Below the pieces are notes generated by a model. The model made no database searches, was not told the origin of the DNA, and was given only the letters and a program-made list of their open reading frames with translations. This document shows positions 1-36,685 of a stretch of 36,685 nucleotides of DNA, in pieces. Source of the stretch: an uncultured Sulfolobales archaeon (lineage in GTDB: Archaea; Thermoproteota; Thermoprotei_A; Sulfolobales; NBVN01); NCBI GenBank assembly GCA_938045815.1, contig CALIBI010000055.1, positions 1-36,685 of the forward strand. The letters run 5' to 3'. Numbering within the stretch: position 1 is the first letter of the stretch; the number at the start of each line of letters is the position of its first letter. The position numbers and the translations under genes were made by a program.

Positions 1-3
1 TAA

Positions 4-120
4 GAGTGCATAGACTTCCTGTTAAGAGATATTCGTATGGGGGAGGAGATCACCAACACGATAAGTGATGTGGGAGTCAAACCATGGAGCGAGGAACGTT
101 CACCTGCAAAAACTTCATAA
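4..120 (+). pseudogene. possible 3' remnant of a family-2 glycosyltransferase
   Basis: An open frame follows an in-frame TAA at bases 1-3 and ends at the TAA at 118-120. Its translation contains ECIDFLLRDIRMG followed by DVGVKPW. This resembles the ED-x-D acceptor region of GT2 enzymes, and VKPW recurs in the broken glycosyltransferase just downstream (AEDSYIVFKLLSVGRSVKPW). I infer a decayed tail of a related gene. It is too short and too close to the window edge to be sure, and it could be chance similarity. Confidence 0.3.
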
Positions 121-193
121 AGCAGAAATCTCGATCAGAAGCTGCTTAGAACTTATAAAGATATTTAGTGCGGGAATTATTGGTGTGGGGATC

Positions 194-932
194 GTGGATC
201 CAAGGATTTTGGCCGTAATACCAACCCTAGCAGATGATCCCGCAGAGACAATAAAGAGCTTAATGGAGCAGACAGTCAGGGTTTCGAAAATCCTCGTCGT
301 AGTGGGTTCAAGAGAATTATATCAAAGACTAACTCAGAGATATGCTCACACCGCAGGATACGTTGAGTGTGTTTACGTTAAACCAAACTTTCAAGACCCT
401 CTTGGAAAGAGGGTTGCTGCAGCACTTAATCACGCTCTCTCTAGAGTTCACCTAGAGACGTACGACTACCTGCTGAGAGTGGACGCAGACGCAATACTAC
501 CTAAGCGATTCGTAGAAGAGAATTTGAAGGCAGGTGCCGACTGTGTCGGTGAGTCAGGTTATGCTATTAAGAATGGATTGTTTCATCAGGTTTTTTGGCG
601 GACGTTTCGCTGAAGTGGGAGCTGAGGATTCCTACATAGTGTTTAAACTCCTTAGTGTAGGACGCAGCGTAAAACCCTGGATATTGCCACCAAAGCTGAA
701 GAGGAAAAGCGGTGCTCATCACTCATGGAGGTATTTCTTTATTAAAGGGGTGGAAAGGTACAAGCTTGGCTACGAGCCAATCTACATTATCGCGTCCGTA
801 CGCCGTGATATTAGAAACGTATTCATTGTGATTGGATACGTAACCGCCCTACTGAGAAGGACGAAGCGATATGACACAGCTTATTGGCTTTTTAGAAGAC
901 AACTAAAAAGGTTAGTCTTTGGAGAGAGCTAG
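194..932 (+). pseudogene. family-2 glycosyltransferase, frameshifted
   Basis: Two overlapping frames together make one GT2-like glycosyltransferase of about 245 residues. The first half starts at GTG 194 (VDPRILAVIPTLADD) and has the sugar-nucleotide-binding DxD-type motif RVDADA. The second half carries the acceptor-side motif GGRFAEVGAEDSY and a basic C-terminus. The frames meet at a run of six T (591-596). With five T the protein would read through as LFHQVFGGRFAEVGAEDSY. As given, the first frame stops at TGA 611-613. A sequencing error, a recent mutation or slippage on the T run are all possible. The likely role would be transfer of a sugar to a lipid or protein at the membrane. The donor and acceptor cannot be read from the sequence. 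Confidence 0.65.
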
Positions 933-1045
933 ACCCGGTCATTCTGCAGGGTGGTGTGCGAGCGTTTAAGGAGGACTTCAATAACTGGTGGTGATTATTA
1001 ACATACCTAAGCAATCACGAGAGGTATTCAGTGGGTGTGGTGTTC

Positions 1046-1090
1046 ATGTTGGTTGAAGTTAGGAAGGGGATTTCCAGTAAGGGGCAATGA
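1046..1090 (+). pseudogene. stump of an AbrB/VapB-type antitoxin gene
   Basis: An ATG preceded by a GT-rich Shine-Dalgarno-like stretch opens a 14-codon frame, MLVEVRKGISSKGQ, closed by TGA. The VEVRKG..SSKGQ pattern is the start of the swapped-hinge AbrB/SpoVT DNA-binding fold (normally SSKGQ-V-IPK), common in archaeal VapB antitoxins. Nothing resembling the rest of the domain or a PIN toxin follows before the tRNA-Leu gene. I read it as a truncated remnant. The match is short, so chance similarity is possible. Confidence 0.35.
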
Positions 1091-1130
1091 ATATTAAGTA
1101 GCACGGCGTTTAATGAGTGCTTTAGTAGAT

Positions 1131-1218
1131 TGGTGCGGGGGGTGGGATTTGAACCCACGCAGGCCTACGCCATCAGGGCCTCAGCCTGACCCCTTTGACC
1201 TGGCTCGGGCACCCCCGC
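1131..1218 (-). tRNA. tRNA-Leu (anticodon GAG)
   Basis: On the minus strand the acceptor stem GCGGGGG (1218-1212) pairs with CCCCCGC, followed by discriminator A and an encoded CCA (1133-1131). The T arm is GUGGG-UUCAAAU-CCCAC. The anticodon stem UCAGG/CCUGA encloses the loop CUGAGGC, giving anticodon GAG, which decodes CUC leucine. The long variable arm fits tRNA-Leu class II. No intron is seen. Confidence 0.93.
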
Positions 1219-1242
1219 CAATAATTATATGGAGGTTAGTCG

Positions 1243-1250
1243 TTAATAAG
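1243..1250 (-). promoter_or_regulatory. TATA-like element of tRNA-Leu
   Basis: The minus-strand sequence CTTATTAA lies about 25-32 bases upstream of the tRNA 5' end, the usual place for an archaeal TATA box. The assignment rests on position and AT-richness only. Confidence 0.4.
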
Positions 1251-1300
1251 AATTTATGTGTTGGGTTCGTTCCAGCTCTAGTGCTAGCGAGGAGTTGTTG

Positions 1301-2188
1301 TTAGGTGCGAGCAATCATCACACCAAGCATCACTAAACATAGTAGGTTAAGTAGAGTTAGTATTGCTGTTACCGCTGAAACTAAATCAGGTTTCCACCCA
1401 TGTTTTTGAGACATTATTATGTTTATTAGTGCTGGAGGCATCGAGTACACTAAGATTAGCTGAAGTCCTTTGAACCAAGGAATCCCGAAAACCAAGACTG
1501 TTAGCAGACCTACCAGCGGGCTTAACACAAATCTAAACAAACCAACAAAGACTGCTTCTCTTAAGTATTTCTTGAGGACACTAAACCTTACAGGAAGTCT
1601 TAAACCTAGTATTAACGCGGATGAGTAACTCGTGAGAGAGCTTGCCCAAAAAAGAGTGTTAGACACTGTGGTGACGTAGTCCGTAAACACGTAGTGTAGA
1701 GCAAGACCACTCAAGAAACCTATAGTTACTGGGTGCTTTAGAAGCTTACTTAAAGCAGGTTTCTCGGAACGCATGAAGTCAGGAACCACCACGTTCAGCG
1801 TGACCGTAAAGAAACCGAAAATAGAAGCTACTTCTAGAGTACCGAAGAAAGCCATGCTGATAGGAAACCCTAAGAAGACAGAGTTGGGGAATACGGAAGT
1901 CAAGAATACTGCTTCCCTAACACCGTACTCACTAAAACTCCGCAACCTATACACGAAAACATAAACTACACCCATGAAAAACAGGAAAGACATTAAGACC
2001 CATAAATCCGAGATACTCAGTCCTCTCTCGCCGAAAGTCTTGAAGAAAGTTAAAGGTATTAATACCCAGTAAACTACGTCAGTCAAGAAACTAACTAGAG
2101 ACTCGTAAGACCCCCTACCGTTATAGAGGTAATTAACAAATAACGCGAGAATCACCAACCCAGACATCACTACTATCTCTGTAACCAT
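1301..2188 (-). CDS. AEC-family (auxin efflux carrier-like) transporter
   Basis: This 295-residue integral membrane protein starts at ATG 2188 and has about eight to ten hydrophobic segments. The N-terminal half shows the AEC pattern, with a helix ending LVNYLYNGRG-like, LIPLTFF and the short motif VFPNSVFLGFPI, where AEC carriers have the conserved N-x-x-F-x-G-x-P signature. The C-terminal half has the matching PPALINIIMSQKHG segment. AEC proteins carry organic acids, amino acids or auxin-like anions across the cytoplasmic membrane, and the substrate cannot be told here. It is the last gene of a minus-strand series after TauE/SafE (19 bases upstream) and an aminotransferase, so it may move a product of that enzyme. 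This is inference only. Confidence 0.8.
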   Translation of the reverse strand: MVTEIVVMSGLVILALFVNYLYNGRGSYESLVSFLTDVVYWVLIPLTFFKTFGERGLSISDLWVLMSFLFFMGVVYVFVYRLRSFSEYGVREAVFLTSVFPNSVFLGFPISMAFFGTLEVASIFGFFTVTLNVVVPDFMRSEKPALSKLLKHPVTIGFLSGLALHYVFTDYVTTVSNTLFWASSLTSYSSALILGLRLPVRFSVLKKYLREAVFVGLFRFVLSPLVGLLTVLVFGIPWFKGLQLILVYSMPPALINIIMSQKHGWKPDLVSAVTAILTLLNLLCLVMLGVMIART

Positions 2189-2207
2189 TCGTTGAAAACC
2201 TCGGAAA

Positions 2208-2978
2208 CTAAGGTATGCTGAAGCCGAGACTCTTAAGTATCATCCTCGCAGCAACAAACCACAAAACCACAACGAAACCTTTCCTCAGAGTAGCTGATTT
2301 AGTCTTCCTAGCTGTTGAGGCACCTATCTGAGCACCAACAATGAGTGAGGGTGCTAAGGAAGCCAGCAAACCAAGATCTACGTTCCCTAAAGTATAGTGG
2401 GTTAGTGCTGAAGTAACTGAGGTTATCGTGATAGCCATAGAAGAAGTCGCTACAGCGTAATGTATTGAGAAACCCAAAGACGTTAGGAGAGGCACGTTCA
2501 CCACGCCACCACCAACACCTAGAAGTCCAGCCACAAAACCTGCTAAGCAACCCCCCAACACCAGCAAGACGTAGTTTCTTATACCCCACCTTACCACGTT
2601 CTCCCCAGTAGCCTTATCATCACCACCAGCAATCATCATCCTTAAACCTACCAAGACTAAGACAAACCCGAAAACAGTTCTAAGCAGGTCAGGATCTAAC
2701 ACCTTAGTAAGTTGAGCACCAAAATACGCCGTAACTACGGCACTCACCGATAGTAGAGCGCCGGCTCTATACACCACGTACTTGTATCTGGAGTACGCTA
2801 TCGTTGAGGAGAGCGTGTTGAAGAATATAGCGCTCGCGGAAGTCCCTACAGCCACCCTCATATCAATCCCTACAATATTCAGGAGAGGCACCATCAGGAA
2901 GCCTCCCCCAAGACCAAACATAGAACCTAATACTCCAGCACTGAACCCTATCAATGAAGCTACCAAGTAGATCCACAA
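2208..2978 (-). CDS. TauE/SafE-family sulfite/anion exporter
   Basis: This 256-residue membrane permease of the TauE/SafE (UPF0721) family has two homologous halves, each with the glycine-rich motif LGxGGGxxxVPLL (GLGGGFLMVPLL near residue 22, GVGGGVVNVPLL near 155). About eight hydrophobic helices are visible. The start is TTG at 2978, with a GAGGTAA Shine-Dalgarno about eight bases upstream. Members export sulfite, sulfonates or related organosulfur or organic anions. The gene follows an aminotransferase and precedes an AEC carrier, probably in one transcript, so export of an amino- or sulfo-acid product is conceivable but unproven. Confidence 0.88.
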   Translation of the reverse strand: MWIYLVASLIGFSAGVLGSMFGLGGGFLMVPLLNIVGIDMRVAVGTSASAIFFNTLSSTIAYSRYKYVVYRAGALLSVSAVVTAYFGAQLTKVLDPDLLRTVFGFVLVLVGLRMMIAGGDDKATGENVVRWGIRNYVLLVLGGCLAGFVAGLLGVGGGVVNVPLLTSLGFSIHYAVATSSMAITITSVTSALTHYTLGNVDLGLLASLAPSLIVGAQIGASTARKTKSATLRKGFVVVLWFVAARMILKSLGFSIP

Positions 2979-2992
2979 AGTAAGTTACCTCT

Positions 2993-4198
2993 CTATGTTG
3001 CGGGGAGTTCCCCACGCACCCTCGCTAAGCTATTGATTAAGTATTGCAGACTCTCCTCAAATACTGGGGGGTGCTGTCCTAGACCTATTCTTAAATATCC
3101 AGGTATGCCGAAACACTCACCTGGATTCACTAACACACTATACTTGCTGAAGAGCCTGTAAGTAATATCTAATGTGTTATCACTCCACGGAATCCTGGCT
3201 AGGAAGTAAGCTCCAGCATCTGGCAGAACCACCTCAAAGAGGTCGCTAAATCTGGTGTGGGACTTCTTAAGAATCTCTAGATTACTCCTCACGATACTCT
3301 TAGCTCTCTCCCTAAGCTTCTCGACATTTCCGTGCTCAAGTATTGCTGAAGCTATATAGTCACTCAGGACTGATGGAGCTATGGTGGTGTAGTCTTTCAA
3401 GCTCCACAACCTACTAATTAGTTTCTCAGAACCTGATACCCACCCCACCCGCAGGCCAGGCAGCCCATAAACCTTAGAAAGCCCTGACACCGATACAGCT
3501 AGCTCGGGTGTTGCGACTTCAAGAATACTTGGTCTAGGCTCGCGTAACTCAGAACCCCAGTAAACTTCATCAAAAACTAGTAGCGTGTTTGTTTTCTCTG
3601 CCTCCCGAGAAAGCTCTTCCAGTTCTTTCCTCCTCATGTAGGTGCCTGTAGGGTTGTTAGGGTCGTTCACAAACATAGCCTTAGGCTTGTGCTTCCTCAT
3701 CAAATCAATCGCTTTATCTAGAGGGAAACCCCAGTCTGGCGGGCTCCTCCTCAAGAATATAGTGCGGGCTCTCAACCACTTGAGTAGTCCGGGCACCTGC
3801 ATGTAGTTCGGAACATCAACCAGCACGAAGTCATTTTCTCTCACCACACTAGCTACCGTTATTAGGTTAGCTTCAGCGGAACCGTTAGTCACGATAACGT
3901 TCTCAGGCCCGATAACCCCACCGTAAATCTCGGAGATCGTCTCTCTAAGCTTCGGTGAACCCTTAGTCCACCCGTACCCTAACTCAACCCTAAATAAGCG
4001 GTCTAGGCTCAAGCCGTAATCAAGCAACTCAGAGAACGTTAGTGGGTGAACACCACTATCACTCAACAACACCTTAGCAGCGGTTTCGTGCAGACTCTGC
4101 CATCTCTCAAGACAGAATGTAGGGAGTCCTTCCAGAACTTCCCCGAAAAGAATTCGGCGCAACTCCTCCAGAGACAGAAGACTCAATACATCACACAC
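2993..4198 (-). CDS. PLP-dependent class I/II aminotransferase
   Basis: This 401-residue fold-type I pyridoxal-phosphate enzyme shows the expected motifs in order: TNGSAEAN (phosphate and cofactor contact, near residue 107), NDPNNPTGTY (substrate carboxylate region), FDEVYWG (pyridine-N Asp), SGLSKVYGLPGLRVGW (Schiff-base Lys in SLSK-like context) and the C-terminal YLRIGLG Arg. The family includes aspartate, kynurenine and capreomycidine-like aminotransferases. Amino donor and acceptor cannot be fixed from sequence. The start is GTG 4198, with TATA-like CTTATATT about 25-30 bases upstream (4221-4228). It leads a probable operon with two membrane transporters. Confidence 0.85.
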   Translation of the reverse strand: MCDVLSLLSLEELRRILFGEVLEGLPTFCLERWQSLHETAAKVLLSDSGVHPLTFSELLDYGLSLDRLFRVELGYGWTKGSPKLRETISEIYGGVIGPENVIVTNGSAEANLITVASVVRENDFVLVDVPNYMQVPGLLKWLRARTIFLRRSPPDWGFPLDKAIDLMRKHKPKAMFVNDPNNPTGTYMRRKELEELSREAEKTNTLLVFDEVYWGSELREPRPSILEVATPELAVSVSGLSKVYGLPGLRVGWVSGSEKLISRLWSLKDYTTIAPSVLSDYIASAILEHGNVEKLRERAKSIVRSNLEILKKSHTRFSDLFEVVLPDAGAYFLARIPWSDNTLDITYRLFSKYSVLVNPGECFGIPGYLRIGLGQHPPVFEESLQYLINSLARVRGELPAT

Positions 4199-4220
4199 CG
4201 TAGAGAAAAATAGTTGAAGG

Positions 4221-4228
4221 AATATAAG
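4221..4228 (-). promoter_or_regulatory. TATA-like element of the aminotransferase gene
   Basis: CTTATATT on the minus strand is placed 23-30 bases before the GTG at 4198. This suggests a promoter in the short gap after the DUF99 gene and a nearly leaderless transcript. Confidence 0.45.
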
Positions 4229-4253
4229 GGTTTGGTCAGGACTGGGGAAGCAG

Positions 4254-4850
4254 TTACCTCAAAATATTGAGGAGGCATGTATGCTTAGTTAATTCTGAAG
4301 CTATTAGGTCTGCTAGTCTCAGAGATTCCGGCACTGCTGAGACGTGTTGGAGGGACGATATCAGCTTAGAAGCCTCGCTTAATTCAAGCCCGTACGAAGA
4401 AATTCTTAAGTTCTTCTTACGTGTTATTACCTCCCTAGCTCTCCAGTAATTACGTTCTATGACCTCATACCTATCCCTCCAATCACTAAAGTGCTTCATT
4501 AACGCTGCTCTAACTTTCTCTAGCTTCAGCTTAGTCTTGAAGAGTATTATGACAGGAATTCCTGTCTTGGCATTAACCTCCTCCGGGTCTATGAAGTTGA
4601 AGCCCGCTACCGTAACCCCGTCCAAGAAAACAGCGTTTACGTTGGAAGCAAGCTCTCTCCTCAACCCCTCAATAATTTCGAGGGCTTTAAGCGTGCCGTC
4701 CGAGCCGTCCACGACTACCGTAGTCATCTTAATGTTTTCGGGGTTCTTACCAACACATAAAACACCAACTAGGAGTGTCTTAAGCCTCAACTCCTTGAAT
4801 TCCTGCGTGAAGTAACCGTCATCTATCCCGATGGTTAGTGGGTTAATCAT
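4254..4850 (-). CDS. DUF99 (UPF0215) family protein
   Basis: This 198-residue archaeal protein of the DUF99 family is recognised from INPLTIGIDDGYF at the start, the central VFLDGVTVAGFN motif and the RVAL-type C-terminus with PESLRLADLIAS. DUF99 proteins are related in fold to endonuclease V. The conserved acidic residues (D in GIDDG, D in FLDG) fit that fold, but no activity is established for the family. It starts at ATG 4850, 19 bases after the Cdc6 stop, so it probably shares the transcript with the replication gene upstream. A role in DNA repair or replication is possible but inferred only from fold and neighbour. Confidence 0.85.
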   Translation of the reverse strand: MINPLTIGIDDGYFTQEFKELRLKTLLVGVLCVGKNPENIKMTTVVVDGSDGTLKALEIIEGLRRELASNVNAVFLDGVTVAGFNFIDPEEVNAKTGIPVIILFKTKLKLEKVRAALMKHFSDWRDRYEVIERNYWRAREVITRKKNLRISSYGLELSEASKLISSLQHVSAVPESLRLADLIASELTKHTCLLNILR

Positions 4851-4869
4851 TGCTTAATCAACTAATGAC

Positions 4870-6066
4870 CTACTTACTCAGCGTCTTCGCGTCTTCTTTG
4901 AGTGCTTTAAGTATTATGTTGCGGTCTACAGCTAGCTCTATCTCTTTGGTTTTCCCATACCTCCCTCTATTAACTACCTTAGCTATGATTAAGCCAGCCA
5001 TCTCCAGCTCACTAACTATGTCTGAGACTCTACGCTGTGTTACTGGCTCAAGCCCTAGCGACCTAGCTATCTCACGATACCTTATGTAGAGGTCTCCAGT
5101 ACTGCTTAACTTACCTCCACTCAGGGCGGCAGCTAGTAAGACTAGCTTGCTGTGCTGCGGTAAAGTCTGCACTACTGCTGAGACCATGTCGTTCTCAAGC
5201 TCTTCCCTAGCTATCTTCACGTGTTCTATCTTTACTCTATCTTCACCCAGCCTCTCCGCTACCTCGCCAGCTATCCTTAGTAGGTCGAGAGCTCTTCTAG
5301 CGTCGCCGTGCTCCTTAGCAGCTATCGAAGCACAGTACTCGATCACCCCATCACTAATAACTCCCTGCTTGAACGCTTTCGAAGCTCTATCTCTCAGTAT
5401 GTCTGAGAGCTGTATCGCGTCGTACGGGGGGAAAAGTATCTCCTCCTCACTTAAGCTAGACCTAACTCTAGGGTCTAAGTTATCTCTGAAGCGGACATCA
5501 TTAGTTATCCCAATAACTGAAACCTTCCCTTTCTCAATCTCCTCGTTAATCCTGGTCAGTCTGTAAAGAATCTCATCACCAACCCTCTTAACTAATGCGT
5601 CCACCTCATCAAGAACTATGACTACTATCTTGCCAGTAGAACTTATCTTGACCTTCAACCTACGGAAAACCTCAGCCGTAGAAAGCCCTGTAAACGGGAC
5701 CTTACCACCCAGAGACTCAAGCAGAGTCGATAACACTCTGTAGGTAGTGCTCTCGTGCCTGCAGTTTATGTATACTGGCACGAACCTATCATTACCTACC
5801 TTCTTAGCGTAATCACTAATCTTCTTCAGAACATACTTAACTACTGCGGTCTTGCCGGTTCCCGTCAAGCCGTAAATAAACACGTTACTAGGTCTCTCAC
5901 CCTTCAGCAGCGGTGAGAGAACCTCAGTCAACTTCCTTATTTGCTCCTCTCTATGAGGTAAGTACTCAGGCACGTAATCAGACCTAAGAACCTCTCTATT
6001 CATGAAGACAGTCCTCTCAGACTTAATCAGCGTCTCCGTCACTATATCTCTCGTGTTGCTGCTCAA
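4870..6066 (-). CDS. cdc6: Orc1/Cdc6 replication initiator
   Basis: This 398-residue AAA+ ATPase binds replication origins and loads the MCM helicase. Walker A GLTGTGKT lies near residues 66-73, Walker [11 protein letters not shown] near 150, sensor 1 GITND and a sensor 2 region with [10 protein letters not shown] near 255. A C-terminal winged helix follows ([18 protein letters not shown], then [15 protein letters not shown]) for DNA binding. Length is usual for the family. The start is TTG 6066 with GGAGTGAG just upstream. An origin often lies next to cdc6, but the flanking gaps are under 70 bases and I see no repeated origin-recognition box, so no origin is called here. Confidence 0.95.
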
Positions 6067-6130
6067 CTCTACTCACTCCATAGGAAGTAGTGGTCCCTCA
6101 AATAGTGACTAATACGAGTTAATAAACACA

Positions 6131-7282
6131 CTAATAAAGAATTCTCTCAATAATTATCACCCTAATCATGAAAGGCACTATTATGGAAGATAATACCACG
6201 ACAGCTATAGTACCCTGAAAAAGACCAATATCTAGTAACCCGTTAAGGTAAGCAGTCAGAGTTAGTGCTGACTCGATAGACCCCCTAGAATTCATTACTA
6301 GACCTCCTAAGAAAGACTCACCAACACCGAGCTTACTAAACACGCGGGCATAGATAACGAATCCGAGGAACTTACCCAAAAACGCCGTGATCAGTAATAG
6401 TAGAGTAGAAACCCCAATAAAAGAGGTAATACTCGATAAAGTTCCTAAGACGACAAAGAAGAGAGGATATATGAGGAACTTCATGTAGGTGGTTAAGTGC
6501 TCTAACAGCCTGGAAAGCTTCGTTGAGTAAGTTAGTGTTGGGTCTTTCCTTAATCTAAAAACACTTAGAGTTAATCCAGCCGCGTAAACACCCAAGTACT
6601 CAGAAACACTTAACCAGCGAGGTAAGAGACTTAAAGTAAAAGCTAGTGCTGAAGTAAAAACCACGAACTCGCTCCAAGACATCCTACTCACAGGCTTGAA
6701 GAGAACGTACGATATGATGAAGGGTGTGGTGAGAAAAACAATGTTGAGTAGAACAACACCGGAACTCACACTCAGTGGTGCTCTGAAAACAGCGCTCTGA
6801 ATCAACGCAACCAGAAACACTAGCAGTAAGTCATCAATAAATGAAGCAGCCACGATCAAGTTCCGCACAGCAAGTAAATCAATCCCGGACTCCCGAAGCA
6901 CCACTACAGCAATCTCTGTTGCGGTATTAGCTAGCGCCACACCAACCACTAAAGAAGCTAGTAAGCCCGTATTCAAACTCACGAGCAGTAAAGACACGAA
7001 AACAACCGTTAACGAGACGTTGAGGAGCGTCAAGATCAACGCGTCTCTTAACCTTCTCCTAACAGAATCTAAATCAACATTGATTCCCGCGTAGAAAAAC
7101 AAGAAGAGTAGAGCTACGCTCAGCAACGGGGTGCTTGATTGGTCAGTGTTTGAGAAGTTAGCGTAGAGAGCTCCTAGTATCACGTAAACAGGAATACTCG
7201 GGATTCTGTACTTAGTCAGGAGTAAGGCGATCCACTGACTAACCGCAATCAAGAGAATGAGTGAGGAATCCATTCTCAGCAC
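6131..7282 (-). CDS. Kef-type Na+(K+)/H+ antiporter (CPA2)
   Basis: This 383-residue protein has about eleven to twelve hydrophobic helices and is of the monovalent cation:proton antiporter-2 family. Visible family features are YILGALYANF-like helix 2, FFYAGINVDLDSVRRRLRDA (the FxAGLE-type motif) and the paired acidic/polar core ASFIDDLLLVFLVAL, equivalent to the ion-binding ND/DD motif. The C-terminal half has GKFLGFVIYAR. No cytoplasmic RCK/TrkA domain is attached. It would exchange Na+ or K+ for H+ across the membrane. The start may be GTG 7282 or ATG 7273. It lies 19 bases after the DUF211 gene in the same direction. Confidence 0.88.
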   Translation of the reverse strand: MLRMDSSLILLIAVSQWIALLLTKYRIPSIPVYVILGALYANFSNTDQSSTPLLSVALLFLFFYAGINVDLDSVRRRLRDALILTLLNVSLTVVFVSLLLVSLNTGLLASLVVGVALANTATEIAVVVLRESGIDLLAVRNLIVAASFIDDLLLVFLVALIQSAVFRAPLSVSSGVVLLNIVFLTTPFIISYVLFKPVSRMSWSEFVVFTSALAFTLSLLPRWLSVSEYLGVYAAGLTLSVFRLRKDPTLTYSTKLSRLLEHLTTYMKFLIYPLFFVVLGTLSSITSFIGVSTLLLLITAFLGKFLGFVIYARVFSKLGVGESFLGGLVMNSRGSIESALTLTAYLNGLLDIGLFQGTIAVVVLSSIIVPFMIRVIIIERILY

Positions 7283-7301
7283 GCGTTAACGATACTACCT
7301 C

Positions 7302-7592
7302 TTACCCTTCCTCAACCCCCTCAGGCTCCTCAGTAACTTCAGACTCGAAAACTACCTCATCCACGCTGTGGAGAGCAACACCTAACTCTCTTAAAGTATT
7401 CTCTACTTCCTCGAAATCTATATCGTTGCCGTTAATAGTGATTACTAGGGTAACCGTCTCTACGTCCATCTCACTAACCGTTATAGAGACTTCCTTAACA
7501 CCACTAACCCTGGAAAGATTCTTGGCTAACGTAACCAGGGTTGGTTCTCTTATAGGTTTAAGCACATCCAAGACTATCTTCTTGAGACCCAT
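7302..7592 (-). CDS. DUF211 family protein
   Basis: This small archaeal protein of about 96 residues has the ferredoxin-like pattern of DUF211: MGLKKIVLDVLKP at the start, LSRVSGVKEVSITV, then DVETVTLVITINGNDIDFEEVENTLRELG-type helices and an acidic tail rich in Glu (residues about 85-96). Structures of relatives form rings, and the function is unknown. I chose ATG 7592 because MGLKK matches the family start. An in-frame GTG at 7604 would add four residues. Confidence 0.85.
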   Translation of the reverse strand: MGLKKIVLDVLKPIREPTLVTLAKNLSRVSGVKEVSITVSEMDVETVTLVITINGNDIDFEEVENTLRELGVALHSVDEVVFESEVTEEPEGVEEG

Positions 7593-7647
7593 CCCCCAAC
7601 ACACACCTCTCTAGGTCAGGACCAACACTAACTTACTTCACTTCCAG

Positions 7648-7656
7648 AAATATAAG
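7648..7656 (-). promoter_or_regulatory. TATA-like element before the DUF211 gene
   Basis: The minus-strand CTTATATTT lies about 56 bases upstream of the DUF211 ATG, in the roughly 100-base gap after L37e. It probably starts a new transcript for DUF211, the antiporter and perhaps cdc6. Confidence 0.45.
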
Positions 7657-7697
7657 CACTTCATGAATGAAAGCCTACTTCCTGGGTTAGGGAGGAA

Positions 7698-7883
7698 TCA
7701 GCTAATCCTCACTCTATTGACTTTCTTTTTTGACCAGGAATACCTCCTCATACGCTTGGAAGCGCCGAAACCGCACGCGGCGCAGTAACCCTTAGCTACG
7801 TTGTAGGAGTGTCTTCCGCACCTCCTACACCTTATGTGTGTTTTCCCTTTGCTTCTCTTACCCATAGAGGGGGTTCCTTTCAT
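7698..7883 (-). CDS. rpl37e: 50S ribosomal protein L37e
   Basis: This 61-residue zinc-ribbon ribosomal protein has the family opening [17 protein letters not shown] and two zinc-binding pairs, CRRCG and CAACG, followed by the basic tail SWSKKKVN. It sits on the large subunit and contacts rRNA. Length and start match archaeal L37e exactly. It lies 14 bases downstream of the LSm gene, a pairing seen in many archaea, so the two are surely cotranscribed. Confidence 0.97.
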
Positions 7884-7897
7884 CTTGAATCACCTAC

Positions 7898-8116
7898 TCA
7901 TACTGGTGACATGAATATTATGTTCTCTCCTCTAATCACTACTACCCCCAGCTTCCTTGACTCGCTCTCCAGAATCTCCTCAGCGTCCTCGAGAACTATG
8001 TTGAGGTGCTGATCAAAACTTCTTAAAACTCCTCTCAGTATTTTATTGCCTCGTAACTTAACGAGTATTAGCTTACCGAGATTCTCACTCAGTAATCGTT
8101 GAGCCGCGTCACTCAT
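7898..8116 (-). CDS. LSm/Sm-like archaeal RNA-binding protein
   Basis: This 72-residue Sm-fold protein forms heptameric rings that bind U-rich RNA. The Sm1 motif is visible as ILVKLRGNKILRGVLRSFDQHLNIVL (residues about 17-43) and Sm2 as VVVIRGENIIFM near 57-68, with the RNA-contact residues Asp-x-His-x-Asn and Arg-Gly present. It is the promoter-proximal gene of the LSm-L37e pair, divergent from the PUA gene. Confidence 0.95.
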   Translation of the reverse strand: MSDAAQRLLSENLGKLILVKLRGNKILRGVLRSFDQHLNIVLEDAEEILESESRKLGVVVIRGENIIFMSPV

Positions 8117-8165
8117 CTCTAAACACCTGTCTCGTGTTGAACCACTAAGACTATTACTGGGTGGG

Positions 8166-8178
8166 CTTTAAATATTTC
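8166..8178. promoter_or_regulatory. bidirectional AT-rich promoter between LSm and the PUA gene
   Basis: CTTTAAATATTTC reads as a TATA-like box on both strands. It lies 30-42 bases before the PUA gene start (8208) and 50-62 before the LSm start (8116). I infer it serves one or both divergent genes. It is the only clear TATA candidate in the 91-base gap. Confidence 0.5.
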
Positions 8179-8207
8179 TAAGCGACTTAATCTAGCTGGG
8201 TTGAAGT

Positions 8208-8726
8208 ATGGGTGGGTATCCACTAAGAAAGAAAGAACTTAAGAGATTTGAGGAGTACCTAGCCTCGCAGTACCCTAAGCTCGGTGCCGTGTTAGGGGAG
8301 CTGGAGTCAGGCTTTATTCTAGAACTGGAGGATGTGGGTAGGCAGGGAGACAGCTTAGTAATCCTTAACGGGTTGCCGGCGTTCGTGCAGGTTGGTGAGG
8401 ACCTGAAAATACCGACGTTAGTTCTAGTTAAGATGGCCGGGATCGAGAGCACTCAGCACGCGGTAGTTGATGAGGGAGCAGTCAAGCACATACTGAACGG
8501 GGCTGACGTCATGTCACCAGGAATAATAGAGTGTTCAGGCTTCCGGAAAGAAGCCTTAGTAGCTGTCTGGAATCCCAAGAAAGAAACACCACTCTGCGTA
8601 GGTAAAGCCCTAATGAGTTGCGATGAAGTAATAAGCATACGTAGAGGAAAAGCAATAAAGAATATGCATTACGCGGGCGACAAAATATGGAGGAAATGCT
8701 TAGAGTTACTAGCTAAGAAGAGCTAG
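8208..8726 (+). CDS. PUA-domain RNA-binding protein (MCTS1-like)
   Basis: This 172-residue archaeal protein resembles MCT-1/Tma20: an N-terminal DUF1947-like pre-PUA domain (residues about 1-80, ending LPAFVQVGEDLKIPTL) and a C-terminal PUA domain beginning AVVDEGAVKHILNGADVMSPGI (about 92-113) and ending in RGKAIKNMHYAGD. The PUA signature D-x-G-A-x-x-x-I-x-x-G-A-D-V-x-x-P-G is complete. Eukaryotic relatives act in ribosome recycling and re-initiation, but the archaeal role is not settled. ATG 8208 follows a short leader and the gene is divergent from LSm-L37e. Confidence 0.9.
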   Translation: MGGYPLRKKELKRFEEYLASQYPKLGAVLGELESGFILELEDVGRQGDSLVILNGLPAFVQVGEDLKIPTLVLVKMAGIESTQHAVVDEGAVKHILNGADVMSPGIIECSGFRKEALVAVWNPKKETPLCVGKALMSCDEVISIRRGKAIKNMHYAGDKIWRKCLELLAKKS

Positions 8727-8792
8727 TCAGAACACATTCCCAAAACCACAAGACTTAATAACTCATTATCGAGAATATTTTACGGTGTACTA

Positions 8793-9443
8793 ATGTCGTC
8801 TCCCACATCTTGTCTCGAGGATACATTCATTGATGGAGATGTAATTCTTTTGAGACCTGCTATACGTAGGTTTGTTATAGAAGCGAAAACTACACGCAGT
8901 GTTGACGGCTACCTAATACTTCTTGGAGGACTTGTTTTCGAGATCGAAGAATTTAAAGGTTCCCGAGTGTTTAGCTATGATCCGCGAGAAATCCTCAGAA
9001 AAGTGCTCTCGTGCGTTGAGGTCGCTGAGGCGTTAAGCCCGCTCACAGACTACGTAGAGGTTGTTAAGTACCTCGTGAATTCAAGTCCTCGACACAAGTT
9101 ACTTAGACCGTACCTAGACCTCATCACCGAGTTCCTCAGTACGGTGCCTCCATCCGAGAGGAGACTCGTGACTATTAGACCTTCACTAGACGAATTAGAC
9201 AGAATCCCTAGCGAAGAACCTGAGCTAAGAACTGAACCTGAGTTAAGAACCAGTAATACGTACCACATACCTGTTGAAGTTACGAGACCCAGCACTCTGG
9301 AGGAGGGTTGGGGGGACGTAATTAAGAAAGTCTTAGGGTACACTCTACTGATTATCGTCTCAGCTGGAATCATCTACTTCAGTTATGCGTTGCTAGTTAA
9401 GTATGGATTAATAGAACCCCTAGCACAGATTCCACTCCCGTAG
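8793..9443 (+). CDS. unknown protein with C-terminal membrane anchor
   Basis: I do not recognise this 216-residue protein. Residues 1-110 look like a mixed alpha/beta cytoplasmic domain. Residues about 140-152 contain a near-perfect tandem repeat, EPELRT twice, copied at DNA level (around 9220-9250). A single hydrophobic helix (LGYTLLIIVSAGIIYFSYALLV, about 184-205) is followed by a short polar tail, as in a tail-anchored protein. Its stop is followed directly by the Shine-Dalgarno GGTGGAG of the CAP-domain gene, so the two are cotranscribed and their products may meet at the membrane. The annotated start may not be exact. Confidence 0.7.
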   Translation: MSSPTSCLEDTFIDGDVILLRPAIRRFVIEAKTTRSVDGYLILLGGLVFEIEEFKGSRVFSYDPREILRKVLSCVEVAEALSPLTDYVEVVKYLVNSSPRHKLLRPYLDLITEFLSTVPPSERRLVTIRPSLDELDRIPSEEPELRTEPELRTSNTYHIPVEVTRPSTLEEGWGDVIKKVLGYTLLIIVSAGIIYFSYALLVKYGLIEPLAQIPLP

Positions 9444-9452
9444 GTGGAGACC

Positions 9453-10484
9453 ATGAATAAACTCTCAAGGGCTAACGTAGCAGCTTTAATAATTCTCGTA
9501 CTGTTAGCACTAGCTTATTACTTTCCCTACACACCACACACGATTTACGTAAGCACTAATACAAGTACTAGCGCTTCAGCACCTCCCACATACACAACTC
9601 ATACGAGCACCTCACCGACGCATACGACCCGTATAAGCATCTCAGTATTGATCAGCGCGACACTTAATAAAATCAACGAAGAAAGACAGAAATTCGGGGT
9701 TCCGCCTGTGAGATTCTTTAACGACACCACCGCGAGATTCAGAGCAGAAGACATGTACAACAACAAGTATTTCGGACATTGCGATTTAAACGGGATGCCA
9801 CCGAACTACCACTACACGAGGCTAGGCGGGAACTACGTAACCGAAGAAAACGCGGGGTATACTTACTCAGTGGGTTGGAATTTAATTCCTACCAGTGCTG
9901 CTGTAAGACACGTAGAAAACATGATATATGATGACGCTGATAGTAATTGGGGACATCGTGACTCAATTTTGGATCCTACAAACAATTTCGTAAGCATCTA
10001 CGCTACCTGGGACAACAACAGATTCTTCCTAGTCATACACATGATGAAGATCTGGGTAACGTGGATAAAAACACCAACAATAAAAGACGCGGTCTTCACT
10101 GCTGAAGGCATAATACTCTTAAATAACTCTAAGTTAGATGACATCATAGTTTATTACTCAAGTCCCAATAAGTCAAGAACTTTTGATTTGAGTTTAAACA
10201 TTATTACGACTTGCGAAACATACTCAGTAGGGGAACCAATAGCTGGTGTAGTACCGGAACCATACTATTACTCGGAAATCCAAACAATCCGTCCTCTGAA
10301 GTGGGTGGTTTCTGAGCAGTACTTCAGTGTTGAGTTCCCAATCAACTTTACAAGTAAGAGAGGCTTGTACACGATAGTAATTTGGGTAGAGAATACGCTC
10401 CACACTAAGCACCCGTTCGTCAAAGAAAGATACAGTGATTACTTACCGATACTCATGTACACTTTCTTTGCGGGAAGTAGCTGA
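9453..10484 (+). CDS. membrane-anchored CAP/SCP-domain extracellular protein
   Basis: This protein of about 343 residues starts at ATG 9453, chosen because GGTGGAG lies just upstream. An N-terminal hydrophobic helix (about residues 8-25) is followed by a Thr/Ser-rich, probably glycosylated linker (about 30-65). A CAP domain then runs from about 70 to 200: LNKINEERQKFG opening helix, AEDMYNNKYFGHCD, EENAGY and NWGHRDSILDP, supplying the two His and the Glu typical of CAP pockets. The remaining 140 residues form a beta-rich region I cannot assign. CAP proteins act outside the cell in binding or hydrolysis, so a surface role is likely. N-glycosylation sequons (N-x-S/T) are frequent. It is cotranscribed with the upstream tail-anchored protein. 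Confidence 0.75.
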   Translation: MNKLSRANVAALIILVLLALAYYFPYTPHTIYVSTNTSTSASAPPTYTTHTSTSPTHTTRISISVLISATLNKINEERQKFGVPPVRFFNDTTARFRAEDMYNNKYFGHCDLNGMPPNYHYTRLGGNYVTEENAGYTYSVGWNLIPTSAAVRHVENMIYDDADSNWGHRDSILDPTNNFVSIYATWDNNRFFLVIHMMKIWVTWIKTPTIKDAVFTAEGIILLNNSKLDDIIVYYSSPNKSRTFDLSLNIITTCETYSVGEPIAGVVPEPYYYSEIQTIRPLKWVVSEQYFSVEFPINFTSKRGLYTIVIWVENTLHTKHPFVKERYSDYLPILMYTFFAGSS

Positions 10485-10630
10485 TGTTGATTGAGGAGGA
10501 CGCGTAGGTTTTTATAGTAGTGTGGAGGATTAAGAGTCATCAAGTCTATGGAGTGATGGTTTTCTTAGTTTCGTTAGTGCTGCAACTCACTTAAACTCTC
10601 GAGTTAAGAACTAGAATAGGAGATGATGTC

Positions 10631-12199
10631 GTGGTTTCCTTAGCAGAAACATCGTTTGTTTGTAGGTCTAGGAGGGAGTTAGGGAGGGTGTTAAAGAGGG
10701 GGCGCCCGTCAGATGTGAGAGTAGGCATCTTAGTTCCTATGCCTTACACAGCTGCTGTGAGCTCTCTCTTTATGCAGTTAGCTTACTATTACCTTAACAG
10801 TCTTGAGGGGGTTTTGGCGTTTAGGTACGTGTATGATTACAGGGAAGACGCTATTGAAGCACTTGATGCTTGCTTGAGTCCTAGGAATCTTGATGTTCTC
10901 CTGATCTCAGCTCCGTTCGAGCTTGATTACCCCTACGTTGCTAGAGTCTTAGCTGGGTTAGGGATGCTCCCGAGAGGAGCAGGGACTAAACCCCTCGTTA
11001 TTGTTGGTGGTTTATCACCTACCTCAAACCCACTACCACTATCTAGGATAGCTGACGCTGTAGTTGTGGGTGAGGCGGAACCCGTACTAGATAGGTTGAT
11101 TGATTTGATGGGGTATTCGGACCCACTAGGTAGGATGAGGGAGGAAGAAAACATAGTGACTTTCCCTCCTGAAGGCGTGAAGCGGAAAGCAGTAGCTGAG
11201 AATCTAGATAATGTTTTCTTCCCAGTCATGCAGCATCACCCACTCGATGAGGAGCCGGTGTACGGTCACGGGCTCAGGGTAGAGATCTCCAGAGGCTGCA
11301 GGAGATTCTGTGCTTTCTGCTTGGAAGGACATGTGTCAGCACCTTTCAGGTACAGGTCCTTAAGCAGGGTTGAGGAGATAATGCTGAGAGGTCTTGAAGC
11401 ATCTCCAACAAGGAGAGTGATTTTCTACTCATTATCGTTTTTCGACGTACCGTACGCTGAAGCACTGCTTAAGAAGTTAGTGTCTGAAGGTATTGAGTTT
11501 AGTTTACCTTCCTTAAGACCTGATTACCTGAATACGGAGCGTGTGGAGGTGATCGCGCGTGGGGGTCAGAAAACCCTAACTATAGCTCCCGAAATCTTTA
11601 TTCCTGAAATCTCATGTTCTATCGGTAAGTGCTTCAGTGTTGAGTCTCTTCAAGAATTACTTGTTTACTCTGCTGTGAAGGGATTCAAGCACGTTAAGCT
11701 ATACTTAATGACTGGTTTCCCTAAAGAGGATGTAGAGGTTAGTTTACGTGTCACCAAGAAACTAATTCAGGAGGTTCTTAACGCCGGGGTCAGAATACCG
11801 CCCAACTTCCTCAGACTAAGTATTAACTTGTTAGTTCCGAAGCCTTGGACCCCCTTCCAGTACCTCCCCCCACAACACATCAAGCAGAAAGAAAACAACC
11901 TCTACTTACTCCAGAAAGAACTGAGGAGTAAGTACGTGGAGGTTGAGACATACAGTGCTGACTGGTCATTCGCTCAAGCAGTGATAGGGCTTGGAGACAC
12001 TAAAATCTCGGATCTAGTGGTAGAACTCGGTGTTAGGGGGGTAACTCTAGGGAATATCAAAAAACTGATTAAGGAATTAAGAATAGACGAACTACGATAT
12101 ATTAAGGAAGGGTGGAGAGAACCGCCATGGATGAAGTACCTAGATTTAGGGATCAGCACGAAATACCTGGAAACTAGGTACAGAATACTAGCTACTTAA
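10631..12199 (+). CDS. radical SAM protein with B12-binding-like N-terminal domain
   Basis: This 522-residue protein has a Rossmann-like N-terminal domain (about 30-155; VRVGILVPMPYTAA, DVLLISAPFE, PLVIVGGLSPTSNP, AVVVGEAEPVLD) as in cobalamin-binding radical SAM enzymes. The Fe-S motif is CRRFCAFC at residues 223-230 (C-x3-C-x2-C), followed by an Elp3/MiaB-like barrel with TIAPEIF and KLYLMTGFPKED. A DxHxxG cobalamin motif is not obvious, so B12 binding is uncertain. Such proteins methylate or otherwise modify RNA or small molecules, but the substrate is unknown. The start is GTG 10631 with GGAG eight bases upstream; ATGs at 10623 and 10626 are out of frame. No partner gene is adjacent. Confidence 0.82.
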   Translation: MVSLAETSFVCRSRRELGRVLKRGRPSDVRVGILVPMPYTAAVSSLFMQLAYYYLNSLEGVLAFRYVYDYREDAIEALDACLSPRNLDVLLISAPFELDYPYVARVLAGLGMLPRGAGTKPLVIVGGLSPTSNPLPLSRIADAVVVGEAEPVLDRLIDLMGYSDPLGRMREEENIVTFPPEGVKRKAVAENLDNVFFPVMQHHPLDEEPVYGHGLRVEISRGCRRFCAFCLEGHVSAPFRYRSLSRVEEIMLRGLEASPTRRVIFYSLSFFDVPYAEALLKKLVSEGIEFSLPSLRPDYLNTERVEVIARGGQKTLTIAPEIFIPEISCSIGKCFSVESLQELLVYSAVKGFKHVKLYLMTGFPKEDVEVSLRVTKKLIQEVLNAGVRIPPNFLRLSINLLVPKPWTPFQYLPPQHIKQKENNLYLLQKELRSKYVEVETYSADWSFAQAVIGLGDTKISDLVVELGVRGVTLGNIKKLIKELRIDELRYIKEGWREPPWMKYLDLGISTKYLETRYRILAT

Positions 12200-12246
12200 G
12201 TTCGAGAACTGAGGAGAACCCCTGCTTCCGTAACTCGAAACAAAAA

Positions 12247-12253
12247 TTTAAAA
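12247..12253 (+). promoter_or_regulatory. TATA box of tRNA-Ala
   Basis: TTTAAAA lies 24-30 bases before the tRNA 5' end, preceded by A-rich sequence that could act as a BRE. Position and sequence fit an archaeal promoter. Confidence 0.6.
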
Positions 12254-12276
12254 GGATTAAATGGTGTTCTATTAAT

Positions 12277-12353
12277 GGGCCGGTAGCTCAGCCTGGAAGA
12301 GCGCTCGGTTGGCATCCGAGAGGCCCCGGGTTCAAATCCCGGCCGGTCCACCA
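12277..12353 (+). tRNA. tRNA-Ala (anticodon GGC)
   Basis: The acceptor stem GGGCCGG pairs with CCGGUCC and includes the G3:U70 pair that marks alanine tRNA. The anticodon stem CUCGG/CCGAG encloses UUGGCAU, giving anticodon GGC. The T arm is CCGGG-UUCAAAU-CCCGG. Discriminator A is at 12350 and CCA is encoded at 12351-12353. No intron is seen. Confidence 0.97.
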
Positions 12354-12383
12354 ACATACTCAACACTCACGCAGCGTCTTAGC

Positions 12384-12944
12384 TTATGTTTGAGGTTTCT
12401 TAGCGAAGATCTTAGTCGGTGCAACTCTATGAAATACTCTCCCAGCTCCGTGCAGTAGTATGTTTGTTTTGCTGAAATCTATGCTCCACTCATCAGCTAC
12501 TCCCTCCAAGACCTTAGTTAGGAGTACCTCGAATACGTAGAAGTTTACCTCACCTACCAGGATCTTATCGTATACTCTGCCTTCCAGTATCGCTATTGAC
12601 CCCTTTAGTCCAGGCGGCTTAACGAGTGTGCTCGGTACTAGTTCTAGAGAGAACTTACTAACCTTGTCTACGTTCCTGCCGGACACGGAACCTATGTTGT
12701 AGACTAGCTGTAGTTGTGTATCATTAGGTACGTTAATGGTTGCTTCACCTAAACTCTCTAAACACTCGTTAGTATAGGTTTCTCTATCTACCACGACCCC
12801 AACCGTGGGGGGTTCCTCACTGAGTGGTGTGTTCCAGCTTGCTGGCATGAAGTTGACTCTATTATTGCTACACAGAGTACCTAACACTATCGTGGGTCTC
12901 GGGTGAAGTACGCGGTAGAATTTTCCTTTAAACTCGATGTACGT
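12384..12944 (-). CDS. flavin reductase-like (FMN-binding) protein, start unusual
   Basis: This protein of about 186 residues is of the flavoredoxin/flavin reductase family: the FMN-binding split-barrel motif YRVLHPRPTIVLGTLC, then NFMPASWNTPLSEEPPTVGV and YTNECLESLGEATINVP, and SVSGRNVDK near the middle. It would bind FMN and move electrons from NAD(P)H or a protein donor. The first in-frame standard start is GTG 12887, but that removes the conserved YRVLHPRPT segment. Upstream, an in-frame TGA lies at 12953-12951. Shine-Dalgarno AGGTGA (12956-12951) is six bases before ACG 12944, which would give M-YIEFKGKFYRVLHPRPT. I chose that start tentatively. A sequence error or a mutated start is the alternative. 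Confidence 0.75.
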   Translation of the reverse strand, partial: TYIEFKGKFYRVLHPRPTIVLGTLCSNNRVNFMPASWNTPLSEEPPTVGVVVDRETYTNECLESLGEATINVPNDTQLQLVYNIGSVSGRNVDKVSKFSLELVPSTLVKPPGLKGSIAILEGRVYDKILVGEVNFYVFEVLLTKVLEGVADEWSIDFSKTNILLHGAGRVFHRVAPTKIFAKKPQT

Positions 12945-12995
12945 CTCAAATCACCTAATCATGTATGAATCAAAGACTATTAAGTTTGTGTTCGC

Positions 12996-14939
12996 TTAAG
13001 CAACTAACGCTAGTGAGTCAAGTACTCTAGGTTTGTATACCTCCGTAGTAGCTGGCAGGAAAGATTTGTTCTTCTTTCTACGTTCCTCTATGAGACTGTA
13101 GAGCTTGTTAGTAGCTTCGGGCTCGCCGTGATTCAGTATTATTTTCTTCGGCTTAGGAGTCAGGTTCTCCAGGTAAGCAAGTAGTTGGTTTTGGTCTGAG
13201 TGTCCTGAGAACCCCTCTATAGCGTCAACCTCCATGTTAATAGTTATTGTTTCTATCTTGTTCTCCACGACTAGGTTGACGTTCTTGACACCGTCCTTAA
13301 CCTTACGTCCTAAAGTACCCTCAACCTGGTAATTAACGAATAGTATTGTGTTCTTAGGGTCTGGAGCCATGATCTTGAAGTACTCCACTGCAGGACCTCC
13401 AGTCAACATGCCTGACGTGGCTAGTATTATGGCTGGCTCGTCAGAATCTACTATCTCTACTCTAGCTTTACCGGTCTCCACAACCTTGAAGTTTTTGTGT
13501 AGGAACGGGTTCCTGCCCTCATTTATTAGGTTACGTATCTCGCTCGAGAGTAAGTCTGGGTAGGCTGTGTGAATAGCTGTTACCTCATTTATCATGCCCT
13601 CTATATACACCGGCACGTCAGGGATTTTGCCTTCATCCATGGCTGCCGCCAGAATAGCTAAGACTTCCTGAGCCCTACCTACAGCCAGGGTAGGTATGAG
13701 TACCTTACCCTTCCTCTGAAGAGTCTTGTTAATCACGTCAACGAATCTTGCTTCCGCTTCCTCTCTAGGTAGCTGCGTAGCGTTCCCGTAAGTAGACTCC
13801 ATCAACAGAGTATCAACTCTCGGGAACTCTGTGTGTGCTTCATCAAGTAGCCTAGTCTTCCCATACTTAAAATCACTAGTGTACACCACGTTATGTAGAC
13901 CGACGCCGATGTGGAGGTGCGCGATAGCTGAACCTAGTATGTGGCCAGCACGATAGAAAGTAAGTCTCGCGTCAGGAGCTATATCCGTGACCTCACCATA
14001 CTTTAGAGTTATTGTGTGTAGTAATGCTTTATGAACGTCCTGCAAGTCGAACGGGAGAGGCTTGCCTTCACGCCTCGAGATATCTAGTAAATCCAGCTGA
14101 AGCAGAGTCATTAAGTCTCTAGTAGCTTCGGTCGCGTACACAGGTCCCTCATAACCGAACTTGAAGAGTAGCGGCACCAAGCCGCAGTGATCGAGGTGTG
14201 CGTGAGTAACTATAACCGCGTCTATATCTTCCAACGACACATTAACCGTGTCTAGTCTAGGCATTGATTGCTTGAGTGTGGGTGCGGAAGGGTTGTAGCC
14301 GAAGTCTAGCAAGATCTTAGATTCCTGTGTCTCAAGAAGTATTGAGGAACGCCCTACCTCCTGGAAACCACCTAAAGCGGTTATCCTGATGTACGGGTCT
14401 TTAAACAGAGTGTCTCTATGTATTCTGTCACCAATACTCCTGAATATTTTCCTCCTAATGTCTGACTGAGATATCAAGTACTTCATCGTGGACTCCAGAA
14501 TTAAAGACCTTAGTGGTGGTTTCCTAAGTATGCGTGGTCTCCACCCAGTCTCCATGAATATCTTGTTGTATAGCTGGCGTTTATCTTTGAAAAAGACTGA
14601 GGGGTTAGTAGTCTTGATTACTACCTCACCTAAAACATCATCGAAAGTCACGTCTTCCTTAGTTAAGCCTAGGTCGGGCGGCACCGCGTCAAGTATTTTC
14701 TCTAGTGCTTTATCCACGTCTATGCGTGAAGACTCATCAACCCTAACAACTACTCTTTTCTTTATGATTTTAGCTATTGACTTGATCGGTTCTTCCTTCT
14801 CTAAGACACTCTTCACGTCTTTTAGGTATATGGCTATCTCAGGTCCTTCAAACTCTATCTTGGTTATACCGGCCTCTGGAGGTATGTTTTTGTATATCTC
14901 TTCAATAATCTTCAGTCTAACCTTATCGATTAAAGTCAC
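12996..14939 (-). CDS. fttA: aCPSF1/FttA beta-CASP ribonuclease, transcription termination factor
   Basis: This 647-residue protein has an N-terminal KH-type RNA-binding region (about 1-145), then a metallo-beta-lactamase domain (about 180-400) with the zinc motif THAHLDH at 245-251, GHILGSA, and SDFKYGKTRLL. The beta-CASP insert holds ALAVGRAQE-type sequence and the motif LATSGMLTGGP, and the terminal motif is GFSGHSDQNQLL. Archaeal aCPSF1 cleaves RNA after U-rich tracts and ends transcription with RNA polymerase. It starts 11 bases after psmB, a common archaeal arrangement, so both are one transcript. All metal ligands I can check are present. Confidence 0.96.
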   Translation of the reverse strand: MTLIDKVRLKIIEEIYKNIPPEAGITKIEFEGPEIAIYLKDVKSVLEKEEPIKSIAKIIKKRVVVRVDESSRIDVDKALEKILDAVPPDLGLTKEDVTFDDVLGEVVIKTTNPSVFFKDKRQLYNKIFMETGWRPRILRKPPLRSLILESTMKYLISQSDIRRKIFRSIGDRIHRDTLFKDPYIRITALGGFQEVGRSSILLETQESKILLDFGYNPSAPTLKQSMPRLDTVNVSLEDIDAVIVTHAHLDHCGLVPLLFKFGYEGPVYATEATRDLMTLLQLDLLDISRREGKPLPFDLQDVHKALLHTITLKYGEVTDIAPDARLTFYRAGHILGSAIAHLHIGVGLHNVVYTSDFKYGKTRLLDEAHTEFPRVDTLLMESTYGNATQLPREEAEARFVDVINKTLQRKGKVLIPTLAVGRAQEVLAILAAAMDEGKIPDVPVYIEGMINEVTAIHTAYPDLLSSEIRNLINEGRNPFLHKNFKVVETGKARVEIVDSDEPAIILATSGMLTGGPAVEYFKIMAPDPKNTILFVNYQVEGTLGRKVKDGVKNVNLVVENKIETITINMEVDAIEGFSGHSDQNQLLAYLENLTPKPKKIILNHGEPEATNKLYSLIEERRKKNKSFLPATTEVYKPRVLDSLALVA

Positions 14940-14949
14940 TCATAACCCC

Positions 14950-15543
14950 CTACCATAGGCTGTGAGTACTTATCTCGACAGAACCTTTCCTAACTACAGC
15001 AACGTCCACGCCCTCACCACTAAACACGTCTCTCCTGGTTGATGCTCTGATAGCTTCTAGAGCTAGCTTAACAGCTTCATCAACGCTGAGGTTTGGTGAG
15101 TACCTACTCTCTATCAAGCCTATAGCTACTGGACTGCCGGAACCAGTCACTGCGTAGTTTTCTTCAGTGTAGTCACCGAACCACTGAACAGCGTATAGTC
15201 TTGGTTCAGTGTCGTAACCACCTATTATTAGCTGAACCTCAAATGGGAAGTACTTGTAAGTGTTGAGTAGGAGCCCTAAATACGAGACTAAAGTCCTGAC
15301 AGGTACTTGAACTCCCTCCTCGTACTTGTACCTCCTAGCCAGATACTGGAGTTGTGAAGCAAGTATCTGAGCGTCAGCTACTAACCCAGCTATAGACATC
15401 ACTATATGGTCATCTATCTTGATGATCTTCCTCACCCTCTTATGAGCTATGAAGTAACCCTGACTAGCTCTCTTATCTGCAGCCACCACTACGGAATCTC
15501 TCAACTTCAACCCAACTGTTGTTGTCCCGTGCAAAACACTCAC
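14950..15543 (-). CDS. psmB: proteasome beta subunit, catalytic
   Basis: This 197-residue beta subunit of the 20S proteasome has a six-residue propeptide, MSVLHG, which ends in Gly before the catalytic Thr. In mature numbering Thr1, Asp17 and Lys33 are all present (TTTVG, AADKRAS, VRKIIK), and GSGSPVAIG supplies the Ser/Gly loop near position 129. It is therefore an active peptidase, not one of the degenerate crenarchaeal beta paralogs. The start is ATG 15543. The promoter region upstream holds a palindrome around the TATA box. aCPSF1 follows in the same operon. Confidence 0.96.
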   Translation of the reverse strand: MSVLHGTTTVGLKLRDSVVVAADKRASQGYFIAHKRVRKIIKIDDHIVMSIAGLVADAQILASQLQYLARRYKYEEGVQVPVRTLVSYLGLLLNTYKYFPFEVQLIIGGYDTEPRLYAVQWFGDYTEENYAVTGSGSPVAIGLIESRYSPNLSVDEAVKLALEAIRASTRRDVFSGEGVDVAVVRKGSVEISTHSLW

Positions 15544-15565
15544 ACACCATCACCTAATTTCCTTA

Positions 15566-15595
15566 GGTCGTAATCTTTTAAGTAGATTACGGACC
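15566..15595. promoter_or_regulatory. palindrome enclosing the psmB TATA box
   Basis: CGTAATCT (15569-15576) and AGATTACG (15584-15591) form a perfect 8-base inverted repeat around TTTAAGT, and the flanks GGT/ACC extend it with one unpaired base. The centre contains the minus-strand TATA-like CTTAAAAG, about 30-40 bases before the psmB start. A dimeric regulator bound here would block or alter psmB-fttA transcription. The divergent egsA start is about 60 bases further away. Confidence 0.55.
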
Positions 15596-15653
15596 CTTAC
15601 CTCATAGAAATATATTTTACAGTAATAATAAGTTTAACTTTAGGTGTGAGTGT

Positions 15654-16712
15654 TTGAGGAGAGAACCTCATGTTATAGACTTACCTAAGAAAATAATCGT
15701 GGGGATGAATGTTCTGTGGGAGATCCCTAAAGTTATTCAGGAGCTCAGGCTAGGTAAGAAAGTCCTCATAATCACGGGACCTAACGTCTGGGGCTTAGTA
15801 GGAAATACTGTCGAGGAGATGATGTCTTCAAGTAACGTGATTTATGAGGTGAGTAAGGTTTCTAGACCTACTTTGAGTGAGGCTGAAGCACTTCATGAGG
15901 TCCTGAATAAATTCCTACCTGACGTAATAATTGGTTTGGGTGGTGGTAAACCAATAGATATTGCTAAGTACCTCTCAGCGTCGTCCGGAATCCCATTCGT
16001 GAGCGTCCCTACAACATCCTCGCATGACGGGGTAGCGTCCCCCTTCGCCTCACTCAGAGGTGGTGGCAAGATCACTTCAGTGCCAGCTAAGCCCCCCGTA
16101 GCTATCATAGCAGACTTAAACATAATAGCGTTAGCACCTAGTAGGGTTATTAAGGCTGGTGCCGGCGACCTAATAGCTAAGTTCACAGCGGTTCTGGACT
16201 GGAGACTCGCTCACAGACTTAAGGGTGAGTATTACGGGGATTACTCAGCACAACTAGCACTACTCTCAGCAAAACACGTCGTGAATTCTTCAGACCTAAT
16301 ATCTAAGCTGTCTGTGGAGGGGGTGCGCGTCATAGTGGAAGGCCTCATAAGCTCCTCAGTAGCTATGTGTATTGCGGGTAGTTCCAGACCTGCGAGTGGT
16401 TCCGAGCATTTATTTAGTCACGCACTAGACTTCATAGCTAACTACCCAGCACTACATGGTGAGCAGGTGGGGGTCGGCACAATAATGATGTCATACCTCC
16501 ACGGGATGGAGTGGCGAAGAATAAAAAGAGTCTTGAGGAGGATAGGCTTACCTACCACCGCTAAAGAATTAGGAGTTAAGGACGTTGACGTGATAAACGC
16601 CTTAACGATGGCTCACAAGATAAGAACAGAGAGGTATACGATCCTGGGCGAGAGCGGCCTAACATACGAAGCTGCGGAGAAACTAGCAAAAGAAACTGAA
16701 GTTATTGATTAA
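15654..16712 (+). CDS. egsA: sn-glycerol-1-phosphate dehydrogenase
   Basis: This 352-residue enzyme reduces dihydroxyacetone phosphate to sn-glycerol-1-phosphate, setting the archaeal stereochemistry of membrane lipids. It shows the iron-alcohol dehydrogenase/DHQS fold: nucleotide site IGLGGGKPIDIAKY (near 98), SVPTTSSHDGVASP, metal ligands in AGAGDLIAK (Asp), SGSEHLFSHALD (His) and YPALHGEQVGVG (His). Length is normal. The start is TTG 15654 with GGTGTGAG a few bases upstream. AT-rich AAATATATTTTA (15608-15619) is the likely TATA region. It is transcribed away from psmB and followed by pcm, which has its own TATA box. Confidence 0.95.
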   Translation: MRREPHVIDLPKKIIVGMNVLWEIPKVIQELRLGKKVLIITGPNVWGLVGNTVEEMMSSSNVIYEVSKVSRPTLSEAEALHEVLNKFLPDVIIGLGGGKPIDIAKYLSASSGIPFVSVPTTSSHDGVASPFASLRGGGKITSVPAKPPVAIIADLNIIALAPSRVIKAGAGDLIAKFTAVLDWRLAHRLKGEYYGDYSAQLALLSAKHVVNSSDLISKLSVEGVRVIVEGLISSSVAMCIAGSSRPASGSEHLFSHALDFIANYPALHGEQVGVGTIMMSYLHGMEWRRIKRVLRRIGLPTTAKELGVKDVDVINALTMAHKIRTERYTILGESGLTYEAAEKLAKETEVID

Positions 16713-16772
16713 CCAGACCCAGAAATAGAAACCGAGTAAGGAACTCAGGAAACACTAAAGAAGTAACTGCAG

Positions 16773-16780
16773 TATTTAAG
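16773..16780 (+). promoter_or_regulatory. TATA box of pcm
   Basis: TATTTAAG lies 20-27 bases before ATG 16800, so the transcript probably begins at or next to the start codon (leaderless). No Shine-Dalgarno is evident before the ATG. Confidence 0.55.
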
Positions 16781-16799
16781 TTATTTAGGAATATTCATT

Positions 16800-17498
16800 A
16801 TGATGATTGAGTTTGTAGGTAGTGATGAGGTGTTTAGGGCTAGGAGAGAGAAGCTCGTTAAGTCGTTAGTAGAGGAAGGTATCCTTAAGAGTGAGGAAGT
16901 TATTAGAGCTATGTTATCTGTTCCTAGAGAAGAGTTTGTTCCGCCGAGGTATAGGGAGCTAGCGTACCTGGACACCCCCCTCTCAATAGGTTACGGTCAA
17001 ACCATCAGCGCTCCCCACATGGTCGCTATAATGACTGAAGCTCTCAAAGTTTCTCGAGGTAATAAAGTACTAGAAATCGGGACTGGAAGCGGTTATCAAG
17101 CAGCAATCATTGCTGAGATAGTTAAGCCTGAAGGTCACGTGTGGACTATTGAGATAGTGCCAGAACTAGCTAAGTTCGCGGAAGAAAACCTAAGGAGAAC
17201 AGGTTACTCGGACTACGTGTCCGTCATAATTGGTGATGGGAGTAGAGGGTATGAGGAAGCAGCACCATACGACAGAATAATAGTTACTGCTGCAGCACCT
17301 GAAGTACCTAAACCACTCATATCTCAACTCAGGGAGGGTGGACGGATAGTAATACCTATCGGCGATATGTACGTTCAGATTCTCAAGATTATCGAGAAGA
17401 GAGGAGGCACACTACACGTGGAGGATTCAGTACCGTGTGTTTTCGTTCCTCTCGTAGGTGAGTACGGGTTCAAAAAAGACTTATGGCACGATGGATGA
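16800..17498 (+). CDS. pcm: protein-L-isoaspartate O-methyltransferase
   Basis: This 232-residue SAM-dependent methyltransferase repairs isoaspartate in damaged proteins, useful at high temperature. It shows the family signature VPREEFVPPRYRELAYLDTPL (about 40-61), IGYGQTISAPHMVA, motif I VLEIGTGSGYQAAI (about 86-99), VWTIEIVPEL and YDRIIVTAAAPEVP. The acceptor-site residues are intact. Two adjacent ATGs (16800, 16803) can serve as start. It is somewhat longer than bacterial Pcm at the C-terminus, as in other archaea. The UPF0179 gene follows 77 bases later. Confidence 0.95.
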   Translation: MMIEFVGSDEVFRARREKLVKSLVEEGILKSEEVIRAMLSVPREEFVPPRYRELAYLDTPLSIGYGQTISAPHMVAIMTEALKVSRGNKVLEIGTGSGYQAAIIAEIVKPEGHVWTIEIVPELAKFAEENLRRTGYSDYVSVIIGDGSRGYEEAAPYDRIIVTAAAPEVPKPLISQLREGGRIVIPIGDMYVQILKIIEKRGGTLHVEDSVPCVFVPLVGEYGFKKDLWHDG

Positions 17499-17575
17499 GG
17501 ATCGCCTCACGCTACCCAACCCTCAATAACAAACTAATAAGGCTCCGCAAAAACTGTATGAGGGTGAGCTAGAGG

Positions 17576-18013
17576 GTGCCGATAATCACGCTACTCAACC
17601 ACATGGTCGCTAGAAAAGGGTTTAGGTTTATTCAGGGGCAGCCTTCCGAAGAATGCTTAAGGTGTAGATTAAGGCCTGTTTGCTTAGATAAGCTTAAGCC
17701 TAACCACCTGTATGAGGTAACTAAAGTCACTAACATCAAGAATTCTTGTAAGCTCTACGAGTACGTAGTAACTGTGGAGGTTGAGGAAAAACCTGTACTG
17801 CTAGTAATACCTAAGAGGTTAGCGCTAGAAGGTCTTAAATTCACTTACAAGCCGATTGAGTGTGGTGAGGTTAAGTGTCCTTACCGCATCTTCTGCAATA
17901 CCGAGTACCTCAAGAATGACGTGCCAGTCAAGGTTGTGAGTGTTAAGGAGAAAGTTAATTGCAGAGTCTCTAAAGAAGCTATGGTTTTGGTTGAAGCTAT
18001 GCTAGCGGATTAA
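17576..18013 (+). CDS. UPF0179 cysteine-rich archaeal protein
   Basis: This 145-residue protein of the UPF0179 family has function unknown. Eight cysteines are spread in two clusters, EECLRCRLRPVCLDKL near residues 25-40 and ECGEVKCPYRIFCN near 97-110, plus single Cys in NSCKLYEY and VNCRVS. The spacing (C-x2-C-x5-C and C-x4-C-x5-C) suggests bound metal or an Fe-S cluster, which is inference. The start is GTG 17576 with GGTGAG seven bases upstream. Its last 12 bases overlap the 3' end of the convergent S6e gene. Confidence 0.85.
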   Translation: MPIITLLNHMVARKGFRFIQGQPSEECLRCRLRPVCLDKLKPNHLYEVTKVTNIKNSCKLYEYVVTVEVEEKPVLLVIPKRLALEGLKFTYKPIECGEVKCPYRIFCNTEYLKNDVPVKVVSVKEKVNCRVSKEAMVLVEAMLAD

Positions 18014-18652
18014 CTTAGTGTTTATCTGCACTATATCGTCAGTTATTGTGTTACCTCTAACGAATTTCCTTCTTCTCTCGCCCTCGTTCTGCGGGTGGAA
18101 GCCCGGAGGCTCCGACAACAACAGAGCTTTCTTGACGCCGCCCTGTAGGGAGTATATCATAGGGAAGCCTGAACTGTCTGAACCACCAGTTATTAATAAC
18201 TTCCACTCAGCCGGCAACCCAACAACTGAGGCGGGAACCGTATCACCTATTTTCTTACCGATGAACGCGTTAGCTCTATCCCCGGTCACAGCTACCTGAA
18301 ATGAAGTAGCTCTGAAAATCTCTCCTAAGGTTTCCTCTACACCAACCTTCTCTGAGAGGAACGCTGAAGGAACCACAGCAGTGCCGGGCGGGACTGAAGA
18401 ATCATCAACTAACTTCACAGTTAAATTAACTCTCTCCTTATTAGCTTTGTTTTTCCATATCCTAAGCGTAGCTACACCTAAAGGCGAATTAATGAGTTTC
18501 TTAGTCTCCGGGTTAACCCTACACACAGCCAAGACTCTGTTGTTTTTGTGTTCGTCACCATAACTTAAGTCGCTTGAACCCACCACCTTAACTAATAAAG
18601 GTTCTGGATTCACAGCTTCAGGGTCCGAAACCACCACCTTAAACTCAGGCAT
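18002..18652 (-). CDS. rps6e: 30S ribosomal protein S6e
   Basis: This protein of about 216 residues has the long crenarchaeal form of S6e. The N-terminal part (MPEFKVVVSDPEAVNPEP) matches the extended version, and the universal S6e core lies in the C-terminal half: FIGKKIGDTVPASVVGLP, KLLITGGSDSSGFPM, LLLSEPPGFHP, GERRRKFVRGNTITDDIVQIN. It binds 16S rRNA on the small subunit. I chose ATG 18652 because MPEFK fits the family, GGTGA lies eight bases upstream and the TATA box is about 30 bases upstream. GTG 18664 is the alternative. It is convergent with UPF0179, overlapping by 12 bases. Confidence 0.95.
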   Translation of the reverse strand: MPEFKVVVSDPEAVNPEPLLVKVVGSSDLSYGDEHKNNRVLAVCRVNPETKKLINSPLGVATLRIWKNKANKERVNLTVKLVDDSSVPPGTAVVPSAFLSEKVGVEETLGEIFRATSFQVAVTGDRANAFIGKKIGDTVPASVVGLPAEWKLLITGGSDSSGFPMIYSLQGGVKKALLLSEPPGFHPQNEGERRRKFVRGNTITDDIVQINTKLIR

Positions 18653-18681
18653 TACTTTACTCACCTACTCGCTGATAATTT

Positions 18682-18690
18682 CTTATATGC
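18682..18690 (-). promoter_or_regulatory. TATA box of rps6e
   Basis: The minus-strand GCATATAAG lies about 30-38 bases before ATG 18652. This supports that start and a short leader carrying the GGTGA ribosome-binding site. Confidence 0.5.
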
Positions 18691-18751
18691 TAGTAAATAA
18701 GCTTTCACTGCAGGGGATCCGGTCGGAAACTCGAGAGAGACACACACTAGT

Positions 18752-19252
18752 TTACGTGTTCTGAGTGGTTGCAAGACCTATTATGTATGCTCTCGCGTTA
18801 ACCCCCTTCCTCAAGTTCTCGATCAAGCTCCTCTTCAGGTCTGCAGCCGACTTACTCGATAATATCGCTAGAGTGTTTTGGCTGACGTGCGTGGATCTCC
18901 TCACAATAATTCTCTTCTCATCACTTAACTCGAGGCGGGGATCACCCCTACCTAAAACCAAGTCATACTCGCCTAACTCATCAACCAGCAACACGAGAAT
19001 AACTGAGTCCTTACTCCTTACGACGCGTTTTAGCTCCTGACTTAAGTCCGCTAACCCCTTATCAGCATCAACTCCTATTATGCAGTCTCCTCTAGGACTC
19101 AAGTATGTCTCCCTAGTTATCTCGAAAGTTGTTTTGTGTGTTGCTCTTATGTTGGGGTGCCCCCTAAAACTCACTACGTCTAACTCCGCGAGGTATTTCG
19201 TGTTTCCTGAAAAACTGGTTAGTAGGTTCTGGTTCTTTGTGTGTTCACTCAA
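18752..19252 (-). CDS. DUF371 family protein
   Basis: This archaeal DUF371 protein has the motifs LDVVSFRGHPNIRATHKTTF, SPRGDCIIGVDADKGLADL and GRGDPRLELSDEKRIIVRRS, which are diagnostic. Function is unknown. The pattern of conserved His, Arg and the GRGDPRL loop suggests a small enzyme or nucleic-acid-binding protein, but this is a guess. It follows the mutase gene. TTG 19252 overlaps the mutase stop (TTGA), giving about 166 residues. GTG 19282 would add ten residues and overlap by 34 bases. Tight coupling puts it in the methylmalonyl-CoA operon, though a functional link is not established. Confidence 0.82.
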   Translation of the reverse strand: MSEHTKNQNLLTSFSGNTKYLAELDVVSFRGHPNIRATHKTTFEITRETYLSPRGDCIIGVDADKGLADLSQELKRVVRSKDSVILVLLVDELGEYDLVLGRGDPRLELSDEKRIIVRRSTHVSQNTLAILSSKSAADLKRSLIENLRKGVNARAYIIGLATTQNT

Positions 19253-20928
19253 TATACTTCTGGAGCTCTCCACTCTCCCCACACTTCTCTCAAGGTCTTG
19301 GAGATCTCGCCCAGCGTTGCTTTATTCTTTACTGCTTCGTAGATGTACGGGAATATGTTTACGTCCTCTTTCTCAGCAGCTTTCCTAAGCTCGTTTAGGG
19401 AGTCCCTAACCTTCATAGGGTCTCTCTCCTTCCTTAGTTGCTCTAACCTAAGTATGACTCTTTCCCTAACTTTCGGGTCTACTCTGAGTATCTTGATGCT
19501 CGGGGTCTCTTCCTCTATGAGTGTGTTAACACCTATTATGGGAATATCGCCTTTCTCAACTCTTAGCTGCCACTCATACGCTGCTCTAGCTATTTCTCTC
19601 TGCGGATAGCCGAGCTCAATAGCTCTAATCATCCCTCCCAACCTATCAATCTCGTCTATCATCTTCCATGCTTTCTCCTCTATCTGGTCAGTGAGCCACT
19701 CGACGTAGTAGGAACCTCCTAGAGGGTCTACAGTATCGATAACACCGGACTCATAGAGTAGTACTTGCTGAACCCTGACAGAAAGCTTGACAGACTCTTC
19801 AGTAGGTAGTGAGAGTGCTTCGTCGTAGGAGTTAACGTGTAGTGATTGCGTACCACCCAAAACAGCTGCTAGCGCCTGCAACGTAGTCCTGATCAAGTTA
19901 ACTAGTGGTTGCTGAGCAGTAAGTAACACACCGGCAGTCTGAGTGTGGAATCTGAGCATCATTGACCTAGGGTCTTTAGCGTTGAATCTATCCCTCATGA
20001 TCTTAGCCCACATCCTCCTAGCAGCTCTGAACTTAGCTACCTGCTCAAATATGTTTGTTCGTGCAGCGAAGAAGAAAGACAACTGACCAGCAAACTCATC
20101 CACACTCATCCCTCTCTCAAGAACCCAATTAACGTACTCTATAGCGTCAGCAAGCGTGAACGCTACCTCCATAGCTGGGGTCGCGCCAGCCTCCTCGAAG
20201 TGATAACCTGAGATACTGATTGAGTTCCACTTAGGTATATTCTTAGCTGCGTAGATTATGAGGTCTGTCGCGTACCTCATAGAGGGTTTAGGCGGGTATA
20301 TGTAGTTATTCCTAGCTATGTATTCCTTAAGTATGTCGTTCTGAACAGTTCCTCTAAGCAACGACTTACTAATCCCTCTAGACTCCGCAACAGCAACATA
20401 CATCGAGAGGATCTCAATAGCTGTAGCGTTTATCGTCATGGAGGTAGAGATCTTATCCATAGGTATTTCATGAAACACTAAATCCATCTCGTTAACTGAA
20501 GACATAGAAACACCAACCTTACCGACCTCATACCAAGCTAGCTTATTATCAGGATCTAAGCCTAGCTGGGTAGGTAGGTCGAAAGCCATGCTAAGTCCTG
20601 TCTGACCAATACTTAAGAGATACTTATAGCGGGAGTTCGTGTCCTCAGCAGACCCGAACCCAGCATACTGTCTTATAGTCCACGCACGACCCCTATACAT
20701 TGTTGGGTAAACCCCCCTAGTGAAGGGGTAGGTTCCCGGGAATCCTAACCTACCTAAGTAGTCCCACCCAACCCCCTCAGTATCTAGGGGGGTGTAGAGA
20801 CCCTTAATCTCTAGACCTTCTTCAGAGAAGAAGCGTGGCTTGATTTCCGGAGCTTTCTTGATGGTTGGTTGAAGAACCTCGTTAACCCACTCATTAAACT
20901 TCTCTCTAAGCTTCTCTAAATCACTCAT
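19249..20928 (-). CDS. mcmA1: methylmalonyl-CoA mutase, large catalytic subunit
   Basis: This 559-residue TIM-barrel subunit of B12-dependent methylmalonyl-CoA mutase interconverts (R)-methylmalonyl-CoA and succinyl-CoA. Visible features are TRGVYPTMYRGRAWTIRQYAG (about 70-90), DLPTQLGLDPD, the substrate-His segment SGYHFEEAGATPAMEVAF and RFHTQTAGVLLTAQQP, with NSYDEALSLPTEES towards the end of the barrel. The cobalamin-binding domain is a separate gene (mcmA2), as usual in archaea. The ATG overlaps the epimerase stop by four bases (ATGA), so mcmA2-mce-mcmA1 are translationally coupled. Confidence 0.96.
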   Translation of the reverse strand: MSDLEKLREKFNEWVNEVLQPTIKKAPEIKPRFFSEEGLEIKGLYTPLDTEGVGWDYLGRLGFPGTYPFTRGVYPTMYRGRAWTIRQYAGFGSAEDTNSRYKYLLSIGQTGLSMAFDLPTQLGLDPDNKLAWYEVGKVGVSMSSVNEMDLVFHEIPMDKISTSMTINATAIEILSMYVAVAESRGISKSLLRGTVQNDILKEYIARNNYIYPPKPSMRYATDLIIYAAKNIPKWNSISISGYHFEEAGATPAMEVAFTLADAIEYVNWVLERGMSVDEFAGQLSFFFAARTNIFEQVAKFRAARRMWAKIMRDRFNAKDPRSMMLRFHTQTAGVLLTAQQPLVNLIRTTLQALAAVLGGTQSLHVNSYDEALSLPTEESVKLSVRVQQVLLYESGVIDTVDPLGGSYYVEWLTDQIEEKAWKMIDEIDRLGGMIRAIELGYPQREIARAAYEWQLRVEKGDIPIIGVNTLIEEETPSIKILRVDPKVRERVILRLEQLRKERDPMKVRDSLNELRKAAEKEDVNIFPYIYEAVKNKATLGEISKTLREVWGEWRAPEVY

Positions 20929-21332
20929 TCGTGCTTCACCCTCTCAACCAACTCAAGCAAAACCCCGCCGGTCGATTTCGGGTGAACAAAGTTTATTTTT
21001 CTGGAACCTCTCGAGACTAGTTTTGATTTCTCGTAAACTAGTACAGCACCCCTACTCTTAAGGGTCTCAACAGACTTATCCACATCATCAACTCTCACAG
21101 CTATGTGGTGTATCCCCTCACCCTTCTTCTCGATAAACTTGCTTATCGCTGAGTCTTGAGTAGTTCCTTGCAGTAACTCGATGTGCGTATCACCAACCTT
21201 AAACATAGCTACCCTAACGTTCTCCTCAGGTACTTCCTCAATACCCTCAAGCTCGAGACCTAACACGTCCTTATAGAACCTCACAGCTTCCTCCAAGTTC
21301 TTGACAGCAATACCTATGTGGTCTAGCTTCAT
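20925..21332 (-). CDS. mce: methylmalonyl-CoA epimerase
   Basis: This 135-residue vicinal-oxygen-chelate protein converts (S)- to (R)-methylmalonyl-CoA, feeding the mutase beside it. Metal ligands are visible in [11 protein letters not shown] (His near 4), [19 protein letters not shown] and the C-terminal LLELVERV (Glu). Length is typical. Both ends overlap neighbours by four bases (ATGA), so it sits in the middle of a tight three-gene operon. Confidence 0.94.
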
Positions 21333-21766
21333 GCACTCCCCACCTCACAAGCTCTCTCAAAAACCTCAGTCACTTTCTTGAGTGGAGTGCCCGGGGTTAA
21401 AACCTCGAAAACCCCTAACTTCTTAAGCTCCTCAACATCTTCAGGAGGTATTACACCACCCACTACGACCGGCACGTTAATCCCGCGCTCCCTCAACAAC
21501 TTAATCAGATCGTTAACGAGCTCTAGATGCGAGCCGGAAAGTATAGAAATACCTATTGCTGTAACATCCTCTTCTACAGCGGCCTCAGCAACGTCTTCAG
21601 GTGTTTTATGAACACCCAAATAAACAACCTCGAAACCAGCATCCCTTAAAGCTCTAGCAATAACTTTAGCACCGCGGTCATGCCCGTCTAAACCGAGCTT
21701 AGAAACAAGAACCTTCCTCCTAGTACTCCTTACTTGAGCCGTGACTTCAGCCGCCGACAAGGACAT
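21329..21766 (-). CDS. mcmA2: methylmalonyl-CoA mutase, B12-binding subunit
   Basis: This 145-residue cobalamin-binding domain has the complete D-x-H-x-x-G motif ([18 protein letters not shown], near residues 22-39), [11 protein letters not shown] and [19 protein letters not shown]. It carries adenosylcobalamin for the large subunit encoded two genes downstream. It starts the operon at ATG 21766. The upstream 50 bases are very AT-rich, with TATA-like TTTTTATT and TTTTTAAGG stretches, and no strong Shine-Dalgarno, suggesting a leaderless or short-leader transcript. The GTPase chaperone MeaB, often nearby, is not in the window. Confidence 0.95.
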
Positions 21767-21836
21767 TTAAATCCCCAAATAATAAAAAAGAATTATTTCC
21801 TTAAAAATAAAATACTGAAAACACTAAACTACTTCT

Positions 21837-21976
21837 AAGAGACGACCCATAATTTCTCGAGTGTTAGGGTTCCTACTAAGATCCTCAAACAAGCTAAGGT
21901 GAAGCCTCGTTATTTGGGTTGAGGGAATCCCTGAACATGTCGCTACGTAATTCTTCTTGAGAACGTGTTAACGCCT
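21837..21976 (-). other. orphan 44-codon open frame, possible gene remnant
   Basis: Downstream of the m5C methyltransferase, and in its frame after TAG and TAA, a frame runs from about 21966 to the TAG at 21837. It has protein-like content, including GIPSTQITRLHLSLFEDL and NPNTREIMGRLLEVV, but no ATG or GTG and only a late TTG. It could be the tail of a decayed gene, a short gene with a non-standard start, or chance. The rest of the 21767-21976 gap holds only the AT-rich mcmA2 promoter. Confidence 0.25.
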
Positions 21977-23179
21977 CTAAAGATCTTTGCTCACCATACA
22001 ACATATGAAGAAGCCTTCAGTTAGGTGTTTGTGCGGGTATAAACGCATAAAATCACTGTAGTGGTCGTAAGACTTATAGCCTTCAGCCGCCCACCGAATA
22101 GGTCTGTAAAACCTGACGCTCTCGGAAACAGTGTTAGCTACTTCCTCACCCTCCTCAGGCATTAAAGAACATGTTGAGTAAACTATGGTTTTACCCAGCT
22201 TTGTAGACTTAATAATCAATTCCTTCTGGATAGCGGAGTAGTACGCTACCTTAGATTCAGTAAGAGTTATTTTGAGACCTGGGTCTTTAGGTATCGCGCC
22301 ACTATTGCTGCACGGCGCGTCCAGAAGAACCTTATCAAAAGAACCCCTCAACTGAATATTTCTTGAGTCACTAACAACTACTTGAACCCTACTTAAATCA
22401 ACTCCTAACTTCTCTAGGAGCTGACGCCCTAGTAAAGACCTCTTGTAGCTAATATCAAGAGCTACTACCTTAGCTTTATTGTCTGTTAAGCTCATTATTA
22501 AGGAAGTCTTCATCCCCGGCGCGAAAGCCATATCAAGGATGCTGTCCCCCGGCCGCGGGTTTAAGGCTTCCACCACCGCTACGGATGCTTTATCTTGTAG
22601 TACTAATTCGTAGTTTCTCACAGCGTTGAGTAGTCTCACTGGTTTAGGACTCTTGATTATCTGGATCAAGTATGGGTAGTCAGGATCAATAACGTAGTCA
22701 ACACCTTCCTGACTCAAAGATCTGAGTACTTTCTCCTCAGAAGCTCTTAAAGTGTTTATTCTAGCCCACAAAACCCTCCTACCGAGAGAACGTAGGAGCT
22801 CGTGCACCTCCTCACCAACTAGTTTAGAGAGTTTCTCGTAGAACCAGCGACTAACACCGTACTTGCACCACTCAGGGAGGTTCTCATCACTTACGCTCCC
22901 ATCAACCCACGCCCTAACGTAACTACTGTAGCTCTTCCCAGAACCTAAGAAACACCTCACTCTCACGTAATCAGAAATAAAATCCCTCGCCATAACGTAT
23001 AGAGCTTCCCTCTCATCTAAGCTCAGCTTACAGATGTTCTTGCACGCTCTCTTGAAAGCGACATCAACGGAAACTCTGTAATTAATTACGTTGTATAGTG
23101 TTCTTGAGAGAACCTTAACCACTAAACGCTTACTGAGTTCCCGCCAGCCACCATACTCTGTTACCGGTATCTCGACCAC
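21977..23179 (-). CDS. NOL1/NOP2/Sun-family RNA m5C methyltransferase
   Basis: This 400-residue SAM-dependent RNA cytosine-5 methyltransferase has an N-terminal NusB/RsmB-like helical region (about 1-150), then the catalytic Rossmann domain: SILDMAFAPGMKTSLIMSL (SAM motif I), VALDISYKR, VVVSDSRN, LLDAPCSNSGAIPKDP (catalytic PC motif IV) and IVYSTCSLMPEEGEE (TCS motif VI). Both catalytic cysteines are present. The target is rRNA or tRNA but cannot be specified. The start is ATG 23179 (MVEIPV). It lies downstream of the RNase P operon and a C/D guide RNA, all RNA-maturation functions. Confidence 0.93.
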   Translation of the reverse strand: MVEIPVTEYGGWRELSKRLVVKVLSRTLYNVINYRVSVDVAFKRACKNICKLSLDEREALYVMARDFISDYVRVRCFLGSGKSYSSYVRAWVDGSVSDENLPEWCKYGVSRWFYEKLSKLVGEEVHELLRSLGRRVLWARINTLRASEEKVLRSLSQEGVDYVIDPDYPYLIQIIKSPKPVRLLNAVRNYELVLQDKASVAVVEALNPRPGDSILDMAFAPGMKTSLIMSLTDNKAKVVALDISYKRSLLGRQLLEKLGVDLSRVQVVVSDSRNIQLRGSFDKVLLDAPCSNSGAIPKDPGLKITLTESKVAYYSAIQKELIIKSTKLGKTIVYSTCSLMPEEGEEVANTVSESVRFYRPIRWAAEGYKSYDHYSDFMRLYPHKHLTEGFFICCMVSKDL

Positions 23180-23260
23180 CCTACAAACAATACCGCGGAA
23201 ACTAATTGTTGATTATTCTTACTCCCCATACCCGTAGTAGGTGTTCAGCGTTCTTAAAAA

Positions 23261-23320
23261 TTATTCAGTTCGTCGCGAGATCCTCATCACTCAGTCTGGA
23301 GCGGCTACATCATCAATTGA
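23261..23320 (-). ncRNA. C/D-box sRNA (2'-O-methylation guide)
   Basis: On the minus strand a C box TTGATGA (23316-23310), a 15-base guide, D' box CTGA (23294-23291), C' box GTGATGA (23290-23284), a second 15-base guide (23283-23269) and D box CTGA (23268-23265) occur in order. Guide lengths suit archaeal C/D RNAs bound by L7Ae, Nop5 and fibrillarin. The D guide TCTCGCGACG is complementary to CGUCGCGAGA, which I recall from the peptidyl-transferase region of 23S rRNA (near U2593, E. coli numbering). The D' target is not recognised. D' and C' are adjacent with almost no spacer, which is tight. A TATA-like TTAATAA lies about 20 bases upstream. Confidence 0.72.
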
Positions 23321-23365
23321 ATATACGTTACGACCTTATTAACTTAACTCAGCAGCTCAGCTACT

Positions 23366-23845
23366 TTATATGGTTTCAGCGTACTTCCTGGCTTTCCTGT
23401 ATGTTCCTGTGATTCTCTCAGGACATACTTGATTAAGTACGTTCTTCCTCTCCAGGTATGCTAGAGCCAGCAGCACGCCCCACCTGTAATGACTCCTAAC
23501 TCTGATTATTGCTTTCGATGTTTTCTCGCTGAAGTACAGGATTTTAGGGGAGGCTTCTGAGTAGTTCTTCTTGCCGTAAAGTTCTATGAATGCTTCACTG
23601 AGTTGTTCCTGCAGCTCATTAAGGCTTGTGTTCCCCTGAGTAACTAGTCTTACTACCAGATACCTGTTTTTGTGCTTCCTACGTCTCTCAATACTCTTAA
23701 CAACTTGCTTCAAGATTCTTGAGTCTAGACTGATTAACGCGTTCTTGACCTTACGCCTAAGAAGTACTAACTGGTGTAGGGTGACTATAGCGAGAACTAG
23801 AGCTGACGTAGCGATTACGATGAAGAATACCTCAAGTAACTCCAT
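23366..23845 (-). CDS. rnp2: RNase P protein component 2 (Pop5) with N-terminal membrane helix
   Basis: Residues about 55-159 match archaeal Pop5: RYLVVRLVTQGNTSLNELQEQLSEAF, KILYFSEKTSKAIIRVRSHYRW and the C-terminal RITGTYRKAR. With Rpp30 it activates the RNase P RNA that trims tRNA 5' ends. Unusually, residues 1-34 form a hydrophobic helix (FFIVIATSALVLAIVTLHQLVLL) closed by RRKVK, like a membrane anchor, before a linker and the core. ATG 23845 overlaps the Rpp30 stop by 14 bases and is preceded by GGGGGG. A TTG at codon 45 could instead start a normal-length Pop5, but no Shine-Dalgarno precedes it. The order L15e, RNA-binding protein, Rpp30, Pop5 is the classic archaeal operon. Confidence 0.85.
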   Translation of the reverse strand: MELLEVFFIVIATSALVLAIVTLHQLVLLRRKVKNALISLDSRILKQVVKSIERRRKHKNRYLVVRLVTQGNTSLNELQEQLSEAFIELYGKKNYSEASPKILYFSEKTSKAIIRVRSHYRWGVLLALAYLERKNVLNQVCPERITGTYRKARKYAETI

Positions 23846-24449
23846 CGAAACCAGCCCCCCTAAGTATTGATGCGGGGTTCGCGGTAAGCGCTGATAAAGC
23901 TTTAGCTTCAGAAAGACCTAACTCTAGCAGGAGCGCGTAGTATGTGAGTGGGTGGTGAACCTCACTCAAGTTACGCGCTCCACTACCTAAAGCTACCGTG
24001 ATTCGACCTCTCTCATAGAAACTCAGGAGTGCTTGGAGTCCTGAAATATCCTTCCCCGAAATTATGAGGTCCATTATCTCTGACGCGTTAAGTATTACGG
24101 GCTTCCTCACGTTAACCAACTTCACGAAACTCTTCCTAGACCTACTATCAGTCAGTAACTTACCCCCAATCTCCACAGCGTTCAGGATCCTTAAAACCTG
24201 ATTACTCAGCTTGAGTTCTTCAGGAGTTCTCGCCAAAAACACCTTGAGGGACTTACTCTTAACTACATGATAACCGCTCCCGGAATCTACGAGTGTGCTA
24301 GGAATCAACCTAACGTTACTCAGTGTTTCGGTGGTAGGTAGGTCTCGCAAGACTATGGTGGAGTACGCGTAAGCACGTGCTTTCTCGACTAACTGATTAA
24401 GCATAAAGTGAGGGACCTTACTACTAACGTCTACGTACTTAAGCCGCAC
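23832..24449 (-). CDS. rnp3: RNase P protein component 3 (Rpp30)
   Basis: This 205-residue PHP-type TIM-barrel-like protein is a subunit of archaeal RNase P that pairs with Pop5. It has family features LVSSGARN-like GSGARNLSEVHHPLTYYALLLELGL near the C-terminus and the end motif ALTANPASILR. The N-terminal half is divergent. The start is GTG 24449, overlapping the upstream RNA-binding gene by 19 bases, and its stop lies inside the Pop5 start, so all are coupled in one operon. Confidence 0.87.
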   Translation of the reverse strand: MRLKYVDVSSKVPHFMLNQLVEKARAYAYSTIVLRDLPTTETLSNVRLIPSTLVDSGSGYHVVKSKSLKVFLARTPEELKLSNQVLRILNAVEIGGKLLTDSRSRKSFVKLVNVRKPVILNASEIMDLIISGKDISGLQALLSFYERGRITVALGSGARNLSEVHHPLTYYALLLELGLSEAKALSALTANPASILRGAGFDGVT

Positions 24450-24901
24450 TCCTCAAACACCCTCATCAAGCATTCGTGTAAGTCTCTCAAACTCCTAACC
24501 CCAACCAAAGTAGCTGAGACCTTAATCACGTCATCCCCGTCCATCAGCATGATCTTCCCTGAGAAAGCGTCCTGCTTACTAAGCCTCAAGTAAATTATGG
24601 AGTTTTTTGAGCCGACACGCCTCCCTAACGTAGCGGTGAGGAGAGACCTATCCGTAACGTTTAGTGAGCACAAGATATGCCTAAACACGCTGTCCTCATC
24701 TCTTCTGTCCTTAAACCTCACATTGATTAGTGTTATGGGGTTCCCGTAATGCCCCTGAACCACTTGCTCCTCCATCAACGCTTTCTCTCTCAGTTGCTGG
24801 GGGAGAACATTCAGTACTGCCTGCCTAACCCTACCTAAGTCTTCAGTACTGTGCGCGAAAACACTTAAAACAATGTTGCTTGCTACTCGCTGCTTACTCA
24901 T
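24431..24901 (-). CDS. COG1325-type RNA-binding protein, predicted exosome-associated
   Basis: This 156-residue protein is of the archaeal DUF54/COG1325 RNA-binding family, proposed as an accessory exosome subunit on the basis of conserved neighbourhood. Typical features are the opening FAHSTEDLGRVRQAVLNVLP, QVVQGHYGNPITLINVRF (about 44-61) and the LRLSKQDAFSGKIML segment. It is expected to act with RNA processing enzymes. It lies two bases after L15e and overlaps Rpp30 by 19 bases, the usual archaeal order. Direct function is not proven for the family. Confidence 0.88.
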   Translation of the reverse strand: MSKQRVASNIVLSVFAHSTEDLGRVRQAVLNVLPQQLREKALMEEQVVQGHYGNPITLINVRFKDRRDEDSVFRHILCSLNVTDRSLLTATLGRRVGSKNSIIYLRLSKQDAFSGKIMLMDGDDVIKVSATLVGVRSLRDLHECLMRVFEECGLST

Positions 24902-24903
24902 GA

Positions 24904-25575
24904 TTACTTCTCAAGACCTAACTCCTTAGCTTTGTCTTGAGGTAGTATTAACCTAGCACCTCTTGAAGCCTCGTGCCTCTTCCTCAACTTCCTCTCTTTC
25001 GCTTTCTTCTTCCACTTCCAGTGGTGGGTTCCTCTAACACCTCTATTACCTAAAAGACCTCTCATCCTCCTCCCAGCCATCGTCTTCCCTCTAAACACTC
25101 TACCTCTCTGCGACCGAGACGTTACCCAGTTTATGTCTGGGTCTGAGATTATTGCTGGGTGGTTAGGGTCTACCAGTATAACCTCAAAATACTCGTAGAC
25201 TCCGTCATCACCAACCCAGTAAGAACCAAGAACTTCTAGGTTGCGGAACTTCCTAGCAGCTTTCTCCTCAGCAATCAGTTGTTGCGGTTTCTCCGGCGCG
25301 TAACCGTAAACACCCATCCTCTTAGGTCTACGTCCTGAGTTAGGTCTAGGCTTGCTTAAACCCCCCTTCTTAACCCTAACCCTCGCAACAACAAAACCTT
25401 GCTTAGCTTCATAACCTATGGCTCTAGCTCTATCGAGTCTCGTAGGCTTCTCAATCCTTACTACCGTGGGAGCTCTCCTCCACTCTATGTAGCGCTCCCT
25501 CATCAACTCCTTCATAGGGCTGGAATCAAGATCTCTCCACGCCTCAGCAATATAGTCGTACACAGATTTCACCAT
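24904..25575 (-). CDS. rpl15e: 50S ribosomal protein L15e
   Basis: This 223-residue basic ribosomal protein has the full L15e pattern: [51 protein letters not shown], the [18 protein letters not shown] block (about 133-150), and [20 protein letters not shown], with a basic tail. It is the first gene of the RNase P operon. TATA-like CTTTTAAAC (25610-25618) lies about 35-43 bases upstream of ATG 25575. Confidence 0.97.
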
Positions 25576-25609
25576 CCTACTCCCACTCCCTCAAATAGAT
25601 GCTACAAGG

Positions 25610-25618
25610 GTTTAAAAG
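25610..25618 (-). promoter_or_regulatory. TATA box of the rpl15e-RNase P operon
   Basis: The minus-strand CTTTTAAAC lies about 35-43 bases before the L15e ATG, in the gap that separates the operon from the divergent pseudogene. Confidence 0.5.
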
Positions 25619-25663
25619 ACCTTCTCCTGACTGATAACAACCTTAAATCTGAGTCTACGCAGC

Positions 25664-26170
25664 GTGCGGGGAACAACCAAAAATATGATGAGAACCTCAG
25701 CAGTGCCTGGAATTCAGACACGTTATCGCGGGAGCGATAGAGAAATCATTAAGAACACGACCAAAGACTGGAAGAACATTAGTAAAAGATTAGAAGAACT
25801 AACTAATATTGTTGCTGAGTTGGTTAAGAGAGTTTCTGCTCTAGAGCAGGTTACTAGTGTTCTGGCTGAAGCCTTAGTTACTAGGTATGTGTACGAAGAT
25901 ATAGCTCGAGAGACCCCTTTTAGGAGTGAACGCACGCTAAAGAAGTTTAGGAATGCTAGATCTGACGAACTTAATATAAACCTAATGATTGAGAGCGACT
26001 AGAGTGCTTATGTCGTGGAGGTTAAGGTGAGACCCAAGTATGAGGATGTAGGTAGTCTCTCGAGTAAGCTCGACATAGTTAGGAAACATTACTAGGAGAA
26101 ATTACGTATTTTAGTTGGGGTGCGGGTTGGTGGGTAAGTAGGAGCTTACGTGATGAGGAAGGAATCGTGA
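25664..26170 (+). pseudogene. decayed coiled-coil/PD-(D/E)XK-like (DUF3782-type) gene
   Basis: One continuous frame carries the family's features but has four in-frame stops: TAG 26000-26002, TAG 26093-26095, TAA 26135-26137 and TGA 26168-26170. Before the first stop is a coiled-coil (SKRLEELTNIVAELVKRVSALEQV) typical of archaeal DUF3782 proteins. After it the frame continues YVVEVKVRPKYEDVGSL with SSKLDIVRKHY, the E-x-K core of the restriction-endonuclease-like fold, then RILVGVRVGG. All four lesions are substitutions, with no frame change, so decay looks recent. The 5' end also seems short. The intact family is widespread in hyperthermophilic Crenarchaeota with unknown function. 26171-26292 holds nothing I can identify. 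Confidence 0.7.
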
Positions 26171-26292
26171 CGTATGCATACTAGATTCACTACACGCATA
26201 AATACCTCGATAGTATTCTTTAATTGAATTTGAAGCAATCCTTCAGAACTAAGCTATCGTAAGTTCTATGGTGTTCTAGGTTCTTACGTTTA

Positions 26293-27513
26293 TTATTTTG
26301 TTGAGACAACCTTAATTACGTCATTATTTCGTAGCTCGTACGTACCACCAATCCTCTTGTTTTCTTTAGCTAGTATAGCGTAGAGGAACCCCTTACCTAA
26401 GTCTGTGTGAACTAGGTATGCGAGTTCTTGTGTTGTGGTTCCTTTCCTGACTAAGTAAGCGTCTGGGAGTATATTACCGCTGCTATCAGTAAACTTGTGC
26501 GGGTCCTCAACCGGGTAAACTACGATGTAGTTCAAGACATCGAAAACAGCTGTGTTTAGTGCTTGCTGAACACCAGTCCCTCCAAACTTCCTCATGAATT
26601 CTCTTATCTTGTCTAGAGCTGCCTTCTGTTTAGGGTTGAGTTTGCTTTCATCAATTATCGTGAAGTCACTGTCTCCTGGAAGATACTTAATTAGTCCAGA
26701 CCTGGAAGCTTTCCTTAGGGCTAGCTCGTAGAGGGAGCTGGTAGGTATGAAAACCCTGTTCTTGAGAGTCTTGAGTATTTTGTTGACGTTATCGAGTGCT
26801 TCAGGCACGTCAGCCTTATTACCAACTATGACTGTTGGTTTCGCGACCTCACGTAGCTTGAATACGAAACTCCTTAATTCCTCATCACGCCAAGAACTAG
26901 GCTTAGTTAACTCAAGACTACTTAGTTTCAGAGCAGTAACCACGTGTTCACGCCTTATCGAAAGACCTGAAACTCTCTTAGTTAAGGCATCCACTACTTG
27001 ATCCCAGGGGAGATTATCAAGACCTCTAGCAAACCTGACCCAATCTCTACTCAGTATCCCGTAAAACCACTCATTAACCTCACTCTCTATACTCAGAACC
27101 TCCTCTACCGGGTCGTAGGTACCGGGAGGTACTGGTCTCCCCTCCTCGTCCGTAGACCCGGAAACATCTACTACGTGAATAAGTACGTCAGCTTGTCTTA
27201 AGTCATCCATGAACTTATTCCCTAGACCCCTACCAGTATGTGAGCCTTTTATCAGGCCCGCAACATCCATCAACTTCACCGGTATCATCCTAAACCCATC
27301 TAAACACACGGAGTTCTTCGGATCACATTTACTCAGTCCTAACTCTGTGTGAACGCATTTAGTCCTAACGTAAGCTATACCTACGTTAGGTTCTATAGTT
27401 ACGAAAGGTCTGTTCTCTATCTTGACATCTATTAAGGTAGCTGCCGCGAAGAACGTTGACTTACCTACGTTAGTCTTACCCACAACTCCTATGAGGGGTG
27501 GTGTTGGAGGCAG
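26293..27513 (-). CDS. YchF/OBG-like archaeal GTPase, probable CTG start
   Basis: This GTPase of about 406 residues is of the archaeal OBG/YchF-related group. G1 is GVVGKTNVGKST, G3 is DVAGLIKGSHTGRGLGNKF, G4 is VGNKAD, and a C-terminal TGS domain follows (YPVEDPHKFTDSSGNILPDAYLVRKGTT, then HTDLGKGFLYAI). It probably binds ribosomes or translation factors. The first standard in-frame start (GTG 27483) would remove the beta strand just before the P-loop. Upstream, CTG 27513 directly follows an in-frame TAG and sits six bases after GAGGTG, giving LPPTPPLIGVVGKTNVGKST, which matches the family start. I therefore place the start at CTG. Confidence 0.9.
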   Translation of the reverse strand: MPPTPPLIGVVGKTNVGKSTFFAAATLIDVKIENRPFVTIEPNVGIAYVRTKCVHTELGLSKCDPKNSVCLDGFRMIPVKLMDVAGLIKGSHTGRGLGNKFMDDLRQADVLIHVVDVSGSTDEEGRPVPPGTYDPVEEVLSIESEVNEWFYGILSRDWVRFARGLDNLPWDQVVDALTKRVSGLSIRREHVVTALKLSSLELTKPSSWRDEELRSFVFKLREVAKPTVIVGNKADVPEALDNVNKILKTLKNRVFIPTSSLYELALRKASRSGLIKYLPGDSDFTIIDESKLNPKQKAALDKIREFMRKFGGTGVQQALNTAVFDVLNYIVVYPVEDPHKFTDSSGNILPDAYLVRKGTTTQELAYLVHTDLGKGFLYAILAKENKRIGGTYELRNNDVIKVVSTK

Positions 27514-27519
27514 CTAAAA

Positions 27520-27525
27520 CACCTC
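27520..27525 (-). promoter_or_regulatory. Shine-Dalgarno GAGGTG deciding a CTG start
   Basis: GAGGTG on the minus strand is six bases before CTG 27513 of the YchF-like gene, the spacing expected for an initiation codon. No standard start codon lies at that distance in the right frame. Confidence 0.6.
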
Positions 27526-27568
27526 ACCACAATGTAAATACTTAAGACACCTAATATGTGGGGGCTCA

Positions 27569-28855
27569 CTAACCAACCCACAGACTCTTGTCTACTCCGC
27601 ACTCACCCCTCAATACTCTTATGTCTTCCTCACTCACGTACACGCTGCATGGAGGTACGTCGCGAGTTACTACAGCTCCCGGATAAATCCAGGAGTAAGC
27701 ACCTACCTTCACTCCAGGCATGGTGGATACGTCCACACCAGTCCTCACGTGATCACCGAAAACAGCTCCGAACTTAATCCTGTCGGTTGATTCTTTCACC
27801 CCCTTAACAACGTAGCTTACTGGCTTCTCATCAAATCTTAGGTTAGCGGTTATCGTGCCGGCACCTAGGTTGCAGTTCTCACCCACTATTGAGTCCCCCA
27901 CGTAAGCAAGGTGAGACACGTGTGTCTTGCTCATTATGATGCTCTCCTTAACCTCAACACTAAACCCTACCTTAGCTCCGTCAAGAATTACTGTGTATGG
28001 TCTGATGTAGGAGTTAGGACCTACTACCGCGTTACGCCCCACGTAGGCAGGACCCACCACGTAAGTTCCGGAGAGGATTTCAGCACCCTCATCCACGTAG
28101 ACAGCATCCTTTATCACGGCACCGGACTCAACCCTACCCTTAATCACTGGTTCTCTCCAGGAAGACATTAAGTCTTTGTTTAGCTCGAGCAGGTTCCAAG
28201 GCCTCCCCAAATCTCTCCAGTAACTTAGCTTAACCACGTGCACTCTCTCCTCCCTACCAAGCTTAACGACAGCGTCTGTTAACTCGTACTCGCCTCTAGG
28301 ACTCGGCTGAAGCTCTTCGAGATACCTCCTTATCTTGCTACTCAGTACGTAGATACCTGCGTTGATGAGACTAGAACGCGCTACCTCAGGCTTCTCGATA
28401 ATGTCCCTCAAAACCAGGTTCTCGTCAACTACTAAGACACCGTACCTCCTAGGATCACTCACCTCGTAAGCCCCGATAAGATTCTTACCCGCCTTAACGA
28501 GCTTACCAACATCATCGTACCCCACGTAAATATCTCCGTAAACAACCAGGAAGTAGTCAGAACTAATCTCTTCAAGACCTCTCCTCACAGCGTCTCCCGT
28601 GCCGAGAGGCTTCCCTTGATCAACTACCCTCACATCACAGGAAAACTTCTCAGCTAGTAGTCGCGCTCTCTCCACTACCTGATCTTTCAGGTAACTAACC
28701 ACAACAACTATCTTGTTAATCCCGGCTCTAGCGAGATTCTCTACGTGGTGGTCCAGCAACAACTTACTGATTACGGGGATCATTACTTTATTCCTAGTAT
28801 GAGTTAGAGGCTCTAAACCCCTCCCATAACCAGCAGCTAGTAGTAAAGCCTCCAT
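27569..28855 (-). CDS. GlmU-like sugar-1-phosphate nucleotidyltransferase/acetyltransferase
   Basis: This 428-residue two-domain protein resembles Sulfolobus ST0452: an N-terminal nucleotidyltransferase (about 1-225; LLLAAGYGRGLEPLTHTRNK, GKPLGTGDAVRRGL, LVVYGDIYVG, RDIIEKPE, LINAGIYVL) and a C-terminal left-handed beta-helix (about 235-420; GPNSYIRPYTVI, HLAYVGDSIVGENCNLGAGT, HVRTGVDVSTMPGVKVGAYSWIYPGAVV). It should make UDP-N-acetyl sugars for surface glycans. The signature GxGxR is altered: Gly replaces the usual Arg and an Arg sits one place earlier, which may affect nucleotide handling. ATG 28855, with TATA-like CTTTAAATAC about 30-40 bases upstream (28886-28895). Confidence 0.9.
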   Translation of the reverse strand: MEALLLAAGYGRGLEPLTHTRNKVMIPVISKLLLDHHVENLARAGINKIVVVVSYLKDQVVERARLLAEKFSCDVRVVDQGKPLGTGDAVRRGLEEISSDYFLVVYGDIYVGYDDVGKLVKAGKNLIGAYEVSDPRRYGVLVVDENLVLRDIIEKPEVARSSLINAGIYVLSSKIRRYLEELQPSPRGEYELTDAVVKLGREERVHVVKLSYWRDLGRPWNLLELNKDLMSSWREPVIKGRVESGAVIKDAVYVDEGAEILSGTYVVGPAYVGRNAVVGPNSYIRPYTVILDGAKVGFSVEVKESIIMSKTHVSHLAYVGDSIVGENCNLGAGTITANLRFDEKPVSYVVKGVKESTDRIKFGAVFGDHVRTGVDVSTMPGVKVGAYSWIYPGAVVTRDVPPCSVYVSEEDIRVLRGECGVDKSLWVG

Positions 28856-28885
28856 AACAGACCCACTAACAAGATAAGGAACTCA

Positions 28886-28895
28886 GTATTTAAAG
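28886..28895 (-). promoter_or_regulatory. TATA box of the GlmU-like gene
   Basis: The minus-strand CTTTAAATAC is placed 31-40 bases before ATG 28855, in the 80-base gap after S3Ae. Confidence 0.5.
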
Positions 28896-28935
28896 TCTTC
28901 CGCACACACCTAATCAATTAAGGTGAAGCAAGAAA

Positions 28936-29580
28936 TTAAGAGGTTGTGGTTTCCTGGCTCGCGTAGCTGCTTGCTGAGGAACGACTCTCCAGTCCCTCAC
29001 GTGTTTTGGCGTAGAGTAGTTTCGACTTATATATCTCTACTTTCCTGATCGGGTATATCTTCTTGCAAGACTCGAAAATCTCAGCAGCCAGGGTACCGAA
29101 AACCATGCTCTTCACGAGTTCTGCTAGACTTAATTGCGATGCTCTCTCACTCAATACCCTCATCATTTCCTTCCTAATCGCGTGTCTCTGACTAGTCTTA
29201 CACCTGTAGGTAGTTAGTGAGACAGCCGTAACCCTCAAGACATAACCATCGTTAGTGGTTACGTCACATATAGCTGCTACCTTACTAGACTTCCTCCTTA
29301 TGAGAGACCTCATGTAGTCTCTAGCTAACTCATGCCCCTTAAACCACGTGCGTGCGACGTCCTCGTCAACACCAACCACCTGGAACTTAAGTATTATGTG
29401 GTGCTTACTGTAGTCCCCAGTAAGATCGAATAGAGAAACCTCGAAAGTCCTCCCCAAAATCTTGGAGGTGTCGTCAGCCGGAGTCGTAGCTATATCAACG
29501 CTGCCGAAAAACTCTGGCGTCAAGACCCTAAACCACTTCTTCAACTTCCACTTATCTTTTACTGGTGGTGCTCTCGACAT
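28936..29580 (-). CDS. rps3ae: 30S ribosomal protein S3Ae (S1e)
   Basis: This 214-residue small-subunit protein starts VKDKWKLKKWFRVLTPEFFG, with LGRTFEVSLFDLTGDYSKHHI, CKTSQRHAIRKEMMRV and the conserved end IYPIRKVEIYKSKLL. Length is typical of archaeal S3Ae. ATG 29580 has a TATA-like GTTTTATAAG (29612-29621) about 32-41 bases upstream, so it can be expressed apart from the Pcc1 gene upstream. Confidence 0.95.
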   Translation of the reverse strand: MSRAPPVKDKWKLKKWFRVLTPEFFGSVDIATTPADDTSKILGRTFEVSLFDLTGDYSKHHIILKFQVVGVDEDVARTWFKGHELARDYMRSLIRRKSSKVAAICDVTTNDGYVLRVTAVSLTTYRCKTSQRHAIRKEMMRVLSERASQLSLAELVKSMVFGTLAAEIFESCKKIYPIRKVEIYKSKLLYAKTREGLESRSSASSYASQETTTS

Positions 29581-29611
29581 CTTCGTGACCTATACCTACT
29601 TCTAGTTAAGG

Positions 29612-29621
29612 CTTATAAAAC
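29612..29621 (-). promoter_or_regulatory. TATA box of rps3ae
   Basis: The minus-strand GTTTTATAAG lies about 32-41 bases before the S3Ae start, within the 82-base gap after pcc1. Confidence 0.5.
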
Positions 29622-29662
29622 TTACTAGGTGTTGCCGGGTTCGCCGCGTCAGCGCGTGAGTA

Positions 29663-29908
29663 TCAAGTAATAGTTTCTAGTAACATCTTATAGAGCCTAA
29701 GTATCTCCTCAGACGTTGAGGTAGCTGTCCTGACAGCTTCAGGTGTTGGCGGGCCCTCATAAATTATCGTGAATACTGCCTCACCACCCCCGACCTCGTG
29801 AGTTATGGTGAAGTTTCTCGGTGGGTGAGCATCATCGGGTAGTGTTGCTTTGTGGAGAGCTTCAAGAAGTCTTGAGTCACTACTCCTTAAGCGAATCTTA
29901 ACGATCAT
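29663..29908 (-). CDS. pcc1: KEOPS complex subunit Pcc1
   Basis: This 81-residue protein is the dimer-forming subunit of the KEOPS complex, which makes the t6A modification at A37 of ANN-decoding tRNAs. It shows the small alpha/beta pattern of Pcc1: an opening strand VKIRLRSSDSRLLEALHKA, a central FTIIYEGPPTPEAVRTATSTSEEILRLYKML helix pair with the conserved R-x-x-x-x-S. It lies 18 bases after the RecJ/Cdc45-like gene in a translation-linked cluster that also contains Bud32 and Kae1. Confidence 0.85.
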   Translation of the reverse strand: MIVKIRLRSSDSRLLEALHKATLPDDAHPPRNFTITHEVGGGEAVFTIIYEGPPTPEAVRTATSTSEEILRLYKMLLETIT

Positions 29909-29926
29909 CCTCAGGAATAAGCACCT

Positions 29927-31048
29927 CTACACAGAAACCCCGCTCAAGACTACGTAACCACCGTGTGTGGGATTCTTGGTGGTGAGTGTTCTCCTGTCTT
30001 TCTGCGTGAGTGAAGCCATACTCACGTAGTACTTCTTGTCGTACTCAATAACTACTTGGGTTTTGGAAGGATCCAGTATGTTGAGACCCCACAACACCTT
30101 ACTCAAGATCGTTGCGGATATGTTGCTGGGGTCACCACTAATAATAAGGTTCTTAGCCTTGGTGGTGTTTGTTTTCTCGCTGATTAGCTTATCTACGTGT
30201 TCCTTCATGCTCTTAATACTCCTCACGTAGTGTAGGTAGTAATTCCTCATGTAGTTCGTGTTTATGGTGGACGCTATGAATCCCTCAAAACCTCTGACGT
30301 CTAGTAACCAAGTGATGAAGTACGCTAGAGTTGTTAAGTCTTTCACGAACCACGCATGCTTAATCACGTAAGTCTTCAGCCTCATCTTGTCTTGAGGAAC
30401 CTTATATAGGTCGGGCAGGAGCTTAAGCGTATCACTCAAACTCTCTCTAACCATGCTTGAAGGCACGTAGAGATCTATCCCCATAGCTATTGTTTGGGTT
30501 GGTGTGGTGAAGTAAGGTGTTACTGGTGCTTCAGCAACTTCTAGAAGACCCTCATTAACTAAGGAACTCAGGAAGTTCTTATCCTCCGTACTCATCTTTA
30601 GCTCCTTAATTCTCGGTAAGTACTTAGCGTACGTCGCTGAAGCAGCCACATACTTTAACTCCCTACTAACCGGCGTGAACTCCACCAACAAATTAATCAG
30701 TTCCGGGAGTAGTGAGGAGTACCTAATTATTGTTTTGTTCTTCACCCGCGATACTTGAGTCTCACTCGATGACTGAAAAACAACACACTCATCACACTCC
30801 GCGGGAGGTATGTTAATACCTAAAACCCTAACACCTAACTCCGTCGTTGATGGCACGTAGTCCGGCAGTATCTCGGCATTAATATCCATAGACCTGAAAA
30901 CCTTAAACAACAAACTACCTGCTGTTAGTGATTCCGCGTCGAAGCAAGACACTATCCTGACTAAAGCCCCACTCTTCTTAACGTTATCTAGAAACTCGTG
31001 GAAAGCGTCAACGTCTGAGATACTCCCCTGAACCAAAAATACACCCAA
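29927..31048 (-). CDS. RecJ/Cdc45-like DHH-superfamily protein, catalytic motifs degenerate
   Basis: This 373-residue protein occupies the place of archaeal RecJ/Cdc45 homologs, next to rps15 and pcc1. The N-terminal segment IVSCFDAESLTAGSLLFKVF resembles motif I (D-A-D-G-x-x-A/S) but keeps only one Asp. A DHH triad is not found, and the expected motif II region reads ECDECVVFQSS. The protein is therefore probably inactive as a nuclease and could be a Cdc45-type structural partner of GINS-MCM. The call rests on position and weak motif likeness. The start is TTG 31048 without a strong Shine-Dalgarno. Confidence 0.6.
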   Translation of the reverse strand: MGVFLVQGSISDVDAFHEFLDNVKKSGALVRIVSCFDAESLTAGSLLFKVFRSMDINAEILPDYVPSTTELGVRVLGINIPPAECDECVVFQSSSETQVSRVKNKTIIRYSSLLPELINLLVEFTPVSRELKYVAASATYAKYLPRIKELKMSTEDKNFLSSLVNEGLLEVAEAPVTPYFTTPTQTIAMGIDLYVPSSMVRESLSDTLKLLPDLYKVPQDKMRLKTYVIKHAWFVKDLTTLAYFITWLLDVRGFEGFIASTINTNYMRNYYLHYVRSIKSMKEHVDKLISEKTNTTKAKNLIISGDPSNISATILSKVLWGLNILDPSKTQVVIEYDKKYYVSMASLTQKDRRTLTTKNPTHGGYVVLSGVSV

Positions 31049-31091
31049 CTAATTTTTCCGGTGACCCCTTAATTAAGATTAGGGGTGTGGA

Positions 31092-31571
31092 TTACTTACT
31101 CTCGGTGTAGGGGATTAGCGGTCTCTGAGTAAGTATTTTGGCTTCCTCAGGATCGTACTTCCAGTCTGGAGGTAGCTTACCAACCCTCTTGTAGTACTTG
31201 ACTAGTCTATGTATTTTCGACTCAACACTTATCAACCCCCTCAGTGAGTGTTTGTCTTTAGGATACTCACTTAAGTGTCTCCTCAGATTAACTGCTTTCC
31301 TTATTAGGTTGTAGAGGTCTTCAGGTATTACGGGACTTAAGCCATACCTCCCTAAAACCTCAGTAATCTTGGCGTTGAGGACTGCCTTCGCTAGAGGAAC
31401 CCCGTACTGGTCTCTCAGGATTACCCCGATCATTGATGGTGGGTAGCCCTTCCTAGCTAACTCAATAATTATTGATTCTACCTCCTCCGGAGTGTACTGG
31501 AGCCACTTAGGAGTAACTAGTGTTGGGGGTCTTGTTGAGTGTGACTTACCCTTCTCTTTCTTCTTCCTCAT
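31092..31571 (-). CDS. rps15: 30S ribosomal protein S15 (S13e)
   Basis: This 159-residue archaeal S15 has an N-terminal extension ([22 protein letters not shown], with [16 protein letters not shown]) and the S15 core ([28 protein letters not shown], then [26 protein letters not shown]). It binds the central domain of 16S rRNA. ATG 31571 lies 11 bases after the ITPase stop, so it is cotranscribed. Confidence 0.96.
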
Positions 31572-31582
31572 TCCAGCACCTA

Positions 31583-32194
31583 CTAAATCTCACGTGCTCG
31601 GGATTTATAAGCAGTTCTCAACCAATCAACCATAGCTCTGAAAGCCTTACCTCTATGCGATAATGAATTCTTGGTTTCTAGGTCCATCTCAGCGAACGTT
31701 TTCTCGTGACCTTCAGGAATGAATATAGGGTCGAAACCAAACCCGCCCGATCCCCTAGCCTCAAGAGATATCGTGCCGGTCACAAAGCCTCTGAAAACTC
31801 TGAAGCCTTGGGTAGGTTGATGCAGAACTATGACTGACTCGAAGTAAGCACTCCTCTCACTAAAGCCTGACAAGAGCTTCAGCACTCCGCTCACACCTAT
31901 GGTTCTGTATACGTAGCTACTGAAAGGTCCCGGGAACCCTTTTAGGGGTTTTATGTAGAGTCCGGCGTCCTCAACGAAGAATAACTCATTCCTTAAGTGG
32001 AGTGATGCTTGAGCAGCACTGTAGAGAGCTATCTGTGTTAAGTCGTCAGACTGTATCTCAACCTTATCCACACTAACCGGAACAACATCAACACACTCCC
32101 TAACACCTAACTCTCTGAACTCCCTGATCTTGCCTTCGTTCCTGGAGACTAAGAAGACCTTAAGTACCTCCCCGCACTCTCCTCTCCTCAACAT
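31583..32194 (-). CDS. XTP/dITP pyrophosphatase (HAM1/RdgB family)
   Basis: This enzyme of about 200 residues hydrolyses non-standard purine nucleotides such as dITP and XTP, keeping them out of nucleic acids. Motifs are [17 protein letters not shown] near the start, [47 protein letters not shown] and [10 protein letters not shown], all as in HAM1 proteins. ATG 32194 overlaps the Bud32 3' end by 35 bases. Homologs usually begin close to KVFLVS, so the first ten residues may not be translated, but no standard start codon lies there. Confidence 0.92.
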
Positions 32195-32834
32195 ACCTAC
32201 CCCGCATCCTAATCTCCTTAACCTTTAATAGTAGGGAATCCACGAACTCCCTACCCAGAACTCTCGCGTAACCTCTAACGAAGTTTCTCAGCAGTAATTC
32301 CTTAAGACCGTAGTGAGTACTCTCAACAGACCTTATGAGTAGGTGGAGATCAGTAGCTAGGTCTTCCAACCTCCTTGAATACCTAGCTAAACCAAAATCA
32401 ATCAAGTAGACATCACCACCCTTAACCACGACGTTAGATGTCGTTATATCCCCGTGAACAACCCCGGCCTCATGAATCCTCGCAACCAACTCACCCAAAC
32501 TCTCGATGTGTTTGAGTGCTTCGTCAGGATCCGCACGTATTAAGTCCCTCAGCAAAACCCCCTCAACAAACTCCATAACTATTAAGCCAGCACCCAAGTC
32601 TACGTAGTAGATTGCCGGGACGTTAAGTCCCCTCAACCTGAGGTCAGCCAGGATCTTAGCCTCGACCTCACTCCTCCCCCTAATAAGGAGGGAATCTAGC
32701 TCGTTATCTCTGTAGGGCTTCCTAACCCTAACCTTATATATTGCTGGGAGACCCTCAAAACAAGCCTTAATTAAGACTGCTTCAGCACCTAAAGCAACTA
32801 CTTCAGGGGAGCCAGGGCACGTCAACCTGGTCAA
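32160..32834 (-). CDS. bud32: KEOPS kinase/ATPase subunit Bud32
   Basis: This 224-residue small atypical protein kinase is part of KEOPS. It has the nucleotide loop GAEAVLIKACFEG, catalytic loop HGDITTSNVVV (Asp, Asn present) and DFG in YLIDFGLARYS. It acts as an ATPase that supports Kae1. The probable start is TTG 32834, overlapping the Kae1 3' end by 32 bases. In several archaea the two are one fused gene, and here they are separate but tightly coupled. The RdgB gene overlaps its 3' end by 35 bases. Confidence 0.94.
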   Translation of the reverse strand: MTRLTCPGSPEVVALGAEAVLIKACFEGLPAIYKVRVRKPYRDNELDSLLIRGRSEVEAKILADLRLRGLNVPAIYYVDLGAGLIVMEFVEGVLLRDLIRADPDEALKHIESLGELVARIHEAGVVHGDITTSNVVVKGGDVYLIDFGLARYSRRLEDLATDLHLLIRSVESTHYGLKELLLRNFVRGYARVLGREFVDSLLLKVKEIRMRGRYVEERRVRGGT

Positions 32835-33804
32835 GCTTCCACCTCTGCTTAACGAACGCTTCCTCAGGCTTAACCTGAATACCGTGTTTCAGGAGAAGCA
32901 CACCAGCCCAAGCTATCATTACACCGTTATCTACAGCGTACTGAGGAGGTACGACGCCCAGCTTAACACCCCTCAAGCTACTCATAACCTCGAACTTCCT
33001 CCTCAAGACGGGGGAGGAAGCAACACCACCAACAACTAGTACTTCCTTATTACCTGTGTGTGCGAGAGCTCTCTCACTAACCTCAACTATAGCTGAGTAA
33101 GCGATTTCTCGAGCACTGTAGCACACGTCGTTTAGTCTTGCTCTAGATTCCTTAATTAGTTTTAGAGCAGCTGTGAGTAGTCCTGAGAAAGAAACGTCCT
33201 GACCCTTAACAACGTAGGGGAGCTCAACGAACCTCCCACCCTCCTCGGCACACCGGTCTATCTGGTGTAGTCCTGAAACCACGTACGGTGGCGCGATCCC
33301 TGCTTCACGAGCTAGTGTGTCCAGGAAGTTACCTAGAGGTATGTCTAGAGTCTCACCGAATATTCTGTACCTACCTTCAGAGAACGAAGCTATTAGTGTG
33401 TTACCGCCGGACAAGTAAACCACTAAGGGGTTCCTGAAAGAGAATAGCAGCCTACCTATCTCGATGTGTGCTAGCGCGTGATTAACTGGTGCTAGAGGTT
33501 TGCTGTAGTATGAAGCGATAGCTCTAGCTAGTGTTGCTCCAACCCTCAAGCAAGGACCTATTCCAGGACCTAAAGCTACGGCAACCCCGTCTAGGTCACT
33601 AATCCTTACTCCAGCATCGCTGAGAGCTTTCCTCAACGCTTCTGAAGCGTTACTCACGAAGTACTGTGAGGCTTCCTTAGGGTGTATCCCGCCGGTCTTG
33701 GGTTTATAAACAAACCTCACGTCAGCCAGGATGTGTGGGGGTTCGTCACTAACTATACCGACCCCGAACGTGTGTGCTGATGACTCAATACCTAACACGA
33801 TCAT
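32803..33804 (-). CDS. kae1: KEOPS threonylcarbamoyltransferase Kae1
   Basis: This 333-residue ASKHA-fold enzyme transfers the threonylcarbamoyl group to A37 of tRNA. It begins IVLGIESSAHTFGVGIV, has the phosphate loop GPGIGPCLRVGA, metal ligands in VNHALAHIEIG (two His), LVVYLSGGNT and the C-terminal DNGVMIAWAG (Asp). All active-site residues I can check are present. ATG 33804 lies 16 bases after the S27Ae stop. Bud32 follows, overlapped by 32 bases. Confidence 0.97.
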   Translation of the reverse strand: MIVLGIESSAHTFGVGIVSDEPPHILADVRFVYKPKTGGIHPKEASQYFVSNASEALRKALSDAGVRISDLDGVAVALGPGIGPCLRVGATLARAIASYYSKPLAPVNHALAHIEIGRLLFSFRNPLVVYLSGGNTLIASFSEGRYRIFGETLDIPLGNFLDTLAREAGIAPPYVVSGLHQIDRCAEEGGRFVELPYVVKGQDVSFSGLLTAALKLIKESRARLNDVCYSAREIAYSAIVEVSERALAHTGNKEVLVVGGVASSPVLRRKFEVMSSLRGVKLGVVPPQYAVDNGVMIAWAGVLLLKHGIQVKPEEAFVKQRWKLDQVDVPWLP

Positions 33805-33819
33805 TTTCTTGTTTTCCCG

Positions 33820-33981
33820 CTACTTCACGTACTCTACGTGGTGGCAGTACCCGCAGTACCATCTAGGGGCTGGGTTTCGGTAGTAACCCATCACTCTACC
33901 GCACTTAGGGCATAACCTATTCTTGAGTTTTGCCTTGCCTGCTTTCAGGTCTATCTCGTAGAGCTTGTGTCTCTCAGCCAA
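33820..33981 (-). CDS. rps27ae: 30S ribosomal protein S27Ae
   Basis: This 53-residue zinc-finger ribosomal protein reads (M)AERHKLYEIDLKAGKAKL and then two zinc pairs, CPKC (residues 24-27) and CGYC (43-46), ending HHVEYVK. It starts at TTG 33981, with GAGGGG six bases upstream, three bases before the S24e stop region ends, so the two genes abut. Small size and the TTG start make it easy to miss, but sequence and place next to S24e are decisive. In eukaryotes the homolog is fused to ubiquitin. Confidence 0.95.
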   Translation of the reverse strand: MAERHKLYEIDLKAGKAKLKNRLCPKCGRVMGYYRNPAPRWYCGYCHHVEYVK

Positions 33982-33983
33982 GC

Positions 33984-34298
33984 TTAACCCCTCTTAATCA
34001 GGTGTTCAGGCTCGAAAAACTCTAGTCTTCTGAGGTCATCATATACGTTTACTCTGAATACTGATCTATGGGCCCCGTACTCACTCCTAATATACTTCAC
34101 AACAACGAGTTCAGGACTCCTCCCGTAGAGTTTAGCTATTGCTTCCTTCAGAGAACTCCTGCGTGGCGTGCCCCCACCTAAGTGAATTACTTCACCAAAT
34201 AACTCGATCCTGCCCACAACCTTATTATGTTTCTCGCTAAGCACGTTAACCACAACACCACCCTCAATACTCACACTCCTCAAGGGTGATTGACTCAC
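33984..34298 (-). CDS. rps24e: 30S ribosomal protein S24e
   Basis: This 104-residue protein has the S24e fold: an opening strand, EKHNKVVGRIELFGEVIHLGGGTPRR, then SLKEAIAKLYGRSPELVVVKYIRSEYGAHRS and YDDLRRLEFFEPEHLIKR. The residue pattern R-x-E-x-x-x-x-x-H-x-G-G-x-T-P is typical. GTG 34298 follows GGTGTGAG. It leads the S24e-S27Ae-Kae1-Bud32-RdgB-S15 cluster, divergent from proC, with TATA-like ACTTAAAATA at 34331-34340. Confidence 0.95.
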   Translation of the reverse strand: MSQSPLRSVSIEGGVVVNVLSEKHNKVVGRIELFGEVIHLGGGTPRRSSLKEAIAKLYGRSPELVVVKYIRSEYGAHRSVFRVNVYDDLRRLEFFEPEHLIKRG

Positions 34299-34330
34299 GT
34301 CTCACACCACTAAATAAAGCCAACCCAAAA

Positions 34331-34340
34331 TATTTTAAGT
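34331..34340 (-). promoter_or_regulatory. TATA box of the rps24e cluster
   Basis: The minus-strand ACTTAAAATA lies about 33-42 bases before GTG 34298 and probably drives the whole translation/KEOPS block. Confidence 0.5.
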
Positions 34341-34449
34341 TTATGCTTAGTAGTCGGAAAGACTTTACTCACACTGCTTGAATGACTCAACGACGTAAGA
34401 AGTTTATATGTTCGTAGTTCACCACTTAACTAGTAACGCGGTGGGGCTG

Positions 34450-35283
34450 GTGAGTAAGTCAAGTATTGGTGTTTTAGGTGCTGGTAGGATAGGGTCAGCA
34501 ATCATTAAGGCACTCAAGACGTGCATGCCTGAAGTCAAGATATACGCTAGCGGGAGGAGAGACGAGACAATCCAGAAAGCTTCAGAATTAGGTGCGTTAG
34601 TCAGTAAGGATAACGCGTACGTAGTAAGTAGTTCCGAGCTAGTAATAATAAGTGTTAAGCCCCACCACTTCCCGGAGCTCTATAATCAAGTCCCGAGTGA
34701 GTTGTGGTCAGGCAAGACCGTAGTCTCGATAATGGCTGGCGTTAAGCTTAGTACCTTAAGTAAAGTTCTTGAGGGTGCTGAAATCTTCAGAGCTATGCCG
34801 AACATAAACGCTTTAGTTGGTAGGTCAGCTACAGCCATAGCTACTAACAACGACACCACCTCCGGGAAGATCTTCGTTGAGGAAGTTTTCCAGTGTTTAG
34901 GTAGTGTTTACTGGGTTCCTGAGGAATACCTGGATGCTTGGACAAGCCTCGTAGGCAGTGGCCCGGCATTCATGACTGAAATAATAGACGGACTTGTTTT
35001 AGGTGCTGTTGCTTCAGGAATGTCTAGAGATATCGCCTACAGAGCTGTGCTAGACATGATTGAAGGAACTATTAAGCTACTTAAGGAGTTAAGGATACAT
35101 CCAGTCGAGATCAGAGACGAAGTAACAACACCTGCAGGAACCACGATAAGAGGGTTAAAGATTCTTGAGAGTAAAGGAATTAAAGCAGGCTTGATGGATG
35201 TTGTCGAGACCTCATACATAAGGTCGGTAGAGATAGGTAACGAAATAGACAAAAGCATTAAAACCAAGATACGGTGGAAGTGA
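34450..35283 (+). CDS. proC: pyrroline-5-carboxylate reductase
   Basis: This 277-residue NAD(P)H-dependent enzyme makes proline from pyrroline-5-carboxylate. It has the Rossmann motif IGVLGAGRIGSAI, RAMPNINALVGRSATAIA (about 118-135) and the C-terminal active-site region LVGSGPAFMTEIIDGL, with VTTPAGTTIRGL near the end. I chose GTG 34450 because GGTGGGG precedes it and the protein then has normal length; the frame remains open back to 34408. It is divergent from rps24e. Confidence 0.94.
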   Translation: MSKSSIGVLGAGRIGSAIIKALKTCMPEVKIYASGRRDETIQKASELGALVSKDNAYVVSSSELVIISVKPHHFPELYNQVPSELWSGKTVVSIMAGVKLSTLSKVLEGAEIFRAMPNINALVGRSATAIATNNDTTSGKIFVEEVFQCLGSVYWVPEEYLDAWTSLVGSGPAFMTEIIDGLVLGAVASGMSRDIAYRAVLDMIEGTIKLLKELRIHPVEIRDEVTTPAGTTIRGLKILESKGIKAGLMDVVETSYIRSVEIGNEIDKSIKTKIRWK

Positions 35284-35322
35284 TTTAATCACTTTAATGA
35301 ATTTCCGAGGACCTAAACAACG

Positions 35323-35330
35323 CTTTTAAG
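35323..35330 (+). promoter_or_regulatory. TATA box before the unknown gene at 35357
   Basis: CTTTTAAG lies 27-34 bases before ATG 35357, the expected distance for a short-leader or leaderless archaeal gene, supporting that ATG as the original start. Confidence 0.4.
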
Positions 35331-35356
35331 GGGGAGGTATTTAAGTATTTTTGGTG

Positions 35357-35789
35357 ATGTTGGATAATCCTTACTACGTACCCGCAGGCAGGAGATTCAT
35401 TCAGTGATTCCTCACACGCGTTACGCGTAGTTAAGCAAGCTATGCTGGATGAGTTACTGCCTGCGGGTTTCACCCCAGAAGTTATTGATAGCATGTTTAG
35501 GAAAGCTCTCAGACTTGGGTTGTGGGGTTTTCTAGAGCCGGAGAAGAGAGCGTTGATTCTCGTGTTGAGGAGGTGGGTTGGTAGGGTTAAGTCACCGGTT
35601 CTCATAAAGATTCTTGAGGAGATTTACGTTGAGATAGAACTCAACACGTTTAGAGGTAGAGCACTCTTCTACGGAGTCTTAGTAGCTTTGAGGAGTGGTT
35701 TGCTTGAAGTACTTAGGTCTCTGAAGTTCTTGCTGTATCTCGGTATATCTTATCTCAGTAACCCACCACTCTTCAGGTTCCTGGGTTAG
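35357..35789 (+). pseudogene. unknown helical protein gene, possibly frameshifted by a 4-bp duplication
   Basis: I do not recognise the product. An ATG at 35357 opens MLDNPYYVPAGRRFIQ and then stops, whereas a second frame carries the rest to TAG 35789: VVKQAMLDELLPAGFTPEVI and a Leu-rich helical body with a hydrophobic tail (SLKFLLYLGISYLS). GCAG is directly repeated at 35384-35391. Removing one copy joins the frames as MLDNPYYVPAGDSFSDSSHA and gives about 143 residues. Alternatively translation begins at ATG 35442 and yields a 115-residue protein. It ends ten bases before the glycosyltransferase and is probably cotranscribed with it. Confidence 0.5.
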
Positions 35790-35799
35790 GTCACTCTGG

Positions 35800-36685
35800 A
35801 TGTCCGTAACTAAAGACTCAGTGACTGTGATCGTCCCGACACTGAATGAAGAGGAAGCCATAGGCTTAGTTATTGATGAGCTTAAGAAAGAAGGTTACGA
35901 AAACATTCTCGTGGTGGATGGTCATTCTACGGATGGTACTGTCGAGGTTGCTAGGAGTAAGGGTGTTAAGGTAATTTATCAGGAGGGTAGGGGGAAGACT
36001 GACGCAATAAAGACTGCTCTAAAGTATGTTGAGACTCCGTACGTGGTGGTTATTGACGGTGACTACACCTACGACCCGAGAGATGTGGTGAGGCTTCTTG
36101 AGAGGTTGAGAGATTATGACGAGGTTATAGGGGTTAGGGATAGGAGTGAGATACCGAGACTCCACAGACTCGGTAATTACGTCATAACTAGGCTCTTCAA
36201 CTTAATCTTCGGTACTAGGCTTAGGGATGTTTGTTCAGGTCTCTACGTTCTGAGGACTGACGTGGCTAGGGAGGTAGATTTTGAGGGTAGGGGGTTTAGT
36301 CTTGAGGTTGAGGTTGCTGCGCACGTAGCTTCTACTGGCGGCAGGATCGGTGAGGTTGAGATTAGTTATAGGAAGAGGATAGGTAAGTCAAAGCTTAAGA
36401 AGATTCACGGACTACAAATAGTGGTTACGGCACTAAAACTCATGCTGAAGTACAACCCGGTTTCTCTCCTCTTCCTAATCTCGTCACTAGCACTAATACC
36501 TGGTGTCGCCATAATTGGTTACGTAGCTTATGAGTTCCTCTTCTACGGGATCAAGCACCACGTGTGGGCGGTGATCGGGGTAACTACTGGTGGTGTTGGA
36601 CTCATATCACTACTCATAACGATATTCGCTTTATACATGAAGAGATTCGAGTACAGAGTACTTAGGGTACTCAGAGAATTAAAAC
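35800..36685 (+). CDS. membrane family-2 glycosyltransferase (dolichol-phosphate sugar synthase-like), truncated by window end
   Basis: The frame is open to the window end (295 codons visible). The N-terminal GT-A domain has VTVIVPTLNEEEAIGLVI, ILVVDGHSTDGTVEVA, GRGKTDAIKTAL, the DxD-type VVVIDGDYTYDP and the acceptor motif RDVCSGLYVL. Near the C-terminus there are two hydrophobic helices (SLLFLISSLALIPGVAIIGYV and VIGVTTGGVGLISLLITIFALY). It resembles dolichyl-phosphate mannose/glucose synthases that load lipid carriers for glycan or N-glycan assembly. The start is ATG 35800, just after the unknown gene. The C-terminus appears nearly complete, but no stop codon is seen. Confidence 0.9.
   Translation, partial: MSVTKDSVTVIVPTLNEEEAIGLVIDELKKEGYENILVVDGHSTDGTVEVARSKGVKVIYQEGRGKTDAIKTALKYVETPYVVVIDGDYTYDPRDVVRLLERLRDYDEVIGVRDRSEIPRLHRLGNYVITRLFNLIFGTRLRDVCSGLYVLRTDVAREVDFEGRGFSLEVEVAAHVASTGGRIGEVEISYRKRIGKSKLKKIHGLQIVVTALKLMLKYNPVSLLFLISSLALIPGVAIIGYVAYEFLFYGIKHHVWAVIGVTTGGVGLISLLITIFALYMKRFEYRVLRVLRELK

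Follow-up and report, generated by a model that had tools for sequence, protein, structure and literature searches.

A predicted double-guide C/D-box sRNA of Thermoproteota, adjacent to pop5 and aimed at the peptidyl-transferase region of 23S rRNA

The locus and the anatomy of the sRNA

The window (the whole 36,685-nt stretch of Sulfolobales DNA that was analysed) carries, just downstream of pop5, a 52-nt segment with the boxes and guides of a C/D-box sRNA. The features of the locus are these:

23366..23845, minus strand: pop5, RNase P protein component 2 (Pfam PF01900, E 5.3e-12), the upstream same-strand neighbour, outside the sRNA
23336..23342, minus strand: TTAATAA, TATA-like, 22-28 nt before the GATGA of the C box
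23265..23316, minus strand: predicted C/D-box sRNA core, C to D box, 52 nt (box pattern; model R1)
23310..23316, minus strand: C box, UUGAUGA
23295..23309, minus strand: D' guide, UGUAGCCGCUCCAGA, 15 nt, pairing with the 23S P loop; predicted site G2251 (E. coli numbering)
23291..23294, minus strand: D' box, CUGA, degenerate in many relatives
23284..23290, minus strand: C' box, GUGAUGA, at zero spacing from D'
23269..23283, minus strand: D guide, GGAUCUCGCGACGAA, 15 nt, pairing with 23S at U2460 (helix 89), alternatively at U2593
23265..23268, minus strand: D box, CUGA

A first-pass annotation of this DNA had recognised a C/D-box guide adjoining pop5 and aimed at the peptidyl-transferase region of 23S rRNA; that identification holds. 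The box coordinates bear out the order C, D', C', D with two 15-base guides on the minus strand, and the D'-C' spacing, which had been called nearly zero, is zero. The C and D boxes lie near the ends of the RNA, as in archaeal C/D-box sRNAs generally, with internal D' and C' boxes and guides of suitable length between them; the first base of the C box is U, where the consensus RUGAUGA has a purine. The further suggestion that zero spacing favours a single functional guide finds no support, because both guides are conserved and the consensus of RF01128 (sR43) has the same CUGAGUGAUGA. A C-D'-C'-D pattern designed for this kind of RNA has a single occurrence on the two strands of the window, 300 dinucleotide shuffles contain none, and the sequence-only model R1, built from 65 homologs of which the window sequence is one, matches it at E 3.0e-15. 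In the alignment A1 the TG of C' is invariant, its A nearly so, and D' degenerate in relatives; A1 and R1 were built from sequences fitting a pattern that fixes parts of both guides, so that invariance of the pattern-fixed columns is no evidence. The outer stem of the window copy is not stable (+1.2 kcal/mol); outer flanks folded with their own partner give -2.36 kcal/mol, against -1.42 when partners are swapped between species (lowest of 100 swaps, -1.85).

Two tRNAs are all that Rfam reports for the window at gathering scores. With the cutoff relaxed to E 10, 18 matches are listed between 23200 and 23400, all to C/D families, all on the minus strand and all below gathering scores. The best among those listed are sR5 (RF01304; E 0.0022; 22.1 bits against a gathering score of 40) and snoPyro_CD (RF00095; E 0.0023; 24.7 against 45), which resemble the window sRNA in box layout and length but differ from it in their guides. 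With every Rfam family below its gathering score here, the sRNA is a candidate new Rfam entry. The consensus of snR67 carries GUCGCCCCAA after the C box, as the window sRNA does; its model scores 13.3 bits against a gathering score of 55, is longer (83 positions) and otherwise aligns poorly; the likeness may or may not reflect homology.

Gene order, spread and a promoter-like element

Counted from the pop5 stop codon (23366), the C box begins after 49 nt; the first-pass distance of 45 bases had been taken from an outer limit of the element, and the adjacency stands. The gene before pop5 matches RNase P component 3 of NCBIfam weakly (E 0.004), with no Pfam match and no PDB sequence match, and is probably Rpp30. 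Beyond this putative Rpp30 gene lie an RNA-binding protein (PF01877) and ribosomal L15e; an RsmB/F-type methyltransferase lies on the other side of the locus.

Among 60 genomes from the window's genus, family and order, model R1 at E<=0.001 matches 50 (own counted), many of which are themselves in the model; in a set of 398 sampled evenly across the phylum it matches 218 (own counted). The remaining 180 phylum genomes, complete ones of families f5 and f6 included, have no R1 match at that threshold. BLAST over the set of 60 gives a match at E up to 1 in 46, many by chance, and these yielded 26 intact copies (own included); a weak match in G058, with no intact boxes, was dropped. The BLAST matches and the degenerate pattern described below are the fairer samples, most homologs having been collected by searches with part of the guide sequence prescribed, in species that are not independent. 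A pattern scan of genome contigs returned 73 records, 71 archaeal and 2 bacterial, with titles that include Desulfurococcales, Sulfolobales, Ignisphaera, Metallosphaera (two records) and Thermofilum; the bacterial pair (L230, L233) was dropped against a chance expectation of about one, an estimate made without computation. A search for related loci by way of pop5 yielded no relative. Judged by these matches, the predicted sRNA family is spread through Thermoproteota, with its guide pair traceable across the phylum. It extends to family f15, where R1 matches many genomes: over the compared part of 23S, G+C is 50-54% in five f15 genomes, close to the 54% of E. coli, whereas the window genome has 65%, and the f15 organisms are therefore probably mesophiles, suspected to be ammonia oxidisers.

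Proximity to pop5 recurs across the 71 archaeal records. In 54 of them the fetched stretch contains pop5, and in 49 the sRNA lies at most 400 nt downstream of its stop codon, on the same strand in 39 and on the opposite strand in 10; the others comprise 5 with the sRNA further away and 17 stretches that have no pop5. The C box is overlapped by the end of pop5 in Aramenus (L171) and Metallosphaera javensis (L186), an overlap of a type known for other archaeal C/D genes, according to the part of PMC7994747 available. The relative strand is inverted even within the window's own genus: G000, G002 and G004 have the sRNA on the pop5 strand, G001 and G003 on the other.

Upstream of the sRNA the family shows a sharp A/T peak. 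Measured from the GATG ahead of the D' guide, the A/T fraction in 78 homologs is 0.90 at -32 and 0.91 at -31, and at most 0.77 at every position from -60 to -5 outside -34 to -29; with the GATGA of the C box as anchor the peak is 0.91 at -32. The window's TTAATAA lies a few bases nearer than the family peak, which falls about 29-33 nt before the GATG, or about 30-33 nt before the C-box GATGA (78-79 homologs). Of the same-strand copies, 33 of 42 have five consecutive A/T positions at the peak, as do 10 of 12 on the opposite strand and 17 of the 25 others; three control stretches give 7-11, 1-3 and 2-4, respectively. The element looks like a TATA box of the sRNA's own. Co-transcription with pop5 therefore seems unneeded, and transcription of the sRNA probably starts at a promoter of its own, pop5 being no more than a neighbour.

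Pairing of the two guides with 23S rRNA

In C/D-box RNAs the fifth guide nucleotide upstream of each D box selects the target (N+5): its pairing partner in the rRNA receives the 2'-O-methyl group. For the D' guide, the best match in 23S is the P loop, GCUGGGGCGGC, and the N+5 nucleotide aligns with G2251 of E. coli. This is the clearer of the two guides, with a predicted target where the first-pass annotation had given none. The P-loop run is 9 to 12 pairs long in all 44 species with an identifiable D' guide (it is unrecognisable in G191 and G152). Every one of the 42 23S sequences longer than 2,700 nt retains the P-loop site of the window's D' guide, with a run of no fewer than 9 pairs; of 300 shuffled guides, 1 keeps any site equally and 4 have one that persists in 90% or more of the sequences. 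Within the window genome's own 23S, a run as long as the observed 10 pairs turns up for 57 of 1000 shuffled guides, so the strength of the D' pairing lies in its conservation. A locus of family f31 (G191; L274, about 1450-1560) that lacks a recognisable D' guide keeps the D guide and its fit to U2593.

According to the part of PMC7600485 available, G2251 receives its methyl group from RlmB in E. coli and by way of U31 or snR67 in mammals and yeast; those C/D snoRNAs share the target nucleotide of the D' guide (Gm2619 in yeast, Gm4196 in human), whereas RlmB reaches it as a stand-alone protein enzyme with no guide RNA. In the excerpted text of PMC4644070, guides to archaeal G2251 (their G2520) are predicted in three organisms, among them Methanopyrus kandleri (sR13/sR45). 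These belong to the same class and are predicted to address the same nucleotide; they are likened to the window sRNA by target alone, so that either kinship or convergence may account for them. About 17% of the predicted sites in the same excerpt are common to more than one species, in contrast to a G2251 pairing kept across a phylum. In a survey of seven archaea no methylation site was common to all, and the part of the review PMC7994747 available stresses how fast guides evolve. A P-site nucleotide modified by a protein in bacteria and through a snoRNA in eukaryotes is here the predicted target of a phylum-wide guide pair.

In the literature examined, much of it as excerpts, no direct mapping of Gm2251 in an archaeon was found. 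A 2024 review (PMC11542601, in the part available) equates the mapped Haloarcula Gm1950 with E. coli G2251 in its Table 1 and section 6, in conflict with the numbering of PMC2584109: there, likewise in excerpt, pseudouridine 1956 corresponds to E. coli 1915, so that Gm1950 should lie near E. coli 1909. Open-access papers on Pop5 together with C/D sRNAs contain nothing on this RNA, which may still be published elsewhere, and a search of the open-access literature for U2593 or U2460 returned no paper. Lui et al. (2018) reportedly carried out a comparative study of Pyrobaculum sRNAs.

The D guide is less simple. It has three 10-pair matches in the 23S rRNA of the window species, each with one G:U: at U2460 (-17.9 kcal/mol), at U2593, 133 nt away (-17.5 kcal/mol), and near E. 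coli position 2359 (-18.5 kcal/mol). The first-pass annotation had placed its target near U2593 and given the sequence there as CGUCGCGAGA. The region was right; the exact sequence was not, and because the genome reads CGUCGUGAGA instead, the pairing at U2593 has its one G:U. Carried over to 42 species, the window's own D guide keeps the site in a fraction 1.00 for U2593, 0.98 for U2460 and 0.07 for the match near 2359, which was set aside as unconserved despite being the most stable here. Of 300 D guides that were shuffled, 2 do as well as its best kept site; within the 23S of the window genome itself, 30 of 1000 reach a 10-pair run.

Comparison of each species' own D guide with its own 23S separates the two sites further. 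It covers 46 species, leaving out G026, G035, G045, G135 and G137, for which 23S was present and no sRNA was entered. At least 9 pairs form at U2460 in 38 species and at U2593 in 33; the U2460 duplex is the longer in 31, the U2593 duplex in 5, and 10 are ties. In our reading, U2460 would be the family's main D target, with U2593 additional or lineage-specific; the proposal of U2593 thus survives as one of three matches, tied with U2460 in the window species and the only fit in five others.

It is possible, though we would not bet on it, that the D guide serves both sites, G8 and U10 pairing with either by one wobble, and that some lineages have specialised. G8 with U10 is the majority combination (29 of 46 species), 28 of 46 have at least 9 pairs at both sites, guides with G8 and C10 or with A8 and U10 favour one site, and the target class changes at least 9 times on a quickly made 23S tree with SH-aLRT support only. 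Against selection for two targets, the U2460 and U2593 sites share sequence, so that a double fit needs none, and three species (G059, G007, G010) reach 9 pairs at neither site; a 23S change compensating the A8 and C10 of the G007 guide was looked for and none was found.

That U2593 is the real target, the U2460 match being a by-product of the shared CGUCG core, appears unlikely. The window guide fits 42 of 42 23S sequences at U2593, and five species (G055, G046, G054, G332 and G191), which carry A8, have at least 9 pairs only there. Ten species, however, reach that length only at U2460. Guide A2, present in all 26 BLAST-derived copies (G046 has G), pairs with the U2460 site and not with that of U2593. 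In G239 guide position 3 is A, not G, and the U2460 site has U where the other 45 species have C, while its U2593 site keeps C: by sequence comparison, a compensatory change for U2460, in one species. The guide of G287 carries A3 as well.

Counting G:U, both guides pair with rRNA over about nine or more positions spanning N+5; the complementarity of at least nine bases to rRNA or tRNA that the first-pass annotation required is present in 23S for each. Nine consecutive Watson-Crick pairs are not reached at G2251, U2460 or U2593 in the window species, since each of these three supported pairings holds one G:U; only the unconserved match near 2359 has them. Nine such pairs are a target-calling rule of one paper, relaxed there for some double guides (PMC4644070, in the part available), and not the definition of the C/D-box class.

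Targets elsewhere were rejected. Over the 45 tRNA matches of the window genome the best scores are 8.4 for the D' guide, against 9.4 at the P loop, and 7.6 for the D guide; one tRNA gene has an 8-pair D' match, a length equalled in the reversed-strand control. The 16S gene is absent from the window's assembly, and 16S targets were therefore tested only in relatives; no site stands out throughout those with both a 16S and a scanned guide. The counter-cases are a D match in G018 (11 pairs, two G:U, score 10.0), at a site that scores 8.0 in G027 and 7.5 in G038, and one in G027 of score 9.5. The 16S and 23S of G003 were excluded; both (on contig C28) look bacterial in our judgement, probably through assembly contamination.

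Wobble in the D' pairing and the function of the sRNA

On C/D-box RNAs of this class, L7Ae, Nop5 and fibrillarin assemble on the C/D and C'/D' motifs. The locus is best explained, and probably correctly, as a double-guide sRNA of a Thermoproteota family that directs 2'-O-methylation of 23S at G2251 and at U2460, U2593 or both. Once transcribed, the window sRNA would assemble the same three proteins on its own two motifs; its D' guide would place G2251 of the P loop for methylation and its D guide U2460, at the foot of helix 89, with U2593 addressed in some lineages or additionally.

Over guide positions 3-11 the D' pairing is fully Watson-Crick in none of the 44 species, and in all 44 it contains a G:U, at shifting positions: position 6 in 31, position 7 in 10, positions 6 and 9 in 2, and positions 6 and 10 in 1, with at least 7 changes of state on the 23S tree. 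In G410, outside this set, the wobble lies at position 9 alone (scored by eye). A pattern that leaves three positions free as C or U matches 151 of 398 phylum genomes, and a pattern search for the perfect Watson-Crick D' form matches none of the 398; both patterns fix the box cores and part of the D guide and would thus overlook guides set differently. Perfect D' pairing would be more stable by about 3 kcal/mol, and it is a guess that the wobble avoids over-tight binding. An explicit version can be advanced only tentatively: selection bars the fully Watson-Crick D' form, the G8 and U10 of the D guide address two peptidyl-transferase sites, and the arrangement has been inherited through Thermoproteota, lineages with mesophile-like rRNA included. 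Imperfect D' pairing would then perhaps let the sRNP release a target that is nearly all GC. A more sober alternative account of the D' wobble is shared history with few changes. The recurrent wobble poses a clean, testable question of how tightly a guide may bind its target.

Two whole-sRNA alternatives to methylation guiding fare worse. The sRNA might act mainly as a folding chaperone, tethering the P loop to helix 89 during assembly, with methylation secondary: both targets belong to the peptidyl-transferase region, separated by 209 nt in E. coli numbering, and such a role for guides to distant sites has been proposed (PMC4644070, in the part available). Nothing separates this from ordinary methylation guiding, however, and the D' N+5 falls on a nucleotide that is methylated in the other domains; we consider a chaperone improbable as the main role. 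That the boxes are a non-functional chance run in the pop5 3' region, as might be supposed of an sRNA known here from sequence alone and below every Rfam gathering score, is scarcely credible given an absence of the pattern from 300 shuffles, guides conserved far beyond the family, and a sequence that stays the same when its strand relative to pop5 flips.

Several genomes have a second R1 match. Seven are weak (E 0.006-0.09) and end at model position 45 (G027:C43, G025:C11, G018:C17, G011:C1, G029:C55, G033:C4 and G040:C9), and one, G016:C112, is strong (E 3.0e-11); these are perhaps paralogous or duplicated sRNAs.

Follow-up and report, generated by a model that had tools for sequence, protein, structure and literature searches.

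A predicted membrane-anchor helix at the N-terminus of the RNase P protein Pop5 in a Sulfolobales archaeon and its relatives

RNase P trims the 5' end of tRNAs. It is a near-universal, intensely studied ribozyme and is treated as soluble in archaea. Its protein subunit Pop5 has a hydrophobic N-terminal extension in an uncultured Sulfolobales archaeon (contig CALIBI010000055.1 of GCA_938045815.1), which raises the question of whether the extension is a genuine part of the protein and whether it could hold the enzyme at the membrane. The window is the whole stretch of DNA that was analysed, positions 1 to 36,685 of the contig (36,685 nucleotides). The pop5 gene has the following features, in which KD19 is the KD mean of a 19-residue window.

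23366..23845, minus strand: pop5 (RNase P protein component 2) with N-terminal extension, 159 aa, stop codon within the span; PF01900 (E=5e-12) and PDB Pop5 sequence and fold matches.
23759..23839, minus strand: predicted transmembrane signal-anchor helix, residues about 3-29; KD19 of 2.71, moment of 0.07, helix in AlphaFold, hydrophobic in 142/147 loci.
23678..23758, minus strand: positively charged flank (RRKVK) and linker, residues 30-56, predicted to be cytosolic; sequence, order-wide C-flank charges, lower-confidence helix.
23384..23677, minus strand: Pop5 core domain, residues 57-154; profile match, Pfam match at 61-156, pLDDT 88-96.
23855..23860, minus strand: GGGGGG tract 9 nt 5' of the ATG, possible ribosome-binding site; sequence.
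23711..23713, minus strand: TTG codon 45, the sole internal start suggested by the sequence-only reading; sequence, no Shine-Dalgarno-like motif upstream.

The window protein belongs to the Pop5 family by all features tested; its stimulation of pre-tRNA cleavage is inferred. The 159-residue frame at 23366-23845 (-) opens with MELLEVFFIVIATSALVLAIVTLHQLVLLRRKVKNALISLDSRILKQVVKSIERRRKHKNRYLVVRLV. Residues 61-156 match the Pfam model RNase_P_Rpp14 (PF01900) over profile positions 1-103 of 104 (E=5e-12, 46.2 bits, cut-off 23), and the sequence matches the PDB Pop5 chains 2av5 and 2czv. The gene is single-copy in the genome. AlphaFold modelling of the window Pop5 and five relatives gives one long helix (residues 2-57) followed by a confident core, with a mean pLDDT of 86. 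In the window protein the pLDDT is 80-91 over residues 1-30 and 88-96 in the core; the helix beyond residue 30 is of lower confidence. The top Foldseek matches of the modelled protein are exclusively Pop5 structures (E 4e-7). Soluble archaeal Pop5/Rnp2 (PF01900; PDB 2czv, 2av5, 3wz0, 6k0a) has the same core fold, family and Rpp30 operon partner and is likewise single-copy, but the window protein is longer at its N-terminus by about 50 residues, which include a predicted transmembrane helix. The solved archaeal Pop5 chains are 120-134 aa long and align to the core from near their own N-terminus. The new element is the anchor; the Pop5 family itself is known.

A transmembrane-type helix at the Pop5 N-terminus is well supported, in the absence of a dedicated membrane-helix predictor or localisation data. 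The top 19-residue window of the protein, LLEVFFIVIATSALVLAIV, has a KD mean of 2.71 and a hydrophobic moment of 0.07, and the moment is low across the order (median 0.09). Leu, Ile, Ala and Val make up about 71% of the residues of this window in the Pop5 proteins of the order, and it contains no charged residue in 102 of 144 and one in 41 of 144. Pooled pN/pS among close relatives is 0.45 for the helix, 0.33 for the linker and 0.24 for the core. Replacements in the helix to polar or charged residues or Pro number 4 of 129, compared with 29.6 expected from single-base changes. Since the helix sequence drifts while polar replacements stay few, selection acts on hydrophobicity and not on a particular sequence. 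The Eisenberg scale gives 0.39 for the window Pop5 and a median of 0.35 for the order, exceeding 0.42 in 28 of 144; this value is a strict indicator of a membrane helix, not a defining requirement. Many helices of the order are merely moderately hydrophobic on this scale, which counts against the membrane reading. AlphaFold is uninformative about membranes.

The charges flanking the helix are one-sided. The N-tail has a mean of 3.2 residues, counted from the nearest upstream start, with 0.02 K+R and 0.48 D+E, and the C-flank (the 12 residues past the helix) has 3.45 K+R and 0.69 D+E order-wide. The C-flank is more positive than the N-tail in 136 of 142 cases. Under the positive-inside rule, membrane helices are oriented by their flanking charge. 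Because the positive charge is on the C-flank, the topology is predicted to be N-out/C-in with the Pop5 core in the cytosol. The sequence-only reading had claimed a hydrophobic N-terminal extension with a positive-inside pattern, ending in RRKVK and leading through a charged linker to an intact core, and each of these claims held. Its claim that the first 34 residues are hydrophobic held only in part, as the hydrophobic part spans residues 3-29 or so and contains E5, H24 and Q25.

The hydrophobic N-terminus extends across the order. When 147 genomes of the order were searched, 125 yielded a Pop5, and most matches reached into the hydrophobic N-terminus. The order set comprises 147 Pop5 loci from 11 families, including Metallosphaera and Aramenus, with further members added by profile. 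With KD19 >= 1.6 as the criterion, the N-terminus is hydrophobic in 142 of these 147 loci, and the core is preceded by a median of 57 residues. Other long ORFs from the same loci, taken as a control, have hydrophobic N-termini in 7% of cases. Named carriers of the helix are Metallosphaera yellowstonensis, M. javensis and Candidatus Aramenus sulfurataquae. An alignment restricted to Sulfolobaceae yielded five named loci, and a scan of genome contigs with the window protein as sole query gave no match. A helix unconserved in close relatives would have refuted the sequence-only reading; it is kept in the genus, the family and the whole order. The order-wide extent, the absence outside the clade and the single loss had all been overlooked.

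The exceptions within the order are of three kinds. Two loci are borderline and Ala/Gly-rich (L105 and L107, KD19 of 1.31 and 1.44), and a third (L071) is truncated by the contig end. In L082 and L099, from two genomes of one genus (g12, family f4), the anchor is absent and the Rpp30 frame reaches the Pop5 core. These two loci represent a real loss of the anchor, which looks like a deletion of the DNA that encodes the helix. Since one genus lost it, the anchor is not essential for RNase P, and this genus would offer a natural experiment on anchor function.

Outside the order, 66 Pop5 loci from other families of the phylum have a median of 9 residues before the core; these proteins start at the core and have no anchor. 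The single hydrophobic case among the 66 has an ATG directly before the core. More distant members of the class and the phylum lack the anchor as well. In three sister families (L186, L187, L188), which belong to the same class but not to the order, the core is preceded by about 88 residues that contain two hydrophobic stretches, and all three families are hydrophobic at the N-terminus. Since there are two helices in these proteins, a cytosolic core requires the N-terminus to be inside. The N-tail of L188 is acidic, a poor fit to that expectation. On a tree of the Pop5 core the anchor trait needs two changes, compared with about 29 on average for shuffled labels. The tree rests on few columns, its forks are weakly resolved and its root is not fixed. 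One gain and one loss is the simplest reading of the two changes.

Two side observations concern the wider set. In family f7 (L074, L078, L084, L105, L107, L114), helix and core are separated by a linker that is longer by about 25-30 residues and looks heptad-like; it may be a coiled coil, consistent with a paired anchor. Six nearly complete genomes of families f18 and f24 of the same phylum (G190, G198, G205, G196, G203, G210) gave no Pop5 by a broad profile, and one relative, G212, has a marginal 80-residue Pop5 candidate. Whether the f18 and f24 genomes represent minimal RNase P lineages is no more than a possibility.

The pop5 gene lies in a codirectional group in which L15e, the PF01877 gene and rpp30 lie upstream and neighbours overlap or abut.

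23832..24449, minus strand: rpp30 (RNase P protein component 3), divergent, 205 aa; 14 nt overlap with pop5, profile match to PDB 1v77.
24431..24901, minus strand: PF01877 RNA-binding protein gene, same operon; Pfam E=1e-31.
24904..25575, minus strand: ribosomal protein L15e, upstream in the cluster; Pfam E=9.5e-77.

In Pyrococcus abyssi the rpp30 operon encodes the RNA-binding protein PAB1135 (PMC2872656), which is probably the counterpart of the window PF01877 protein, although no homology data are at hand. The identity of Rpp30 is supported by a profile built from the upstream neighbours of 15 order members, which matches the PDB Rpp30 1v77 (E=1.2e-9), and 9 of the 15 match PF01876 (best 6.7e-32). 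The window Rpp30 itself (23832-24449) is divergent and falls below the Pfam and NCBIfam cut-offs, whereas its relatives in the order score well. RNase P RNA (RF00373, 204 bits), Rpp29 and Rpp21 are encoded elsewhere in the genome. No helix comparable to that of Pop5 was found in Rpp30 (maximum KD19 of 1.16), Rpp29 or Rpp21 of this genome. Among the other tRNA enzymes of the genome that were examined, the tRNA splicing endonuclease and tRNase Z, no clear anchor was found; therefore, no wider set of anchored tRNA enzymes emerged. SecE, the intended single-helix positive control, was not found by its Pfam model.

A clade-specific signal-anchor that keeps RNase P tethered to the cytoplasmic membrane is the likely explanation. 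The sequence-level support for this reading is shown: the helix, its conservation, the charge pattern, purifying selection, clade restriction and the presence of the RNase P partners. Membrane insertion, attachment of the holoenzyme and any benefit are inferred. In the proposed mechanism, Pop5 would have gained the N-terminal signal-anchor helix once in the order. On insertion of the helix, the N-tail, which is very short and acidic or neutral, would face outwards and the Lys/Arg-rich flank inwards, and a linker of roughly 14-64 residues would connect the helix to the Pop5 core in the cytosol. The whole ribonucleoprotein, hence pre-tRNA 5' cleavage, would then be kept at the inner surface of the cytoplasmic membrane. 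Tethering of the holoenzyme is inferred from the lack of a second Pop5 copy and from the pairing of Pop5 with Rpp30 on the catalytic RNA. A (Pop5-Rpp30)2 tetramer lies at the centre of dimeric RNase P (PMC6565675), and an enzyme that is dimeric as in Methanocaldococcus would have two anchors. The benefit may be, for example, a membrane-side RNA-processing zone common to RNase P and the archaeal exosome. The sequence-only reading had proposed that RNase P is tethered to the membrane; this interpretation is supported, and physical attachment of the holoenzyme remains inferred. In a bolder version, the RNase P that matures tRNA 5' ends in the order and its sister families is permanently bound to the membrane, within a membrane-side RNA-processing zone shared with the exosome, the anchor having a single origin, fixation across eleven families and loss in one genus. 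This version could as easily be wrong as right.

Several other explanations can be weighed against the anchor. An annotation artefact, in which translation would really begin near the core, downstream of a frame that merely happens to be open, might be suspected since Pop5 elsewhere starts at the core, but it is practically ruled out. More than 140 loci keep the frame open and hydrophobic, pN/pS is below 1, and both other frames contain stops over the first 50 codons of the window pop5. The Rpp30 frame also ends ahead of the helix, at a median of 151 nt from the core, save in the two anchor-loss loci. The claims of the sequence-only reading that the frame is not due to chance and that the ATG overlaps the Rpp30 stop therefore held, the overlap being 14 nt; its G-rich ribosome-binding site held as the GGGGGG tract, whose function is only possible. 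Dual products are a less remote alternative that nevertheless seems unlikely. A long membrane form would be made along with a short soluble form from an internal start, and RNase P would be only partly anchored. At least one ATG, GTG or TTG lies between helix and core in 102 of 144 homologues, TTG codon 45 among them. However, no such codon is present in the other 42, no ATG is present in 100 of 144, and GTG and TTG codons are expected anyway within a Leu/Val-rich stretch. The absence of a Shine-Dalgarno-like motif before TTG codon 45 also argues against this model, and a start at that codon, which the sequence-only reading had named as its refutation, is not supported. Since 42 of 144 homologues have no internal start, a short soluble form cannot be general; it remains conceivable in some species.

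The hydrophobic stretch at the N-terminus could also suggest a cleaved signal peptide that exports Pop5. This can be all but dismissed, as the positive charges follow the hydrophobic segment and do not precede it, and an RNA-binding RNase P subunit has no export role. The charge pattern favours an uncleaved, membrane-retained protein with a cytosolic core. The helix might instead pack inside a soluble holoenzyme, for example in a Pop5-Pop5 or Pop5-Rpp30 bundle, and stabilise it against heat without entering the membrane. Most members are probably thermophiles, the tetramer is central in the dimeric enzyme (PMC6565675), and the long heptad-like linker of some families (L105, L074) would fit. 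Nevertheless, soluble packing is very improbable. The segment is uniformly apolar with a very low moment and is not amphipathic, the positive flank is constantly on one side, and residues drift freely among hydrophobics. Pop5 outside the clade has no such helix, and no complementary helix was found in Rpp30, Rpp29 or Rpp21. Gene fusion, together with a chance frame and a signal peptide, was rejected on charge pattern, conservation and reading frame.

The membrane-anchor reading has partial parallels in known systems. The RNase E degradosome of E. coli (PMC9848016) is likewise an RNA-processing nuclease complex held at the inner membrane face by a membrane-targeting element, and RNase Y is another membrane-attached bacterial RNA-processing enzyme. 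These proteins are unrelated to Pop5; in the present case it is an accessory protein that bears the anchor, and the enzyme concerned is the archaeal RNase P ribozyme. Membrane fractions of E. coli reportedly contain RNase P (Miczak 1991, cited in PMC2789413), and to our knowledge no anchor is known for it. The exosome of Sulfolobus solfataricus has been described as membrane-located (Roppelt 2010, cited in PMC7613921). It is an example, from the same order, of RNA being processed at the membrane, but the enzyme is different and no shared anchor was shown in this analysis. A prior description of a Pop5 membrane helix or N-terminal extension was not found in the open-access literature searched, which leaves out most subscription papers; nor was a paper on RNase P with Sulfolobus and buoyant density found there. 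Single database entries may already have been flagged automatically with a membrane helix.

If the anchor is real, tRNA processing would be spatially organised at the membrane in an order that contains laboratory models. Recombinant Pop5 of the order would be expected to misbehave unless truncated, and the native enzyme to need detergent. The question is directly testable in genetically tractable Sulfolobaceae.

The window also has two adjoining genes with hydrophobic segments. The 216-residue protein at 8793-9443 (+) has such a segment near its C-terminus, and the 346-residue protein at 9444-10484 (+) has a hydrophobic N-terminus followed by a Thr/Ser-rich stretch; membrane attachment or export is likely.
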